Assembly: GCF_020991085.1 (NCBI RefSeq) | Contig: NZ_CP087719.1 | Coordinates: 5,193,001-5,257,000, forward strand | Direction: 5' to 3' | Length of the DNA stretch: 64,000 nucleotides | Source of the DNA: Roseomonas sp. OT10 | Lineage (GTDB): Bacteria; Pseudomonadota; Alphaproteobacteria; Acetobacterales; Acetobacteraceae | The notes under the pieces: model-generated | Seen by the model: only the letters and a program-made list of their open reading frames with translations | Told to the model about the DNA's origin: nothing | The model's database searches: none | Shown: positions 1 to 64,000 of the stretch, one piece after another | Numbering within the stretch: position 1 is the first letter of the stretch | Layout: each line of letters begins with the position of its first letter | Position numbers and translations under genes: made by a program

Positions 1-313
1 CTGCCCGATGACCGGCCAGCCGGACTTCGCGCACCTGATGATCGACTACGTGCCGCGCGACTGGCTGGTGGAGAGCAAGTCGCTCAAGCTCTACCTGACC
101 AGCTTCCGCAACCACGGCGCCTTCCACGAGGCCTGCACGCTGGACATCGCCAAGCGCCTGGTGGACGTGCTCTCGCCGGAATGGCTGCGCATCGGCGGCT
201 ACTGGTACCCGCGCGGCGGCATCCCGATCGACGTCTTCTGGCAGTCCGGCGCCTCGCCCGAGGGCGTTTGGATCCCCGCCCAGGACGTGCCGCCCTATCG
301 CGGGCGCGGCTGA
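1..313 (+). CDS. queF: QueF, NADPH-dependent preQ0 reductase (3' part)
   Basis: This is the C-terminal part of 7-cyano-7-deazaguanine reductase, which reduces preQ0 to preQ1 in queuosine synthesis. The window starts inside the gene; the frame begins at base 2. The visible protein opens with [12 protein letters not shown], the region after the catalytic centre of the short (unimodular) QueF class. It continues with a KSLKLY motif and an HE pair (NHGAFHEAC) typical of the NADPH and substrate region, and ends near [19 protein letters not shown]. The catalytic cysteine lies upstream, outside the window. The following gene is on the opposite strand. Identity is secure from these motifs. The other end of the window carries queG, the last enzyme of the same pathway, about 63 kb away. 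Confidence 0.95.
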
Positions 314-410
314 TCGTCCCGGGGCCGGCGGCCCCTGCCGGTCGTCCCGGCCCGCGCCTCCGGCCATCGCGGAGCCCGGCCGTGGCGCCGCCCCCGGGGG
401 GCAGGTACGG

Positions 411-436
411 CCCCGGTGGCCCGGGGCGCCTTTCCC
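411..436 (+). terminator. possible terminator after queF
   Basis: Short complementary arms CCCCGG and CCGGGG with a 4-base loop are followed by a short run of T. It lies between the convergent ends of queF and the lysE-like gene. In DNA this rich in G and C such hairpins also arise by chance, so the call is weak. Confidence 0.25.
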
Positions 437-461
437 CCGGGGCCGGTGAAACGGGTTTCCG

Positions 462-1055
462 TCAGCCGGCCAGCAGCGGCACCAGGGAGGCGACCAGCAG
501 CCCGGCCATGACCCAGTTGAACGGCCGGCGGCGACGCGGATCGGCCAGCCAGCGGCGCAGCCCCACGCCGAAGCCGGCCCAGAGGGCGATGGCCGGCAGT
601 CCGACCGCCACGAAGACCATCGCCATCCAGCCGGCGCCGGTGCCGTAGGTCGCCAGGGCCGAGACCACCATGACCCAGGCCTTAGGGTTCACCCACTGGA
701 AGGCGGCCGCGGCGAGGAAGCCGAAGGGGCGGGCCGGGCTGGCATCGGGCGCGTCCGGGGCGGCGGCGCGGACGATCTTCCAGGCCAGCCACAGCATCCA
801 GGCGGCGCCCAGCCAGCGCATGGCCGCCGCCAGCCCGGGCCGGGCCGCCAGCAGCGGCCAGAGGCCCAGCCCCAGGGCCAGGACCATCACCACCATCCCC
901 GTGCTGATCCCCAGCATGTGCGGCACGGTGCGGCGGAAGCCGAAATTCACCCCGGAGGCCAGCAGCATCAGGTTGTTCGGCCCGGGCGTCACCGAGGCGA
1001 CAAAGGCGAAGACGGCCAGCGGCAGCAGGCCCGCCAGCCATGACGGCTCGCTCAT
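462..1055 (-). CDS. LysE/RhtB-family amino-acid exporter
   Basis: A 197-residue inner-membrane protein of the LysE/RhtB family, which exports amino acids or related metabolites. The family signature is visible near residues 20-32 (SVTPGPNNLMLLA), followed by five to six hydrophobic segments and the FQWVNPKAWVM motif near residue 120. Its start codon overlaps the stop of the DUF1127 gene by ATGA, so the two form an operon. The divergent MocR-type regulator next door is the natural candidate to control it, an arrangement often seen for LysE exporters. The exported substrate cannot be read from the sequence. Confidence 0.88.
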   Translation of the reverse strand: MSEPSWLAGLLPLAVFAFVASVTPGPNNLMLLASGVNFGFRRTVPHMLGISTGMVVMVLALGLGLWPLLAARPGLAAAMRWLGAAWMLWLAWKIVRAAAPDAPDASPARPFGFLAAAAFQWVNPKAWVMVVSALATYGTGAGWMAMVFVAVGLPAIALWAGFGVGLRRWLADPRRRRPFNWVMAGLLVASLVPLLAG

Positions 1056-1306
1056 GGCCAGGGCCGCCGGCGGCTGGGATCGCGGGTCGGCGGGCCCAGG
1101 TCCCAGGGCGGGCGCGACGCCTCGCGCAGCGCCTCGGCACGGGTCACCCCGATGTCGGACAGCAGGCGCGGCGTCATCTCGGCCAGCTGGCGCCGGGTGG
1201 CGATGGCGCGCAGCGCCAGTTCCAGCGCGGCCAGGAAGCCCGTGGCGCCCCGGCCGCGGCGTTGCGTTATCGGGAAGGCGATTGTAGCGTTACTGATGTC
1301 TCTCAT
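1052..1306 (-). CDS. DUF1127 small protein
   Basis: An 84-residue protein whose C-terminal half (TRRQLAEMTPRLLSDIGVTR) matches the DUF1127/YjiS-like helix, a short arginine-rich segment common in alphaproteobacteria. Some relatives bind RNA or act in small-molecule and phosphate regulation, but the role here is unknown. The start at 1306 (MRDISNAT) is chosen because the alternative at 1321 lengthens the protein only by MLLVS. With this choice its ATG and the ATG of the divergent regulator share the palindrome CATG, so the two coding regions overlap by two bases. It is translationally linked to the lysE-like gene downstream. Confidence 0.75.
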   Translation of the reverse strand: MRDISNATIAFPITQRRGRGATGFLAALELALRAIATRRQLAEMTPRLLSDIGVTRAEALREASRPPWDLGPPTRDPSRRRPWP

Positions 1307-1336
1307 GGAAACCAATAACACCGCCGATCGCGTTAC
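1264..1336. promoter_or_regulatory. three GCGTTAY direct repeats between divergent genes
   Basis: GCGTTAT at 1264-1270, GCGTTAC at 1287-1293 and GCGTTAC at 1330-1336 are in the same orientation. The first two are 23 bases apart and the third lies just inside the regulator gene. MocR/GntR-type regulators commonly bind direct repeats near their own promoters, so these may be the operator shared by the exporter and regulator genes. This is inference from position and repetition only. Confidence 0.35.
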
Positions 1337-2705
1337 TCAACGCCTGCGCGGCCTGGCCCTGGCCGGGACGGCGGGCGCGCGGCTGCCCTCCGTGCGCGCG
1401 CTGATGCGGGAGTGGCGCGTCAGCCCCGTCACCGTGCAGCGCGCCCTCGACACCCTCGTCCGCGAGGGGGTGATCGAGGCGCGGCCCGGCCGCGGCACCT
1501 TCGTGGCCCGCCGGCCCGGATCGGTGGCCGCCCCGGCGGATTTCGGCTGGCAGAGCCTGGCGCTCGGCCCGGCCGGGGCCAGCCTGGACGGGCTGACCAA
1601 CGCCACGCGCCTGCACACCGGCGCGGCCCGCCGCCTCCAGGTCGGCTACCTGCCCGAAGCGTTGCAGCCGACCGCCCTGCTCGCCGCCGCCTCGGCCCGC
1701 GCGCTGCGCCGGCCGGGCATCTGGAACCGCGTCGCGCCCGAGGGGCAGGAGGCGCTGCGCGGCTGGTTCGCCGCCGGCACCGGGGGCGCCTTCGCGACGC
1801 ACGAGGTGACGATCTGCCCCGGCAGCCAGGCCGCCATCGCCGCCGCCTTCCGCGCCCTCGCCCGGCCCGGGGACGCGGTGCTGCTGGAGAGCCCGACGTA
1901 TTTCGGCGCCATCGCCGCCGCCCGCGCTGCCGGGCTGCAGCCCGTGCCGGTGCCGACCGACCGCGAGGGGCTGCGCCCCGAGGCGCTGGAGGACGCCTTC
2001 CAGCGCAGCGGCGCCCGGCTGCTCTACGCCCAGCCCCGCCACGCCAATCCGACCGGCGCGAGCCTCTCCCCGCCCCGGCGCGCCGCGCTGCTGGAGCTGG
2101 TGCGCCGCCGTGGCGCCTTCCTGGTCGAGGATGACTGGGCGCACGACTTCACGCTGGAGGGCGAGGAGGAGCCGCTGCCCCTGGCCGCCGCCGACCGCGA
2201 CGGCCACGTGGTCTATCTGCGGTCCCTGACGAAATGCGCGGCGCCGGGGCTGCGCGTCGCCGCGCTCTGCGCCCGCGGCCCGGCGCTGGAGCGGCTGCGC
2301 GCCGCCCGGCTGGTGGACGACTTCTTCGTCCCCGGCCTGTTGCAGGAGACGGCGCTGCAACTCGTCACCTCCGCCGCCTGGCCGCGCCACCTGCGGGCGC
2401 TGCGCGCCGCCCTGCGCCGCAACCGCGACCTGCTCGCCGCCGCCATGCGGGCCCGGCTGGGCGAGGAGTGCCTGCCCGTCCTGCCGGCGGGCGGCCTGCA
2501 TCTCTGGGTCCGGCTACCCGGCGGCCGCAGCGACCTGGCGGTGGCGGAGGCGATGGCGGCGCAGGGCGTGCTCGTCACCGCCGGCCGCTACGCCTTCCCG
2601 GCCGAGCCCTCCGGCTCCTACCTGCGGCTCAGCTTCGCGACGGTGGAGGCGGACTGGGTGGCGGAGGCGGCGGAGGTCGCCGCCGCGGCGGTCGGGCAGG
2701 CCTGA
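1305..2705 (+). CDS. MocR-type regulator (GntR HTH + aminotransferase domain)
   Basis: A 466-residue fusion of an N-terminal winged-helix GntR domain (about residues 1-75, with LPSVRALMREWRVSPVTVQR and GRGTFVARR) to a class I aminotransferase-like domain. The PLP lysine is predicted at residue 310 in the SLTKCAAPGLR motif, with ESPTYFGA and PRHANPTG motifs upstream. MocR proteins sense PLP or amino acids and usually control an adjacent gene, here probably the divergent DUF1127-lysE pair. ATG 1305 was chosen over 1296 and over the far upstream start at 1152 because the HTH follows directly. The stop lies six bases from the convergent aldo/keto reductase gene. Confidence 0.88.
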   Translation: METNNTADRVTQRLRGLALAGTAGARLPSVRALMREWRVSPVTVQRALDTLVREGVIEARPGRGTFVARRPGSVAAPADFGWQSLALGPAGASLDGLTNATRLHTGAARRLQVGYLPEALQPTALLAAASARALRRPGIWNRVAPEGQEALRGWFAAGTGGAFATHEVTICPGSQAAIAAAFRALARPGDAVLLESPTYFGAIAAARAAGLQPVPVPTDREGLRPEALEDAFQRSGARLLYAQPRHANPTGASLSPPRRAALLELVRRRGAFLVEDDWAHDFTLEGEEEPLPLAAADRDGHVVYLRSLTKCAAPGLRVAALCARGPALERLRAARLVDDFFVPGLLQETALQLVTSAAWPRHLRALRAALRRNRDLLAAAMRARLGEECLPVLPAGGLHLWVRLPGGRSDLAVAEAMAAQGVLVTAGRYAFPAEPSGSYLRLSFATVEADWVAEAAEVAAAAVGQA

Positions 2706-2711
2706 TCGCCC

Positions 2712-3722
2712 TCACCCCCCGCGTGGCACGCGGCCTTCCAGCGGATAGGCGGGGTCGTTGTAGCCCGGCGTCGAGGGGTGCCCCGGCGCCACCAGCCCGT
2801 CCACCAGCGCCTCGTCCTCCGCCGTGAAGCGGTAGTCCAGCGCGCCCAGGTAGTCCTCCCACTGCGCCTCCGTGCGCGGCCCGGCGATGGGGGCGGTGAC
2901 GAAGGCGTTGTGCATCACCCAGGCGGTGGCGAACTGCCCCGGGGTGATGCCGCGCGCCCCGGCGTGGCGGGCCAGCGTCTGGGCGATCTCCAGGCTCTCC
3001 GGCCGCCACTCCGTCTCCAGCGCGCGCCTGTCGCCACGGCCGACGCGGCTGCCCGCTTCCGGCTCCGCGCCGGGGCGGTACTTGCCCGTCAGCACCCCGC
3101 GCGCCAGCGGGCTGTAGGGCACGACGCCCAGGCCGAAATAGCCGCAGGCCGGCAGGTGCTCGACCTCCGGCATGCGGTTCAGCGCATTGTAGTAGGGCTG
3201 GCTCACCACCGGCCGGTCGATGCCCGCCTCGTCGCAGAGGCGGCAGATCTCGGCGATCCGCCAGGCGCGGTGGTTGGAGACGCCGAAGTGCCGGATCTTC
3301 CCGGCGCGGACCAGGTCGGCCATGGCGTGCACCGTCTCGGCCAGCGGCGTGCCGTGGTCCTCCTTGTGCCAGTAGAGGATGTCGATGGTCTCGACGCCCA
3401 GCCGCCGCAGGCTGGCCTCGGCCGCGCGCTGCACGTGGCGCCGCGACAGGCCGCGCTCGTTGGGGCCGGGGCCGGTCGGGTTGGCCAGCTTGGTCGCCAG
3501 CACCCAGTGGCCGCGCTCCGCGCGGATGGCGCGGCCGGTGATCTCCTCCGAGCGGCCCTCGGTGTAGACGTCGGCCGTGTCGATGAAGTTGATGCCGCGC
3601 TCGCGCCCGCGCGCGACGATGCGCGCCGCCGTCGCCTCGTCGGTCGGGCCGCCGAACATCATCGTGCCGAGGCAGAGGGGCGAGACCTGCAGGCCGCTGC
3701 GGCCCAGTCGGCGGTAGTCCAT
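2712..3722 (-). CDS. aldo/keto reductase
   Basis: A 336-residue NADPH-dependent oxidoreductase of the aldo/keto reductase superfamily with a TIM-barrel fold. The catalytic tetrad is visible: D48 and Y53 in [12 protein letters not shown]78 in LATKLA, and H119 in LYWHKED. The cofactor-binding C-terminal segment includes [13 protein letters not shown]. The start [10 protein letters not shown] at 3722 was preferred over one 84 bases upstream because AKR proteins begin at this motif. The family reduces aldehydes and ketones; the substrate is unknown. It stands alone between a regulator and coaE, so context gives no further hint. Confidence 0.9.
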
Positions 3723-3912
3723 GGATGCTCTCCTCCGCAGCGGCCGCGCGGGGCGGCCAGGGTCTTGCGGCGCGGAGGATAGACCCGCCGCCCCCGGCCG
3801 GGCCACGGGGGGGCACGGGTGGGGCCGGCGAGGCCGCTCCGCCGGCCCGGTGCTGGCTGTCCCGCGGCGCCGGCGGATACCGGCCGCGGGCGATCTGCTC
3901 TACCACCGTGCC

Positions 3913-4578
3913 ATGCGGATTCTCGGCCTCACCGGCAGCATCGGCATGGGCAAGTCCACCGTCGCCACCACCTTCCGGCGGCTGGGCGTGCCCGTCTTCG
4001 ACGCGGATGCGGCGGTCCACCGGCTGCAGGGGCCGGCCGGCCGTGCCGTGGCGCCCATCGCCGCCGCCTTCCCCGGCACGGTGCGCGACACGCCGCGCGG
4101 CCGGGCGGTGGACCGGGAGGCGCTGCGCCGCGCCGTGCTGGGCGACCCGGCCGCGCTGACCCGGCTGGAGGCGATCGTCCACCCGCTGGTCCGGGCGGAG
4201 GAGCGCCGCTTCCTGGCCCGCGCCCGCCGCGCGGGGCGGCGCCTGGTGCTGCTGGACGTGCCGCTGCTGTTCGAGACGGCCGGGGAGGGCCGGGTGGACG
4301 AGGTCGTCGTCGTCTCCGCCCCCGCCGCCGTGCAGCGCGCCCGGGTGCTGCGCCGCCCGGGGATGACGCCGGGGCGCCTGGCCGCCATCCTGGCGCGGCA
4401 GGTGCCGGATGCCGAGAAGCGCCGCCGGGCGGACCATCTCATCCGCACCGGCCTGTCGCGCCACGCGGCGCAGCGTGCCGTGCGCAGGCTGGTGCGGGGC
4501 CTGCGCGCCGGGCCGCGGCGGCGGGCCGACCGGGGAACGCGCACCCGCACCGGGCGAGCCCAGAGGAGCCACGCATGA
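3913..4578 (+). CDS. coaE: dephospho-CoA kinase
   Basis: A 221-residue kinase for the last step of coenzyme A synthesis, phosphorylating the 3' hydroxyl of dephospho-CoA. The P-loop GSIGMGKST is at residues 8-16, followed by the substrate-site signature [10 protein letters not shown] and the lid region [17 protein letters not shown] 3913 is the only start that gives the normal N terminus. The arginine-rich C-terminal tail of about 25 residues extends beyond the usual end. The stop overlaps the dnaQ start by ATGA, so both are translated from one message, the common alphaproteobacterial coaE-dnaQ arrangement. Confidence 0.95.
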
Positions 4579-5267
4579 GCCGCACCCTGATCCTCGACAC
4601 GGAGACCACGGGGCTGGACCCGTGGACCGGCGACCGCGTGCTGGAGGTCGCGGCGGTGGAGGTGGTGAACCTCGTCCCCACCGGCGTGACCTACCACAGG
4701 CTGATTAACCCGGAGCGGGAGGTGCCGGAAGAGGCGGTGCGGGTGCACGGCTTCACCTGGGACATGCTGCGCGACAAGCCGCTCTTCGCCGAGATCCTGC
4801 CCGGGCTGCTGGAGTTCCTGGGCGACGACCCGGTGGTGGCGCACAACGCGCCCTTTGACTTCGGCTTCCTGGACGCGGAGTTCGACCGCTGCGGCGTGCC
4901 GCGCATCGCGCGCGGCCGCATGGTGGACACGCTGGAACTGGCGAAGCGGCGCTTCCCCGGCCTGCCCAACAGCCTCGATGCGCTGTGCCGGCGCTTCGGC
5001 ATCGACAACTCGATGCGCACCTCGCACAACGCGCTGCTCGACGTGAAGCTCCTCTCCGAGGTCTACCTGGAGCTGATGGGCGGCAAGCAGCCGGGGCTGG
5101 AGCTGGCCAGCCAGCGACGCGAGCCTGCCCTGGTGGTGAGCACCGGTCCCGCCGGCCCGCGCACCCCACGCCCGATCGTGCCGACGCCCGAGGAGCTGGA
5201 GCGCCATGCCGCCTTCGTCGCGCGCTTCAAGGACAGCGCCTGGAAGGACATGACGCCGGGGCCCTAG
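4575..5267 (+). CDS. dnaQ: DNA polymerase III epsilon subunit (3'-5' exonuclease)
   Basis: A 230-residue proofreading exonuclease of the replicative polymerase. All three exonuclease motifs are present: D8 and E10 in [10 protein letters not shown]95 in [11 protein letters not shown], and H151 plus D156 in [12 protein letters not shown], which is the DEDDh set. The C-terminal 60 residues are proline-rich and would contain the clamp- and polymerase-binding tail. The start overlaps the coaE stop. The gene ends 26 bases before the convergent zwf stop. Confidence 0.95.
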
Positions 5268-5292
5268 CCGGCCCCGGACACGCGCCCCGCCT

Positions 5293-6786
<1,494 letters not shown>

Positions 6787-6841
6787 CAGGCGGTTCGCTC
6801 GCGCTGTCTCGGGGGAGGGGGTAGCAGGCGGGGGAGGGCGG

Positions 6842-8656
6842 TCAGAAGACCGCGGCCCCCATCTCGGCGGAGCCGACCTGGGCGCGGAAGGCGCCGAACA
6901 GCTCGCGCCCCACGCCCTCGTGCGAGGGGGCGAGGTCCGCCTCGGCCAGCGGGCGGGCGTCCCAGGTCGCCGGGTCCACCCGCACCTCCAGCCGCCCCGT
7001 CACGGCATCGACGCGCAGGACGTCGCCGTCGCGCAGCTTCGCGATCGGCCCGCCGGTCGCGGCCTCGGGCGTTACGTGGATCGCGGCCGGCACCTTGCCC
7101 GAGGCGCCAGAGAGGCGGCCATCCGTCACCAGCGCGACCTTCTGGCCGCGGTCCTGCAAGACGCCCAGCGGCGGCATCAGCTTGTGCAGCTCCGGCATGC
7201 CGTTGGCCTTCGGCCCCTGGAAGCGCACCACGGCGATGAAGTCGCCGGTCAGCTCGCCGCGCCTGAAGGCCGCCTGCAACTCCGCCTGGTCGTGGAAGAC
7301 CTTCGCGGGCGCCTCGATGACGTGGCGCTCCGGCGCGACGGCGGAGGTCTTGATGACGGCGCGGCCCAGCGGTCCGTCCAGCACCTTCAGCCCGCCGGTC
7401 GCCTGGAAGGGGGCCGCGGCGCTGGAGAGCACCTTGGGGTCGCCGCTCTCGCGCGGGGCGTCGCGCCAGACGACGCTGCCCTCCGCATCCAGCCCCGGCT
7501 CGGTGGTATAGGCGCGCAGGCCGGGTCCCCAGACGGTGGCCACGTCCTCGTGCAGCATCCCCGCATCCAGCAGCTCCCGGATCAGGAAGCCCATGCCGCC
7601 GGCGGCGTGGAAGTGGTTCACGTCCGCCTTGCCGTTCGGATAGACGCGCGCGAGCAGCGGCGTCACCTCCGCGAGGTCGCTGAAATCGTCCCAGGTCAGC
7701 GCGATGCCCGCCGCCGCCGCCATGGCGACGAGGTGGATGGTGTGGTTGGTCGACCCGCCCGTGGCATGCAGCCCGACGATGCCGTTGGCGAAGGCGCGCT
7801 CGTCCAGCACGCGGCCGATGGGGGTGAAGGCGTTGCCCGTGGCGGTGATGGACAGGGCGCGCTTCACCGCCTCCACCGTCAGCGCGTCGCGCAGCTTCGT
7901 GCCCGGATTGACGAAGGCGGCGCCGGGCAGGTGCAGCCCCATCACCTCCATCAGCATCTGGTTGGTGTTGGCCGTGCCGTAGAAGGTGCAGGTGCCGGGG
8001 CCGTGGTAGGATTTCGCCTCCGCCTCCAGCAGCGCCTCCCGCCCCACCTTGCCTTCGGCGAAGAGCTGGCGGGCCTTGGCCTTCTCGTCGTTCGGCAGGC
8101 CGGAGGTCATGGGCCCCGCGGGGATGAAGACGCCCGGCAGGTGGCCGAAGGACAGCGCGCCGATGACGAGGCCGGGCACGATCTTGTCGCAGATGCCGAG
8201 ATAGACGACGGCGTCGAAGGTCTGGTGCGAGAGGGCGACGGCGGTGGCCAGCGCGATCACGTCGCGGGAGAAGAGGGACAGCTCCATCCCCGCCTCGCCC
8301 TGGGTCACGCCGTCGCACATGGCGGGCACGCCGCCCGCCACCTGCGCCGTGGCGCCGGCCGAGCGCGCCGCCTCGCGGATCAGCTCCGGGAAGCGCTCAT
8401 AGGGCTGATGGGCGGAGAGCATGTCGTTGTAGGCGGTGACGATGCCCAGGTTCGGCGCGTCGCTGGCGAACTGCCGCGCCTTGTCGCCCGGGGTGCAGGC
8501 GGCGAAGGCATGCGCCTGGTTGGCGCAGCCCAGGCGGTGGCGGGGCAGCGTCACCGCCGCCGCGCGGTCGATGCGGTCGAGGTAGCGCGCGCGGGCCGAG
8601 GCGCTGCGCCGGGCGATGCGTTCCGTGACCTCACCGAGTCGGGCGTTCAGCGTCAT
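6842..8656 (-). CDS. edd: phosphogluconate dehydratase
   Basis: A 604-residue iron-sulfur dehydratase that converts 6-phosphogluconate to KDPG, the committing step of the Entner-Doudoroff pathway. IlvD/Edd family signatures are visible, including [15 protein letters not shown], the cluster-ligand region [11 protein letters not shown], the [13 protein letters not shown] segment, and [22 protein letters not shown] near the C terminus. ATG 8656 ([10 protein letters not shown]) was chosen over 8698 because it gives the normal family length and N terminus. Expected partner genes zwf (downstream) and rpe (further upstream on the same strand) fit central carbon metabolism. Confidence 0.96.
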
Positions 8657-8788
8657 GTTACCGATCCCATCGAGGGTGCGTGCGCGGCATGGCATCATGT
8701 CCGCATCATGGGAAGCCGGGTGGAATAACTCTCCCGTGCGCGGTCGCGGCCCGGGCCCTGCACGTGCCGTGCCGCGGGCACGGCCCCC

Positions 8789-9898
8789 CTACAGGCCCAG
8801 CAGCTCCATCGTCCGCGCCATGACCCGTTCCTCGCTGTAGCGTTCCAACGCCCGCGCCCGGCCCGCGGCCCCCATCCGCGCCCGCAGCGCCGGATCGGCT
8901 GCCAGCCGCGCCAGGGCCGCGGCCAGCGGGGCACTCCGCTGCGGCGGCACCAGCAGGCCCGTCTCTCCGTCGACCACCATCTCGCGCGGGCCGCCGATCT
9001 CCGTCGCGACCACCGGCAAGCCGGTCAGCATCGCCTCGATGACGGACATCGGCAGCCCCTCGAAATGGCTCGGCAGGCAGAAGACGTCCGACGCCGCCAG
9101 CACCCGCGCCACGTCCTCCCGGTAGCCCAGCATCCGCAGCCGCGGGCCCAGCGCCGCCTCCGCGCGGGTGAAGGCGGGGGTCAGGTCCTCGCCATGGTCC
9201 GAGGCCAGCCTCTCCCCCACCACCCACAGGGTGGCACCGGGGACGGATTCCATGGCCTCCAGCAGCTCGGGGTGCCCCTTGTGGCGCACCAGGCGGGAGA
9301 CGACGGTCACGACGCACTCCCCCTCCGCGGCGCCGAGCTCGGCCCGCACCGCCGCCCGCGCCACCGGGTCGGGGTGGAACACCGCCGGGTCGCGCCCGTT
9401 CCCGGCGGCCACCGCGTTGCGCGCGATGCCCAGGCGCCGGGCGTCCCGCGCCTCCTCCTCGCTGACCGTCAGGAAGATGTCGGTCATCCGGCCGCCCAGC
9501 CATTCCAGCCCGAGCGACAGCGCCCGCCGCCAGGGTCGCCCCGGCTGGTTGAACAGGAAGCCGTGCACGGTGTAGGCGACCCGGGGCACGCCCTCCAACC
9601 GGGCCGCCAGCCGCGCCAGCAGCCCGCTGATTGGCATGTGGCCATGGATCAGATCCGGCTTCTCCGCCCGGATCAGCGCCCGCAGCGCCTTCAGGGCCCG
9701 CCCGTTGGCCGCCGGCGACAGGCTGCGGGCCAGGGGCACGCCGACCACCCGGAAGCCCTCCGCCCGTGGCACCTCCAGCAGCGGCCCCTCGGCACAGGCG
9801 GCCACCACCTCGTGCCCCCGCGCCCGTGCCGCCCGCATCAGCGGCAGGACGAAGTGGCGGAGCGAGAAATCCACGTTGGCGACGAAGAGGACCTTCAC
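8789..9898 (-). CDS. GT4-family glycosyltransferase
   Basis: A 369-residue retaining glycosyltransferase with the two-domain GT-B fold. The N-terminal domain starts MKVLFVANVDFSLRHFVLPL. The C-terminal donor-binding domain has VSRLVRHKGHPELLEA, the SHFEGLPMSVIEAM motif with the conserved glutamates, and GETGLLVPP. Such enzymes add sugars to lipopolysaccharide, capsule or exopolysaccharide, often in the WbpY/EpsD-like group. No other surface-polysaccharide genes adjoin it, and an intergenic repeat element sits directly upstream. Confidence 0.88.
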   Translation of the reverse strand: MKVLFVANVDFSLRHFVLPLMRAARARGHEVVAACAEGPLLEVPRAEGFRVVGVPLARSLSPAANGRALKALRALIRAEKPDLIHGHMPISGLLARLAARLEGVPRVAYTVHGFLFNQPGRPWRRALSLGLEWLGGRMTDIFLTVSEEEARDARRLGIARNAVAAGNGRDPAVFHPDPVARAAVRAELGAAEGECVVTVVSRLVRHKGHPELLEAMESVPGATLWVVGERLASDHGEDLTPAFTRAEAALGPRLRMLGYREDVARVLAASDVFCLPSHFEGLPMSVIEAMLTGLPVVATEIGGPREMVVDGETGLLVPPQRSAPLAAALARLAADPALRARMGAAGRARALERYSEERVMARTMELLGL

Positions 9899-10294
9899 CG
9901 CGCGAGGTCCGTTCCCCGGAGGGAAGGCGCCGCCTTGCCCCCCGTACCCCCCGACCGCCAGGACCCTGCGGGCCCTGGACCCAGGGGGCGCTGCTGCGCG
10001 ACGGGCTTCGACGGGGTCGCGTCGCCGCAGGTCGGCGACCTGCGGCGGGCAAGGCCGCCTCGCTCGCTGACCGCTTCTTCTGCCCCTTGCCGGGCCCCGC
10101 CCGACCGCGTGCTCTCAGGGGCCAGTCCGCAGGCCGGCTCGCTGCCGCCCCGCGCCAGACTCCCGGCGGGGTCCGGGGCCAGCCCGTGGCCCTGGCGGAG
10201 GGGGTATCGGGAGAGGCGGCACCTCCCCCGGGGGGCGGACGCGCCCGCCCCTGGAACGACGATCCGGCGGCTCATGGCATGGGGAGGGTGGCCG
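9899..10294 (-). repeat. intergenic repeat element, divergent copy A
   Basis: The 396-base gap holds a diverged member of the repeat family described at 12753-13175. Landmarks in order are a GGAAGGC/GCCTTGCC hairpin near 9920-9940, CCAGGACCCTGCGGGCCCTGG at 9958-9978 (given here as positions of an imperfect palindrome), a hairpin with 11-base arms CGCCGCAGGTC and GACCTGCGGCG at 10023-10047, the block GTCCGGGGCCAGCCCGTGGC near 10170-10190, and a final GGGAGAGGC/ACCTCCCCC hairpin. The central hairpin keeps a three-base loop at the same place as in other copies but has a different stem. No terminal TGATACG motif is recognisable, and no credible ORF is present. Confidence 0.6.
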
Positions 10295-11953
10295 CTACCC
10301 GTCCTCGCCTGGCGCGCGGGTTGCCACGCGGCGGATGGCCCATTGCACGCTGGCGGTGCCGGGCTCGGCGTGCAGGGCGACCTGCTGGGCCGGGCGGGGC
10401 GTGCCGGAGAGGTGGACGCTCTCCTCGATCGACAGGTTGGCGCCCTCGGCCCGCAGCCGCCAGGCGGCGCCGGAGGGCAGGCGCAGCAGGGCGCCGCCCT
10501 CCGCGTGCAGCGTGGCGGAGACGCCGGGATGCAGGTGGAAGCGCACCACGAAGGTCGGGACCGTATCGGCTTCCACCGCGTCCTCGCCGCGCAGGTCGTC
10601 GCCGGTCTCCGACAGCCACAGGCGGCGGCGGTGGATGGCGCCGAAGCTCTTCTTCCAGCCGTCATGGGTGGCATCGAGCCACTGGGCGCCCTCGGATTCC
10701 TGGCGGTCCGCCTCCACCCGCTCGGGGCGGCGGCCCAGCCCGTCCTCGCGCAGCTCGGCGCTGTTGGTGTCGGCCAGCACCAGGGTGGAATGGGCCGCGG
10801 TGGCGCGCAGCGCGTCGCGCCACTCCGCTTCGGCGGCCGGGGCGGCCCCGCAGTTCACGATCAGCCGGTCGCGCCCGACCGACATCTCGAAGGAGAGGGT
10901 GCCCGCATGGTGCAGCCGGTCCGCCCCGCGCGGCAGGGCGCCCGGCGATGGCGGGCGGTTGCCGTGGCGGGCCGCGGGCGGGGGGCCGCAATCCGCGATG
11001 ACCAGGGTCCGCCCGGCCTGGAGGCGCTGGAAGCCGCCATCGGGCAGGATCAGGGGGGCGCGGCCGCGGGTCTGGGCCTGGGTCAGCACCAGGTCGAGCA
11101 GCGAGGCCAGCTCCTCCCGCGTGCCGTTGAAGCTGGCGAGGGCGCCGTCGCCGTGGCGGAAGACGCGCAGCGCGGGGCCGGCGCGCTCCAGCACCAGGGA
11201 AAGGTGCGGCGGCGCCTCCAGCCCCGCCCCGTGGAACAGGTTGCGCAGCTCGATCAGGTCCTGCAGGGCGGCGAGCTGCATCGCCGGGCTGCGCTCGACA
11301 TGGCTGCCGTCGGGCAGGAACTGGCGCTCCAGCTCGCCCGGCAGCAGCTTGGCGCAGCGGGCGAGCCAGTTCTCCTCCTCCAACGCTACGGCCGCGGCCA
11401 GCGCGCCCTTCAGCGCCACCAGCGCGCCGCGGTGGCGGCATTCGGCCGGCAGCGTCACCACCAGGGCGCGCGCATCCTGGGCGAGGCGCAGCATCAGGGC
11501 GCGGCGGAAGCCGTCCTCGGCGGTGGCGGCCAGGAAGTCCCAGTGCCCCAGCCAGGCGGAGAGCCGGGCGCCGACCACCTCCGGCGCCTCCGCCAGCGCC
11601 TCGGCGCCGGTCCGGGCCAGCCAGTCCTGGGTGAGCGCCCGGGCACGCAGGCGCGCGCCATCCGTGCCCAGCGCGCGCAGGTCGCGCAGCCAGGCGAAGC
11701 CGTGCAGGGCGGCGCGCCAGGCAGGGGTGCCGCCGCGCGCCGCGGCCTCGGCGCCGGGGATGGCACGCAGGGATTCCGCGGGCAGCAGGGGACCGCTGGT
11801 GCCCAGGACATCGAACTCGCCCTTCAGCAGCCGCTGGCCGCGCGTGGCGTCCCCGGGCCAGAGGTCGCGGAAGGCGCGGGCCGGCGCATCCGGCACGCGG
11901 ATGGGTTTCAGCCCCGCCAGGGTCCGGCGGGCGCCGCGCATCCAGTCACTCAT
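10295..11953 (-). CDS. heparinase II/III family protein
   Basis: A 552-residue protein of the heparinase II/III-like family found in alphaproteobacteria between rpe or rsmB and purH. The N-terminal half is an alpha-helical toroid-like region (AWLRDLRALGTDGARLRARAL, then RQFLPDGSHVERSPAMQLAAL around residue 220). The C-terminal half is beta-rich. The true substrate is not known; a periplasmic or cytoplasmic polysaccharide lyase role is only inferred from the family. No clear signal peptide is seen. It starts nine bases after the rpe stop, so it is co-transcribed with rpe. Confidence 0.8.
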   Translation of the reverse strand: MSDWMRGARRTLAGLKPIRVPDAPARAFRDLWPGDATRGQRLLKGEFDVLGTSGPLLPAESLRAIPGAEAAARGGTPAWRAALHGFAWLRDLRALGTDGARLRARALTQDWLARTGAEALAEAPEVVGARLSAWLGHWDFLAATAEDGFRRALMLRLAQDARALVVTLPAECRHRGALVALKGALAAAVALEEENWLARCAKLLPGELERQFLPDGSHVERSPAMQLAALQDLIELRNLFHGAGLEAPPHLSLVLERAGPALRVFRHGDGALASFNGTREELASLLDLVLTQAQTRGRAPLILPDGGFQRLQAGRTLVIADCGPPPAARHGNRPPSPGALPRGADRLHHAGTLSFEMSVGRDRLIVNCGAAPAAEAEWRDALRATAAHSTLVLADTNSAELREDGLGRRPERVEADRQESEGAQWLDATHDGWKKSFGAIHRRRLWLSETGDDLRGEDAVEADTVPTFVVRFHLHPGVSATLHAEGGALLRLPSGAAWRLRAEGANLSIEESVHLSGTPRPAQQVALHAEPGTASVQWAIRRVATRAPGEDG

Positions 11954-11962
11954 CGTGGACGC

Positions 11963-12625
11963 TCACGCGGAGTTGCTCCGCAGCGCGGCGATCGCGGCAG
12001 CGTAATCGGGCTTCCCGAAGACCGCCGTGCCCGCGACCAGCGTGTCCGCACCCGCCGAGAGGCACAGTGGCGCGGTCGCGGCGGTGACCCCGCCATCGAC
12101 CTCCAGGGCGATGTCGCGCCCCGTGCGCTCGATCATCCGCCGCAGCCGCTCGATCTTGGGAAGCTGGCTTTCCAGGAAGGACTGGCCGCCGAAGCCCGGG
12201 TTGACCGTCATCACCAGGATCAGGTCGACGAGGTCCAGCACGTGCTCCACCGCCGTCTCGGAGGTGGCGGGGTTCAGCACGACCCCCGCCCGCTTTCCCA
12301 GGGCCCGGATGGTCTGCAGCGAACGGTGCAGGTGCGGCCCAGCCTCTGGATGGAGGGAGATCAGGTCCGCCCCGGCCTCGGCGAAGGCGGCGAGGTAGGG
12401 GTCAGCCGGGGCGATCATCAGGTGGACGTCGAAGGGCAGGGCACAACGTGGCCGCAGCGCCTTCACCAGCGCCGGGCCGAAGGAGATGTTGGGCACGAAA
12501 TGCCCGTCCATGATGTCGAGGTGCAGCCAGTCCGCCCCCGCCGCCTCAATGGCACGGACTTCCTCGCCGAGGCGGGTGAAGTCGGCGGCGAGCAGGGACG
12601 GGGCGATGCGCGGCACGTGTGACAC
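11963..12625 (-). CDS. rpe: ribulose-phosphate 3-epimerase
   Basis: A 220-residue TIM-barrel enzyme that interconverts ribulose 5-phosphate and xylulose 5-phosphate in the pentose phosphate cycle. Signatures are [10 protein letters not shown] at the N terminus, [18 protein letters not shown], and the phosphate-binding [10 protein letters not shown] and EVDGGV motifs. The GTG at 12625 (giving [10 protein letters not shown]) was chosen because it gives the normal length; an ATG at 12721 would add 32 arginine-rich residues not found in the family. It leads an rpe-heparinase operon. Confidence 0.93.
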
Positions 12626-12752
12626 GGGCAAGGTTTTGCCAGCCGCGCCCCCGAGCGGCAACCGGGCGCGCCCGGCCCGGGCCTCGGGCGTGGCCCCGCC
12701 CCCGCGCCGGGCCTCCACCACCCCGGGGGATGGGGGGCACAGGGAGAGGGCG

Positions 12753-13175
12753 TCATACCGATAGCGGGATGACCTGACCGGTCGTGCTGTGGTGTTCGGG
12801 CGGGGGACCGAGAGGGGACGCCGTCCCCTCCCAGACCCTCCCCTGCCGGGGCCACAAGCGGGCCCCGGTCCCCGCTGGGAATTGGTTCTGTGCGGTGGGT
12901 GTCAGCTTCCGGGCTGAACCCTGACGGCGCGCGGACAGGCGGGACTCTGAAGAAGCTTCAGAAGGCTTCAGCGAATGCTGCGGCCGTACCCGCCGAGGAG
13001 CATGGCTCCTCGGCGCCTCGACCCCGTGTCCGGCTGTCCCGCGGCAGCGCTGATCGGGTCCAGGGCCCGCAGGGTCCTGGCGGAGTGGGGGACCGGGGGC
13101 GAGGCAGAGCCTTGCCCCCGGGCCACGGGCGCAGCCTGTGCTGCCACGGATCGAGGCATCCCGCCGTCCGTATCA
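12753..13175 (+). repeat. intergenic repeat element, full copy B (423 bp)
   Basis: This copy fills most of the 547-base gap between rpe and the porin gene. The left end TCATACCGATAGCGGGATG and the right end, read on the minus strand as TGATACGGACGGCGGGATG, are imperfect terminal inverted repeats. On the minus strand the first three bases of the right end (13175-13173) are the TGA stop codon of the porin gene. Inside are a GAGGGGAC/GTCCCCTC hairpin, the CCGGGGCC/GGCCCCGG hairpin near 12847-12872, a hairpin with arms GCCGAGGAGC/GCTCCTCGGC at 12992-13014, a CCAGGGCC..GGTCCTGG palindrome, and a GGGGGCGAGGC/GCCTTGCCCCC hairpin near 13096-13120. Bases 12626-12752 are plain GC-rich spacer. No credible ORF is present. 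Confidence 0.85.
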
Positions 13176-14363
13176 CAGGGAGAGGGCGGCCCGCAGCCCC
13201 AGGGCCTGGAAGTCCCGCACCCGGTCCTCCAGGGTGAGGCGTCCCGACTGCAGTTGGGCCGTGAGGCGCAGCGCGGGGTGCGGCCGCCAGGTCAGCGCCC
13301 CGGTCCAGATCGCCTGCCGCCCGCCCTGCACCGGCCCGTCGCGCAGGTCGGCGACGCTGTAGCGCCCCGCCAGCTCGACCGAGCCCCAGCGGCCCAGCCC
13401 CTCCTCTGGGGGCTCCCAGGTGCCCGTCTCCGCATCGCGCCGGCGTGGCGGGCCGAGCAGGGGCAGGGTGCCCTGGAGATACCAGCCCTCGAAGCGGCGC
13501 GTGCCCTCGCCCGTGCCGCGCAGCAGGAGCTGCTGGTACACCCCCTCCAGCACCAGCGGGCCGAGCCGGGCCGTGGCCTCCGGCCCCCAGGCGCCGGCGC
13601 CATCGGCCGCGAGAGTGCCGGTGTCCAGGAAAACGCGGCTGTCCACCCGCAGCTCGGGGTAGTCGTCCAGGCTCAGCCGGTCGGCGGCGCCGCGCGTGCC
13701 CGGGCGGAACTGCCAGGCCGCATCCAGCCCGAGCTGGAGCTGCGCCGCCGGGGCGTCCAGCAGCAGCGCCGCCACGCGCCCGGCCAGGCCGCGCTGGCGG
13801 TCGTCGTTGCGGGTGGAGAGCACCCCGCCCGTGGCATAGGCGCTGGCGACCCAGCGTCCGCCATGCGCCTCCGCGCCGAGCGCGGTGCGGCTGTCGCCGC
13901 TGGCGAGGCCGGCCGCCAGGTTGCTGATGGCGGCGCGCTCCAGGAAGGGCAGGCCGAAGGAATCGCCCGAGTAATCCGGCAGGTGCTTCGGGGTGAAGGC
14001 GCCCAGCCGCAGGGCGAGGCCATCGATCCCCTCCCAGGCGAGCTGTGCCTCGTAGGGCTGGCCATAGTCGCGCGGGTCGGGGCCGCCGAACTCCCAGACG
14101 AGGCGCCAGGACAGCCGGGCGGGCAGCGTCCCTTCCAACCCCAGCCGCCCGCGGCGCAGGTTCACGCCGCTGCGGAACCCGTCGGGCTCGGACTGGCCGG
14201 CATAGCTGCCTGCATCGGCATCCAGCCGCAGCAGGGGGGAGAGGGTGACCTGCCCCCCGGCGAGGTTCAGGGCCGGGGTGGCCCCGTCCCAGGCCAGTTC
14301 GGCGCCCAGGGAGGGCGGGGCGGCCAGGAGGAGGAGGAGCAGGGGCGGGAGGAGGCGGCGCAT
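13173..14363 (-). CDS. outer-membrane porin, OprO/OprP-like
   Basis: A 396-residue protein with a Sec signal peptide (MRRLLPPLLLLLLAAPPSLGA, about 21 residues) and alternating beta-strand character throughout, resembling phosphate-selective porins O and P. Typical segments are GFRSGVNLRRGRLGLEGTLP and LRLGAFTPKHLPDYSGDSFG near residues 60-140. The chain ends in ...RAALSL, with a terminal hydrophobic residue rather than the usual phenylalanine. ATG 14363 was chosen over 14390 because the signal peptide follows directly. The TGA stop is part of a repeat-element end. Substrate specificity is not shown. Confidence 0.82.
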   Translation of the reverse strand: MRRLLPPLLLLLLAAPPSLGAELAWDGATPALNLAGGQVTLSPLLRLDADAGSYAGQSEPDGFRSGVNLRRGRLGLEGTLPARLSWRLVWEFGGPDPRDYGQPYEAQLAWEGIDGLALRLGAFTPKHLPDYSGDSFGLPFLERAAISNLAAGLASGDSRTALGAEAHGGRWVASAYATGGVLSTRNDDRQRGLAGRVAALLLDAPAAQLQLGLDAAWQFRPGTRGAADRLSLDDYPELRVDSRVFLDTGTLAADGAGAWGPEATARLGPLVLEGVYQQLLLRGTGEGTRRFEGWYLQGTLPLLGPPRRRDAETGTWEPPEEGLGRWGSVELAGRYSVADLRDGPVQGGRQAIWTGALTWRPHPALRLTAQLQSGRLTLEDRVRDFQALGLRAALSL

Positions 14364-14528
14364 CCGCCCCGCCTGCCATGGCGGCGGCATGGCCGCCAGG
14401 AGCGCGCCGCCTCAACACCGCGTGGCCGCGTCACGCCGCCCGCGGAAGGAACGGTCCGCCCCCGCGGGACGGCCCGCTTGCGGGTGCCGGGGCGGCCTGC
14501 ACGGGCACGGGGCCCGTGCGGGCCGGCA

Positions 14529-15554
14529 TCAGCGCATCGGCAGCGGGTAGTGCAGCCCGCCCTTGGTCCAGAGCTCGTTCGGGCCGCGCGCCAGCCCGAC
14601 CGGGGTGCGCGGGCCCATGTGGCGGTCGTAGATCTCGCCGTAATTGCCCATCGCCTTGACGATGTTCACCACCCAGGCCGGGTCGAGCTTCAGCGCCTGG
14701 CCCAGCTCCGGCGTCACGCCGAGCAGGCGGCGGGTGTCGGGGTTGGTGCTCTCGCGCCGCATCTGCTCGACATTGGCCGCGGTGATGCCGCGTTCCTCCG
14801 CCTCCATCAGCGCGTTGACGGTGTAGCGGATCACGTCGAACCACTCGTCGTCGCCGCGCCGGACATAGGGGCCGTAGGGCTCCTTGGAGAAGCGCTCCGC
14901 CAGGATGGTCCAGTCCCCCGGGCTGGGCATCGAGGAGCGGCCGGCGGCGAGCTGCGAGGCATCCGTGCCGAAGGCATCGCAGCGCCCGGCCTGCAGCGCG
15001 CCGAGCGCCTGGTCGGTGCGCTCGAACAGCACGGGCGTGAAGCTCTGGCCGATGGTCCGGAAGTAGTCGGCCGTCACCAGCTCGTTGGTGGTGCCGGAGA
15101 CGAGGCAGATCGTCGCCCCCGCCAGCTCCGACGCCTTGGCGATGTTGGCGCTGCTGCGGACCATGAAACCGTGGCCGTCGTAGAAGTAGGGCGTGATGGC
15201 GCGCAGCCCCAGCGTGACGTCGCGCATCATGGTGTGCGTGCTGGTGCGGAACAGCACGTCCACCTCGCCCGAGCCCAGCGCGGTGAAGCGGGTGGAGGAG
15301 CTGAGCGGCGTGAAGCGCACCTTGTTCGGATCGTTGAACAGCGCCACCGCCACGGCGCGGCAGAGGTCGGCGTCCAGCCCCTGCCAGACGCCGCGCCCGT
15401 CGGGAAGGGCGAAGCCGGCGATCCCGTTGTGCACGCCGCAGATGAGCTGCCCGCGCGCCTTCACCGCATCCAGCGTCGCGCCCGCCCTGGCCGGCAGGGC
15501 CAGCCCCAGGCAGGCCGCCGCCGCCAGGGCCGTCCGCAGTATCGCTTTCCTCAT
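14529..15554 (-). CDS. amino-acid ABC transporter substrate-binding protein (AapJ-like)
   Basis: A 341-residue periplasmic binding protein with a signal peptide ending ALPARAG near residue 25. The mature part starts ATLDAVKARGQLICGVHNG, the standard opening of family 3 binding proteins of the AapJ/YhdW type for polar amino acids. Further family motifs are GFDxD-like QGLDADLCRAVAVALF and GNYGEIYDRHMG near the C terminus. ATG 15554 (MRKAILRTAL) was preferred to 15611. The permease and ATPase genes are not adjacent, so this is an orphan receptor that would have to work with a transporter encoded elsewhere. Confidence 0.88.
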   Translation of the reverse strand: MRKAILRTALAAAACLGLALPARAGATLDAVKARGQLICGVHNGIAGFALPDGRGVWQGLDADLCRAVAVALFNDPNKVRFTPLSSSTRFTALGSGEVDVLFRTSTHTMMRDVTLGLRAITPYFYDGHGFMVRSSANIAKASELAGATICLVSGTTNELVTADYFRTIGQSFTPVLFERTDQALGALQAGRCDAFGTDASQLAAGRSSMPSPGDWTILAERFSKEPYGPYVRRGDDEWFDVIRYTVNALMEAEERGITAANVEQMRRESTNPDTRRLLGVTPELGQALKLDPAWVVNIVKAMGNYGEIYDRHMGPRTPVGLARGPNELWTKGGLHYPLPMR

Positions 15555-15726
15555 CGCCGTCGTCCTTCCCGTCGTGGCGGGGAGGATGACGGGCGGATCG
15601 GCCGAGCTCAAGAAACCTTGATGGTGCGAAAGCCGACGCGGGTGCGCCGGGCGCGCAAAACGGAGGCAGCGGGCCCGCCGCTGCCCAGGTTCGGACCGGC
15701 CGGGCGCCCCGGCCCGTGGCCCGCGC

Positions 15727-16623
15727 TCAGCCGGGCAGGGGCCAGTCCGCCGCCAGCACGCTGCCGCTCGCGGATTCGGTGATCAGCGCCGTCCCGCGCC
15801 CCGGCGTCAGCGCCAGGTTCGTCACCGTCCGGCCGCGGCAGGAGCGCAGCCGCGCCAGCACCTCGCCCTGGTGCGACAGGGCGAAGACGCAGCCCAGCGA
15901 GGCATGCGCGACCAGCAGGTGCCCTTCCGCATCCATCGCCATGCCGTCCGGGCCGCTGGTGCCGTGGAAGGAGGCGAAGCGGCCGACCTTGGCGGTGCTG
16001 CCATCGGCCAGCAGCGGCAGGCGCCAGACGGCGTTGTCGCGCGTCATGGCGACGAACAGCACGTCCTCCTCCGGCGAGAGCGCCAGCCCGTTCGGGCTGG
16101 GCCCGTTGCCCAGCAGCAGGTCCAGCCGCCCGTCGGGGCGCAGCCGGAAGACCCGACCGGTGGGGTCGTGCAGCCCGCTCTGCCCCTGGTCGGTGAAGTA
16201 GAGGTCGCCGTTGCGGGCGAAGACGAGGTCGTTCGGGCCCTTGAAGCGCTCGCTGTTGCGGCGGGTCAGGAAGGGCGTCACCCGGCCACTGCCGAGGTCG
16301 AGCGAGAGCAGCCCCTGCTTGTAGTCGGCGATGACGAGGCGCGACCCGTCGGGATGCAGCGCCAGCCCGTTCGGCTCGCCGTCGTATTCCGCGACCACCG
16401 TCCAGCCGCCCGCCGGGTCGAGGCGGAAGAGGCGGCCATGCGGGATGTCGGTGAGGTAGAGGTTCCCGTCCCGGTCGAGGCAGGGGCCCTCCAGGAAGCT
16501 GTCCACCGGGGCGCCGCCCTTGTTGGCGCGCGACCACTCGGTGGGCACCGGCCGGCGCAGCGCCTCCGGCAGGGCGGCGTGCAGCCGCGTCTCGATCAGG
16601 CGGGGTGGGGAGAAGGGGTCCAT
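15727..16623 (-). CDS. SMP-30/gluconolactonase family lactonase
   Basis: A 298-residue six-bladed beta-propeller of the SMP-30/gluconolaconase/LRE family, which hydrolyses sugar or organic-acid lactones with a bound divalent metal. Metal-site motifs are visible: FLEGPCLDRDGNLYLTD (Glu), KGPNDLVFARNGDLYFTD (Asn), and GPDGMAMDAEGHLLVA (Asp). ATG 16623 has an AGGGA Shine-Dalgarno eight bases upstream; a GTG at 16662 overlapping the iclR stop is the alternative. It follows iclR in one transcript and may belong to the catabolic cluster that starts at 17533 on the other strand. It could also supply the missing lactonase step of sugar catabolism, though this is only inference. Confidence 0.87.
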   Translation of the reverse strand: MDPFSPPRLIETRLHAALPEALRRPVPTEWSRANKGGAPVDSFLEGPCLDRDGNLYLTDIPHGRLFRLDPAGGWTVVAEYDGEPNGLALHPDGSRLVIADYKQGLLSLDLGSGRVTPFLTRRNSERFKGPNDLVFARNGDLYFTDQGQSGLHDPTGRVFRLRPDGRLDLLLGNGPSPNGLALSPEEDVLFVAMTRDNAVWRLPLLADGSTAKVGRFASFHGTSGPDGMAMDAEGHLLVAHASLGCVFALSHQGEVLARLRSCRGRTVTNLALTPGRGTALITESASGSVLAADWPLPG

Positions 16624-16658
16624 GGCGTCGTTCCCTGGTGGGTGTCGGGGCTGGGTCG

Positions 16659-17414
16659 TCACGCGGTGCGGCCGCCGCCGAGGGCCAGGGACAGGCTGCG
16701 TGCCCCGGCGAGCACGGCCTCGGCCAGCGCGGGGCGGCGTGGCTCCTCCAGCCGGTGGCGGGGGCCGGCCAGGCCCAGCGCCCCCAGGAAGCCGTCGCTC
16801 CCGAAGACCGGCGCGGCGATGGCGATGGTCTCCGGATCGCGCTCGCCGAGCGAGACGGCGAAGCCCGCCGCCCGCACCTCCGCCGAGCGCGGGCCGGCAT
16901 CCCCGGTGAAGGCCGCCAGCACCCGGGCGCTGGCGCCGCGATCGAGCGGCAGGCGGGCGCCCTCCTCGATGTGGTGGCGGATCAGCCGCTCCGAATGGTG
17001 GCGGAACAGGCAGATGCGGTCGTTGCCCTCGCGCACGTAGAAGCCCGAGGTCTCGCCCGTGCGGGCGGTGAGGTCGGCCAGGGCCGGCCGCACGTGGTCG
17101 GCCAGGTTGAAGGCGCCCTGGTAGAGCCGCCCCAGGCGGAGCGGGGTCGGCCCCAGGCGGAAGGCGCCGTCCGCGTCGCGCTGGAGGTAGCCGAAGCGCG
17201 CCAGCGAGGCGGCGAGGCGCAGCGCCGTGCTGGGGTAGAGCCCGCTGCGGGCGGCGAGCTCGCTGAGCGCCAGCCGGGGCGTACCATCGGCAAAGGCTTC
17301 CAGCAGGGAGAGGGCGCGTTCCACCGCCTCGACGCGCGGCTCCTCCACCGGATCGCCGGCGGGGCGGGGGGCGGGCGGGCGGCCGCGGCGGCGGGGCGGG
17401 TCGGTGAGGTTCAT
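16659..17414 (-). CDS. IclR-family transcriptional regulator
   Basis: A 251-residue regulator with an N-terminal winged helix (VEAVERALSLLEAFADG then LALSELAARSGLYPSTALRL, about residues 20-75) and a C-terminal effector-binding IclR domain (FYVREGNDRICLFRHHSERL). ATG 17414 is the natural start; longer forms read into the operator region. It is divergent from the Bug/HMG-CoA-lyase/CoA-transferase cluster and separated from it by a 118-base region carrying a perfect palindrome, so it probably controls that cluster and itself. Confidence 0.92.
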   Translation of the reverse strand: MNLTDPPRRRGRPPAPRPAGDPVEEPRVEAVERALSLLEAFADGTPRLALSELAARSGLYPSTALRLAASLARFGYLQRDADGAFRLGPTPLRLGRLYQGAFNLADHVRPALADLTARTGETSGFYVREGNDRICLFRHHSERLIRHHIEEGARLPLDRGASARVLAAFTGDAGPRSAEVRAAGFAVSLGERDPETIAIAAPVFGSDGFLGALGLAGPRHRLEEPRRPALAEAVLAGARSLSLALGGGRTA

Positions 17415-17444
17415 GGTTGACGCGCGGGAACTCGCAGGGCTAGG

Positions 17445-17486
17445 TATTTCTGTCAGAGGGAAGTATTTTCTGTCAAACAGAAAATA
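17445..17486. promoter_or_regulatory. predicted IclR operator palindrome
   Basis: Arms TATTTTCTGT (17464-17473) and ACAGAAAATA (17477-17486) form a perfect 10-base inverted repeat with a CAA spacer. A half-site copy, TATTTCTGTCAG, lies at 17445-17456. The sequence is strikingly AT-rich for this genome and lies between iclR and the first Bug gene, 47 bases before its ATG. This length and symmetry fit IclR-family operators. Confidence 0.75.
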
Positions 17487-17532
17487 GAAGCTTGAACGAA
17501 GAAGCGGCCGAACCGGCCCGGGAAGGACGTCC

Positions 17533-18534
17533 ATGCGCCATCGCCCCCATGCCCCGTTGACCCGCCGCGCCCTGTCCGCCGGGCTGGCCGGCCTCGCCGG
17601 CGGGCTCGCCGCCCCCCGCCTGGCCCGGGCCGCCGAATGGCCCGACCGGCCGGTGCGCGTGATCATGCCCTATGCCGCCGGCGGCCCGACCGACGTGATC
17701 GGCCGGCTGATCTGCGACAGCCTGTCGCAGCGCCTGCCGCAGCGCTTCGTGGTGGAAAACCGCACCGGCGCGGGCGGCAACATCGGCGCCGCGGCGGTGG
17801 CGAAGTCCGCGCCGGACGGGGCCACCTTCCTCTTCACCAACACCGGCCATGCGGTGAACCGCTCGCTCTACGCGAAGCTCGACTACGACCCGCAGAAGGA
17901 TCTCGTCCCCGTCACCATCGTGGCCGAGAGCCCCATGGTGCTGCTCGTGCCGCCCGACGCGCCGACGCGGACCCTGGCCGAGTTCGTCGCGCGGGTGCGC
18001 GCCGCGCCGGGCGAGTTCTCCTACGGCAGCACCGGCACGGGCGGGGCGCTGCAGCTCGTCAGCCTGCTCTTCCTGAAGGCCGCCGGGTTGAAGATGGAGG
18101 AGATTCCCTATCGCGGCAGCGCGCCCACGGCGCAGGACCTCGTCGCCGGCCGGCTCGGCATGCTCTACGACGCGGGCGTCACCGCCTTCCCGCTGGCCCA
18201 GGGCGGCCAGGCGCGGGCGCTGGCGGTCTCCTCGGCCGAGCGGTCGAAGGTGATGCCGGACGTGCCCACCATCGGCGAGGCGGGCTTCCCGGCCGCCACC
18301 TTCAGCGTCTGGCAGGGCATCCTGGCCCCGGCCGGCACGCCGCAGCCGATCGTCGACCGTCTCCGGCAGGAGGTCGCCGCGATCCTGGCCGAGGGCAGCC
18401 TGCGCCAGCGCTTCGCCGAGCTGGGCGCCGAGCGCATCATCACCAACACCCCTGCCGAGGCACGGCAGTACGTCGATGCCGAGATGGACCGCTGGGCCCG
18501 CGTGCTGCGCGAGGCCGGCATCCAGCCGCAATGA
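17533..18534 (+). CDS. Bug/TctC-family solute-binding protein 1
   Basis: A 333-residue periplasmic receptor of the tripartite tricarboxylate transporter (TTT) family. It carries a twin-arginine-like signal (LTRRALSAGLAG to ARA, about 32 residues) and the family core WPDRPVRVIMPYAAGGPTDV, VVENRTGAGGNIGA and FSYGSTGTGGALQL. Bug proteins bind carboxylates between two lobes through water-bridged contacts. ATG 17533 follows a GGAAGGA ribosome-binding site. It begins a five-gene plus-strand cluster with an HMG-CoA-lyase-like enzyme and a CoA transferase, but no TctA/TctB membrane subunits adjoin, so a distant transporter must serve it. Confidence 0.92.
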   Translation: MRHRPHAPLTRRALSAGLAGLAGGLAAPRLARAAEWPDRPVRVIMPYAAGGPTDVIGRLICDSLSQRLPQRFVVENRTGAGGNIGAAAVAKSAPDGATFLFTNTGHAVNRSLYAKLDYDPQKDLVPVTIVAESPMVLLVPPDAPTRTLAEFVARVRAAPGEFSYGSTGTGGALQLVSLLFLKAAGLKMEEIPYRGSAPTAQDLVAGRLGMLYDAGVTAFPLAQGGQARALAVSSAERSKVMPDVPTIGEAGFPAATFSVWQGILAPAGTPQPIVDRLRQEVAAILAEGSLRQRFAELGAERIITNTPAEARQYVDAEMDRWARVLREAGIQPQ

Positions 18535-18545
18535 GGAACCCGCCC

Positions 18546-19580
18546 ATGTCCGCCATCCTGGCCAGCCCCATCCTGGTGAGCGAGGTCGGCCCGCGCGACG
18601 GGCTGCAATCGATCCACCGCACCATGCCCACCGAGGCCAAGATCCGCTGGGTGCGGGCGCTCGCCGCCGCCGGGCTGCGCGAGATCGAGGTCGGCTCCTT
18701 CGTCAACCCGAAGCGCCTGCCGCAGATGGCCGACGCGGCCGAGGTGGTGCGCGCGGCGCGGGAGATTCCCGGCATCACCGTGCTGGCCCTGGCCCCGAAC
18801 CTGAAGGGCGTCCAGGGCGCGGCGGCGGCCGGGGCGCACAAGGTCACCATGCCCGTCTCCGCCTCCAACGAGCACAGCCTCGCCAATATCGGCGTCTCCA
18901 CCGACCGCGCCATCGAGCAGGTGGCGGAGGCCGTCGCCTGGTGCGCCACCCTGCCGGAGGACGCGCGCCCGGCGATCGAGGTCGGCATCGCCACCGCCTT
19001 CGGCTGCACCATCTCCGGCCCCGTCGCCGAGGACCGCGTGATCGACATCGCCGTGCGGCTGGCCGCCGCGGGCGCGGAGAGCGTCGGCCTCTCCGACGGC
19101 GTGGGCTACGCCAACCCGGCGCAGGTGCGGCGCCTGTTCACGCGGCTGATCGCGGAGCTGGGCGACAAGGCCGGCGGCGCGCACCTGCACAACACGCGCG
19201 GCCAGGGTCTGGCCAACGTCGTCGCCGCGCTGGAGGCGGGGGCGACCACCTTCGACGCCTCGCAGGGCGGCATCGGCGGCTGCCCCTACTCCCCCGGCGC
19301 CACGGGCAACATCGTCACCGAGGACCTGGTCTGGATGCTGGAGGCGATGGGCCACGACACGGGCGTGGATCTGGACGGCCTCGCCGCCGCGCGGCGCATC
19401 CTGGCGGAATCCCTGCCGGGCGAGGCGCTCTATGGCCACCTGCCGGATGTCGGCACGGAGAAGGGCTTCCGCTACGCCGCGCGGGGGCCGGTTCCGGAGG
19501 GGACGGGGCGGGCGCATCCCGGCGGCGCCGCCTGCCAGCCTTCCGGCAAGGAGATCGCGGGCAAGGGGATCGCAGCATGA
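18546..19580 (+). CDS. HMG-CoA lyase-family enzyme
   Basis: A 344-residue TIM-barrel lyase of the HMGL-like family. Signatures are VSEVGPRDGLQS at residues 11-22, KVTMPVSASNEHSLANI, AHLHNTRGQGLANVVAAL with the metal histidines, and the catalytic-cysteine loop GIGGCPYSPGATGN. The expected reaction is cleavage of 3-hydroxy-3-methylglutaryl-CoA to acetyl-CoA and acetoacetate; citramalyl-CoA or related substrates are possible. The last 25 residues are a low-complexity extension. Its stop overlaps the CoA-transferase start by ATGA, which implies a two-step activate-then-cleave pathway. Confidence 0.9.
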   Translation: MSAILASPILVSEVGPRDGLQSIHRTMPTEAKIRWVRALAAAGLREIEVGSFVNPKRLPQMADAAEVVRAAREIPGITVLALAPNLKGVQGAAAAGAHKVTMPVSASNEHSLANIGVSTDRAIEQVAEAVAWCATLPEDARPAIEVGIATAFGCTISGPVAEDRVIDIAVRLAAAGAESVGLSDGVGYANPAQVRRLFTRLIAELGDKAGGAHLHNTRGQGLANVVAALEAGATTFDASQGGIGGCPYSPGATGNIVTEDLVWMLEAMGHDTGVDLDGLAAARRILAESLPGEALYGHLPDVGTEKGFRYAARGPVPEGTGRAHPGGAACQPSGKEIAGKGIAA

Positions 19581-20761
19581 GCGCCGACGCCGCCCCGCTG
19601 CCGCTCGACGGCGTGCGGGTGATCGAGTTCTCGCACATGGTGATGGGCCCGACCTGCGGCCTCATCCTGGCCGACCTGGGCGCGGAGGTGATCAAGGTGG
19701 AGCCGCGCGGCAAGGGCGACCGCACGCGCTACCTGACCAGCAGCGGCACCGGCTTCTTCGCCGCCTTCTCGCGCAACAAGAAGAGCGTGCAGCTCGACAC
19801 GGACGACGCGGCCGACCTCGCGACGCTGAAGGCGCTGATCGACACCGCCGACGTGGTGATCGAGAACTTCCGCCCCGGCGGGCTGGAGGCGAAGGGCCTC
19901 GGCTACGCGGCGCTGTCGCGGACCAACCCCGGGCTGATCTACTGCTCGCTGAAGGGCTTCCTCTCCGGCCCCTACGAAAAGCGTACCGCGCTGGACGAGG
20001 TGGTGCAGATGATGTCCGGCCTCGCCGCCATGACCGGCCCGCCCGGCCGGCCGCTGCGCGCGGGCGCGCCGGTGAACGACATGATGGGCGGCATGTTCGG
20101 CGCCATCGCCATCCTCGCCGCGCTGCGCCAGCGCGACCTGACCGGGAAGGGCCAGCACGTCCAGTCCAGCCTGTTCGAGAACGCGGCCTTCCTCGTCTCC
20201 ACCCACATGCTGCAGCAGGCGATCACCGGCGTCGCGCCGCCCTCCATGGCGGCGGGCAAGCGCGCCTGGGGCGTCTACGACATCTTCACCACCGCCGACG
20301 GCGTGCAGCTCTTCATCGGCGTCGTCACCGACCGGCAGTGGGAGATCTTCACCCGCGAGCTGGCGGAGCCGGCGCTGCTCGACCCGCGCTGGGCCACCAA
20401 CACGCTGCGCGCCGAGGGGCGCGAGACGCTGATCCCGCTGGTGCAGACGCTGGTGGGCCAGCGCGACCTCGCCACGCTGGAGGCGATGTGCGAGCGCGCC
20501 GGCCTGCCCTTCGCCCGCATCGTGCAGCCGGGCGACCTGTACGACGACCGCCACCTGCAGGAGAGCGGCGGCCTGCTGCCGCTGACCCTGTCGGACGGGC
20601 GGAGCACCAGCGTCCCGGCCCTGCCCATCCAGTTCGGCGACCGCCGGCTGGGCGTGCGCCACGACCTGCCCGCCCCCGGCCAGCACGATGCCGAGGTGCT
20701 GGGCGCGCTGCCGCGCGGCGGGGCCGCGCCGTCGCCGGCGGACACCGTCGCGGAGGGCTGA
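19577..20761 (+). CDS. CaiB/BaiF (class III) CoA transferase
   Basis: A 394-residue family III CoA transferase that would move CoA from a donor such as succinyl-CoA to a carboxylate. The N terminus PLDGVRVIEFSHMVMGPTCG, the VIENFRPGGLEAKGLGY motif and the predicted catalytic aspartate D168 in APVNDMMGG are all present. The gene sits between the lyase (4-base overlap) and a second Bug receptor. A consistent reading is uptake of a free dicarboxylate such as 3-hydroxy-3-methylglutarate, activation here, and cleavage by the preceding enzyme. The substrate is inference from context. Confidence 0.9.
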   Translation: MSADAAPLPLDGVRVIEFSHMVMGPTCGLILADLGAEVIKVEPRGKGDRTRYLTSSGTGFFAAFSRNKKSVQLDTDDAADLATLKALIDTADVVIENFRPGGLEAKGLGYAALSRTNPGLIYCSLKGFLSGPYEKRTALDEVVQMMSGLAAMTGPPGRPLRAGAPVNDMMGGMFGAIAILAALRQRDLTGKGQHVQSSLFENAAFLVSTHMLQQAITGVAPPSMAAGKRAWGVYDIFTTADGVQLFIGVVTDRQWEIFTRELAEPALLDPRWATNTLRAEGRETLIPLVQTLVGQRDLATLEAMCERAGLPFARIVQPGDLYDDRHLQESGGLLPLTLSDGRSTSVPALPIQFGDRRLGVRHDLPAPGQHDAEVLGALPRGGAAPSPADTVAEG

Positions 20762-20856
20762 CGCGACGCGAGGAACGGGCGGGCCGGACGCGCTCCGGCC
20801 CGGACGGGAAGCACCCGGGGCCGGTCTCCGGGTGCAAACGACGAGAGGAAATGGAC

Positions 20857-21828
20857 ATGCACCGCCGTCATCTGCTGCGCGGGGCCGCCGCCCTGCCACT
20901 GCTTCCCGCCCTCGCGCGCGCCCAGGCCGCCTGGCCGGACCGGCCGGTCCGCCTGATCGTCCCCTATCCGCCGGGCGGCGGGACGGACGTGATCTCGCGC
21001 GAGGTGGGCAACCGCCTCACCGCCGCGATGGGCTGGACCGTGGTGGTGGAGAACCGTCCGGGCGCCGGTGGCAACATCGGCATCGACGTCGTGGCCAAGG
21101 CCACCGACGGGCACACGATCGGCATGGGCCAGACCTCGAACCTGGCGATCAACCCGACGCTCTACGCCGCCAACATCCCCTACCAGCCGCTGCGCGACCT
21201 GGCGCTGGTCTCGCTGGTGGCGGTGCAGCCGAACGTGCTGGTGGTGGCGAAGGGGGCGCGCTTCCGCAGCCTCGCCGACGTGATCGCGGCGGCGAAGGAG
21301 AAGCCCGGCGCGCTGACGGCCGGCCATCCCGGCAGCGGCACGGTGGGCCATCTCTCGTCGGAGATGATCGCCCAGCGGGCCGGAGTGGAGCTGACCATCG
21401 TGCCCTATCGCGGCGCGGCGCAGCTCACCAACGACCTGCTGGCCGGGCGCGTGGACCTCTACTCCGCCAACCCGCTGGCGGTCCGCGGCATGCTGGAATC
21501 GGGCGACCTGCGCGCGCTGGCCGTGACCTCGGCCGAGCGGATGCCCTCGCTCCCCCAGGTGCCGACGGTCGCGGAATCCGGCTTCCCCGGCTTCGAGGCG
21601 GTGAACTGGACCGGGCTGGTCGGCCCGGCCCAGATGCCGGCCGAGGTGGTGGCCAAGGTCAATGCGGCGATGCGGCGCGTGCTGACCGACCCGGCCGTGA
21701 TCGAGCGCCTCGCGGCCGAGGGCGCCACGCCGCGCCCCTCCACCCCCGAGGAGTTCCGCACCTTCCTGGCCGCCGAGATCGAGAAGTGGGGCAAGGTGGT
21801 GCGCGAGGGCAACGTGCAGGTCGGCTGA
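20857..21828 (+). CDS. Bug/TctC-family solute-binding protein 2
   Basis: A 323-residue TTT-type periplasmic receptor with a twin-arginine-like signal (MHRRHLLRGAAALPLLPALARA). Core motifs are WPDRPVRLIVPYPPGGGTDV, VVENRPGAGGNIGI and LTAGHPGSGTVGHLSSEM. ATG 20857 is chosen because AGAGG lies eight bases upstream; the in-frame ATG at 20851 is too close to that site. It is a paralogue of the protein at 17533 but clearly diverged, so the two probably bind different carboxylates of one catabolic route. Confidence 0.92.
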   Translation: MHRRHLLRGAAALPLLPALARAQAAWPDRPVRLIVPYPPGGGTDVISREVGNRLTAAMGWTVVVENRPGAGGNIGIDVVAKATDGHTIGMGQTSNLAINPTLYAANIPYQPLRDLALVSLVAVQPNVLVVAKGARFRSLADVIAAAKEKPGALTAGHPGSGTVGHLSSEMIAQRAGVELTIVPYRGAAQLTNDLLAGRVDLYSANPLAVRGMLESGDLRALAVTSAERMPSLPQVPTVAESGFPGFEAVNWTGLVGPAQMPAEVVAKVNAAMRRVLTDPAVIERLAAEGATPRPSTPEEFRTFLAAEIEKWGKVVREGNVQVG

Positions 21829-21954
21829 GCCGGCGGGATCGCCCCCCGCGCCGCCCGCCGGCATCCGCACGGGAGGGCGGCGCGATTCCCGGTTTTCCGC
21901 GGGGTGGCCGCGGCGTATCCCTGTGCCGCGAGACGAACCGGAAGGAGGGAACGG

Positions 21955-23118
21955 ATGTCCACGGCGATCGCCTTGCCACGCATCCTGCGCATCGGCGGAG
22001 GGGCCCTGGCCGAGACGGCGGAGGTGCTCGGCCTGCTGGGCCTGTCACGCCCGCTGATCGTGACCGATCCGATGATGGTCCGCTTCGGCTTGGCCGAGCG
22101 GCTGCAGGGCGAGCTGAAGCGGGCGGGCATCGCGGCGGATGTCTTCTCCGACACGGTCCCCGAGCCCGACAGCGACGCGGTGGACCGCGCCCAGGCGGCG
22201 GTGCTGGCCGGGGATTACGATTCTCTCGTCGCCCTCGGCGGTGGCTCGCCCATCGACACCGCCAAGGCCGTCGCGGTGCTGGCGAAGCAGGGCGGGCGGA
22301 TGCGCGACCACAAGGCGCCGGCGGTGAATGCCGGCCCGGCCCTGCCGGTGATCGGCATCCCCACCACCGCCGGCACGGGGTCGGAGGCGACGCGCTTCAC
22401 CGTGGTGACGGACAGCGAGACGCACGAGAAGATGCTCTGCATCGGCCCGTCCTTCCTGCCGGTCGCGGCCATCGTGGACTACGAGCTGACGCTGACCTGC
22501 CCGCCGCGCCTGACCGCCGATACGGGGGTGGATGCGCTGACGCACGCGATCGAGGCCTATGTCTCGCGCCGGGCCAACCCCTTCTCCGACACCTTCGCGC
22601 TCTCCGCCATGCGGGCCATCGCCGGCAACCTGCGCCGCGCCTATCGCGACGGCGGCGACCGCGCGGCGCGCGAAGCGCTGATGTTCGGCGCGACCCAGGC
22701 CGGCATCGCTTTCTCCAACAGCTCCGTCGCGCTGGTGCACGGCATGTCGCGCCCGATCGGGGCGCATTTCCACGTCCCCCACGGCCTGTCCAACGCCATG
22801 CTGCTGCCGTCGGTGACAGCCTATTCGGCGCCCGCCGCGACGCAACGCTACGCCGACTGCGCCCGCGCCATGGGTATCGCCGGGGCGGGCCTGCGCGACG
22901 GCGACGCCGTGGCCGCGTTGCTGGACGAGCTGCGCGCGCTGAACGCCGACCTCGCCGTCCCGGGCCCGCGCGCCTGGGGCATCGACCCGGCGCAGTGGGA
23001 AGCCCTGCTGCCGACCATGGCGGCACAGGCACTGGCCTCGGGCTCGCCCGCCAACAACCCGCTCGTGCCGGATGCGGACGAGATCCAGGAGCTCTACGCC
23101 CGGGTCTGGGCCGCTTGA
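21955..23118 (+). CDS. iron-containing alcohol dehydrogenase
   Basis: A 387-residue group III (iron-activated) dehydrogenase. The NAD-binding GGGSPIDTAKAVA motif is near residue 94, PTTAGTGSEATRF near 140, and metal ligands are expected in DALTHAIEAYVS and in GMSRPIGAHFHVPHG. Relatives oxidise alcohols or reduce maleylacetate. A strong GGAAGGAGGGA ribosome-binding site precedes ATG 21955. It probably ends the iclR-controlled cluster, where it could handle an alcohol or aldehyde intermediate. The TGA stop codon at 23116-23118 is also the first three bases of a repeat-element end. Confidence 0.9.
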   Translation: MSTAIALPRILRIGGGALAETAEVLGLLGLSRPLIVTDPMMVRFGLAERLQGELKRAGIAADVFSDTVPEPDSDAVDRAQAAVLAGDYDSLVALGGGSPIDTAKAVAVLAKQGGRMRDHKAPAVNAGPALPVIGIPTTAGTGSEATRFTVVTDSETHEKMLCIGPSFLPVAAIVDYELTLTCPPRLTADTGVDALTHAIEAYVSRRANPFSDTFALSAMRAIAGNLRRAYRDGGDRAAREALMFGATQAGIAFSNSSVALVHGMSRPIGAHFHVPHGLSNAMLLPSVTAYSAPAATQRYADCARAMGIAGAGLRDGDAVAALLDELRALNADLAVPGPRAWGIDPAQWEALLPTMAAQALASGSPANNPLVPDADEIQELYARVWAA

Positions 23119-23538
23119 TACGGATGGCGGGATGACCTGGCCGGTCGCGCTATGGTGTTCCGGCAGCGGCACCGGGAGGGGACGCCGTCCCCTCCCGGAC
23201 CCTCCCCTGCCGGGGCCACAAGCGGGCCCCGGTCCCCGCTGGGAGTCTGGTGCTTCCGGTAGGCGTCAGCCTGCGGGCTGATCCCGGGGAAAGCGCGGAC
23301 AGGCGGGACTCCAGAATAGCTTTGAAGGCATCAGCGAGTGCGGCGGCCGGTCCCGCCGAGGAGCATGGCTCCTCGGCGCTGTGACCCCGTGTCAGGCTGT
23401 CCCGCGGCAGCGCCCTTCGGGTCCAGGGCCCGCAGGGTCCTGGCGGAGTGGGGGTATCGGGGGCGAGGCAGAGCCTTGCCCCCGGGCCACGAGCGCGCCC
23501 CGCGCTGGCATGGATCAACGCATCACGCCGCGCATATG
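23116..23538 (+). repeat. intergenic repeat element, full copy C (423 bp)
   Basis: This copy fills most of the 583-base gap between two convergent genes. It starts TGATACGGATGGCGGGATG at the alcohol dehydrogenase stop codon and ends with an imperfect inverted copy at 23521-23538. Internal order matches copy B: GGGAGGGGAC/GTCCCCTCCC hairpin, CCGGGGCC/GGCCCCGG hairpin, arms GCCGAGGAGC/GCTCCTCGGC at 23355-23377, the CCAGGGCCC..GGTCCTGG palindrome, and GGGGGCGAGGC/GCCTTGCCCCC near 23459-23484. By eye most positions agree with copy B and, inverted, with copy F. Bases 23539-23701 hold no recognised feature. No credible ORF was found. Confidence 0.85.
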
Positions 23539-23701
23539 AGGCCGGGGGGCACCGCGCATCACCACGCGGAACCTGTACCGGGCCGGGACTTCGCCGCCGA
23601 TTCCGTGCGTGACCTACCGGGAGCCGGTCCCGGGCCGCAGCGGCCGGTTCCCCAGCGTCATCCCCGCGCACCTCGGCCTCGCCCGCCTGGCGGGGGGTGC
23701 G

Positions 23702-24199
23702 TCAGGCGGCCTCCGGCCCGCCATGGCTCGGGTCCAGGCAATGGCCGTGGGCGTGGTCGGCCAGCGCCTCGACGATGCGGCAATGGCCGACCTGGCCGCC
23801 GTCGCAATCTCCGTCGAGCATGCGCTCCAGCTCCGCCTCCAGCGAGCGCAGCCGGGCGATGCGGGAGCGGGTGGCGGCAAGCTGCTGCCGCGCGACGGCA
23901 TGGGCTCCGGCGCAGGGGCTCTCCGCCCCGGCATCGGCGAGGCGCAGCAGGTCGCGGATCGCTGCCATGTCGAAGCCCATCTCCCGGGCGTGGCGCACGA
24001 AGGCCAGGCGGTGCAGGTGCGCGGGACCGTAGCTGCGCTGGTTGCCGGCGGTGCGGGCCGGCTCCGGCAGCAGCCCGGCCGCCTCGTAGTAGCGGATGGT
24101 GCGCACATTCACCCCGACCGCCGTGGCCAGGTCGCCGATGGAGAGGCGGCCCTGGACGGGGCGGGGCAGGGGGTCGGATGGCGTGGCATGGTCCGGCAT
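23702..24199 (-). CDS. MerR-family heavy-metal-responsive regulator
   Basis: A 165-residue MerR-type regulator with the winged-helix signature SIGDLATAVGVNVRTIRYYEAAGLL (residues 20-44 region), a long dimerisation helix, and a metal-binding end with C96, C132, C140, H149, H151, H153 and C154. The C96/C132/C140 set is placed like the cysteines of CadR, ZntR and PbrR proteins, which sense Cd, Pb or Zn. It is divergent from a P-type metal ATPase with an HMA domain and His-rich segment, so it should activate that gene and control itself. The exact metal cannot be told. Confidence 0.88.
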   Translation of the reverse strand: MPDHATPSDPLPRPVQGRLSIGDLATAVGVNVRTIRYYEAAGLLPEPARTAGNQRSYGPAHLHRLAFVRHAREMGFDMAAIRDLLRLADAGAESPCAGAHAVARQQLAATRSRIARLRSLEAELERMLDGDCDGGQVGHCRIVEALADHAHGHCLDPSHGGPEAA

Positions 24200-24206
24200 C
24201 GAACAA

Positions 24207-24225
24207 ACCTCCCATGGCTGGAGCT
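24207..24225 (-). promoter_or_regulatory. second MerR-type operator, before merR
   Basis: The 19-base sequence from ACCTCC to GGAGCT shares ACCTCC and TGGCTGGAG with the ATPase-promoter operator at 24280-24298. It lies 8 to 26 bases upstream of the merR start, where it could mediate autoregulation. Confidence 0.55.
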
Positions 24226-24275
24226 TCTATCTGGGGCCTTCCGCCGTCCGGGCCAAGCCGGCGCCCAATACCCCC

Positions 24276-24306
24276 TTGAACCTCCAGTGGCTGGAGGTCC
24301 CATAAC
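24276..24306 (+). promoter_or_regulatory. MerR-type promoter of the metal ATPase
   Basis: A -35 element TTGAAC (24276-24281) and a -10-like CATAAC (24301-24306) are separated by 19 bases, the over-long spacing that is the hallmark of MerR-activated promoters. The spacer contains the inverted repeat ACCTCCAG-TGG-CTGGAGGT at 24280-24298. A start about seven bases after the -10 would place transcription at or next to the ATG at 24314. Confidence 0.8.
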
Positions 24307-24331
24307 CCCGGCCATGACAAGCGAGGCGAGC

Positions 24332-26641
24332 ATGGCGGATTCCGGCGGGCCGGGCACGGCGCTGTCCTGGCGGGTGGAAGGCATGGACTGCGCCTCCTGC
24401 GTCGCGAAGGTGGAGCGGGCGGTGAGCCGGCTGCCGGGGGTGCGCGACGTGCGGGTGAACCTGATGGCCGAGCGGCTCAGCCTCCTGGCCGAGGATGCCG
24501 GGTCCGGGGCGGCGGTGGAGGAGCGGGTCCGGGCCCTGGGCTATACCCCGACCCGCCTCGCCGCGGCGGGGTCGGCCGAGGCGGGCGGGGAGGCGGCCGG
24601 CCACGGTCATGGCCGCGCGCCGCATCCTGACCACGGCCACGACCATGGTCACAGCCACGACCACGACCGCCATGGCCCCGGCCATGCCGCGCCCGCCGAC
24701 GCCCACGGCCATGCCGCCGGCCTGGCGCACGGGCACGACCATGGCGCGGAGGAGCCGCCCGGCACCCCCTGGTGGCGCAGCGGCAAGGCCCGGCTGGTCT
24801 TCCTGCTCGGCGGGCTGGTCGCGGCCGCCTGGCTGCTGTCCCATCTCTGGCCGGCGGCGTCCTTCTGGTTCTACCTCGCCGCGACCCTGGCCGGGCTCTG
24901 GCCCTTTGGTCGGCGGGCGGTGGCGCTCGCCCGCGCCGGCTCGCCCTTCTCCATCGAGACGCTGATGTCCGTCGCTGCGCTGGGCGCCGTCGCCATCGGC
25001 GCGGTGGAGGAGGCGGCGCTGGTGGTCTTCCTCTTCGCCCTGGGTGAGCTGCTGGAGAACGTGGCGGCCAGCCAGGCCCGCGCCGGCATCCGCGCCCTGG
25101 TCGCGCTGATCCCCCGCACCGCCCAGCGCGAGGGGCCGGGCGGTGCGCCGGAGGAGGTGCCCGCCACGGCGCTGCGTCCCGGCGACACGGTGATCGTGCG
25201 TCCCGGCGACCGCGTCCCCTGCGACGGGGAGATCCTGGAGGGCCGCTCGGCGCTGGATGAGAGCGCCGTGACCGGGGAGAGCGTCCCCGTCTCGCGCGGA
25301 CCGGGCGAGGCGGTGGTGGCCGGTGCGATCAACGCCGAGGGGATGCTGCGCGTGCGGGTGACGCACGGCGCGTCGGACAACACCCTGGCCCGCATCGTGC
25401 GGATGGTGGAGGAGGCCACGGCCTCCCGCGCCCCGACCCAGCGCTTCGTCGAGCGCTTCGCCCGCTGGTGGACCCCGGCGGCCATGGCCGCGGCGGCGCT
25501 CACCATGCTGGTGCCGCCGCTGCTGCTTGGCGGGGAATGGGCGGTCTGGATCTATCGCGGCCTTGCCCTGCTGCTGGTGGCCTGCCCCTGCGCCCTGGTC
25601 ATCTCCATCCCCGCCGCGATGGCCTCCGGCCTCTCGGCCGGGGCGCGGCGCGGGCTGCTGGTGAAGGGCGGCGCGGCGCTGGAGGCGATCGGCGCCGCCC
25701 GCCGCATCGCCTTCGACAAGACCGGCACCCTGACGCTGGGCCGGCCGCGCGTGACCGACCTGCTGCCGCTGGCCGGGCAGGACCGGCGCGAGGCGCTGCG
25801 GCTGGCGGCGGCGGTGGAGCAGGGCTCCTCCCACCCGCTGGCGCGCGCCATCCTGGCGGCGGCCGAGGCCGAGGGGATCGGCACGCTGCCCGCCCTCGCC
25901 GAGGCCGGGGCGGTGGCCGGGCGCGCGGCGACGGGGCGGGTGGAGGGACGGTCGATCGCCATCGGCAGCCCCCGCCATGCCGCCGAATCCGGCGCTCCGC
26001 TGGATGCCGCCGCCGGGGCCGCCACGGAGGCGCTGGAGGCAGAGGGCAAGACCGTCACCGTGCTGCTGCTGGATGGGCGCGCCGCCGCGCTGATCGCGCT
26101 GCGCGACGAGCCGCGCCCGGAGGCCGCCGAGGGCCTCGCCGCGCTGCGCCGCCTGGGGGTGGAGACGGTGATGCTGACCGGCGACAACCCGCGCACCGCC
26201 CAGGCCATCGGCGCGGCGCTGGGGATCGAGGCGCGGGCCGGGCTGCTGCCGGAGGACAAGCTGCGCGAGATCCGGACGATGGCGGCGCAGGGCCCGGTGG
26301 CCATGGTGGGGGATGGCATCAACGACGCGCCCGCCCTGGCCGCGGCCTCCGTCGGCATCGCCATGGGCGGCGGCACCGACGTGGCGCTGGAGGCGGCGGA
26401 CGCGGCGCTGCTGCGCGGCCGGGTGACGGGGGTGGCCGAGCTGGTGGCGCTGTCCCGCGCCACCCTGGCCAACATGCGCCAGAACGTGGCGGTGGCGATC
26501 GGGCTGAAGCTGGTGCTGCTGGTCACCACCCTGCTGGGCATCACCGGCCTCTGGCCCGCGATCCTGGCCGATACCGGCGCGACCGTGCTGGTCACCCTGA
26601 ACGCGCTGCGCCTGCTGGCCTGGCGGCCGCGGGACGCGTGA
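24332..26641 (+). CDS. heavy-metal P1B-type ATPase (ZntA-like)
   Basis: A 769-residue inner-membrane pump that exports soft divalent metals such as Zn, Cd or Pb. The N-terminal HMA domain has GMDCASC with C20 and C23, followed by a histidine-rich stretch (about residues 91-140) of repeated HGH and HDH. The transmembrane metal site CPC is at 418-420, the phosphorylation site DKTGT starts at D462, and SSHPLA, TGDNPRTA and GDGINDAPAL motifs follow. Start 24332 has GAGG five bases upstream; ATG 24314 is in frame but would lie at the predicted transcript start and lacks a ribosome-binding site. The divergent merR gene fits metal control. The stop TGA begins repeat element D. Confidence 0.95.
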   Translation: MADSGGPGTALSWRVEGMDCASCVAKVERAVSRLPGVRDVRVNLMAERLSLLAEDAGSGAAVEERVRALGYTPTRLAAAGSAEAGGEAAGHGHGRAPHPDHGHDHGHSHDHDRHGPGHAAPADAHGHAAGLAHGHDHGAEEPPGTPWWRSGKARLVFLLGGLVAAAWLLSHLWPAASFWFYLAATLAGLWPFGRRAVALARAGSPFSIETLMSVAALGAVAIGAVEEAALVVFLFALGELLENVAASQARAGIRALVALIPRTAQREGPGGAPEEVPATALRPGDTVIVRPGDRVPCDGEILEGRSALDESAVTGESVPVSRGPGEAVVAGAINAEGMLRVRVTHGASDNTLARIVRMVEEATASRAPTQRFVERFARWWTPAAMAAAALTMLVPPLLLGGEWAVWIYRGLALLLVACPCALVISIPAAMASGLSAGARRGLLVKGGAALEAIGAARRIAFDKTGTLTLGRPRVTDLLPLAGQDRREALRLAAAVEQGSSHPLARAILAAAEAEGIGTLPALAEAGAVAGRAATGRVEGRSIAIGSPRHAAESGAPLDAAAGAATEALEAEGKTVTVLLLDGRAAALIALRDEPRPEAAEGLAALRRLGVETVMLTGDNPRTAQAIGAALGIEARAGLLPEDKLREIRTMAAQGPVAMVGDGINDAPALAAASVGIAMGGGTDVALEAADAALLRGRVTGVAELVALSRATLANMRQNVAVAIGLKLVLLVTTLLGITGLWPAILADTGATVLVTLNALRLLAWRPRDA

Positions 26642-26995
26642 TGCGGTTCGGGGCCCGGAGCCGGCCCCCCCGGGGGGGGGAAGGCTCCGCCTTGCCCCCC
26701 GGACCCCCCATCCGCCAGGAGCAGAGCCCCTGGACCCCCGTTCACGGACGCGTCGGCACGCCGGGGAGCCATGCTCCCCGGCGACGGCGGCCGCAGCACG
26801 TGCGGCCTTTGATTCTTCTTCGGTGCCCCGCCTGTCCGCGCGCTCCGCGGGTGCCGCCCGCAGGCTGACACCGGCCACGCGGCGCCAGACTCCCAGCGGG
26901 GTCCGGGGCCCGCTCGTGGCCCCGGCGGAGGGGGTCCGGGGGAGGCAGAGCCTTCCCCGGTCCGGCGGTGCCACCTACGCCACGCGCCGCCCTCA
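26639..26995 (-). repeat. intergenic repeat element, variant copy D
   Basis: This copy fills the gap between the ATPase and the convergent EF-hand gene. It starts TGATGCGG at the ATPase stop. It has a GGGAAGGC/GCCTTGCCC hairpin near 26680-26700, CCGCCAGGAGCAGAGCCCCTGG near 26712, a hairpin with arms GCCGGGGAGC (26760-26769) and GCTCCCCGGC (26773-26782), CCGCCTGTCCGCG, and a CCGGGGCC/GGCCCCGG hairpin near 26905-26927. Compared with copy F, one A-T pair in the hairpin at 26760-26782 is replaced by G-C on both arms. It belongs with copy E in a subfamily sharing GAGCAGAGCCCCTGG and CCCGTTCACGGACGC. Confidence 0.75.
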
Positions 26996-27838
26996 ACGCA
27001 GGGCGAACAGCCCTTCGAACAGGCCGCGCAGGAAGCCGACCGCCTCGCGGATGCCGTCCAGCCGCAGCGGCCGGCCGGCGGCCTCGCCGCCGCCCGGTCC
27101 GGGCAGGCTGCGGTCCTGCATCAGCTCCCGCACCGACAGGCGGCCGTCGCCGTCATAGTCCAGGCTGTCCACGGCCAGCCGGGCCGCGCCCAGTGCCGCC
27201 ACCGACCCGGCGCCGACGGCCAGCGCGATCTCCGGCGTGCCGGCGCCCTCCCGGACGGCGATCATCCAGGTCAGGCCACGGCCCAGCCGCGCCAGTTCCG
27301 CCGCGCTGAGCAGCCCGTCGCCCGAGACGCTGGCCTGGGCGATCAGCGCCTCGGCGCAGCCCTGCATCGTCGCGCCCTCGCCGCAGGCCGCCTCGATCCG
27401 TTCCAGCGCGCCGAGCACGGCGATCCCCTCGCCATGCTGCAGCATCCATTCCAGCGGCGGCGTGGCGCAGCGCTGCCAGCGGCGCAGCGGCGTGGGGCCG
27501 GGCAGGCGGTCGTCGCGCAGTTTCGCCTCCGGCTCGCCCGTCTCCAGCATGCTGTCGCGGGCGCGCAGCATCAGGCGCGGCGCCTCCGCCCCGCGCGAGG
27601 TGCCGATGAGCCAGCCATCCGCCTCGCGCGTGGCGACGAAGCGGTCCAGGCGCGAATCCTCGGCCGAGAGGCGGGCGGCGCTGCGCGCGGTCAGCACCAG
27701 CATCTCCTCCGGCGCCGCGCAGGCCCCGGCGAACCAGGTGCCGCGCAGCGCCTCCGGGACGGGCCGCAGCTCCTCCGCCGCGGCAGGGAAGGCAAGGGCC
27801 AGCAGCAGGAGCAGGGTGGGGCGGGGCATGCGGGTCAT
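26993..27838 (-). CDS. exported EF-hand protein
   Basis: A 281-residue protein with a Sec signal peptide (MTRMPRPTLLLLLALAFPAAAEE). One canonical calcium-binding loop D227-E238 (DYDGDGRLSVRE) is present and a degenerate loop SVSGDGLLSAAE at 170-181 lacks the first aspartate. Four cysteines (C40, C124, C152, C161) could form disulfides in the periplasm. The start overlaps the upstream repeat-protein stop by ATGA, so the two are translated together and may act together. No specific function is known. Such alphaproteobacterial EF-hand proteins are usually uncharacterised calcium sensors or buffers. Confidence 0.7.
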   Translation of the reverse strand: MTRMPRPTLLLLLALAFPAAAEELRPVPEALRGTWFAGACAAPEEMLVLTARSAARLSAEDSRLDRFVATREADGWLIGTSRGAEAPRLMLRARDSMLETGEPEAKLRDDRLPGPTPLRRWQRCATPPLEWMLQHGEGIAVLGALERIEAACGEGATMQGCAEALIAQASVSGDGLLSAAELARLGRGLTWMIAVREGAGTPEIALAVGAGSVAALGAARLAVDSLDYDGDGRLSVRELMQDRSLPGPGGGEAAGRPLRLDGIREAVGFLRGLFEGLFALR

Positions 27839-29340
27839 GGCAGCGTCACCTCCGTGCCCTGGCAGAGATCAAAGGGGTCGCGCCGCACCTCGCGCCCGTC
27901 GCGGAACACGGCGACCAGGGAAGCGGCGCAGGCCTCGGGCTCGGGGGGCAGCAGGTCCAGCGTCTCCCGGCTGCCCAGCACGTTGCGGCCCAGCCGGTCC
28001 GGGCCGCGCGGCTCGCCCGGGGCGTCCACGTACAGCTCCACGATCGGGCTGTCGGAGGCGTTGCGCAGCCGCACGCTGCCGGGGCGGGGGCCCGGCGGCC
28101 CGGGCGGGGCGGGGCTGTCGTCCAGCCGCTCCGCCAGCGTCCAGCCGGGGCGCAGGACGATGGTGCCGGCCTCGCACAGGTCCAGCTCGCGCCGCTCCTC
28201 GGCGGCGCCGCTGGGGAAGACGATGCGCAGGTCGGCCGTGCACTCCACCGGCAGCGACAGGCCGATCCGCTCGCCGCGCTCCAGCGGCTCCTCCAGCCGG
28301 TCCGGGCCCCAGTCGCGCTCGGAGGCGGCGGAGACGTAGACCTCCTCCACCGGCGCGTCGTGCCGGTTCACCAGCGTGACGCGGATGGTCGGCGGCTGCG
28401 GGATGGCGCTGCCGTCGAAGGCGACGGCCGGCGCCAGGCTCGCGCAGAAATCCACGCCGCGCCGCTCCTCCGCCGCATCGTCCTCGTAGACGGCGCGCAG
28501 GTCGAAGCGGCAGGCCGCGCGCCGCAGCCGCAGGCGGACGCTGCCGCCGTCCGACAGCACCTCCGGGCCCAGCCGGTCCGCGCCCCATTCCCCGCCGCCC
28601 TCCTCCGCCGGACGGGCGTGCAGGTTGCGGATGATGCGGCCGGCGCGGTTCTCCACCCGCGCCTCGCGCCAGGGCAGGGAGGGATCGCCGAGGACGACGC
28701 GCGGGCTGCGGCAGAGATCCGTCCGCGGGCGCGTCACCGTCGAATCATCGGCCAGCACGCCGGTCACGTCGAAGACGCAGTCCCGCGTCCGACCCAGCCG
28801 CAGGCGCAGGCTGCGGCCCGGCGCCACCGTCTCCGCGCCCAGCCGGTCCGGGCCACGGGCGTCGGCGCCCTCCGGCGCGTTGGCGGGGCGCAGGTACAGC
28901 TCCTGCAGCGGCAGGTCCGTCTCGTTGACGACGAGCGCCTCGCGCTGCGGCGCGGACGGGTCGCCGAAGACGACCCGGTTCTGGCGGCAGAGGTCCACGT
29001 CCCGCCGCTCCTCGATGCTCTCGTCCGCGAGCACGGCGCGCAGGTTGAAGCGGCAGGGCTGGTTGCGCCCCAGGCGCAGGCGCAGCCGCCCGCCCGGCGC
29101 CAGGGTGTCCTGGCCCAGCCGGTCGGGTCCCGGGTCGGCCTGCCCCACCGGTGCGGCGTAGAGCTCGCGGATCGAGAGGCCGAGCTCGTTCTGCACCAGC
29201 GCCTCCCGCTCGGCCGGCGCGCGGGGAGCGGCGGCGCGCGGGCCCTGCGCCAGGGCGGCGGGGACGATGGCGGCGGGAGCGATGCAGGCCGACAGCGCCA
29301 GTACCCCGATCCAGCCCGGCCAGGCGCCGCGTCCGATCAT
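27835..29340 (-). CDS. exported protein of five tandem Cys-paired repeats (unassigned family)
   Basis: A 501-residue protein with a signal peptide whose hydrophobic core ends in LSAC at residues 16-19, a lipobox-like site, so it may be a lipoprotein. The rest is five repeats of about 80-90 residues (45-132, 133-224, 225-315, 319-405, 422-501). Each has an N-terminal strand ending in a LY or VY motif, the signature GPDRLG (GADRLG in repeat 3, GPDRLE in repeat 4), a basic LRLRL strand and two cysteines. The cysteine pairs are 96/118, 188/210, 277/299, 367/389 and 471/493, all exactly 22 apart, suggesting one disulfide per repeat. A single copy of the same unit occurs in the protein at 62244-62753. 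I do not recognise a named domain. ATG 29340 was preferred over 29379 because it gives a proper signal peptide. Confidence 0.75.
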   Translation of the reverse strand: MIGRGAWPGWIGVLALSACIAPAAIVPAALAQGPRAAAPRAPAEREALVQNELGLSIRELYAAPVGQADPGPDRLGQDTLAPGGRLRLRLGRNQPCRFNLRAVLADESIEERRDVDLCRQNRVVFGDPSAPQREALVVNETDLPLQELYLRPANAPEGADARGPDRLGAETVAPGRSLRLRLGRTRDCVFDVTGVLADDSTVTRPRTDLCRSPRVVLGDPSLPWREARVENRAGRIIRNLHARPAEEGGGEWGADRLGPEVLSDGGSVRLRLRRAACRFDLRAVYEDDAAEERRGVDFCASLAPAVAFDGSAIPQPPTIRVTLVNRHDAPVEEVYVSAASERDWGPDRLEEPLERGERIGLSLPVECTADLRIVFPSGAAEERRELDLCEAGTIVLRPGWTLAERLDDSPAPPGPPGPRPGSVRLRNASDSPIVELYVDAPGEPRGPDRLGRNVLGSRETLDLLPPEPEACAASLVAVFRDGREVRRDPFDLCQGTEVTLP

Positions 29341-29485
29341 TCCCGATTCCCCAAGGTGCGCCCAACATCCCTGGCACACGTGTCGCGCGCAAGCCGCCGG
29401 GCCGCGCGTCGGAGGCGGTCGTTGCCCTCCATGGCATCGCCGCTACAGTGGGGTCGGTACGCCCTCGTCGTACCGGGAGGAACCC

Positions 29486-30454
29486 ATGCTGCGCCGTCAC
29501 CTGCTGCTCGCCACCGCCCCTGCCGCCGCGCTGCTCGCCGGCGCGCCCCGGGCCCGCGCCGAACAGCTCTTCCCCAGCCTTAACATGTTCATCCCCGCCG
29601 GCCCCGGCGGCGGCTGGGACGGGCTCGGCCGGGCCTTCGAGAACGTGGCCCGCCAGGCCGGGCTGGTCGGTTCCTTCCAGTTCGAGAACGTGGGCGGGGC
29701 CGGCGGCATGGTCGGGCTGCCCCGCTTCATCTCCCAGCGCCGCGGCAAGCCCGATGCGCTGATGGTCGGCGGCTCCGTGATGGTCGGCGCGGCGCTGACC
29801 AACAAGGCGCCCTACAGCCTGAAGGACGTGACGCCGGTCGCGCGCATGACCGCCGAGGACGCGGTGATCGTGGTGCCGGGCGAGAGCCCGATCCAGACCA
29901 TCGCCCAGTTCATCGAGGCGCTGAAGGCCGATCCGCGCGGCATGCCGGTGGCCGGCGGCAGCGCCGGCGGCACCGACCACATCGTGCTGGGGCTGATGCT
30001 GAAGGCGCTGGGCCGCAGCGCGCGCGACGCCAACTTCGTGGCCTTCGCCGGCGGCGGGCCGGCCCAGGCGGCGATCCTGGGCAACCAGGTCAAGGCGGGC
30101 ATCTCCGGCTATTCCGAGTTCGCCGAGCAGGTGAAGGCGGGCCGGATGCGCGCGCTCGCCACCTCGGGCGACAAGCGCGCGATCGAGGGGCTGCCGACGC
30201 TGAAGGAGAGCGGGCTGGACGTCTCCGCCACCAACTGGCGCGGCTTCTTCGGCCCGCCCGGCATCCGCCCCGAGGCCCGTGCCGCGCTGACCCGGCTGGT
30301 GACCGAGGTCCACGCGCTGCCGGCCTGGACGGAGCTGCTGGCCACCCGTGGCTGGGACGACGCCTTCCTGACCGGCGCCGAGTTCGAGACGTTCCTGCGC
30401 AACGACAACTCCGCGACCGACGGCGTGCTGCGCGAGTTGGGCCTGGTGACGTGA
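29486..30454 (+). CDS. tctC: TctC-type tricarboxylate-binding protein
   Basis: A 322-residue periplasmic receptor with signal peptide MLRRHLLLATAPAAALLAGA..ARA and the TctC-branch core FPSLNMFIPAGPGGGWDGLGR and FQFENVGGAGGMVGL. It starts after a GGGAGG ribosome-binding site and is followed by genes for the two membrane subunits, with a GTGA overlap into tctB. Together they form a complete TctCBA citrate/tricarboxylate importer, unlike the orphan Bug receptors at 17-22 kb. Confidence 0.93.
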   Translation: MLRRHLLLATAPAAALLAGAPRARAEQLFPSLNMFIPAGPGGGWDGLGRAFENVARQAGLVGSFQFENVGGAGGMVGLPRFISQRRGKPDALMVGGSVMVGAALTNKAPYSLKDVTPVARMTAEDAVIVVPGESPIQTIAQFIEALKADPRGMPVAGGSAGGTDHIVLGLMLKALGRSARDANFVAFAGGGPAQAAILGNQVKAGISGYSEFAEQVKAGRMRALATSGDKRAIEGLPTLKESGLDVSATNWRGFFGPPGIRPEARAALTRLVTEVHALPAWTELLATRGWDDAFLTGAEFETFLRNDNSATDGVLRELGLVT

Positions 30455-31029
30455 GCGGCGCCGGACCCGGCCACAGCCCCTTCGACCACGTGACCCCGGA
30501 GCATGCCGGGCCCGATGCCATCGGGCCCACCTCCGCGCCGCCGCCGGGACAGGAGGTGGGGCGCGGCCCCGACCTCGCCGTCGGCGTCGCCGTCCTCCTC
30601 ATGGCCCTGCTGGTGGTCTGGCAGACCCTGGTCATCCCGGCTTCCCCCACCTACGCGGTGGTGGGGCCGACGGTGGTGCCCTGGCTGGTCGCCGCCCTGC
30701 TCGTCGGCGTCGGCGCCGGCCTCTGCGGCGCGGCGCTGCGCGGCGGCTGGAGCAAGGACCTGGAGGAGGTGCGGGAGGCCCCGCCGACCAACTGGCGCGC
30801 GCTCGGCCTCCTCGCCGCCGGCCTGATCGTGCAGGTGGCGCTGATCGAGTGGCTGGGCTTCGTCATCGCCTCCACGATCCTCTACGTCTTCGTCTGCGCC
30901 GCCTTCGGCTCCCGCCGGCCGCTGGTGGACCTTCTCATCGGCATCATCGTCACCGTCGTCGCCTACCTGGCCTTCGACCGCCTGCTGGGCGTGAACATCG
31001 GCGCCGGCATCCTGGAAGGGATTCTCTGA
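30451..31029 (+). CDS. tctB: TctB, small membrane subunit of tricarboxylate transporter
   Basis: A 192-residue protein starting with GTG that overlaps the tctC stop (GTGA). About 40 hydrophilic residues precede four hydrophobic segments ([60 protein letters not shown]), the usual TctB topology. TctB is the poorly conserved small subunit that pairs with the large permease TctA, which follows four bases later. Confidence 0.9.
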
Positions 31030-31033
31030 CTCC

Positions 31034-32539
31034 ATGTCCGTCTGGGAAGGCCTGGCGCTGGGCTTCGGCAACGCGCTCTCGATTTCCAACCTCGGCTGGG
31101 CGCTGCTCGGCTGCTTCCTCGGCACCGCCATCGGCGTGCTGCCGGGCATCGGCCCGGCGCTGACCATCGCGCTGCTGCTGCCGATCACCTTCAAGGTCTC
31201 GGCCACCGGCGCCTTCATCCTGTTCTGCGGCGTCTTCTACGGGGCGATGTACGGCGGCTCGACCACCTCGATCCTGCTGAACACGCCCGGCGAGTCCGGC
31301 TCCATCATCACCTCGCTCGAGGGGGCGAAGATGGCGCGCCACGGCCGCGCCGGCCCGGCGCTGGCGACGGCGGCCATCGGCTCCTTCGTGGCGGGGACGA
31401 TCGGCACGCTGGGCATCTCCTTCCTCGGCCCGATCGTGGTGGAGCTGGCGCTGAAGCTGGGCCCGCCCGAGTACTTCTGCCTGATGGTGCTGTGCTTCGT
31501 GACGGTCTCCGCCGTGCTCGGCGGCTCGCCGCTGCGCGGCCTCACCTCGCTCGCCTTCGGGCTGACGCTGGGGCTGATCGGCGTGGATCTGCAGACCGGC
31601 CAGCCGCGCATGACCTTCGGCATGATCGACCTGCTCGACGGCATCGACGTGGTGCTGGTGGCGGTCGCGCTCTTCGCCGTGGGCGAGACGCTCTACCTCG
31701 CCTGGCGGCATGTCGAGGGCGCGCAGAAGGTGCTGCCGGTGGGCAGCATCATGATGTCGAAGGAGGACTGGAAGCGCTCGGTCGGGCCCTGGTTCCGCGG
31801 CGCGGCGCTGGGCTTTCCCTTCGGCGTGATGCCGGCGGGCGGCACGGAGATGCCGACCATGCTGAGCTACTATGCCGAGCGGCGCCTGGTGAAGCCGAAA
31901 TACGCCAAGGAGTTCGGCACCACCGGCGCCATCGAGGGCGTGGCGGGACCGGAGGCGGCGAACAACGCGGCGGCCGCGGGCATCCTGGTGCCGATGCTGA
32001 CGCTGGGGCTGCCCACCTCGGCGACGGCCGCGATCATGCTGAACGCCTTCCAGTCCTACGGCATCCAGCCGGGGCCGCTGCTGTTCACCTCGCAGGCCGA
32101 CCTGGTCTGGACGCTGATCGCCTCGCTCTACATCGCCAACGTCATGCTGGTGGTGCTGAACCTGCCGCTGGTGGGGCTCTGGGCGCGGATGCTGAAGATC
32201 CCGCAGCCGCAGCTCTACGCCGGCATCCTGGTCTTCGCGACCATCGGCACCTACGGCATCAGCAACAGCGTCACCGACCTGATCCTGCTCTACGTGATCG
32301 GGACGATCGGCATGTTCATGCGCCGCTTCGACTTCCCCACCGCGCCCGTGGTGATCGGCATGATCCTGGGGCCGATGGCGGAGCAGGCGATGCGCCAGGC
32401 GCTGACCATCAGCCAGGGCGACTGGTCCGTCTTCGTCACGCGGCCGGTCTCGCTCGCCATCCTGCTGCTGGCGCTCCTGGCCCTGGTCGGCCCGCGCGTC
32501 TACGGCGCCTGGGCGGCGCGGCGCGGGATGCGGCTCTAG
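31034..32539 (+). CDS. tctA: TctA, large permease of tricarboxylate transporter
   Basis: A 501-residue polytopic permease. The conserved TctA segments are present: [17 protein letters not shown] near residue 25, [20 protein letters not shown] near residue 70, and [21 protein letters not shown] near 305. It forms the channel of the sodium- or proton-coupled TTT importer. Length is normal. It ends 34 bases before the opgH-like gene. Confidence 0.96.
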
Positions 32540-32573
32540 GCGGCAGCCGGGCGCGGCCCGCTGCGCCGGCCCC

Positions 32574-34292
32574 ATGCGGGACGAGCCCGTCGCCGTCCGG
32601 CGCACGGTCTTCGCCGCGCTGGCCGGCTGCGCCGCCCTGGGGCTGCTCTGGCTGTGCTGGCGGGCACTGGCCCCCGGCGGCTGGACCGTCTGGGAGGCGG
32701 CGATCCTGCTCGCCTTCGCCGGCACGCTGCCCTGGTCGGCGATCGGCGTGGCCAACGCGGCGATCGGCCTGGCGCTGCTGCTCTGGCACCGCGACCCGCC
32801 GGGGGCGGTGATGCCGCAGCTGCGCGCGCCGCCGGTCACGCCGCCGCTGCGGACCGCCCTCGTCGCCTGCGTCCGGAACGAGGCGATGGACGCCGTCCTG
32901 CCCCCGCTCGTCCGCCTGCTCGACGGGCTGGAGGCGGCGGGCGAGGGCGGCCGCTTCATCCTCTGGGTGCTCTCCGACACCCAGGACCCTGCCCATGCGG
33001 CGCGGGAGGAGGCGGCCGTCGCCGCCCTGGCCGCGGCGCGCGCGGGGCGGGCCTGTCCCGTGCGCTACCGGCGGCGGGCGGGGAATGCCGGCTACAAGGC
33101 CGGCAACGTGATGGAGTTCCTCGACCGCCACGCGGCGGGCCTGGACCTGTTCCTCTGCCTGGACGCCGATTCCGAGATGAGTCCGGCCGCCGTGCTGCGG
33201 CTGCGGCGCTGCATGGAGGCCGACCCGCGCCTGGCGATCGTGCAGCCGCTGATCGTCGGCCGGCCCGCGCGCGCCGCCTTCCCCCGGCTGTTCCAGTTCG
33301 GCATGCGGGCGGGGATGCGCGCCTGGGCCACCGGCCAGGCCTGGTGGCAGGGCGACGAGGGCCCGTACTGGGGCCACAACGCGATGGTCCGCATCGTCCC
33401 TTTCCGGGAGCACGCGCGGCTGGAGACCCTGCCGGACGGCCGCGCGATCCTGTCCCACGACCAGCTGGAATCGGTGCGGCTACAGGCGGCGGGCTGGAAG
33501 GTGCGCGCCCTGCCGGTCGAGGAAGGCAGCCTGGAGGCCAACCCGCCTGCCTTGCCGGACTTCCTCGCCCGCGACCTGCGCTGGGGCGAGGGCAACATGC
33601 AGTACGGGCAGCTTCTGCGCCTGCCCGGGCTGCGGCCGATGGGGCGCTGGCAGCTGTTGCAGGCGATCCTGCTGTTCCTCGGCGCGCCGCTCTGGGTGCT
33701 GATCCTGCTGGCCGCGGTCCTGAACGTCCTCACCGGCGGGGCCGAGGCGACGCCGCGCGGGGCGCTGGCGCTGCTGCTCGGCCTCGGCTGGGTCGCCTAC
33801 CACGCGCCGAAGCTGGCCGGGTACCTGGAGGTGCTGCTGAAGCCGCGCCTCGCGGCGGCGTATGGCGGGCGGGCCCGCTTCGCCGGCGGCGCGCTGGCGG
33901 AGATCGCCTTCACCCTGTTCCTGGAGCCGATCAGCCTGCTGAACAAGGCGAGGCTGCTGGTCCTGCTGCCCTTCGGCTGGCGGGGCGGCTGGCGGCCGCA
34001 GCAGCGGGCGGATCGCGGCGTGTCCTGGGGGGATGCCTGGCGCCTGCTGTGGCCCCAGACCCTGCTCGGCCTGGGCGGCGCCGGGCTGCTGGCCGCGCAT
34101 TCGGCGGCCCCGCTGCTCTGGGCGCTGCCGTTCCTGGCAGGGCCGGTCCTGGCCGTCCCCTTCTGCGTGCTGACCGCGGAGCCCGGGCTGTCCCGCGCGC
34201 TGGAGAGGCGCGGCATCGCCGCCACGCCGGAGGAGCTGGCCGCCGGGCTTTCCTGCCCCGGCGCCCCGGCCCACCATCCGCGGCAGCCATGA
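32574..34292 (+). CDS. OpgH/MdoH-like glucosyltransferase
   Basis: A 572-residue inner-membrane GT2 glycosyltransferase resembling the glucan synthase OpgH (MdoH), which makes periplasmic glucan backbones. The processive-GT motifs are visible: LSDTQDP, LFLCLDADSEMSP, LSHDQLESVRLQAAGW and the Q/RxxRW-like ARDLRWGEGN. Two hydrophobic segments lie at the N terminus and several in the last 230 residues. It is much shorter than the 847-residue Escherichia coli protein because the N-terminal cytoplasmic part is reduced, as in other alphaproteobacteria. No opgG partner is adjacent. The stop overlaps the LysR start by ATGA. Confidence 0.85.
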   Translation: MRDEPVAVRRTVFAALAGCAALGLLWLCWRALAPGGWTVWEAAILLAFAGTLPWSAIGVANAAIGLALLLWHRDPPGAVMPQLRAPPVTPPLRTALVACVRNEAMDAVLPPLVRLLDGLEAAGEGGRFILWVLSDTQDPAHAAREEAAVAALAAARAGRACPVRYRRRAGNAGYKAGNVMEFLDRHAAGLDLFLCLDADSEMSPAAVLRLRRCMEADPRLAIVQPLIVGRPARAAFPRLFQFGMRAGMRAWATGQAWWQGDEGPYWGHNAMVRIVPFREHARLETLPDGRAILSHDQLESVRLQAAGWKVRALPVEEGSLEANPPALPDFLARDLRWGEGNMQYGQLLRLPGLRPMGRWQLLQAILLFLGAPLWVLILLAAVLNVLTGGAEATPRGALALLLGLGWVAYHAPKLAGYLEVLLKPRLAAAYGGRARFAGGALAEIAFTLFLEPISLLNKARLLVLLPFGWRGGWRPQQRADRGVSWGDAWRLLWPQTLLGLGGAGLLAAHSAAPLLWALPFLAGPVLAVPFCVLTAEPGLSRALERRGIAATPEELAAGLSCPGAPAHHPRQP

Positions 34293-35254
34293 CCGACCTC
34301 ACCAGCTTCGACCTCAACCTGCTGCGGGTCTTCGATGCCGTGGCGCAGGAGCGGCACGTCACCCGCGCCGCTGCCCGGCTGCACCTGTCGCAGCCGGCGG
34401 TGTCCAACGCGCTGAACCGCCTGCGCGCCGCCCTGGGGGACGAGCTGTTCCTGCGCGCCCCCGGCGGGGTGGAGCCGACCGCCCTGGCCCTGTCGCTGAT
34501 GCAGCCGGTCGCGGAGATGCTGGACCGGCTGCGCGGGACCCTGGTGGCGCAACTGCCCTTCGACCCGGCCACCGCCGACCGCGTCTTCCCGGTGGCCTTC
34601 AGCGAGTATGCCGAGGCCGTGCTGGCCCCGCCGATGCTGGAGCGGCTGGGCCAGGAGGCACCCGGCTGCCTGCTGGCCATCCGCCACGGCGACCGCACCA
34701 ACGCCGCGGCGCTGCTGGAATCCGGCGAGGCGCTGCTGGCGGTGGGCATGCTGCCGGAGCCGACCAGCCTCTATACCCGGCTGCGCCTGCTGCCGGAGGA
34801 GTTCCTGGTGATCTTCCGCCGTGGCCATCCGCTCGGCGAGGGCGAGCTGACGCTGGAGCGCCTCGTCGCCTATCCGCACCTGCTGCATTCGCCCAACGGC
34901 TCCCGCGACGGGGCGCTGGACGGGCCGCTGCGGGAGGCGGGACATCCGCGCCGCCTGGGGGCGGTGGTGGCGCACCTGGCGGCGGTCCCGGCGATCCTGC
35001 AACGAACGGAGATGGTGATGTCCCTCTCCGCCCGGCTGGCCCGTAACCTGGCGGAGGTCCACGGGCTGGAGCTGCGCCCGCTGCCGCTGCCGATGCGGCA
35101 CGTGCGCCTCTCCCTGGTGTTCCACCGCCGCTTCGAGGCCGATCAGGGCCACGCCTGGCTGCGCCGCACCCTGATGCAGGTCGCCCGCAGCATCGGCCGC
35201 GAGGAGCCGGTCCGGACCGGGCAGGAATGCGGCCGGGCGGACCGGCTGGACTGA
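34289..35254 (+). CDS. LysR-family transcriptional regulator
   Basis: A 321-residue LysR-type regulator. The HTH is in residues 1-65 (DLNLLRVFDAVAQERHVTRA, LSQPAVSNALNRLRAALGDELF), matching the NodD/LeuO-like branch that begins with a DLNLL motif. The remainder is the effector-binding domain. Translational coupling to opgH suggests it regulates that gene or the tct operon, but the usual divergent target is missing. Its TGA stop at 35252-35254 starts a TGATACGGGCGGCG repeat-element end. Confidence 0.9.
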   Translation: MTDLTSFDLNLLRVFDAVAQERHVTRAAARLHLSQPAVSNALNRLRAALGDELFLRAPGGVEPTALALSLMQPVAEMLDRLRGTLVAQLPFDPATADRVFPVAFSEYAEAVLAPPMLERLGQEAPGCLLAIRHGDRTNAAALLESGEALLAVGMLPEPTSLYTRLRLLPEEFLVIFRRGHPLGEGELTLERLVAYPHLLHSPNGSRDGALDGPLREAGHPRRLGAVVAHLAAVPAILQRTEMVMSLSARLARNLAEVHGLELRPLPLPMRHVRLSLVFHRRFEADQGHAWLRRTLMQVARSIGREEPVRTGQECGRADRLD

Positions 35255-35300
35255 TACGGGCGGCGGGGCCTCCCCCCGGTCCGACGCCCGAACACGACTG
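35252..35300 (+). repeat. collapsed remnant of the intergenic repeat family
   Basis: The segment starts TGATACGGGCGGCGGGG at the lysR stop, matching an element end, and jumps within about 20 bases to CCGGTCCGACGCCCGAACAC, which is identical to the block near 54877-54895 close to the opposite end of copy F. About 350 bases of interior are missing. This looks like an internal deletion derivative of the family. Confidence 0.6.
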
Positions 35301-35313
35301 CCCCGCCCCGGTC

Positions 35314-35368
35314 GGCGGAACGAAGAAGGGCCCGGACCATCATGGTCCGGGCCCTTCTTCGTTCCGCC
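35314..35368. terminator. bidirectional terminator, 27-base perfect palindrome
   Basis: Arms at 35314-35340 and 35342-35368 are perfectly complementary over 27 bases around a single central base. The GC core is flanked by AAGAAGG on one side and CCTTCTT on the other, so each strand ends its hairpin with a pyrimidine-rich CCTTCTTCGTT run. It lies between the convergent lysR and rpsO genes and should stop transcription from both directions. Confidence 0.9.
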
Positions 35369-35419
35369 CGGGGGAGGAAGCGTTGCTGCCGGGCGGTGGC
35401 GTCCGGCAGCGGCGCAGCG

Positions 35420-35689
35420 TCAGCGGCGCAGGCCGAGGCGGCCGATCAGGCTCTCGTAGCGGGCCTGGTCCTTGCGCTTGACGTAGTCGAGCAGGCCGCG
35501 GCGCTGGCCGACGAGGACCAGCAGGCCGCGCCGGGAGTGGAAGTCCTTGGCGTGGCTCTTCAGGTGCTCGGTGAGGTTGGCGATGCGCTCCGACAGGATC
35601 GCGACCTGGACCTCGGGCGAGCCCGTGTCGCCGGCCTTGGTGGCATACTCGTGGATGAGCGCGGTGCGGCGCTCGGCAGTGATCGACAT
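35420..35689 (-). CDS. rpsO: 30S ribosomal protein S15
   Basis: The complete 89-residue S15, which binds the central domain of 16S rRNA. Signatures are the opening [28 protein letters not shown] region, [19 protein letters not shown] and [12 protein letters not shown] at the C terminus. It follows truB by five bases, the classic truB-rpsO order of proteobacteria. Transcription ends at the palindromic terminator downstream. Confidence 0.98.
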
Positions 35690-35694
35690 CGGGT

Positions 35695-36696
35695 TTACCC
35701 CTCTGGTGTGTCGTGAACGGGAACCGACTGGGCGAGCCAGCGCTCGGGGCGGAGCATGCCGTCCCCCAGCAGGCCGAGCCCGACCAGGCGTCCCCCCGCC
35801 ACCACGCGCACCAGCCCGCCATCGGGGTTGGCGTCGGATGGAACCCGACCCATGAACTCGACCAGGGAAAGCTCCTGGCCGAAGGAGAGTCGGGCAGCCT
35901 CCGCCTCGGTCACGGCCAGAGCCGGGATGTCGGCCAGCGCGGTCATGACGGGCAGCAGGAGGTCCGGGGAAGGGGGCGGGGCATCGCCCGTCGCGGCCAG
36001 GCTGTCAAGCGAAACCGCATGCGACTCGTGGAAGGGTCCGACCCGCAGCCGGCGCAGGGCGGCGATATGGCCCACCGTGCCGACCGCGCGCGCCAGGTCC
36101 CGGGCGAGGGAGCGCATGTAGACGCCCTTGCCGCTCTCCACCGCGAAGATGGCCGTATCCGCGTCCGGCCGCTCGATCAGCTCGAACCGGTCCACCCGGG
36201 CCGGGCGGGGCATCAGCACGGGGGCATGGCCCTCCCGCGCCAGGTCATAGGCGCGCTGGCCGTCCACCTTCAGGGCGGAATAGGCGGGGGGCACCTGCAT
36301 GATCTCGCCGCGGAAGGCGGGCAGGGCCTCGCGGATCGCGTCGTCGGTCGGGCGGGCGGCATCGGTCGCGGTCACCTGCCCGTCCGCGTCGTCCGTGTCC
36401 CGCGCCTCGCCGAAGCGCAGGGTGAAGCGGTAGGCCTTGGTGCCGTCCATCACATACGGGACGGTCTTGGTCGCCGCCCCGAAGGCGATCGGCAGCAGCC
36501 CGGTCGCCAGCGGGTCCAGCGTGCCGCCATGCCCCGCCTTCTGCGCCTGGAAGGCGCGCTTGACGCGGTTCACCACCTCCGTGCTGCCGATGCCCGAGGG
36601 CTTGTCGACGATCAGCCAGCCGTCCAGCGGCCGGCCCTTGGGCCGGCGATGCTGGAAGCGGCCGCGCGGGGGGCCGCCCCGGGGTTCTCCTGCCAT
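35695..36696 (-). CDS. truB: tRNA pseudouridine(55) synthase
   Basis: A 333-residue enzyme that makes pseudouridine 55 in the T loop of tRNAs. Motifs are [21 protein letters not shown], the catalytic-aspartate region [17 protein letters not shown], and the later [19 protein letters not shown] 36696 begins with a short basic leader ([14 protein letters not shown]). It precedes rpsO in one operon. The upstream rbfA often linked to truB is not here; instead a divergent nucleoside hydrolase gene follows after a 261-base spacer. Confidence 0.96.
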
Positions 36697-36957
36697 GTTC
36701 TCTGCGTTGCTCCTCGCGTGCCGGCGCGCCCTATCACGGACGGCGGGTGCGGGGAGAGGGGGTGCGACGCAGGGGAGGGTCGAGAGGGGGGAGGGCGTGC
36801 CCGGCCCGGTCTGCCTCCCCGCACGCCATCCGGGCGGGCGAAGCGGCAGGATGCCGCCGCCGGGAGCGTCCCGGCCGCCGCTTTCACGGGGAAGCTTCCG
36901 GCCCCGCGCTTGCATCCTCCCCGGCCCGGGCCAAGGATCGGCCGACCTTGCGGGGCG
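36697..36957. promoter_or_regulatory. divergent spacer between truB and nucleoside hydrolase
   Basis: This GC-rich 261-base gap must hold the promoters of truB-rpsO and of the nucleoside hydrolase/ABC cluster. No confident -35/-10 pair or operator palindrome was seen. ATCACGGACGGCGGG at 36733-36747 resembles a repeat-element end but nothing else of the element is present. Confidence 0.3.
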
Positions 36958-37914
36958 ATGCGCTTGAAGATTCTCCTCGACTGCGATCCGGGCCACGATG
37001 ATGCCGTCGCCCTGCTCTACGCGGCCTGCCATCTCGACCTCGTGGCGATGACGACCGTCTACGGCAACCAGACGCTGGACCACGTCACGCGCAACGCGCT
37101 CGGCCTGTGCCGCTTGGCGCAACTCGACATCCCCGTGGCGCGCGGGGCCGCGAAGCCGCTGCTGGCGCCGGCCATGGATGGCGGCACGGTGCATGGCAAG
37201 ACGGGGCTGGACGGCGCCGAGCTGCCGGAGCCGGACCGCGACGTGGTCGAGGAGACGGCGGCGGAGCTGATCATCCGCCTGGCCCGCGAGCATCGCGGCG
37301 AGCTGGTGGTGGCCGCGACGGGCAGCATGACCAACCTCGCCCTGGCCCTGCTGATGGAGCCGCGGCTGCGCGAGTGGCTGAAGGGCATCAGCATCATGGG
37401 GGGCACCACCGGCATCGGGAACGTGACCGCCGTCGCCGAGTTCAACATCTACTGCGACCCGGAGGCGGCCGACATCGTCTTCCGCAGCGGCGTCCCGCTC
37501 TGGATGGTCGGGCTGGACGTGACGCGGCGGGTCGGCGTGGATGCCGCCGGCATCGCCTCGCTGCGCCAGGGCGGCCGCCTGGCCAAGACCATGGCCGACC
37601 TGCTGGACTTCTTCCTGGCCTCGCTGAAGCGGGTGCACGGGCTGAGCACGGCGTCGCTGCACGATCCCTGCGCGCTGGTGCCCTTCATCGACCCGTCGCT
37701 GATGACCTACCGCCACACGCATGTGGCGGTGGATCTGGCCTCGCCGCTCACGCGTGGCATGACGGTCTGCGACCTGCGCCACCTGGGCCAGGGCGTGGGC
37801 GGGCACTTCCGTCTTCAGCAGCCGCCGAACGTGTGGCTGGCGCGCGATCCGGCGCCCGGGCTGGTGCCGCATATCCTGGACGCGATCCGACGGGTGGACG
37901 CGCGGCTGCGCTGA
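36958..37914 (+). CDS. nucleoside hydrolase 1
   Basis: A 318-residue inosine/uridine-preferring nucleoside hydrolase that splits ribonucleosides to ribose and free base. The calcium-binding DxDxxxDD motif appears as DCDPGHDDA at residues 8-16, followed by TTVYGNQTLDHVTRNAL, and HDPCALVPF near residue 240 with the catalytic histidine region. It leads a cluster with a second hydrolase and an ABC importer, which points to nucleoside uptake and salvage. Confidence 0.92.
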   Translation: MRLKILLDCDPGHDDAVALLYAACHLDLVAMTTVYGNQTLDHVTRNALGLCRLAQLDIPVARGAAKPLLAPAMDGGTVHGKTGLDGAELPEPDRDVVEETAAELIIRLAREHRGELVVAATGSMTNLALALLMEPRLREWLKGISIMGGTTGIGNVTAVAEFNIYCDPEAADIVFRSGVPLWMVGLDVTRRVGVDAAGIASLRQGGRLAKTMADLLDFFLASLKRVHGLSTASLHDPCALVPFIDPSLMTYRHTHVAVDLASPLTRGMTVCDLRHLGQGVGGHFRLQQPPNVWLARDPAPGLVPHILDAIRRVDARLR

Positions 37915-37949
37915 CGCGATCCTCCTTCCCCGAACCTGGAGCAAGACCC

Positions 37950-38906
37950 ATGGCACGGCGCAAGCTGATCCTCGACGTGGACACCGGCACCGACGACGCG
38001 GTGGCCATCATGTGCGCGGCGCTGCACCCCGACCTGGAGCTGGTGGGCATCACCACCGTCAACGGCAACACCACCGTCGACCACTGCACCGACAACTCGC
38101 TGCGTGTGCTGGACTTCATCGGCCGCGGCGACATCCCCGTGCACCAGGGCCTGTCGCGCCCGGTCATCCGCCTCGACTTCCCGATCCCGCGCGCGATCAA
38201 GAAGGACACGGGCGTGCACGGCAAGGAGCTGGACGTGCCGCCCGCCACCAGCCGCAAGCAGGAGCAGGGGGCGGTCGAGTACCTGATCGAGACCTACCGC
38301 GCCGCGACCGACCCGATCACCCTGGTGCCCACCGGGCCGCTGAGCAACATCGCCGCCGCCATCGCCGCCGACCCGAAATTCGTGGAGCGCGTGCCCGAGG
38401 TGGTGCTGATGGGCGGCGCGCACCACCACGGCAACGTCACCCCCTCGGCCGAGATGAACATCTGGGCCGATCCGGAGGCCTCGGCGGCCGTCTTCTCCGC
38501 GGGCTTCCGCAAGCTGGTCTGCGTGCCGCTGGACGCCACGCACGAGGCGCTGGTGTCGCGCCAGGTCTGCGACCGGCTCAAGGCGCTGGGCACCCCCGCC
38601 GGCATCGCGGCGGAGCGCTTCATCGGCCGCCGCATCGGCGCCTACGACGCCAACCAGCCGATGAAGGAGCAGGGCGCGGCCCCCGTCCACGACGCGCTCT
38701 GCGTGAACTACCTCGTCGATCCCTCCGTGATCGAGACGGAGTTCCTGCACGTCGCCGTCGAGATGCAGGGGGCGCTGACCGTCGGGCGGACCGTGGTGGA
38801 CACCAACCGCCGCGGCACGGGCGAGCCCAACTGCCATTTCGCCTTCCATGCGGACCGGCAGAAGTTCTGCGACTTCCTCCTCGAGACCCTGGCCCGCACG
38901 GCCTGA
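37950..38906 (+). CDS. nucleoside hydrolase 2
   Basis: A 318-residue paralogue of the preceding enzyme, with DVDTGTDDA at residues 9-17, TTVNGNTTVDHCTDN, and MGGAHHHGNVTPSAEMNIWADPEA around residue 155. The active-site loop differs from the first copy (VHDALCVNYLVD rather than LHDPCALVPF), so the two probably favour different nucleosides. It lies 35 bases after the first hydrolase and 12 bases before the binding-protein gene. Confidence 0.92.
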   Translation: MARRKLILDVDTGTDDAVAIMCAALHPDLELVGITTVNGNTTVDHCTDNSLRVLDFIGRGDIPVHQGLSRPVIRLDFPIPRAIKKDTGVHGKELDVPPATSRKQEQGAVEYLIETYRAATDPITLVPTGPLSNIAAAIAADPKFVERVPEVVLMGGAHHHGNVTPSAEMNIWADPEASAAVFSAGFRKLVCVPLDATHEALVSRQVCDRLKALGTPAGIAAERFIGRRIGAYDANQPMKEQGAAPVHDALCVNYLVDPSVIETEFLHVAVEMQGALTVGRTVVDTNRRGTGEPNCHFAFHADRQKFCDFLLETLARTA

Positions 38907-38918
38907 AAGGACCGGACG

Positions 38919-40265
38919 ATGTCCCTCCGACACCTTCCCCGACGCCTGTCCCCGGGTCTTCCCGCCCTCGCCCTGCTCGCCGGGCTGGGGGCCGGCCTGA
39001 CCGCCGCGCCGGACGCGCGGGCGCAGGGCAGCGCGCAATGTCCCGGCGGCCCCGTGACGCTGACCGTCCTGAAGCCGCAGAACAACCCCCTTTTCCCGAA
39101 CCAGATCGCCGCCTACGAGGCGGCCAACCCCTGCGTGGAGTTCGAAGTGTCGGAGGTCCCCTTCGGCCAGCTCGCCGACAAGATCAGCGTCCTCGCCGCC
39201 TCCGGCTCGCCGCCCGACATCCTGGTCTATGACGGGCCGAACACGCAGAGCTACGCGCTGGCCGGCATCCTGGAGCCGCTGGACGCCTACATCACGCCGG
39301 AGATCAAGGCGGACATCCTGCCGGCTTCGCTGACCGAGCACAGCTTCAACGGCCGCATCTATTCGCCCGGGTTGCAGCAGACGACGCTGGCATTGTTCTA
39401 CAATCGCAACGCCCTTCGCGCCGCCGGGATCACGGAAGACCCGCCGCGCGAGCTGTCGCGCGCCTGGAGCTGGGACCAGGCGCTGGAGGCCTTCAAGAAG
39501 TGCCAGCAGGGCGAGGGCGACAACGTCTCCGTCTGGGGCCTGGCGCCCAGCCGCTTCGGCACCGGCCAGCCCGGCTTCGTCTACCGCGACATGCTGTTCC
39601 TGCGCACCTTCGGCGACCCGAACGCGCCGAAGGAAAGCTCCGCCTACCGCACCTACTGGGGCATCTCGCCCGACGGCAAGACGGCGCAGGGCTGGCTGAA
39701 CACGCCGGAAGCGGTGCAGGGCGCGAAGTTCTTCCAGGATCTGTTCAACGTGGCGAAGGTCACGCCGCGCACGGGCATCCCGACCGCCTTCCAGGACGGC
39801 AAGGCCTGCTTCACCATCGACACCTCCTACTTCGTCGCCGGGCTGCGCCGGCCCGATCTCGGCTTCGAATGGGGCGTCACGCCGATGCCCTACGCGCGCA
39901 GCCCGATCGTGCACACCGGCAGCCTGACGCTGGGCGTCACCGCCCGGTCGGCCCACAAGGAGGCGGCGGTGCGTGCCGTGATGGCCTTCAGCACCGGCCA
40001 GTTCGCCCTGGACTATGCGCGCAGCAGCGGCATCCTGCCGGTGATGCAGTCCATCGTGCCGCAGGTGCCGGCGCTGTCGGAATACCCGCTCGACATCTTC
40101 ATGCAGGAGCTGCGGGAGTGGGGACAGCCGCGCCCGCCCAGCCCGCGCTTCGCCCAGTACGACAAGCTCGTCAGCGACGCGCTGCGCGACATCGCCTTCG
40201 GCGCCGACCCGAAGACCCGGCTGGATGCCGCGGTGCGCTCGCTGCAGCCCCTCCTGGCGCGATGA
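38919..40265 (+). CDS. family 1 extracellular solute-binding protein
   Basis: A 448-residue periplasmic receptor of the sugar-type (UgpB/MalE) family with a signal peptide ending DARAQG near residue 36. Typical segments are VTLTVLKPQNNPLFPNQIAAYE, AASGSPPDILVYDG and FQDGKACFTIDTSYFVAGL. The stop overlaps the first permease start (ATGA). Placed after two nucleoside hydrolases, it may bind nucleosides or ribosides rather than ordinary sugars; this is inference from context. Several Cys residues (about C41, C71) could pair in the periplasm. Confidence 0.88.
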   Translation: MSLRHLPRRLSPGLPALALLAGLGAGLTAAPDARAQGSAQCPGGPVTLTVLKPQNNPLFPNQIAAYEAANPCVEFEVSEVPFGQLADKISVLAASGSPPDILVYDGPNTQSYALAGILEPLDAYITPEIKADILPASLTEHSFNGRIYSPGLQQTTLALFYNRNALRAAGITEDPPRELSRAWSWDQALEAFKKCQQGEGDNVSVWGLAPSRFGTGQPGFVYRDMLFLRTFGDPNAPKESSAYRTYWGISPDGKTAQGWLNTPEAVQGAKFFQDLFNVAKVTPRTGIPTAFQDGKACFTIDTSYFVAGLRRPDLGFEWGVTPMPYARSPIVHTGSLTLGVTARSAHKEAAVRAVMAFSTGQFALDYARSSGILPVMQSIVPQVPALSEYPLDIFMQELREWGQPRPPSPRFAQYDKLVSDALRDIAFGADPKTRLDAAVRSLQPLLAR

Positions 40266-41161
40266 GCAGGGCTGCCCGGACGGTTGCCTCCTCCATCTCC
40301 TACTGGGCGACCGTCCTCGCCTTCATCGGCCCCTTCCTGGTGCTGCTGCTGGTCTTCCAGTACTGGCCGGTGCTCCAGATGGTGCGGGACAGCTTCTATG
40401 ACTTCTCGCTGCTGAACCCGACCGTCCGCAGCTTCGTCGGCCTGGACAACTTCGCCTATGTCCTGACCGACCCGGACCGGATCCAGGCCTTCCTGGTCAC
40501 CTTCGCCCTGGCCATCGGCACGGTCTGCACCGTCGTGCCGCTGTCCTTCCTGCTGGCCGTCTACCTGAACGGGGCGCTGCCGGCGCGCGGGATCATCCGC
40601 ACCATCATCTTCCTGCCGGTGGTGACCTCCGTGGTGGTCATCGCCACCATGTGGACCTTCCTGCTCGACGCCAACAACGGGCTGGTGAACAGCGCGCTCT
40701 CCAGCCTGGGCCTGCCGCGCGGCCTGTTCCTGACGGACAAGCACCAGGCGCTGCCCTCCATCGTGCTGATGACGCTGTGGCAGCAGACGGGCTTCGCCAC
40801 GGTGCTCTACCTCTCGGGCCTCCAGGGCATCCCGCAGGAGCTGGAGCATGCGGCCGCCGTGGACGGGGCCGGCCCGCTGCAGAAGCTGTGGCACGTCACC
40901 CTGCCGCTGCTGGCGCGCACCACCGTCTTCGTGGTGGTCATCATGACCATCTTCTCGCTGCAGGCCTTCGCCCCGCCGCTGATCATGACCGGGGGCGGCC
41001 CGGAGGGGATGACCAACTTCGTCGCCTACGACATCTACCAGCTCGCCTTCCAGCTCCAGCTTCCCGGCGTCGCCTCCGCCGTGTCGGTGGTGTTCATGCT
41101 GATCGTGCTCGCCATCAGCCTGGTGCAGATGCACCTGCTGCGCGCCCGCTGGAACTACTGA
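40262..41161 (+). CDS. ABC transporter permease 1 (MalF/UgpA type)
   Basis: A 299-residue inner-membrane permease with six predicted helices. The cytoplasmic EAA loop that docks the ATPase is visible as EHAAAVDGAGPLQKLWHVTLPLL around residue 200. The N terminus has the typical GPFLVLLLVFQYWPVLQMVRDSF. It is coupled to the binding protein by a 4-base overlap and lies one base before the second permease start. Confidence 0.93.
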   Translation: MSRAARTVASSISYWATVLAFIGPFLVLLLVFQYWPVLQMVRDSFYDFSLLNPTVRSFVGLDNFAYVLTDPDRIQAFLVTFALAIGTVCTVVPLSFLLAVYLNGALPARGIIRTIIFLPVVTSVVVIATMWTFLLDANNGLVNSALSSLGLPRGLFLTDKHQALPSIVLMTLWQQTGFATVLYLSGLQGIPQELEHAAAVDGAGPLQKLWHVTLPLLARTTVFVVVIMTIFSLQAFAPPLIMTGGGPEGMTNFVAYDIYQLAFQLQLPGVASAVSVVFMLIVLAISLVQMHLLRARWNY

Positions 41162-41162
41162 G

Positions 41163-42005
41163 ATGCTGCGCCATCCCGTGAGGCTGCTGCTCGGCCTGCT
41201 GGTGCTGGCGGCGGTCGTCGTCTTCTTCCTCGGCCCCTACGCCTGGATCGTCGCCTCCTCCTTCAAGCCGCAGGACGCGATCTTCCGCGACCTGCGGCCG
41301 CTCTCCTGGGCGACCTTCTGGCCGCAATCCCCCACCCTCGACAACTTCATCCACCTCTTCACCAACCGCGGCATGGGCCGCGCCCTGCTGAACTCCGCCA
41401 TCATCTCCGCCTGCCAGGTGGCCTTCACGCTGATCCTGTGCTCGCTCGCCGCCTACGGCCTCACGCGCATCCGCTTCCGCGGCGCCAACCTGGTCTTCAC
41501 CCTGGTGCTGATGACTTTCCTCCTGCCGATCGAGAGCCTGATGGTGCCGCTCTACATGACGGTCAGCGGGCTGCGGCTGCAGGACACGCTGCCCGGCGCC
41601 TTCATCCCCTGGATCGCCAGCCCCTTCGGCCTGTTCCTGCTGCGCCAGCACTTCGAGGAGCTGCCGCGCGAGCTGGACGAGGCCGCCCGCATCGACGGCG
41701 CGGGGCATTTCCGCATCTTCTGGAGCATCGTGCTGCCCAATGTCCGGGTGGCGCTGGTGACGCTGGCGCTGGTCACCTTCCTCTTCTCCTGGAACGCCTT
41801 CCTCTGGCCGCTGGTGATCCTCTCCTCGCCGCGCAACATCGTGGTGCAGCTCGCCATCGCCCAGTCCGTCGCGCCGGGCCAGTTGCCGAACTGGGGCGAG
41901 ACCTTCGCCGGCGCGACCATCGCCACCGTGCCGCTGATCCTCCTCTTCCTGTTCCTGCAACGCTTCTTCGTCCGCGGCGTGGCGATGAGCGGGGTGAAGG
42001 GATAG
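41163..42005 (+). CDS. ABC transporter permease 2 (MalG/UgpE type)
   Basis: A 280-residue permease partner with the EAA loop ELDEAARIDGAGHFRIFWSIVLP near residue 175 and the C terminus RFFVRGVAMSGVKG typical of MalG-type subunits. Together with the preceding gene it forms the membrane channel. No ATP-binding subunit follows, so a shared ATPase such as a UgpC/MsmK homologue elsewhere in the genome must power it. Confidence 0.93.
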   Translation: MLRHPVRLLLGLLVLAAVVVFFLGPYAWIVASSFKPQDAIFRDLRPLSWATFWPQSPTLDNFIHLFTNRGMGRALLNSAIISACQVAFTLILCSLAAYGLTRIRFRGANLVFTLVLMTFLLPIESLMVPLYMTVSGLRLQDTLPGAFIPWIASPFGLFLLRQHFEELPRELDEAARIDGAGHFRIFWSIVLPNVRVALVTLALVTFLFSWNAFLWPLVILSSPRNIVVQLAIAQSVAPGQLPNWGETFAGATIATVPLILLFLFLQRFFVRGVAMSGVKG

Positions 42006-42070
42006 CGGGCCGCGCGGCCCGGCGGGGCCGCCCCTCGCCATGCCCCGGCGGCGGCGATAGGCTGCGCGGC

Positions 42071-42544
42071 GTGTCCAGGCCGCAGCCCCTCGACGAGCTC
42101 TACGCCCTGCCGGGCCATCTGATCCGGCGGGTGCAGCAGATCAGCACCGCCCTCTTCGCGGAGGAGTGCGGGAGCTTCGACCTCACCTCCGTCCAGTACG
42201 CCGCGCTGGTGGCGATCCAGGCGGTGCCGGAGGTCGATGCCACCCGCCTCTCCGCCCTGATCGCCTTCGACCGCTCGACCCTGGGCGACGTGCTGGAGCG
42301 GCTGGAGACGAAGGGCTGGGTGGCGCGCGCCCCCAGCCGCCAGGACCGCCGCGTGAAGCGGCTCACCCTCACGCCGGAGGGCATGCGCGTGGTCCGGGAG
42401 GTGGAGCCGGGGATGCGCCGGGTGCAGGAGCGCCTGCTCGCCCCGCTCGCGCCGGAGGAGGGGGAGGCCCTGGTCCGCCTGCTGGCCCGCATCGCCGACG
42501 TGCACAACGACGTGCTGCCGGCCCCGCTCCGCGCCACCGGGTAG
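42071..42544 (+). CDS. MarR-family transcriptional regulator
   Basis: A 157-residue winged-helix regulator starting at GTG 42071 (MSRPQPLDELYALPGHLIRR). The DNA-binding part LSALIAFDRSTLGDVLERLETKGWVARAPSRQDRRVKRL (about residues 68-105) is typical of MarR proteins that sense aromatic or phenolic ligands. It is the last gene on this strand after the importer genes, 65 bases downstream, and may be separately transcribed. Directly after its stop is a heptanucleotide tandem repeat. Confidence 0.88.
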   Translation: MSRPQPLDELYALPGHLIRRVQQISTALFAEECGSFDLTSVQYAALVAIQAVPEVDATRLSALIAFDRSTLGDVLERLETKGWVARAPSRQDRRVKRLTLTPEGMRVVREVEPGMRRVQERLLAPLAPEEGEALVRLLARIADVHNDVLPAPLRATG

Positions 42545-42549
42545 CAGGC

Positions 42550-42583
42550 GGCGCCTGGCGCCTGGCGCCTGGCGCCTGGCGCC
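42550..42583 (+). repeat. heptanucleotide tandem repeat (GGCGCCT)
   Basis: Four full GGCGCCT units plus a partial fifth lie head to tail, starting six bases after the marR stop codon. Because 7 is not a multiple of 3, unit gain or loss would shift any reading frame running through it. Here it is intergenic, next to the convergent end of the TAXI gene. Confidence 0.85.
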
Positions 42584-42621
42584 GGCCGTCGGCCTGCGGC
42601 GGCCGGGGGCGCCCCCCGCCG

Positions 42622-43677
42622 CTACCCCGCCGTCTCCCCCTCGCGGCGCCGGCGGGACGGGGACCGGGGCACGGCGGCCGGCGCAGCGGCCGTCTGGAAG
42701 CGCACCCAGCCCGGCGCCTGGGCGCCCAGGTTGACCTCCCGCCACTTCGGGTGGCGCGGCGGGCGCAGCAGGGCCGGGAAGCGCTTGGTGAAGCTGTCGA
42801 CGAAGCGCATCACCTTGGCGTGGCGCTCCGAGCCCGGCTGCCAGGCATAGACCGCCATGATGGCCCCCACCGCCACCGTCTCCACCGGCGCGTCCTCGGC
42901 GACGAGGTTGGGATAGTCGCCCGCCCCGAGGCGCGAGGGCAGGTAGGTTTCCAGCAGCGCGGGCGTCATCGGCACGGACAGGAAGCGCAGCCCCGTCCCG
43001 GCCGGCAGGGCCGAGAACAGCCGCGCCGGCTTGCCCGCGACATAGACCAGCGCCGCGATCTCGCCGCTGCGCAGCTTCTGCACCGCCAGGTCCTGGGTGT
43101 CGTTCGTCACCCGGACGGGGATGCCCAGGCTCTCGAAGATCAGCGAGGCGGTCATGGCGGTGCCGCTGCCACGCACGTCCACGTTCACCGGCTTTCCGGC
43201 CAGGTCCTCGATGCGCTCGACCCCAGGGCCGGCGAGGAGGTGGACCTCCTCGTCATAGAGCTTGGCGATGTAGCGGATCAGGCCGTCGGCCCCGGGGAGC
43301 AGGCGCTCCCGCCGCACGAAGGCGAGGCTGTCCGACTGCACGATGCCGATGTCGATCCCGCGCAGATAGGCGATGTCGCCCAGGTTCTGCACCGAGCCCT
43401 TGCCCAGGATCGGCAGCACCCGGAGCCGGTCGCCCTCGTCGAGCACGGCGGCCAGGTCGGCGGCGATGCGGATATAGGTCCCGTCCACCCCGCCGGAGAC
43501 CACGCCCACCGTGCCCGCATTGGCACGGTTCACCGCCTCGGCCATCGAGCGCGGCGGCGCGGGGCGCGCGGCGGCCGGGGGCGGGGCCGCCGGTTGCGGC
43601 TGCGCCAGGGCCTGCCCGGCGGGCAGCAGGGCCGGGGCCAGCAGCAGGCCGCGGCGCGTGGCGCCGGATGTGGTCAT
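42622..43677 (-). CDS. TAXI-family TRAP transporter solute-binding protein
   Basis: A 351-residue periplasmic receptor of the TAXI type (TRAP-associated extracytoplasmic immunogenic). The signal peptide MTTSGATRRGLLLAPALLPAGQALAQ is followed by a proline/alanine-rich linker, then VGVVSGGVDGTYIRIAADLAAVL, the core motif. It is 50 bases downstream of the proline-rich gene on the same strand. The fused DctQM membrane subunit expected for a TRAP system is not in the window, so its transport role is uncertain. The C-terminal tail is Arg/Pro-rich. Confidence 0.83.
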   Translation of the reverse strand: MTTSGATRRGLLLAPALLPAGQALAQPQPAAPPPAAARPAPPRSMAEAVNRANAGTVGVVSGGVDGTYIRIAADLAAVLDEGDRLRVLPILGKGSVQNLGDIAYLRGIDIGIVQSDSLAFVRRERLLPGADGLIRYIAKLYDEEVHLLAGPGVERIEDLAGKPVNVDVRGSGTAMTASLIFESLGIPVRVTNDTQDLAVQKLRSGEIAALVYVAGKPARLFSALPAGTGLRFLSVPMTPALLETYLPSRLGAGDYPNLVAEDAPVETVAVGAIMAVYAWQPGSERHAKVMRFVDSFTKRFPALLRPPRHPKWREVNLGAQAPGWVRFQTAAAPAAVPRSPSRRRREGETAG

Positions 43678-43727
43678 GGGCCTTTCCCTCCCTTGGTTCC
43701 GTTCCCCCCTGGCGGCGGGCGGGCCGG

Positions 43728-45257
43728 TCAGCGCGGGGGCGCCGATTCGATCCAGCGCAACAGCCAGGGGGCCTCCGCATCGCCCTGGGCGATGGCGCGC
43801 CGGTACCAGGCGGCCGCCTCCGCGCGGTCGGCCAGGTCGGTGCGGGCCCCGATCGAGCCGAGGAACAACGGGTCGTAGGTCTTGCCCATCCCGGTCATCG
43901 CCGCGCGCAGCCCGGCCTGGGCGGCCCGGCTGAAGAGCAGGCGTGCGGCGGAGATGTCGCCGAGGTTCAGCATCTCCTCCCCACGCCGCACCAGCGCGGC
44001 CGCCAGGGCTGGCGACGGGGCGGGCGCGACGATGGGCGCGCGCGGAGCGGTCAGGACGGGGGACGCACCCGCCCCGTCGCCGGGAGAAGGCAGCGCGGGC
44101 GGCATGGCAAGCGGGGGTGCCAGGAGCATGGCGGTGCGGGTGGGGGGCGGCTCCTGGCCCGATGGCTCGGACGGGGGGGGCGGGGTCGTGGCCTGGAGGC
44201 TGTCTGCTGCGGTCTCGGCGGTGTCGGGAAGCGGCAGGGCCTCCGGGGCGGCGGCCTCTGCAACAGCAACGGGCGCGGGGGCGACGGGCGCGGGGGCGAC
44301 GGGTACGGGGGCGACGGGTACGGGGGCGACGGGTACGGGGGCGGCGGGCGCGGAGGCAGCCGGCACAGGGGGCGGCAGCGCATCCGGCTCGCTCGGCCGG
44401 GCGACCGGCGGAGGTGGCCAGGCGGCGGGCAACGGGTCCGGCTCCGCCCGCTCGGCCATCTCCGCACCGGCGGTGTCCTCGCTCGGTGCCGCAGCGGGCA
44501 GGGACGGCACGGCCGCGGCCTCGCCGCGGGGCGGCTCCGCGGCCGACAGGGCCGGCATGGGCGGGGGCGCCGTGCGATCCGGTGCGGCGGGGGATGCGGC
44601 GGGCTGCGGCGGATCGGCCCTGGCGACGACCTGGGGCGACGGGGCGGCGGGGGGGCCGAGATACTGCAGCAGCGCGGCACCGCCCCCCAGCCCCAGCAGC
44701 AGCGCGATCCAGAACCAGCGCAGCGCGGCGCCGCCGCGTCCGCGGCGTGCCGTCGCCTCCGGCGCGGCCTGCCGCCCCGGAGGGAAAGCGGCCTCGGGGG
44801 GCTGGCCGCTGGCCACGGTACGCAGCATGAACTCGGCGGAGAGCACCTCGCGCACCCGGGGAACCCAGGCCCCACCGCCGCGCAGCACCAGGGCCGGCTC
44901 GGTCACGAAGGCGCCGTCGAGCGTCGCCCGCAGCCAGGGCAGGTCGCGCAGGGGGACCACCCGGTGCACGATCGGCGGCAGGCCGCCGAAGCTGGCGCGG
45001 AAATCCGCCTTCTCCAGGCGGCGGAGCAGCATGCCCGTCGCGTCCAGCGTCACCGAGGGGGCGACATCGACCAGCGCGATGCCGATCTCCCGGTGCAGCA
45101 GCGTGTAGGGAACCCAGCGCCGCGGGCCGTCGCCCGCCGTCTCGCGATGGCGCAGAAGAAGCCAGCCCGGCTGCATGCCGGCCAGGGCCACGGCCATCAG
45201 CTCATCGGCTTCCTCGGAAGCGGCTGACACGGGTGCCAATCCAGGGAGGACGTCCAT
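43728..45257 (-). CDS. membrane-anchored proline-rich protein with Sel1/TPR-like end
   Basis: A 509-residue protein of unknown function. Residues 1-165 form a conserved-looking globular domain (MQPGWLLLRHRETAGDGPRRWVPYTLLHRE region). One transmembrane segment (ALRWFWIALLLGLGGGAALLQYL) lies near 180-202. A 220-residue Pro/Ala-rich linker follows, with PVAPVPVAP repeats encoded by 15-base DNA repeats. The last 90 residues (AAALVRRGEEMLNLGDISAARLLFSRAAQ) look like a Sel1/TPR helical unit and are predicted periplasmic. It shares the strand and a 50-base spacing with the TAXI gene, so the two may form a module. Confidence 0.65.
   Translation of the reverse strand: MDVLPGLAPVSAASEEADELMAVALAGMQPGWLLLRHRETAGDGPRRWVPYTLLHREIGIALVDVAPSVTLDATGMLLRRLEKADFRASFGGLPPIVHRVVPLRDLPWLRATLDGAFVTEPALVLRGGGAWVPRVREVLSAEFMLRTVASGQPPEAAFPPGRQAAPEATARRGRGGAALRWFWIALLLGLGGGAALLQYLGPPAAPSPQVVARADPPQPAASPAAPDRTAPPPMPALSAAEPPRGEAAAVPSLPAAAPSEDTAGAEMAERAEPDPLPAAWPPPPVARPSEPDALPPPVPAASAPAAPVPVAPVPVAPVPVAPAPVAPAPVAVAEAAAPEALPLPDTAETAADSLQATTPPPPSEPSGQEPPPTRTAMLLAPPLAMPPALPSPGDGAGASPVLTAPRAPIVAPAPSPALAAALVRRGEEMLNLGDISAARLLFSRAAQAGLRAAMTGMGKTYDPLFLGSIGARTDLADRAEAAAWYRRAIAQGDAEAPWLLRWIESAPPR
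44266..44355 (-). repeat. 15-base tandem repeats within the proline-rich linker
   Basis: Six head-to-tail 15-base units related to GCGACGGGTACGGGG (plus-strand view) are present; three are identical. On the coding strand each encodes a PVAPV-type pentapeptide, so copy-number change would lengthen or shorten the linker without shifting the frame. Confidence 0.85.
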
Positions 45258-45629
45258 CCTGATCCCAGAAAAGCATTTCGATCAAAAAATGTAAAAGGTC
45301 TGCCGAATTCTGCCTTTGCTGCCCGGATCGGCGCCAGTTCCCGGATATATGCAGCAAAATCAATCATCTGATGCTGTGCTGTGCAAGCGTTGGGGCTTGG
45401 CAGCTGACGGGCGGGCGTCATCGCGCCGCCATAATTTATTAACCTTTGGAGCGGATTCTGATCCGCTTGTGCCTGTCGCGAGCCCAGGCTCCTGCGGCCG
45501 CGACGTTCCGTGGGCAGGCGGGCTGCCATCCACCCGGCCTTTGCGGGGACAGCGCCCCGGCCTGCCTCATCCGGCCAGCCTTCGGGGGGGAGGCGCCGCC
45601 GGCACGCCCGGCCGGCGGCACCGGCCCGG
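45258..45629. other. intergenic region with an AT-rich core
   Basis: Bases 45258-45480 are much richer in A and T than the rest of the window, including GATCAAAAAATGTAAAAGG, GGATATATGCAGCAAAATC and CCATAATTTATTAACC. This should hold the promoter of the proline-rich gene, which starts at 45257. Short plus- and minus-strand ORFs cross the region, but their codons are not G/C-biased at the third position as real genes here are. Bases 45490-45629 are GC-rich and lie downstream of ahpD. Confidence 0.5.
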
Positions 45630-46184
45630 TCAGGCGGCGGCGGCCACCGCCGGCGCGCCGACCGCTGCCGCCTCGCCGTCCAGGACCGCCGCCACCGCAT
45701 GCACCACGGCCGCGATGCGCACCGCCGCCTGCACCTGCTCCTGGGTGACGCCGTGCTGGCGGACCACCTTCTCGTGGCTCTCCAGGCACATGCCGCAGCC
45801 GTTGATGGCGGAGACGGAGATCGACCACAGCTCGAAATCCACCTTGTCCACGCCCGGCTTGGCCATGACGTTCATCCGCAGCCGCGCCGGCATGTTGGCG
45901 TAGTCGCCGCCGACCAGATGGGTGAAGCGGTAGTAGATGTTGTTCATGCCCATGATCGCGGCCGCCGCCTTGGCGGCGGTCAGCGCCTCGGGCGACAGCT
46001 TCGGGCCGAACTCGGCCACCAGGGCGGAGGTCACCACCGGGCTGCGCGAGGCGAGGGCGCTGACCACGAAGCAGCCGTCGCGCTGCTGGTCGGTGAGAAC
46101 GGTCTCGCTGGCCAGGCTGCCGAGATTCAGCTTCAGGTCGCGGGCGTAGTCGGGAAGGCTGTTGCGCAGGCTCTCGAGCGACAT
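45630..46184 (-). CDS. ahpD: alkylhydroperoxidase AhpD
   Basis: A 184-residue thiol peroxidase partner of the AhpD/carboxymuconolactone decarboxylase fold. The redox pair C130-GM-C133 and H137 in [10 protein letters not shown] have the same numbering as the active site of Mycobacterium tuberculosis AhpD. It reduces oxidised AhpC. ATG 46184 was chosen over 46205 because GGAG lies just upstream. It lies downstream of ahpC across a hairpin-bearing spacer. The last 20 residues are alanine-rich. Confidence 0.95.
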
Positions 46185-46310
46185 GCTGGTGGTCTCCCTC
46201 GTCATATCCGTGTCTGGGGGATGGTCCGGCCGGACCGGCGGGCGGAGCGGGGTGGGGGGGGAGCCCGCTCGGCGCGCCGTCCCCCCGGCCGTCGGGGGGG
46301 GAGGCGAGGT

Positions 46311-46340
46311 GGCCCGGGACGGCGGGTGCCGCCCCGGGCC
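46311..46340 (-). terminator. intercistronic hairpin between ahpC and ahpD
   Basis: Arms GGCCCGGGACGGC (46311-46323) and GCCGCCCCGGGCC (46328-46340) pair with few mismatches. It may attenuate transcription so that ahpC is made in excess of ahpD. There is no clear T run. Confidence 0.35.
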
Positions 46341-46352
46341 GGCAGGCCGCGA

Positions 46353-46907
46353 TCAGGCGGCCGGCTTGAGGACCTCTTCGCCCTGCTTCCAGTTGCAGGG
46401 GCACAGCTCGTCCGTCTGCAGCGCGTCGAGCACGCGCAGGACCTCCTGCGGGTTGCGGCCGACGTTCAGGTCGTTGACCGACACGAAGCGGATGATGCCC
46501 TCGGGGTCGACGATGAAGGTGGCGCGCAGCGCGACGCCGGCGCCCTTGTCGAGCACGCCGCACTCCGCCGCCAGCTCGCGCTTGATGTCGGCCAGCATCG
46601 CGAAGGGCAGGTCCTTCAGGTCGGCATGGTGCGTGCGCCAGTTCAGGTGCACGAACTCGCTGTCGATCGACACGCCGTAGACCACCGCGTCACGGTCGGC
46701 GAACTCGGTGTTCAGCTTGCCGAAGGCGACGATCTCGGTCGGGCAGACGAAGGTGAAGTCCTTCGGCCAGAAGAACACGACCTTCCACTTGCCCTGGTTG
46801 TCCGCGTCGGACAGGTCGGTGAAGGCGGTGTTGAGGTTCAGCCCCTCGGGGCCACCCTTCACGGCGGTCAGCTTGAAGGAGGGAAACTTGTCGCCAACGG
46901 TCAGCAT
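46353..46907 (-). CDS. ahpC: alkyl hydroperoxide reductase AhpC (peroxiredoxin)
   Basis: A 184-residue peroxiredoxin that reduces peroxides. The peroxidatic cysteine is C55 in FTFVCPTEIV. Two resolving-region cysteines C169 and C171 occur in ELCPCNW, the three-cysteine pattern of the mycobacterial AhpC that works with AhpD rather than AhpF. That agrees with ahpD downstream. The gene is divergent from oxyR, the expected peroxide-responsive activator. Confidence 0.96.
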   Translation of the reverse strand: MLTVGDKFPSFKLTAVKGGPEGLNLNTAFTDLSDADNQGKWKVVFFWPKDFTFVCPTEIVAFGKLNTEFADRDAVVYGVSIDSEFVHLNWRTHHADLKDLPFAMLADIKRELAAECGVLDKGAGVALRATFIVDPEGIIRFVSVNDLNVGRNPQEVLRVLDALQTDELCPCNWKQGEEVLKPAA

Positions 46908-47087
46908 GTGGCTCTTGTTCCTTTAGCAGCCGGTCTTGCGGGACACCGCCCCGTTCGGGTGCCCGGCGCGGCCCCGGCCCCTGGGGGCGGTGGGCAGCAG
47001 CCTGGGCCGCGGCGTCTGGCGGGGTTATGACGCAGTGCGGTATAGCGCTCAAATGAATAGATTTTGTTAGGATGATCGATCCCTTCG
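46908..47087. promoter_or_regulatory. divergent ahpC/oxyR control region
   Basis: The 180-base gap holds both promoters. The 45 bases before oxyR are AT-rich and contain TATAG (47041-47045) and AATAGATTTTG (47056-47066), which resemble spaced ATAG half-sites of OxyR operators. The full OxyR consensus could not be matched by eye, so the exact site is uncertain. Confidence 0.5.
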
Positions 47088-48011
47088 ATGAACATCCTGC
47101 CCAGCCCGCAGCAGCTCCGCTACCTCGCCGCCCTGGCCGATCACGGGCATTTCGGCCGCGCCGCGGCGGCCTGCGCGGTCACCCAGTCCACCCTCTCGGC
47201 CGGGATCATCGCGCTGGAGCGGCATCTGGCCACCCCGCTGCTGGAGCGCGGCGCCGCCAAGCGCCCCGTCTTCACCCGGGCGGGACTCGAGATCCTGGCC
47301 CGCGCCCGGGAGGCGCTGGCGGCGCTGGAGGCCGTGGCCGAGACCGCCGCCGCGACGCGCGACCCGCTGAGTGGCCCGCTGCGCCTGGGGGTGATCCCCA
47401 CGATCGGCCCCTTCCTGCTGCCGAGGCTGATGCCGGCGCTGCGGCAGAGCTTTCCCCGGCTGCAGCTCTGGCTGCGCGAGGATCTGACCCGCACCCTGGC
47501 CAGCGAGCTGGAGGCCGGGCGGCTGGACCTGCTTCTGCTTGCCCTGCCGGTCTCGCTGCCGGGGGTCGAGATCCTGCCCCTGGCCGAGGACCCCTTCCTC
47601 GTCGCCTTGCCGGCCAACCACCGGCTCGCCGCCCAGCCGGCCGTGCCCGCCGCCGCCCTGGCCGCGGAGCGGATGCTGCTGCTGGAGGACGGCCATTGCC
47701 TGCGCGAGCACGCCCTCTCCGCCTGCCGCCTGCCTGGCCCCTCGCATGGCGAGGGCTTCGCCGCCACCAGCCTGCACACGCTGGCGCAGATGGTGGCCGG
47801 CGGGCTCGGGGTGACGCTGCTGCCGCGCCTCGCCGTGGCGGGCGGCGTGCTGGCCGGCGCCGCCGTGGTGCTGCGCCCGCTGGAGGACACGCCCGGCCGG
47901 GTGCTGGGCCTCGCCTGGCGCCGCCGCTCGCCCCGCGCCGCGGAATTCGCGGGGCTGGCGGAGGTGATCCGCAAGGCCCTGGCCACCGCCACGGATGACG
48001 ACGCCGGCTGA
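47088..48011 (+). CDS. oxyR: OxyR, peroxide-sensing LysR-type regulator
   Basis: A 307-residue LysR-family activator. The HTH is at the N terminus (LRYLAALADHGHFGRAAAACAVTQ). The key feature is the redox pair C204 and C213 in EDGHCLREHALSAC, nine residues apart exactly as C199 and C208 of Escherichia coli OxyR, which form a disulfide on contact with peroxide. Divergent ahpC-ahpD are the expected targets. The TGA stop is the start of repeat element E. Confidence 0.95.
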   Translation: MNILPSPQQLRYLAALADHGHFGRAAAACAVTQSTLSAGIIALERHLATPLLERGAAKRPVFTRAGLEILARAREALAALEAVAETAAATRDPLSGPLRLGVIPTIGPFLLPRLMPALRQSFPRLQLWLREDLTRTLASELEAGRLDLLLLALPVSLPGVEILPLAEDPFLVALPANHRLAAQPAVPAAALAAERMLLLEDGHCLREHALSACRLPGPSHGEGFAATSLHTLAQMVAGGLGVTLLPRLAVAGGVLAGAAVVLRPLEDTPGRVLGLAWRRRSPRAAEFAGLAEVIRKALATATDDDAG

Positions 48012-48180
48012 TGCCGGTGGGGGATGCTTGCCGCCCCGGACCCCCTTATCCGCCGGGAGCAGAGCCCCTGGCCCCCCGTTCACGGACGCCGTGCGCGCCG
48101 GGGAGCCTCGCTCCCCGACGGCTGCGGGTCGCAGCGCATGCGGCCTTGGGTTGCGCTTCCGGCGCCCTGGCGGAACGGCG
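48009..48180 (+). repeat. intergenic repeat element, shortened copy E
   Basis: A 172-base half-element between the convergent oxyR and dehydratase genes. It starts TGATGCCGGTGG at the oxyR stop. It shares with copy D the blocks CCGGGAGCAGAGCCCCTGG and CCGTTCACGGACGC, and carries the hairpin with arms GCCGGGGAGC (48097-48106) and GCTCCCCGAC (48110-48119, one mismatch). The half with the CCGGGGCC/GGCCCCGG hairpin is missing. Confidence 0.7.
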
Positions 48181-49112
48181 CTAGAGCGGGACCGAGCCGG
48201 GATCGGTGTTCCCGCCGCAGACCAGGACGCCGATGCGCGCCCCCGCCGGCGGCACCCAGCGGCCGGAGGTCAGGGCCGCCAGGGCGGTGGCGCCCCCCGG
48301 CTCGGCCACCAGGCGGCAGGCGGACCACAGCCGGCGCTGCGCGTCGCGGATGGCCGCGTCGGACACCAGCACGGCGGTGCGGATCTGCTCGCGGGCGATG
48401 GCGAACATCAGCGACCCCACCCGCCGGGCGCCGAGGCTGTCCGCCGCCAGCCCGCCGACCGGGCTGTCCACCGGCTCCCCCGCCGCCAGCGCGTCGTGCA
48501 GGGAGGGACAGGATTCCGGCTCGACGCTGACCACCTCGACGCCGCGCCCGGCGTACCAGGCGGCCATGCCGCCGATCAGCCCGCCGCCGCCGGCGGCGAC
48601 CAGCACATGGGTCAGCTCCGGCGCGTCCTGCCACCATTCCAGCGCCACCGTGCCCTGGCCGGCCAGGGTCTCCGGCTGGTCATAGGCATGGACGACCAGC
48701 GCACCCGTCTCGGCCGCACGCGCCTGGCTGGCGGCGAGCGCCTCGGTGTAGCTCGCGCCCACCTGCACCAGCGTCGCGCCCTCGTCGCGGATGCGGGCGA
48801 CCTTGGCGGGGGCGGAGATGGTGGGGACGAAGATCTCCGCTGCCACCCCCGGACCCGCGCGGCATGGGCGACCGCCACGCCGTGGTTCCCGCCCGAGGCG
48901 GCGATCACCCCGGCCGCCGGCAGCGGGTTCGACAGCAGCCGGTTGAACGCCCCGCGCGTCTTGAAGGAGCCGGCGGCCTGCAGCAGCTCCAGCTTCAGCA
49001 TGACGGGGAGAGGGGTGCCCAGCGCCCCGGCGGGCAGGGCGAGGAGGGGCGTGCGGCGGATCCGGCCGGCGATTCGCGCGGCCGCCGCCTCGATCTCGGC
49101 ATGGCTGGTCAT
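48181..49112 (-). pseudogene. threonine/serine dehydratase-like gene with a -1 base frameshift
   Basis: Two reading frames together encode one PLP-dependent fold type II enzyme of about 310 residues. The first frame starts at ATG 49112 (MTSHAEIEAAAARIAGRIRR), contains the PLP lysine motif AGSFKTRGAFN and ASGGNHGVAVAHAARVRG, and breaks near 48850. The second frame continues with AAEIFVPTISAPAKVARIRD and includes the phosphate-binding AAGGGGLIGG. The shift falls at a run of five C (48846-48850; G on the coding strand); a sixth base would restore one continuous enzyme. It is either a recent inactivation or a homopolymer sequencing error. The family deaminates threonine or serine, or hydroxyectoine-like amino acids (EutB branch). 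Confidence 0.8.
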
Positions 49113-49168
49113 GGGCGCCCAGGCTGGCAGCCGGGGCGCGGAGGGGCAAGGCGGGGCGGCGTCGCGGA

Positions 49169-49813
49169 TCAGCGCGGCGCGGCGGCCCGTGCGGCGGACC
49201 CGGCGGGCTGTGATGTCCGCTGGCGCAGGGCCAGGACCAGCACCAGCCCCGCCACCAGGGCCAGCCCGAGCAGGACCGTCCCTTCCGGCCCCCGCATCAG
49301 CGCCTCGCCACCCTGGGCGGCGGCATAGCCGGGCAGCAGCATCAGCGGTGCCCAAAGGATGGCGGAGGCGATGTTGGCCGCCTGGAAATGCCGTTCCGGC
49401 ATCCGGGCCACGCCCGCCGCGGCCGGCGCCACGGCGCGCACCGGGCCGAGGAAGCGGCCGAAGAACACCGCCGCCCAGCCCCAGCGCCGGAACATCACCA
49501 TCGCCCGGGCATAGCCGCGCCGGCTGCGGCGCGGCAGCCAGCGGCGCACGGCGCGCTTGCCGCCCCAGCGGAAGGCCCAGTAGCCGCAGGCATCGCCGAG
49601 GATGGCGCCCAGGGCGGCGGCGACCAGCACCGGGACCGGCTCCAGGAGGCCGCCGCCCACCATCGCGCCGAGCGCCAGCAGGAGGGCGGTGGCCGGGACC
49701 AGGAGGCTGATGCCGGGGAAGGATTCCAGGAAGGTGATCGCGAAGACCATGGCCGGGGCCCAGGCGCGGTGCTCCCGCAGCCAGTGCTGGAGGGTGTCGG
49801 GCAGGACGTCCAT
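49169..49813 (-). CDS. DedA-family membrane protein
   Basis: A 214-residue polytopic protein of the DedA/VTT superfamily, linked to undecaprenyl-phosphate or phospholipid flipping and membrane homeostasis. Family motifs are [19 protein letters not shown] (the E..P element), [19 protein letters not shown] and [23 protein letters not shown], which contains the conserved arginines. It starts at 49813, opposite the ynfA-like gene, with a 105-base divergent spacer. Confidence 0.9.
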
Positions 49814-49918
49814 GATGCGGCATGCATTACAGATCGTTCATCTTGCCGGCAAGCGGACTCTGCTGCGGCGCAGCGCCCCGGCTGGCGGGAGATCGCCGGC
49901 GGGAGCAGTCTGGCGCCC

Positions 49919-50245
49919 ATGACCTCCTCCCTGGCCTTCGTGGCCGCCGCCCTGGCAGAGATCGCCGGCTGCTTCGCCGTCTGGGGCTGGCTGCGCCGGG
50001 GCTGGTCCGCCTGGGTGCTGCTGCCCGGCCTCGCCGCCCTGCTCGGCTTCGCGGCGCTGCTGACCCTGGCCGAGACCGAGGCGGCGGGGCGGGCCTATGC
50101 CGCCTATGGCGGCGTCTACGTCGCGATGGCGCTGGCCTGGCTCTGGCTGGCGGAGGGCGTGCGGCCCGACCGCTGGGACCTGCTGGGCGGGGCGGTCACG
50201 CTGCTCGGCACGGCCATCATCCTGTTCGGGCGGCGCGCCGCGTGA
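49919..50245 (+). CDS. YnfA/UPF0060 small membrane protein
   Basis: A 108-residue protein with four hydrophobic helices of the YnfA (UPF0060) family, recognised by [19 protein letters not shown] at the start and [31 protein letters not shown] near the end. YnfA proteins resemble small multidrug transporters, but the physiological substrate is unclear. It lies 46 bases before hprK on the same strand and may share its promoter. Confidence 0.93.
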
Positions 50246-50291
50246 GACACCCCGCCGAACGCGCCGCTTTCCCTCCCGTCACCGTTTCGCC

Positions 50292-50807
50292 ATGATCGCC
50301 CCGGACCCGGACGGGGAGACGGCAAGACGGACCATGCTTCAGCACGGCAGCTGCGCCGCGCGGGACGGGCGGGGCGTGTTGCTGCTCGGCCTGCCGGGGG
50401 CCGGGAAGTCCGATCTGCTGCTGCGCCTGCTGGACCGCGGCTGGCGGCTGGTCGCCGACGACCAGGTGCTGCTCTCCCGGCGGGGGGCTGCGATGTGGGC
50501 GGAGCCGCCGCAGGCGTTGCGGGGCATGCTGGAGGTGCGTGGTCTGGGCATCCTGGAAGGGCTGGAATGGGAGGCGCCGGTGCCGCTCGGCCTGGCGGTC
50601 GAGTGCGTGGGGCGCGAGGCGGTGCCGCGCCTGCCGCAGCCGCGCGCCTGGACCCCGCCCGGCGAGGCGGCCGGCGGCGTGGCGACCGGCCTGCCGTTGC
50701 TGGCGCTGCACCCCTTCGGGGCCTCCGCGCCCCGCCGGCTGGAGCTGGCGCTGGCGCTGGCGGAGGGCCGGCTGACCGCCCGTGCCGGGGCCTTCGCGCC
50801 GCCATGA
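50292..50807 (+). CDS. hprK: HPr kinase/phosphorylase, short alphaproteobacterial form
   Basis: A 171-residue protein containing only the kinase domain of HPrK, which phosphorylates a serine of HPr with ATP. The P-loop GLPGAGKS is at residues 33-40, followed by RLVADDQVLL and the family signature MLEVRGLGILE. The N-terminal domain of the Gram-positive enzyme (about 310 residues in all) is absent, as usual in alphaproteobacteria. Its stop overlaps the rapZ start by ATGA. The predicted target is S53 of the HPr encoded 2 kb downstream. Confidence 0.92.
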   Translation: MIAPDPDGETARRTMLQHGSCAARDGRGVLLLGLPGAGKSDLLLRLLDRGWRLVADDQVLLSRRGAAMWAEPPQALRGMLEVRGLGILEGLEWEAPVPLGLAVECVGREAVPRLPQPRAWTPPGEAAGGVATGLPLLALHPFGASAPRRLELALALAEGRLTARAGAFAPP

Positions 50808-51844
50808 CCGATGCCGCTCCCGATGCCGCGTCCGGGGCCCTGGCCCCGGCCCCGCGCCGCGTGGTCGTGGTCACCGGGCTCTCGGGCGCCGGGAAGTCCT
50901 CGATCCTGCGGGTGCTCGAGGATCTGGGCTACGAGACGGTGGACAACCCGCCGCTCTCCGTCCTGGGCGGGCTGGTGGCCGAGCCGGGCGAGGCCCCGCT
51001 GGCGGTGGGGGTGGACGCCCGTACCCGCGGCTTCGACGCCCCCGCCCTGGCCTCGGGGCTGGAGGCGCTGCGCCGCCGCGGCGACCTGCGGCTGGAGGTG
51101 GTCTTCGCCACGGCCGACGAGGACGCGTTGCTGCGCCGCTATTCCGAGACGCGGCGCCGCCACCCCCTGGCCCCCGACAGCGCCGGGGTGGCGGAGGGGA
51201 TCGCCCGGGAGGTGGAGCTGACCGACCCGCTGCGCGAGGCGGCGGACTGGGTGCTGGACACCACTGGCCTGCCGCTGCCCGAGCTGCGCCGCATGGTCGA
51301 GCGCCGGCTGGGACCGGAGGAGGCGGCCGGCGCCGGGGGGCTGCGCCGGGGGATGCTGGTCAGCCTCCGCTCCTTCGCCTATCCCGCCGGCCTGCCGCGG
51401 GACGCGGATCTGGTCTTCGATATGCGGTTCCTGCAAAACCCGCACTACGATCCCAGATTGCGTCCCCTGACCGGGCGGGATGCGGCGGTCGCCGCCTTCA
51501 TCGAAGCCGACCCGGATTTCGCGCCGTTCTGGGACCGCATGACCGCCCTGCTGGATCTGCTGCTGCCGCGCTACGTCGCGGAGGGCAAGAAGTACCTGAC
51601 CGTCGCCCTGGGCTGCACCGGAGGCAAGCACCGGTCCGTCCTGGCCGCCGAGCGCCTGGCGGCCCGGCTGGCCGGGCAGGGCTGGCGCGTCGACCTGTCG
51701 CACCGCGAGCTGCGCCTGCCCGCCGCCCGGGTCGGGGAGGGCGGCCCTTCCACCGCGCCGGGCCCGGGGGCCCGTGCCATGCCGGCCGGCGGGGAAGCCG
51801 GCGGCGTCCTTGAGGGGCCGGAGGCCCGTACCGTCTCGCCATGA
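50804..51844 (+). CDS. rapZ: RapZ, P-loop nucleotide-binding regulator
   Basis: A 346-residue YvcJ/RapZ family protein. The Walker A motif GLSGAGKS is at residues 25-32 and the C-terminal domain has YLTVALGCTGGKHRSV, the conserved core. In enterobacteria RapZ binds small RNAs that control glucosamine-6-phosphate synthase; in alphaproteobacteria its role is less clear. The last 40-odd residues (after HRELRLPAARV) are a low-complexity Gly/Pro extension beyond the usual 285-residue length. It overlaps both neighbours by 4 bases, within the PTS operon. Confidence 0.94.
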   Translation: MTDAAPDAASGALAPAPRRVVVVTGLSGAGKSSILRVLEDLGYETVDNPPLSVLGGLVAEPGEAPLAVGVDARTRGFDAPALASGLEALRRRGDLRLEVVFATADEDALLRRYSETRRRHPLAPDSAGVAEGIAREVELTDPLREAADWVLDTTGLPLPELRRMVERRLGPEEAAGAGGLRRGMLVSLRSFAYPAGLPRDADLVFDMRFLQNPHYDPRLRPLTGRDAAVAAFIEADPDFAPFWDRMTALLDLLLPRYVAEGKKYLTVALGCTGGKHRSVLAAERLAARLAGQGWRVDLSHRELRLPAARVGEGGPSTAPGPGARAMPAGGEAGGVLEGPEARTVSP

Positions 51845-52287
51845 TCGGAATCGTCCTGGTCACCCACGGCCGCCTGGCCGAGGAGCTGCGGCTCGCCATG
51901 GAACACGTGGTCGGTCCCCAGCCCGGCGTGGCGACCATCTGCATCGGTCCCGACGACGACCTTGAGGGGCGGCGCGCGGAGATCCGCGCCTGCGTCTCCC
52001 GCGTGCGGCAGGGCGACGGCGTGGTGGTGCTGACCGACATGTTCGGCGGCACCCCGTCCAACCTCGCCGTCTCGATGATGGATTCGCCGGATGTGGAGGT
52101 GGTGGCGGGGGTGAACCTGCCGCTGCTGGTCAAGCTCGCCCGGCTGCGCGGGACCGAGCCGATGGCGAGCGCGGTGGAGCACGCCGTCGCCGCCGGGCGG
52201 AAGTACCTGGGCACCGTGGCCAGCCTGCGGGGCTACGGGCCGACACCGCCGCTGCCCGCGCCCGCGATCCAGAAGGTGGCGTCTTGA
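51841..52287 (+). CDS. EIIA of the mannose PTS family
   Basis: A 148-residue phosphocarrier of the EIIA-Man type. The phosphorylated histidine is H9 in GIVLVTHGRLAEEL, and DMFGGTPSNLAVSMM is a further family motif. No EIIB, EIIC or EIID permease genes follow, so this is a regulatory rather than a sugar-importing PTS. It receives phosphate from HPr encoded downstream. The C-terminal 15 residues are a loose extension. Confidence 0.93.
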   Translation: MIGIVLVTHGRLAEELRLAMEHVVGPQPGVATICIGPDDDLEGRRAEIRACVSRVRQGDGVVVLTDMFGGTPSNLAVSMMDSPDVEVVAGVNLPLLVKLARLRGTEPMASAVEHAVAAGRKYLGTVASLRGYGPTPPLPAPAIQKVAS

Positions 52288-52384
52288 GCCTGCCACGATC
52301 CCGTCCGACCATGGTGCCCCGCCGCCGGGCCGGCTTCCGGGACGGGGCCGCGCGGCACCGCGCGACGCAGGAGGGAGGAACGCC

Positions 52385-52672
52385 ATGACCGAGGCCTCGG
52401 CGACGGCCCTGCGGCGCAGCGTGGTGGTGCCGAACAGCCGCGGGCTGCACGCCCGCGCCGCCGCCAAGCTGGTGACGCTGGCCGAACGCTTCTCCTGCTG
52501 CGTCAACGTGTCGCATGACGGGCAGAGCGTGCCGGCCTGCTCCATCATGGGGCTGATGATGCTCGGCGCGGGGAAGGGCAGCCGGATCGAGGTCGAGGCG
52601 GACGGATGGGACGCGCGCGAGGCGCTGGACGCGGTGGCCGGCCTGATCGAGGCCGGCTTCCATGAAGACTGA
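52385..52672 (+). CDS. phosphocarrier protein HPr
   Basis: A 95-residue HPr with the active-site histidine H22 in SRGLHARAAAKLV and a second regulatory site S53 in ACSIMGLMML, which fits phosphorylation by the HPrK in the same cluster. It begins after a GGAGGGAGG ribosome-binding site and a 97-base gap following EIIA. Its last 11 bases overlap the start of the enzyme I gene. Confidence 0.95.
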   Translation: MTEASATALRRSVVVPNSRGLHARAAAKLVTLAERFSCCVNVSHDGQSVPACSIMGLMMLGAGKGSRIEVEADGWDAREALDAVAGLIEAGFHED

Positions 52673-54515
52673 CACGAAGGCGGACAGGACCGAGGACCCG
52701 AAGCCGGAGAAGCCGGCCGAGCCGAGGCGCGCCGCGCGCCGGTCGCGCGAGCTGACGGTGCGTGGCCTGCCGATCGCCCCCGGCGTGGCGATAGGCCCGG
52801 TCTACGACACCACCGAGCCGCCGGCCGAGGCGCCGCGCCGCAACGTCAGGGTGGCCGATGTCGAGGGCGAGAAGCAGCGCCTGGCGACCGCCGCCGCGGC
52901 CTCGCGCAAGCAGGTCGCCAAGCTGAAGGCGCGGCTGGGCGTGCTGCCGGAGGAGGCGCAGGAGGAGCTGGCGCCGCTGCTCGACGCCTATGCCATGATG
53001 CTGGGCGAATCCCGCCTGCTGCGCGGCGCCCGCAAGCGCATCGAGACGGAGCTGCTGGCCGCCGAGACGGCCGTGACGGACGAGGCGGAGGCCATCGCCC
53101 AGGCCATCCTGGCGGCCCGGGACGACGACAAGGCGGGGCTGCGCCGCCGCGCCGGCGAGGTGCACGAGATCGCCCGCCGCCTGACGCGCAACCTGACCCA
53201 GGCCGGCTTCCGCTCCTTCAAGGACGTGCCGGAGGGCTCGATCCTGATCGCGGAGGAGCTGACGCCGGCCGATGCCGCGCTGCTCGATCCCACTCGGATC
53301 GCCGGGGTGGCCACCGAGGAGGGCGGCTCGGACGGGCACACCGCCATCATGCTGCGCGCCCTGGGCATCCCCTCCGTGCTCGGTGCGCCCGGCATCACCG
53401 AGGCCGCGAAGCGCGGCGAGGCCTGCGTGCTGGACGGCACCGCCGGGATGGTGGTGCTGCGCCCCGGCGAGAAGGCCCTGGAGGCGGCGCGCGAGGCGCT
53501 GGCCGCCCATGCCAAGGAGCGCAGCAAGCTTGCCAAGCTGCGCCGCCTGCCCGCCGTCACCAGCGACGGGGAGGAGGTGGACCTCCAGGCCAACCTGGAG
53601 ATCCCGGCCGAGCTGCCGCTGATCGCCCAGTCCGGCGCGCACGGCATCGGCCTGCTGCGCACGGAGTTCCTGTTCCTCAACCGCGACACCCTGCCGGACG
53701 AGGAGGCGCACTTCACCGCCTATCGCCAGATCGTCGAGGCGGTGGCGGGCGACGGCGTGACCATCCGCGTGCTCGACTGGGGCGGCGAGAAGGACATGGA
53801 GGCGCTGGCCGAGGGCATGGAGCCCACCCATGCCGGCCCCAACCCGGCGCTGGGCCTGCGCGGCATCCGCATGCTGCTCAAGCGGCCGGAGCTGCTGGAG
53901 GTGCAGTTCTCCGCCATCCTGCGCGCCGCAGCGCTGGGTCCGGTGCGCGTCCTGCTGCCCATGGTCACCATCCCCGCCGAGGTGAGCCAGGCGCGCGAGA
54001 TCTACGAGCGCGTCGGCAAGCGCCTGCGCCGGCGCGGCGTGGCCCTGCCGGAGAAGCTGCCGCCGCTGGGCGCGATGATCGAGACCCCGGGCGCGGCGCT
54101 GGCCGCCGACGCCATCGCGCTGGAAGCGGATTTCTTCGCCATCGGCACCAACGACCTGGCCATGTACACCCTGGCGGTGGATCGCGGCGAGGCGGAGGTG
54201 GCGCATCTCTACGACCCGCTGCACCCCGCCGTGCTGCGCCTGATCCAGTTCGCGACCGAGGCCGCGCTGCGCCTGCGCATGCCCGTCTCCGTCTGCGGCG
54301 AGATGGCAGGCAACCCGCGCCTCGTCCCCCTGCTGCTGGGCCTGGGACTGCGCAGCCTGTCGATGAACGCCTCCGCCGTGCCCCGCGCCAAGCAGGCGGT
54401 GCGCAGCCTGACCATCGACGACTGCGCCCGCTTCGCCCGCCGGGTGATGGAGCAATCCGACCCGAAGCGTATCCAGGAGCTGGTGATGGGCTTCGAAAGC
54501 GGCGCCAGAGGCTGA
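52662..54515 (+). CDS. ptsI: PTS enzyme I (PEP-protein phosphotransferase)
   Basis: A 617-residue enzyme I that transfers phosphate from PEP to HPr. The active histidine is H226 in GGSDGHTAIMLRALGIP. Later motifs are LLRTEFLFLNRD, ALGLRGIRMLL and the PEP-binding GTNDLAMYTLAVDRG. There is no GAF domain, so it is ordinary EI rather than PtsP. About 40 extra charged residues lead the N terminus, explaining the length over the usual 575. The TGA stop at 54513-54515 is the start of repeat element F. Confidence 0.96.
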   Translation: MKTDTKADRTEDPKPEKPAEPRRAARRSRELTVRGLPIAPGVAIGPVYDTTEPPAEAPRRNVRVADVEGEKQRLATAAAASRKQVAKLKARLGVLPEEAQEELAPLLDAYAMMLGESRLLRGARKRIETELLAAETAVTDEAEAIAQAILAARDDDKAGLRRRAGEVHEIARRLTRNLTQAGFRSFKDVPEGSILIAEELTPADAALLDPTRIAGVATEEGGSDGHTAIMLRALGIPSVLGAPGITEAAKRGEACVLDGTAGMVVLRPGEKALEAAREALAAHAKERSKLAKLRRLPAVTSDGEEVDLQANLEIPAELPLIAQSGAHGIGLLRTEFLFLNRDTLPDEEAHFTAYRQIVEAVAGDGVTIRVLDWGGEKDMEALAEGMEPTHAGPNPALGLRGIRMLLKRPELLEVQFSAILRAAALGPVRVLLPMVTIPAEVSQAREIYERVGKRLRRRGVALPEKLPPLGAMIETPGAALAADAIALEADFFAIGTNDLAMYTLAVDRGEAEVAHLYDPLHPAVLRLIQFATEAALRLRMPVSVCGEMAGNPRLVPLLLGLGLRSLSMNASAVPRAKQAVRSLTIDDCARFARRVMEQSDPKRIQELVMGFESGARG

Positions 54516-54931
54516 TACGCGCGGCGTGGTGCTCTGACGTCTGCCGGATTGGCGCCCTTGGCCCGGGGGCAAGGCGCTGCCTCGCCCCCGATACCCCCAC
54601 TCCGCCAGGACCCTGCGGGCCCTGGACCCGATCAGCGCTGCCGCGGGACAGCCTGCGACGGGGTCGAGACGCCGAGGAGCCATGCTCCTCGGCGGGACCG
54701 GCCGCCGCCCTCGCTGACGCCTTCTGAGCTTTTTCGGAGTCCCGCCTGTCTGCGCTCCGTCAGGGTTCAGCCCGGAGGCTGACGGCCACCGCGTAGAGCC
54801 AGACTCCCAGCGGGGACCGGGGCCCGCTTGTGGCCCCGGCAGGGGAGGGTCTGGGAGGGGACGGCGTCCCCTCCCGGTCCGACGCCCGAACACCACAGCA
54901 CGACAGTTCACGACATCCCGCCGTCCGGGTG
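54513..54931 (-). repeat. intergenic repeat element, full copy F (419 bp)
   Basis: This copy fills the gap between ptsI and the KAP gene in reverse orientation to copies B and C. The left end TGATACGCGCGGCGTGGTG overlaps the ptsI stop codon and the right end is an imperfect inverted copy at 54913-54931. In between are a GGGGGCAAGGC/GCCTCGCCCCC hairpin near 54565-54590, the CCAGGACCC..CCCTGG palindrome near 54604-54627, arms GCCGAGGAGC (54671-54680) and GCTCCTCGGC (54684-54693), CCGCCTGTCTGCGC, a CCGGGGCC/GGCCCCGG hairpin near 54817-54839, and GGGAGGGGAC/GTCCCCTCCC near 54853-54875. No credible ORF is present. Confidence 0.85.
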
Positions 54932-54989
54932 ACGACCGGCACCTGGGCGTGGGCTTCCGGTGGGGGCTGCATTTCGTTACGTCTTGCGG

Positions 54990-57900
54990 ATGGAAGCCGC
55001 CGAGAGCGCCGGCCCGCCGGCCGGCTTCGTGCACACCGTCGCCGCCATCGCCGGCCGGGAGCCCTCGGCCGAGGCGGTGTTCCTGCTGCGGCTGGCCACG
55101 CATCTGGGCGCCGCCACGGCGGCCGGGCGTGGCATTGCCCCCGAGGCGCCGGCCCACTGGCGCAGCCTGCTGGCGGCTGCCCTGCTGGCGCCCGACCCGG
55201 CGAGCCGCTGGCTGCAGCAGATGCGCCATGCCTTCGACCTGGAGGAGCTGTGGCCCGCCCCGGCGGCCCGGGCGCGGGCTCTGCGCCTGGCGGGGGAGGG
55301 GGCGGCGGAGCCTGCGGGCATCGGAAGCGAGGCGCGCTGGTTCAGCTGGTCCGCGGAGGCCCAGATCCGGGATGCCGGCCTCATGGCCGCCCCGGCCGTG
55401 GCCGCCTGGGCCGAAGCCGGGCCCGGCCCCGCCCCGAATGCGGTCCTCCAGCCGATGCACCTGATCGGTGCCGCCATCCTGACGCCGGTGCAACGGCATG
55501 GCGACGATCCGGCGATCGGACGAGGGAACCGGGCACGCCAGGCCGCGCTGCGCGCGCATGTCGCCGGCTGGCTGGCCGATGCAGCCTTCGCCCTGGACCG
55601 GGTGTGGGACGACGCAATCCGCTCCGCCCTGTCCGATGCCGATCTTGCGGCGCCGGACCTGCCCCCGGCGCTGGCCGCGGCCCTGGAGGCCGTGGAGGGG
55701 GATAAGTTCCGCTCCTGGCTCGCGCGCATCGCCTATGCCACCTCGCCGGAACGGCATCCGGACCTCGGGACCTGGCGGGCGGCCGGCCCGCTCGGCCGGC
55801 TGCTGCTGGGCCGCGTGGCGCGCAGCGACCGGGCTGCCCAACCCGAATGGGAGCCCTGGCTCGACCTGCTCGAGGAGGCGTCCGGTGGGGTGCAGGCGGG
55901 GGAGTTGCCGGCCGGGGGCGGGCTGCTGGCCGGCCAGGGCCACACGCTCCTGGCCCGCGCCATGGCCCTGGCCGCCCGCGTGCACCGGGCCGGGGAGCCG
56001 CCGCTGACACTCGGCCTGCACCATCTGGTCGGCGCGGCCTTCGCCCCCGAGGAGGCCGACCTTCCCCCCGCCGTCATGCCCTTCCCCGCCTTCCGCCGCG
56101 GGCTGTCCCAGGCCGGCTGCCAGTCGATCCGCCGCCGCTTCCTCGGGCTGGTGCAGCAGCACCACGCCGGCCCCGGCCGCCCCGAGCGGCGCAGCGCCTG
56201 GACGGACCTGATCCTCGGCGAGCGGCTGGTCACCACGCGCATCGCCACCGACCTGCGGCCGCAGGAGGACCTGCTCGGCTTCCGCCGCTACGCCAACGCC
56301 TTCGCCAGCGTCATCGCCGACGACGACGTGCAGCCGCCGCTGGCCATCGGGCTCTTCGGCCCCTGGGGCAGCGGCAAGTCGGCGATGATCGACATGATCG
56401 ACGCCGCGCTGGGCGAGATCGACGCCCGCGCGGCGCTGGACGAGGAGCCGCGCTTCTGCCGCGGCATCATCCGCGTCACCTTCAACGCTTGGCACTATGC
56501 CGAGACCAACCTCTGGGCCTCGCTCTTCGTCCGCATCCTGGAGGAGATGTCGCGCCACCTGCGGCAGGAGGCGCCACCGGACGCCCAGGACGCGCGCGAC
56601 CGCAGCCTGCGCGCGCTCGACGCGGCGCGCGAGGCCCAGCGGCAGGCGGAGGCGGCGGTGGCGGCCGCCGAGCTGGACGCCGCGCGCGCCCGCGAGGAAG
56701 AGGCGCGGGCGGAGGCCGCGCTCTCCGCCGCCCGGCGTGCCGAGGCGGAGGCCGAGGCCGCCCGCACCCGCGCGCGGGAGGAGGCGCAGGCGGCGGCGGC
56801 CAGCCGGATCGACGCGCTGGACCTGGCCCGGGATGCGGGGGCGCTGCTGGACGCCTTCGGCCATCCCTCGCTGGTCCGGCTCGCCGGGGCAGAGGGCGAG
56901 CGGCTGGAGGCGCTGCTGCGGGAGCAGGAGCAGGAACTCGCCGGCGCGGTGCAGGCGCTGGAGGGGCTGGCGGGGCCGTTCGGCCGGCTGCGCGCCATCC
57001 TCGGGTGGAACCGGCCGTTCCTGCTGGCCCTGCTTCTGGCCGGCGCCGCAGCGGCCCTCGCGGCGGCCTGCCTGTGGCTGCTGGACCGCTACGGCGTGCT
57101 GCAGGCGGCGGCGGGCGCGATCCTCTCCATCCTGGGCGGGCTGGCGGCCCTGGCCCCGCTGTGGAGGCGCAGCCACGCCCTGCTGGCACGGGCGCCGGCG
57201 CTGATGGGGCGGCTGGCCGAGGCCGCGGAGCAGGTGAAGAGCCGGGCCAAGGCCCGGGCGGAGGCCGAGACGCGGGCCCGCCACGCCGCGGAGACGGCCC
57301 GGGCCGAGCGCGAGAAGGCGGAGACGGCGGCCGCGCTGACCCAGGCCGAGGCCGGCGCCGCCCGTGCCGCCGAGGCCGCCCGCAACGTCGCGGCGGCGCG
57401 CGCCCGGGCGGAGGCGGCGCGGCAGGCGGTGGCGGCGGCGGAGGAGCGCATGGCGGCGCTGGCGCCCGAGCGGCTGCTCAGCCGCTTTCTCGCCGACCGG
57501 GCGGCGAGCGAGGAGTACGGCCGCCACCTGGGCCTGCCCACCCGCATCCGGCGCGACCTGGACGACCTGCGCGGCTACCTGGCCGACCTCGCCCGGGATG
57601 GCGCCGCCACCCGCCGCGCCGACCGGGTGGTGCTGTTCATCGACGACCTGGACCGCTGCCCCCCGGGTGTGGTGGTGAAGGTGCTGGAGGCGGTGCACGT
57701 CCTGCTCGCCTCCAACCTCTTCGTCGTGGTGGTGGGCGTCGACGTGCGCTGGCTGCGCAAGGCGCTGGAGACGCACCATGCCGGGCAGTTCGGCGCCGGC
57801 GGGCCGCTCGATCCCGGCGAGTTCCTGGAGAAGATCTTCCAGGTTCCCTTCTGGGTGCCGGCCATGTCCGGGGCGGGGCGGCGCGCCGTGCTGGAGGCGG

Positions 57901-58463
57901 CGCTGCCGGAGATGCAGCGCACCGGCACCGGCCTGTCCGATGGCCCCGGCGCCGCGCCATCCCCCGGGCCAGGGAGCGCGGCTGCCCCACCCGCCGGTCC
58001 GGCCGAGCCGGTGGCCGCCACGGCGGTCGCGGAGGCGATGGCGCCGTTGCCGACCCTCGACCCCGTGCGGCTGCGCCCCGCCGAGCAGGCGGCGCTGCTG
58101 CGCTGGGGCGCCCTGGCGGGGGGGACGCCGCGCCGGCTGAAGCGCTTCGCCCGCTCCTATCTGATCCTGCGCGCCAGCCTGCCGCCGGCCGAGCGCGAGG
58201 CCTTCCTGGACGGGGCCGCCTACGAGGATGTCGCCCGGCTGCTGGCCTTCAACTGCGCCGGGCCGGAGCTCTGGCCGCGCCTGGCCGCCTTCGTCGCCAG
58301 TGCCGCCGACGGCGCGTCCTGGCCCGGCGAGTGGGAGGAGCTGGGCCCCGCCTGGCATGCCTTCTTCGGGCGGGAGACCGACCCGCCCACCCCCGCCGCC
58401 TGCCGCCCCTGGCTGGCGGAGGTGCAGCGCTTCGGCTTCGCCGCCGGGCAGGAGGCCGGGTAG
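54990..58463 (+). CDS. KAP-family membrane P-loop NTPase
   Basis: A 1157-residue protein of the KAP family of STAND-like NTPases. Walker A GPWGSGKS is at about residues 457-464. Walker B is LFIDDLDRCPP near 883-893, in the classic KAP context followed by VVKVLEAVHVLLASNLFVVV. Between them lie long Ala/Glu/Arg-rich coiled coils (about 540-610 and 750-830) and two hydrophobic segments (about 675-700 and 708-726), the KAP layout of membrane spans inserted in the P-loop domain. The first 440 residues are alpha-helical and unassigned, with two similar motifs, MHLIGAAIL and LHHLVGAAF. ATG 54990 is preferred; GTG 54960 in frame adds ten residues. KAP proteins include the phage-exclusion protein PifA, so a defence or stress role is possible but unproven. 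Confidence 0.85.
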   Translation: MEAAESAGPPAGFVHTVAAIAGREPSAEAVFLLRLATHLGAATAAGRGIAPEAPAHWRSLLAAALLAPDPASRWLQQMRHAFDLEELWPAPAARARALRLAGEGAAEPAGIGSEARWFSWSAEAQIRDAGLMAAPAVAAWAEAGPGPAPNAVLQPMHLIGAAILTPVQRHGDDPAIGRGNRARQAALRAHVAGWLADAAFALDRVWDDAIRSALSDADLAAPDLPPALAAALEAVEGDKFRSWLARIAYATSPERHPDLGTWRAAGPLGRLLLGRVARSDRAAQPEWEPWLDLLEEASGGVQAGELPAGGGLLAGQGHTLLARAMALAARVHRAGEPPLTLGLHHLVGAAFAPEEADLPPAVMPFPAFRRGLSQAGCQSIRRRFLGLVQQHHAGPGRPERRSAWTDLILGERLVTTRIATDLRPQEDLLGFRRYANAFASVIADDDVQPPLAIGLFGPWGSGKSAMIDMIDAALGEIDARAALDEEPRFCRGIIRVTFNAWHYAETNLWASLFVRILEEMSRHLRQEAPPDAQDARDRSLRALDAAREAQRQAEAAVAAAELDAARAREEEARAEAALSAARRAEAEAEAARTRAREEAQAAAASRIDALDLARDAGALLDAFGHPSLVRLAGAEGERLEALLREQEQELAGAVQALEGLAGPFGRLRAILGWNRPFLLALLLAGAAAALAAACLWLLDRYGVLQAAAGAILSILGGLAALAPLWRRSHALLARAPALMGRLAEAAEQVKSRAKARAEAETRARHAAETARAEREKAETAAALTQAEAGAARAAEAARNVAAARARAEAARQAVAAAEERMAALAPERLLSRFLADRAASEEYGRHLGLPTRIRRDLDDLRGYLADLARDGAATRRADRVVLFIDDLDRCPPGVVVKVLEAVHVLLASNLFVVVVGVDVRWLRKALETHHAGQFGAGGPLDPGEFLEKIFQVPFWVPAMSGAGRRAVLEAALPEMQRTGTGLSDGPGAAPSPGPGSAAAPPAGPAEPVAATAVAEAMAPLPTLDPVRLRPAEQAALLRWGALAGGTPRRLKRFARSYLILRASLPPAEREAFLDGAAYEDVARLLAFNCAGPELWPRLAAFVASAADGASWPGEWEELGPAWHAFFGRETDPPTPAACRPWLAEVQRFGFAAGQEAG

Positions 58464-58466
58464 GCG

Positions 58467-58535
58467 ATCGCCGCTCCGCGTCCGGCGTCACGCCGGCCCC
58501 CGGGGGAGGCGCGACGCCGGCCGCAGAGCGGCGAT
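58467..58535. terminator. large inverted repeat between convergent genes
   Basis: Arms at 58467-58489 and 58513-58535 are 23 bases long with two mismatches (outer part ATCGCCGCTC / GAGCGGCGAT, inner part CCGGCGTC / GACGCCGG). The 23-base loop contains its own CCCCCGGGGG palindrome. It starts four bases after the KAP stop and ends 38 bases before the aldolase stop, so it is probably a bidirectional terminator without a T run. Confidence 0.65.
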
Positions 58536-58572
58536 GGTGGAGCCTTTTCTCCGGGGCGCCCGGCCGATCCGG

Positions 58573-59361
58573 TCAGTCGGCGAAGTCGGGCTCGTGCCGG
58601 GCCAGGATGCGCTTGATGCTGTCCAGGTGCAGCCGGGCGCTTTCCGCATCGCCGGCGCGCATCTGGGCCGCGGTGGCGCGCGCCACCGCCTCCGGCACGG
58701 CGGCCAGGCGCCGGCCGGTGGAGAGGGCGAGGCGCTGCGCCTCCGCGGCGCGCTCCAGGTAATAGAGGTCGTCCCAGGCCTCGGCGATGGACGGACCCAC
58801 CACCATCACGCCGTGGTTGCGCATGAACAGCACGTCCGCCTCGCCCATCGAGGCGGCGATGCGGTCGCCCTCGGCGGCGTCCAGGGCCAGGCCGTTATAG
58901 GCCTCGTCCAGCGCGACGCGGCCGAGGAACTTCAGCGCCGTCTGCCCGGCGAAGTCCAGCGGCGGCCCCTCGGTCATGGCGAGCGCCGTGGCGTTGGGCA
59001 TGTGGGTGTGGAAGGCGGCGGCGGCGCGCGGGTGGCGCATGTGCAGGCGCGCGTGGATGTAGAAGGCGGTCGCCTCCGGCTCGCCCTCGCCCTCGACGAC
59101 ATTGCCGTGGAAGTCGCAGACGAGGAGGGAGGAGGCGGTGACCTCGGCGAAGGCGAGGCCGTAGGGGTTCACCAGCATCAGGTCGTCGCGCCCGGGCACC
59201 AGGGCGGAGAAGTGGTTGCAGATGCCTTCGCTGAGCCCCAGCCGGGCGGCCATGCGGAAGCAGGCGGCCAGGTCGATCCGCGCCTGCCGCACCGCCGCGG
59301 CGTCGAGGCCGCTGTTGCGCAGGATGGAGGGCGCGCCGCGCTCGGTCAGGGGATGGGCCAT
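58573..59361 (-). CDS. class II aldolase/adducin-family protein
   Basis: A 262-residue member of the class II aldolase/adducin family. Zinc ligands are expected in HTHMPNATAL (two histidines) and MRNHGVMVVG (one histidine), with GICNHFSALVPG near residue 46 providing the phosphate loop. Members act on sugar phosphates (for example fuculose phosphate) or as decarboxylases; the substrate is not clear from context. It stands alone, divergent from the VOC gene. Confidence 0.88.
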   Translation of the reverse strand: MAHPLTERGAPSILRNSGLDAAAVRQARIDLAACFRMAARLGLSEGICNHFSALVPGRDDLMLVNPYGLAFAEVTASSLLVCDFHGNVVEGEGEPEATAFYIHARLHMRHPRAAAAFHTHMPNATALAMTEGPPLDFAGQTALKFLGRVALDEAYNGLALDAAEGDRIAASMGEADVLFMRNHGVMVVGPSIAEAWDDLYYLERAAEAQRLALSTGRRLAAVPEAVARATAAQMRAGDAESARLHLDSIKRILARHEPDFAD

Positions 59362-59470
59362 GGCGTCCGGTCTCCGTGTCGGGGTGGCGCAGCCTGCAAC
59401 CTTGCAGCAGGGTCGGCGGGCGGCAAGATGCCGGGACCCTTCCGCCCCGCCCCGCAGGAGAGGAGCCGAG

Positions 59471-59896
59471 ATGCCGGACCAGGTGCCGCCGTTGCAGGGC
59501 GTGCTGGAGACCGCCCTCTACGTGGAGGACATGCCCCGCGCCCGCGCCTTCTACGAAGGGGTGATGGGGCTGGCCGCCATGTACGAGGACGAGCGGCTGA
59601 CCGCCTATCCCGTGGGGGGCCGCAGCGCGCTGCTGCTGTTCCGGCGCGACCAGATGAACCGTGCCGAGCACCCGCCGGGCGGCACCATCCCGCCGCATGC
59701 GGGTTCCGGCCCGGTGCACTTCGCCCTGGCCGTCGACCTGCCCGACCTGCCGCGCTGGGAGGCGCACCTGGCCGGGCAGGGGGTGGCGCTGGAGGGTCGC
59801 GTGGACTGGCCGCAGGGTGCGCGCAGCATCTACTTCCGCGACCCGGACGCGCATCTGGTGGAGCTGGTCACGCCCGGACTCTGGGCGATCTACTGA
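59471..59896 (+). CDS. VOC-family (glyoxalase/bleomycin resistance fold) protein
   Basis: A 141-residue vicinal-oxygen-chelate protein with paired beta-alpha-beta-beta-beta modules. ETALYVEDMPRARAFYEGVMGL is the first module opening and VHFALAVDLPDLPRWEAHLAGQG the second; SIYFRDPDAHLVELVTPGLW gives the C-terminal metal-site glutamate. Function ranges from glyoxalase to dioxygenase or antibiotic binding. AGGAGAGGAG lies upstream of ATG 59471. Its last seven bases overlap the convergent tetR stop region. Confidence 0.88.
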   Translation: MPDQVPPLQGVLETALYVEDMPRARAFYEGVMGLAAMYEDERLTAYPVGGRSALLLFRRDQMNRAEHPPGGTIPPHAGSGPVHFALAVDLPDLPRWEAHLAGQGVALEGRVDWPQGARSIYFRDPDAHLVELVTPGLWAIY

Positions 59897-60525
59897 GGGG
59901 GAGGGGCCTCTGCTTCCCATGCGAGCAGAAGGCAGGTGCGGCGCAGGGCGAGGGCCGCCCGGCCGGTCAGCTCCGCCTCCCCTGGCAGCGGGAGGGCGCC
60001 GATGACGCGGCGAAGCTGCCAGTCGCCGAGCAGCAGGGACAGGTAGAGTTCCGCCGCCGCCGCGGCATCCTCGCCCCCCATCTGTCCCGCCGCCTGGGCC
60101 CGGCCGATGACGCCGGCGATCAGCGGCATGACCGTGCCCCGCCCGGCTTCGGCGAGGGTGCGGCCGAGCACGCCGCTCCCGGCCGCATCCGCATCAGCCG
60201 CTGCGGCGCGGTTCAGCGCCATGGCCCGCTCGCCCAGCAGCAGGCGGAGCAGGGCGGGGCCGGCCAGGCCCAGTGCCTCCAGCGGGTCATGGCCGGGGTC
60301 GAGGCCGGCGCGGAGGAGTTCCGCCACCGTCCCGGCATTCGCCGCGACGAGTGCAGCGAACAGGCCCTGCTTGCTGCCGTACCATGCGTAGAGCGTGCCG
60401 TTCGAGGCACCGGCCCGGCGCGCTATGGCCAGCATGGAGGTGCCGGCATAGCCCCGCTCGGACAGCACCGCATAGGCGGCCGCCTCGATCTCCCGGCGGC
60501 GCTCCTCCTGCCGCTCCGCCCGCAT
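59890..60525 (-). CDS. TetR-family transcriptional regulator
   Basis: A 211-residue TetR-type repressor. The HTH occupies residues 10-55 (IEAAAYAVLSERGYAGTSMLAIARRAGASNGTLYAWYGSKQGLF split over this region). The ligand-binding C-terminal domain resembles AcrR-like TetR_C groups. ATG 60525 was chosen because longer forms read through the operator. It is divergent from a small membrane-protein gene across a 126-base spacer with two similar palindromes, so it probably represses that gene and itself. Confidence 0.9.
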   Translation of the reverse strand: MRAERQEERRREIEAAAYAVLSERGYAGTSMLAIARRAGASNGTLYAWYGSKQGLFAALVAANAGTVAELLRAGLDPGHDPLEALGLAGPALLRLLLGERAMALNRAAAADADAAGSGVLGRTLAEAGRGTVMPLIAGVIGRAQAAGQMGGEDAAAAAELYLSLLLGDWQLRRVIGALPLPGEAELTGRAALALRRTCLLLAWEAEAPPPQ

Positions 60526-60546
60526 CCCCCGCCCCCGCGATCCTGC

Positions 60547-60602
60547 TTGACAGGAAAGCGTACAGATATGTACAGAATTTTCAACCGTACATTTGTGTAC
60601 GG
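60547..60602. promoter_or_regulatory. twin TetR operators overlapping promoter
   Basis: Two related inverted repeats were seen: GTACA-GATA-TGTAC at 60560-60573 and CCGTACA-TTTG-TGTACGG at 60585-60602. Both have 4-base spacers and centres 27 bases apart. TTGACA at 60547-60552 could be a -35 box for the membrane-protein gene, so bound repressor would block it. The whole segment is AT-rich for this genome. Confidence 0.75.
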
Positions 60603-60651
60603 TTTCTCGAGAGGGGCCCGCACTGGCGGGCCCCCGGCGAAGGACACCCAC

Positions 60652-61023
60652 ATGCCGACCCGCTCCCTGTCCCATGCAGCCCTGGCGGCGCTGATCGTGC
60701 TGCAGGCCGTGATGCTGGCGGCGCTCTACAGCCGCACGCCGCCCTATCCCCCGGAAAGCGTCCCGCTCTTCGCCCTGGGTCCCTTCCTGGGCGCGGCGCT
60801 TGCCGTGGCCGTGGCGGCCCTCACCCTTGGCGCGGCGACGACGCGCGCGGGGGCGGTTCTCACCGTCCTGGCGGCAGGGCTCGCGCTGGTATCTTTCGGG
60901 CCGCAGAAATGGCTGGACCCCGGCATCGGCCTGATCTGGCCGGCCGTCCTGCTGGGCCAGCTCGCCGCCGGCGCGGCCATGGCCCAGGCCCTGCTGCCCC
61001 GTCGCGGAGCAGCAGGGTCCTGA
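60652..61023 (+). CDS. small membrane protein under TetR control (unknown)
   Basis: A 123-residue hydrophobic protein with about four predicted helices (HAALAALIVLQAVMLAALYS, ALGPFLGAALAVAVAALTLG, GAVLTVLAAGLALVSF, LIWPAVLLGQLAAGAAMAQALL). I do not recognise a family. Its position divergent from tetR and behind twin operators suggests an inducible role, perhaps in membrane stress or drug response. It ends 14 bases before the convergent DUF3126 stop. Confidence 0.7.
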   Translation: MPTRSLSHAALAALIVLQAVMLAALYSRTPPYPPESVPLFALGPFLGAALAVAVAALTLGAATTRAGAVLTVLAAGLALVSFGPQKWLDPGIGLIWPAVLLGQLAAGAAMAQALLPRRGAAGS

Positions 61024-61036
61024 AGGCCAGCCGCGC

Positions 61037-61255
61037 TCAGTCGAGCTGGTTCAGGTCCTCGGCCAGGATGACGAGCTGGATCGCGTAGGACACCTCGCCA
61101 TCCTCGGCATCGCGGTGGACGGTGCCGATGAACTCGTCGCCGACGCGGACCTCGATGCTGCCGCCGCGCTGCTTGGGTGCGGCCACGACGATGCGGTTGT
61201 TGCTGAACTGCTTGCGTAGGTGGGCCTGCACCGCGGTTATCTCGGCTGGGGTCAT
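61037..61255 (-). CDS. DUF3126 protein
   Basis: A 72-residue alphaproteobacterial protein matching DUF3126, recognised by [19 protein letters not shown] and the end [16 protein letters not shown]. The middle holds [24 protein letters not shown], probably a small mixed alpha/beta fold. No function is established. The start at 61255 gives the usual family length; 61336 would add 27 unrelated residues. Confidence 0.9.
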
Positions 61256-61382
61256 CGGGTCATCGACTTTCAACGCTTCCGGGCGGCACGTCGCCGCAGA
61301 GGGGGCGCATGGACGGGAGCGCGCCCCGCTTGTCAACGTCTTCGTGCCGGCCGGGACGCGGCGGGCCCGGCCGAGGCCGGGA

Positions 61383-62147
61383 TCAGGGGCCGATCAGCTG
61401 TCCGCCATCCACGACGATGGATTGCCCCGTCACCCAGCTTGCGCGCGGCGAGGCGAGGAACAGGGCGACCTCGGCCACCTCCTCCGGGCGACCGAGCCGG
61501 CCGAAGGGGATGCTGGCCAGGGTATCGGCGTAGAGCGGCTGCCCGGCCAGACGGCGCTGCTCCCACATGCCGCCGGGGAATTCGATGGAACCGGGGGCGA
61601 CCGCGTTCACCCGGATGCCCTGGCGGGCGTACATCTTCGCCTGGCTGGCGGTGTAGTGCATCACCGCCGCCTTGATCGCCCCGTAGGGCGCGGAGCGCGC
61701 GGAGGCGCGCAGGGCGGAGATCGAGGAGAGGTTCACGATCGACGCGCCGCCGGGCAGGGCCGGTGCCGCCTGGGCCAGCCAGGGCAGCGCCGCCTGGCTG
61801 GCGCGGACGATGGCCATCATGTCCACGGCGAAGGAGGCGGCCCAGCCGGCCTCGTCATCCGTGGCGCCGAAGCCGGAGGCGTTGTTCACCAGGATGTCGA
61901 TCCCGCCGAGCGCCGCGGCGGCCTCGGGGATGAAGCGGGCGATATCCTCGGCCTGCGACAGGTCGGCCGTGCCGGCGAAGACGGGGTTGCCGGCCTCGGC
62001 CAGCTCCGCCCGGGCCCGCTTCACCCCCTCGGCACCGCGGGCGCAGAGGGCCACGGCCGCCCCGGCCCGGGCGAAGCCCAGCGCGATGGAGCGGCCGATG
62101 CCGCGGCTGCCGCCCATCACCACCACCCGTCGTCCCGCGAATTCCAT
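61383..62147 (-). CDS. short-chain dehydrogenase/reductase
   Basis: A 254-residue SDR oxidoreductase. The NAD(P)-binding GGSRGIG motif is at residues 12-18, [10 protein letters not shown] near 90, the catalytic serine in [10 protein letters not shown], and YGAIK provides the Tyr and Lys of the active site. The C-terminal [18 protein letters not shown] is the standard classical-SDR ending. Substrate unknown. It follows the exported repeat-unit protein on the same strand after a 96-base gap. Confidence 0.93.
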
Positions 62148-62243
62148 GCTCTCCGCCCTCGGCTGTGCCGGCCCAGCTTCCGCGCGGCGCGGCGGGGCGG
62201 CAAGCGGGGGTGGCGCCGGAAGCGGCCTGGGCGCGGTGCCGGA

Positions 62244-62753
62244 TCAGGGGAAGCTCATGTCCGTCAGGGCGCAGGTATCCACCGCCCGGCGCTCGCTGGC
62301 CTGCCCGTCGGCGAAGACCACCCGGATGTCGTTCACGCACTGGCCGGAGGGCAGCCGGATGACGAGGCGCTGGCCGCCCGGCAGGACGTTCTGCCCCAGC
62401 CGGTCCGGGCCCCAGCTCTGGTCCTGCGCGCTGGAGACGTAGATCTCCTGGATCGCGACGCCGCGCCCGTTGGCGATGCGGAAGGACGGGTCCTGCGTCG
62501 CCCGGCCCGGCGCCGCGGCGCTCTGGGGGGCGGAGGCGGCACCGCCGCCCCGCTGCCGTTGCAGGCGCTGCATGGTCGCGTGGTTCTGCAGCATGTGCTC
62601 GTTCATCGTATCGGTCAGGGTGCGGTTCGGATTGTAGGGGTTGTTGCCGCCATCCAGGCCGGGACGGATCCAGTACTGCTGCGCTGCGGCGGGCGGGACA
62701 CCGCCGCCCAGGGCGAGAGTGAGGGCGAGGAGGGCAGGGGCGAAGCGGGTCAT
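62244..62753 (-). CDS. exported protein with one Cys-paired GPDRLG repeat
   Basis: A 169-residue protein with a Sec signal peptide ([25 protein letters not shown]). Residues 26-88 are a flexible Asn/Gln-rich segment. Residues 90-169 are one copy of the repeat seen five times in the protein at 27835-29340, with [22 protein letters not shown], and cysteines C139 and C161 that are 22 apart exactly as in the other five copies. The family is not one I can name. It is likely periplasmic with one disulfide. Confidence 0.78.
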
Positions 62754-63008
62754 GGTCTGGCCTGGCAGGTCCTGGAACGGGAGGGGCGCGGGTCCGGGCT
62801 CCGGCCCGGGCGGCTTCCCTACGCGGAGGCCCGGCGGTCCACTCCCTCCAAACGGGGGGCGGTCGGACGAATCGTTTCAGAAAACGAATATCCTGCTCCT
62901 TGGCCCGGCCTGCGGCATGGGCGGGCCCCGCAACCGGCGCTTGCGGCCCCGGCCATGGCGCGGGAGAACGGTCCTCCTCCACGCCCTACACGCCAAGCTG
63001 ACTGGCCC
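62754..63008. other. spacer before queG
   Basis: A 255-base divergent gap between the exported repeat-unit protein and queG. It includes an AT-richer stretch, GAATCGTTTCAGAAAACGAA (62869-62888), which could hold promoter elements. Its CGTTTCAGAAAACG core forms an imperfect palindrome (arms CGTTT / AAACG-like). No gene is seen. Confidence 0.35.
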
Positions 63009-64000
63009 ATGCCCGCCAACGCCCCGGCCTTGCCCGCGACCGTCCCGTCGCCAGGCGCCCTGCCCCGCCCCGCGGCCCCACCCGCGCCGGCGGCCGGCCC
63101 GGCGCGCGAGGCGATCCGGGCCGAGGCGCTGCGCCTGGGCTTCGACGCGGTCGGCTTCGCCCGCGCCCATCTGGGCCCCGAGGTGCGCGAGCGGCTGGCG
63201 GCGTTCCTCGCCGCCGGGATGCATGGCGAGATGGGCTGGCTGGCCGAGCGCAGCGAGCAGCGCAGCCACCCGCGCGCGCTCTGGCCCGAGGCCGTCTCGG
63301 TGGTCGCGCTGGGCATGAACTACGGCCCTGAGGACGATCCTCTGGCGAGTCTCGCCCTGCCCGACTGCGGCACGGTCAGCGTCTATGCCCGCCACCGCGA
63401 CTACCATGACGTGGTGAAGAAGCGCCTCAAGGCACTGGCCCGCTGGATGGTGGACCGCTTCGCGGGAACGGAGCTGAAGGTCTTCGTCGATACCGCCCCG
63501 GTGGCCGAGAAGCCGCTGGCGCAGCAGGCGGGGCTGGGCTGGCAGGGCAAGCACAGCAACCTCGTCTCCCGCGCGCACGGCTCCTGGCTGTTCCTGGGCG
63601 AGGTCTACACCACGCTCGACCTCGCGCCCGACGCGGCGGAGACGGACCATTGCGGCGCCTGCACCCGCTGCCTGGCCGCCTGCCCGACCGATGCCTTCCT
63701 CGGCCCCTACCGGCTCGACGCGCGGCGCTGCATCTCCTACCTGACCATCGAGCACCGCGGTCCCATTCCGCACGAACTCCGTTCCCGGATGGGCAACCGC
63801 ATCTACGGCTGCGACGACTGCCTCGCCGCCTGCCCCTGGAACAAGTTCGCCCATCCCACCGAGGAGCCCGCCCTGATCCCGCGCACCGACCTGATGGCGC
63901 CCTCGCTGGCCGAGCTGGCCATGCTCGACGACGCTGCCTTCCGCGCCCGCTTCTCCGGCTCGCCGATCAAGCGCATCGGCCGCGACCGCTTCGTGCGCAA
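63009..64000 (+). CDS. queG: QueG, epoxyqueuosine reductase (5' part, runs off the window)
   Basis: The first 330 residues of the cobalamin-dependent iron-sulfur enzyme that converts epoxyqueuosine to queuosine in tRNA. Signatures are [43 protein letters not shown] with the catalytic aspartate, and two 4Fe-4S clusters in [17 protein letters not shown] and [15 protein letters not shown]. The C-terminal part lies outside the window. The first 35 residues are Pro/Ala-rich and unlike the family, so translation might begin further in, though no other good start is near. The window opens with queF, another queuosine gene. Confidence 0.95.

Follow-up and report, generated by a model that had tools for sequence, protein, structure and literature searches.

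Our analyses demonstrate that about 420 bases of non-coding mobile DNA are present some 100 times or more on one chromosome of Roseomonas sp. OT10, and that this repeat is, or in the past was, a MITE with terminal inverted repeats (TIRs) of ~16–27 bp and a TNA-type target-site duplication (TSD). The assignment to MITEs, present or past, follows from the sharp ends and the agreeing 3-bp flanks of the copies. The repeat was noticed in a stretch of 64,000 nucleotides, here called the window, and the original prediction, made from the letters of that stretch, described intergenic elements with inverted ends, MITE-like or REP/BIME-like in kind; the placement of the copies on stop codons, their convergent gene context and the differing ends in sister species go beyond its claims. 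The family is a new MITE with unusual biology, and our look through the open-access literature brought up no title concerned with this repeat or with stop-codon MITEs.

Results

Copies, ends and copy number

Three copies of the window, B, C and F (Table 1), align from end to end with their TSDs counted and, as predicted, form one full-length family, their profile scores being 406–444 bits versus 125 bits for A and 116 bits for D. The latter two hold the inner core only, the terminal repeats being absent by eye, and are an older form without TIRs. Copy E fell under the profile threshold in the search of the window; its first bases, TGATGCCGGTGGGGGATGC, are the remnant of an end, and it has 56 nt in common with D at 88%. 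The earlier description of A, D and E as diverged or shortened copies stands for the core in A and D and for the fragment E, with the amendment that A and D carry no TIR. The setting of copy B is co-directional, after the stop of the porin gene and ahead of a ribulose-phosphate epimerase gene.

Table 1. Copies of the repeat in the window and features of copy B, in coordinates of the window
Feature	Position	Strand	Basis or remark
Copy B, both TSD copies (TCA) counted	12753..13175	+	profile and alignment
Copy B, left TIR	12756..12782	+	consensus of 79 left ends TACCGACGGCGGGATGACCTGACCCGT
Copy B, hairpin h1 of core	12810..12832	+	fold of copy B
Copy B, hairpin h2 of core	12846..12868	+	read from sequence; consensus pairs
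Copy B, hairpin h3 (GCCGAGGAGCATGGCTCCTCGGC)	12992..13014	+	two-sided changes versus relatives' GCCGGAGAGCATGGCTCTCCGGC
Copy B, hairpin h4 motif (GGTCCAGGGCCCGCAGGGTCCTGGCGGA)	13057..13084	+	217 matches in the genome
Copy B, hairpin h5, core end	13093..13121	+	
Copy B, right TIR	13146..13172	-	consensus of 79 right ends, read inwards, TACGGACGGCGGGATGCnnTGATCCGT
Copy B, right TSD (TCA), where the minus-strand porin O/P gene (13173-14390) has its TGA stop	13173..13175	-	
Copy C	23116..23539	+	left TSD TGA 23116-23118 is the stop of the Fe-alcohol-dehydrogenase gene (21904-23118)
Copy F, inverted	54513..54932	-	TGA 54513-54515 is the stop of the PEP-utilising enzyme gene (52662-54515)
Copy A, diverged core lacking TIRs	9904..10224	-	profile, by eye
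Copy D, diverged core lacking TIRs	26675..26963	-	profile, by eye
Copy E, fragment with relic of one end	48009..48180 (coordinates of the original prediction)	+	the LysR gene (47088-48011) stops at its TGA 48009-48011

Searched against its own genome (G000; 5.69 Mb in three contigs, C1, C2 and C3), copy B had 368 candidate places at first look; the 40 of these that were scored lie on both strands of C1 and match at 87–100% identity over ~365–423 bases. The end motif TSATACSGNNGGCGGGATGA has 83 + 75 matches genome-wide at up to two mismatches and its reversed control pattern 0, and together with the TIR consensus of 79 copies this bears out the inverted orientation of the ends; the 77 matches with 0–1 mismatch are all on C1, those with more than one being known in part only. 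Matches to the inner h4 motif at up to one mismatch number 114 + 103 = 217 (control 0), and the 30-mer of the TIR has 139. The predicted hundreds per genome are thus true of the core, while the TIR-bearing form, with its 139 end motifs, amounts to at least 91 distinct copies, a union of two incomplete rankings.

A profile was searched against the window, the first 30 loci and 70 further stretches, giving 109 rows; the 79 with both ends were kept, and the others, which were incomplete or diverged or, in the case of L001, a duplicate, were dropped. Across samples of this genome totalling 424 kb, it found 27 full or partial matches, five of them from the window. The elements are 411–454 bp long (median 423, both TSD copies counted), with sharp ends and TIRs of ~16–27 bp in the consensus of the 79 copies. 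They occur in either orientation and outside called genes, and neither B, C nor F contains a complete ORF of at least 120 aa, a weak test at such a length, all of which agrees with the prediction of intergenic, non-coding repeats. Defined ends, TIRs, a 3-bp duplication, a high and dispersed copy number and a size within 50–500 bp without a transposase gene inside are also what the MITE-like reading implied; neither a family confined to the window nor one without defined ends was seen when the genome was searched, the ends were defined and the flanks were compared. The window holds other repeats too: a 15-bp tandem repeat (GCGACGGGTACGGGG type) at 44251-44370, apparently within a coding region, and direct repeats ~270 bp apart at 28173-29155, with a further relative near 62270-62471.

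Target duplication and flank preference

In 57 of the 79 copies the 3-mer on the left is the same as that on the right (TCA/TCA 29, TGA/TGA 28). The 22 copies without identical flanks comprise five TGA/TCA, no TCA/TGA and 17 other mixtures; when both sides are TCA or TGA (62 copies), the 57 agreements correspond to a Fisher p = 7e-13. Around the duplication, the flanks are rich in C at -1 (53/79), G at -3 (45/79), G at +1 (52/79) and C at +3 (51/79). Because coding periodicity could imitate such a preference, 51 stop-coincident copies were oriented by gene: the far, non-coding side has G at +1 in 28/51 and C at +3 in 30/51, and the coding side has C at -1 in 40/51, where the TGA stops of the samples have it in 177/281 (p = 0.04). 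The flank preference is real, yet modest. Among the copies, TCC follows the terminal TGA at 25/77 ends versus 4/54 ends with TCA (p = 6e-4); TCC after TGA makes GATC in many ends, for example those of L004, L087 and L135.

Stop codons and gene context

A codon model that was trained on 26 ORFs of the window and applied without a score cut places the best coding frame in register with the terminal triplet at 67 of the 79 ends reading TGA inwards and at 14 of the 62 reading TCA, the other 17 ends reading otherwise. At least one terminal TGA is the stop codon of a neighbouring gene in 65 of the 79 copies (32 left, 31 right, two both), and neither end lies at a stop codon in 14. Stops make up 48/83 of the non-CDS CTSAG sites and 270/991 of the non-CDS TSA sites in 19 samples of the same genome with copies masked, and the observed share is higher than either (p = 2.5e-7 and p = 2e-26). 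The gene context is similarly skewed: among 74 classifiable copies, 56 are between convergent genes, 18 between co-directional and none between divergent ones, with five more unclassified, against 39, 160 and 43 in 242 control gaps.

A transposase truly preferring stop codons could create such a pattern without any survival of harmless insertions, and both the excess of TGA ends at stops (67/79 over 48/83 masked non-CDS CTSAG sites) and the restriction of the identical MITE duplications to TSA (57/57, where the resident IS5-family element described below takes TAA or TTA as well, 4/12; p = 6e-4) speak for it. We consider it improbable, however: in 34 element-free convergent gaps, stops already account for 8/11 CTSAG sites, though for 39/125 TSA sites; TGA represents 281/349 stops in the samples, and survival on stops therefore predicts TSA as well; and the orientation of the copies is balanced, 25 versus 26. 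Target choice and survival together explain most of the placement.

Individual loci were compared with 14 relatives of the genus. The copy at C1:4089111 starts at the TGA of ftsK, a gene present in 14/14 relatives, ending in TGA in 13 and in TAG in G012, each time after a GAC/GAT codon; no element sits at the ftsK stop in any of the 14. G012 has a partial core match ~0.75–1.1 kb beyond ftsK, and the other 13 have none up to 1.4 kb past it. The gene facing ftsK in the OT10 genome was not found next to ftsK in the relatives, so that this comparison is one-sided. The neighbour gene of copy F is present in all 14, the downstream DNA differing, and neither of the two loci gave a two-sided empty site.

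A resident element with the same target rule

The transposase search covered one Pfam family genome-wide, DDE_Tnp_1, and among 20 inspected loci of its 34 matches none has the ends of the MITE; of 165 TIR-like 16-mers in the loci of this genome, 16 are away from copy ends and none of these fits the full pattern. Twelve of the 20 inspected loci are one 961-bp element (three on C1, nine on C2), whose transposase belongs to the IS5 family (NCBIfam transpos_IS5_3, 247 bits) and which we take to be IS1031-like. It resembles the MITE in having an identical TNA duplication in 12/12 copies (TGA 5, TCA 3, TAA 2, TTA 2), preceded by C in 10/12. IS1031 itself follows a 3-bp TNA duplication rule, the MITE carries a duplication of this IS5/IS1031 type, and the right kind of target rule thus exists in its own genome. 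Given that the ends of the resident element (GAGCCTGATCCG.../GAGTCTGATTC...) differ from the MITE's TAC[C/G]GNCGGCGGGATG, it is a parallel for the target rule rather than a demonstrated helper.

Two closer connections were rejected: derivation of the MITE from the resident element, as the outer ends differ, and a TIR-like 16-mer with three mismatches, at a fixed place in the 12 IS5 copies, as a matching end, as it lies 349 bp inside the element. A short stretch of the element, CCTGATCCG, resembles the inner MITE end, a likeness that may be due to chance. C2 (286 kb; loci L061-L069) holds nine of the 12 inspected IS5-family copies, yet none of the 77 TIR matches with 0–1 mismatch, and C3 has none of these 77 either. 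The exact 19-mer end of the TIR, searched in 84,980 species genomes from which its own or near-own records were perhaps excluded, gave 23 single matches in scattered taxa.

The core in sister species

The DNA of copy B matched 14/39 relatives, 10 of them among the 14 of the genus, mostly weakly outside the sister species G003, G004 and G012; the 30-base TIR has 0 matches in the 14. With a G004 copy as query, candidates numbered 215 in G003, 271 in G004 and 229 in G012, and the best 40 scored per genome (120 in all, the query itself counted as one) match over the core. Ninety of these 120 places, 30 per genome, were aligned or tested. The relatives' copies have hairpins h1–h5 in common with those of OT10 but other, decayed ends near TYCGGGCGTTGCGCTTCGTGGC and TCCGGCGTTGCGCTGTCC, for which 47/90 left and 62/90 right ends pass a similarity cut that lacks a chance control and which are too decayed for TSDs to be judged. 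Like their counterparts, they favour convergent gaps (G012 16/29, G003 20/30, G004 17/30; two divergent in G003). No pair of an OT10 copy and an inspected relatives' locus has a site in common by both flanks. Some old insertions seem common to several species, since L178 (G004), L179 (G003) and L204 (G012) follow apparently the same gene end (ATCGAGTACCGGGTG...). Taken together, the comparison points to an older, folded core of ~315 nt with five predicted hairpins and a putative function, held by sister species with different ends.

Hairpins

The structure was predicted from an alignment of 56 cores: 24 of the 68 listed TIR-bearing OT10 copies, 30 from relatives, and A and D of the window. Its 52 predicted pairs are paired in 97.7% of cells, and 13 of them show two-sided changes; shuffles average 6.0 such pairs, with 0/500 as high, and sliding the partners by 1–3 columns leaves 2–4; the test uses a structure from the same alignment, and the shuffles ignore relatedness. 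The covariation term of RNAalifold is small, -2.44 of -78.72 kcal/mol. Single-fold z-scores are -5.6, -4.8 (minus strand) and -6.1, and near-invariant hairpin blocks stand next to variable spacers. At h2, the single-sequence fold of copy B pairs otherwise and that of the relative L178 forms the hairpin. The core hairpins are well supported, roles in RNA and in DNA being indistinguishable here. The h3 loop (window 13002-13004) reads ATG in 45/79 copies and its reverse complement CAT in 14/79, as if the hairpin tip had flipped.

The strong folding would also suit a structured RNA gene family, or a segmental duplication without transposition, an origin that is scarcely credible given the sharp ends and TSDs, by which it is refuted for the TIR-bearing copies; a known RNA family was rejected as well, since at gathering score Rfam gave 0 matches for the window. 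The hairpins also bear on the other half of the original prediction, a REP/BIME-like element; a Y1 tyrosine transposase (RAYT) would be what multiplies an element of that type. Intergenic hairpin clusters, mainly at convergent or co-directional genes, are indeed what REPs show, as far as the source goes (PMC3733652), and yet a unit of ~420 bp rather than 20–40 bp (PMC3733652), with TIRs and a 3-bp TSD and with no GTAG/CGTC tag seen by eye at the feet of h1–h5, makes membership highly improbable, and we dropped it.

Distribution around the origin

On the chromosome, parB is located at 4.759 Mb in G000, 0.778 Mb in G012 and 4.120 Mb in G003. With what we take to be the parS motif, a parS-like palindrome is found in G000 where gidA meets gidB in the gidA-gidB-parA-parB cluster; the sole parS-like matches of G012 and G003 fall within an FTR1 gene some 40 kb away from parB, which makes parB the safer origin marker there. 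The origin-proximal half holds 47 of all 50 listed h4 motifs in G012 (circular mean 0.773 Mb) and, in G003, 39 of the best 40 places, a ranked set (mean 4.165 Mb). The TIR-bearing copies of OT10 are weakly origin-biased (46/71, p = 0.017, mean 447 kb off), and samples of its chromosome show a weak GC skew that fits the position of parB no more than roughly. The origin bias of the cores may be explicable by gene order.

These distributions raise the question of whether the core is itself a selected part of the chromosome (for example a transcription terminator working both ways, a protector of mRNA 3' ends or a sink for supercoiling between convergent genes) and the TIRs are a mere vehicle, a reading compatible with a MITE that we find possible, though on the unlikely side. 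The convergent placement in four genomes, the kept hairpin pairs and their two-sided changes beyond shuffled or slid controls, the fold z-scores, the near-invariant blocks beside variable spacers and the origin-centred distribution in two relatives are all consistent with it. On the other hand, survival alone already predicts a 3'-end, non-divergent placement; the one terminator-like match near B (6-pair stem, T-rich tail, 12864-12879) is none of the five hairpins; and the support from pairing is lessened by the small covariation term, by shuffles that ignore relatedness, by several two-sided changes that split the copies of OT10 from those of relatives and that may each have arisen once, and by template-switch correction, which can maintain the pairing of a palindrome. 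A more specific version strikes us as doubtful: that the ~315-nt core would be a functional two-way transcription/supercoiling barrier of origin-proximal chromosome halves, placed between convergent genes, gene-converting as one population, and re-packaged in different species between different transposon ends with harmless stop-codon insertion.

Copies as a population

The 79 copies have a mean pairwise identity of 85.5% (sd 2.1), the closest pair reaching 93.5%, and there is no young copy pair among them. Linkage between variable sites falls from r2 = 0.29 (<=3 bp) to 0.03 (11-20 bp) and 0.012-0.016 (>20 bp) against a shuffled mean of 0.013, so that sites are nearly unlinked past ~20 bp; among relatives, with 30 copies each, r2 declines more slowly and is down to the shuffled level (0.037) no earlier than ~80 bp. 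Block alleles are independent in the three testable cross-tables (p = 0.19-0.51), three further tables being single-class and uninformative. Repeated gene conversion is the simplest cause of this near linkage equilibrium.

Discussion

We consider it very likely that a MITE moved in trans, that its copies survived at stop codons, that an older core was re-ended and that the copies are converting one another. The repeat would be a non-autonomous DNA transposon family and its transposase, most likely IS5/IS1031-like, would have been supplied in trans. Such an enzyme would recognise the ~16–27 bp TIRs (TACSGNCGGCGGGATG...) and, judging by the ends, the duplications and the flank preference, make cuts staggered by 3 bp at a TNA target, with a preference for CTSAG, each insertion thereby duplicating TSA. 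With a TGA stop as the target, the duplication would restore the stop codon and leave the protein as it was, and the space between convergent genes contains no promoter; most copies are found at stop codons and between convergent genes, probably chiefly because these harmless insertions survive. The ~315 nt core is probably older, the comparison of species suggesting that it gained a new pair of ends in OT10 and spread again. The copies are now old and, from their linkage pattern, seem to exchange sequence by gene conversion.

The family illustrates how a gene-dense genome can accommodate the roughly hundredfold multiplication of a mobile element and suffer little from it, as the 3-bp duplication recreates the target stop codon. 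A core with differing ends, its concentration at the origin in two sister species and the near loss of linkage past ~20 bp raise two testable questions, the concerted evolution of bacterial repeat families by short gene conversion and the insulation of convergent genes by such cores.

Comparison with known systems

REPs are 20–40 bp palindromes tagged GTAG or CGTC and, in what we draw from their description, intergenic hairpins mostly absent between divergent genes (PMC3733652); our family shares the latter traits and differs in its unit size, its TIRs and TSD and the tag, which we did not see. The CIR of Caulobacter is likewise a strictly intergenic alphaproteobacterial repeat, likened here by its description alone (PMC10969869). 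The same review treats the bacterial MITEs Correia, ERIC, RUP, Chunjie and QMITE1/2, with QMITE1 at ~400 bp and QMITE2 mostly in 3' untranslated regions (PMC10969869), and the terms "stop codon" and "convergent" are absent from its main text. The OT10 family resembles these MITEs, as that text describes them, in being non-coding and intergenic, with TIRs, short direct repeats and tens to hundreds of copies; it is unlike them in that its terminal TGA is so often the stop codon of a neighbouring gene, in its convergent placement, in a core that is apparently older than its ends and in sites of dispersed copies that are nearly unlinked.
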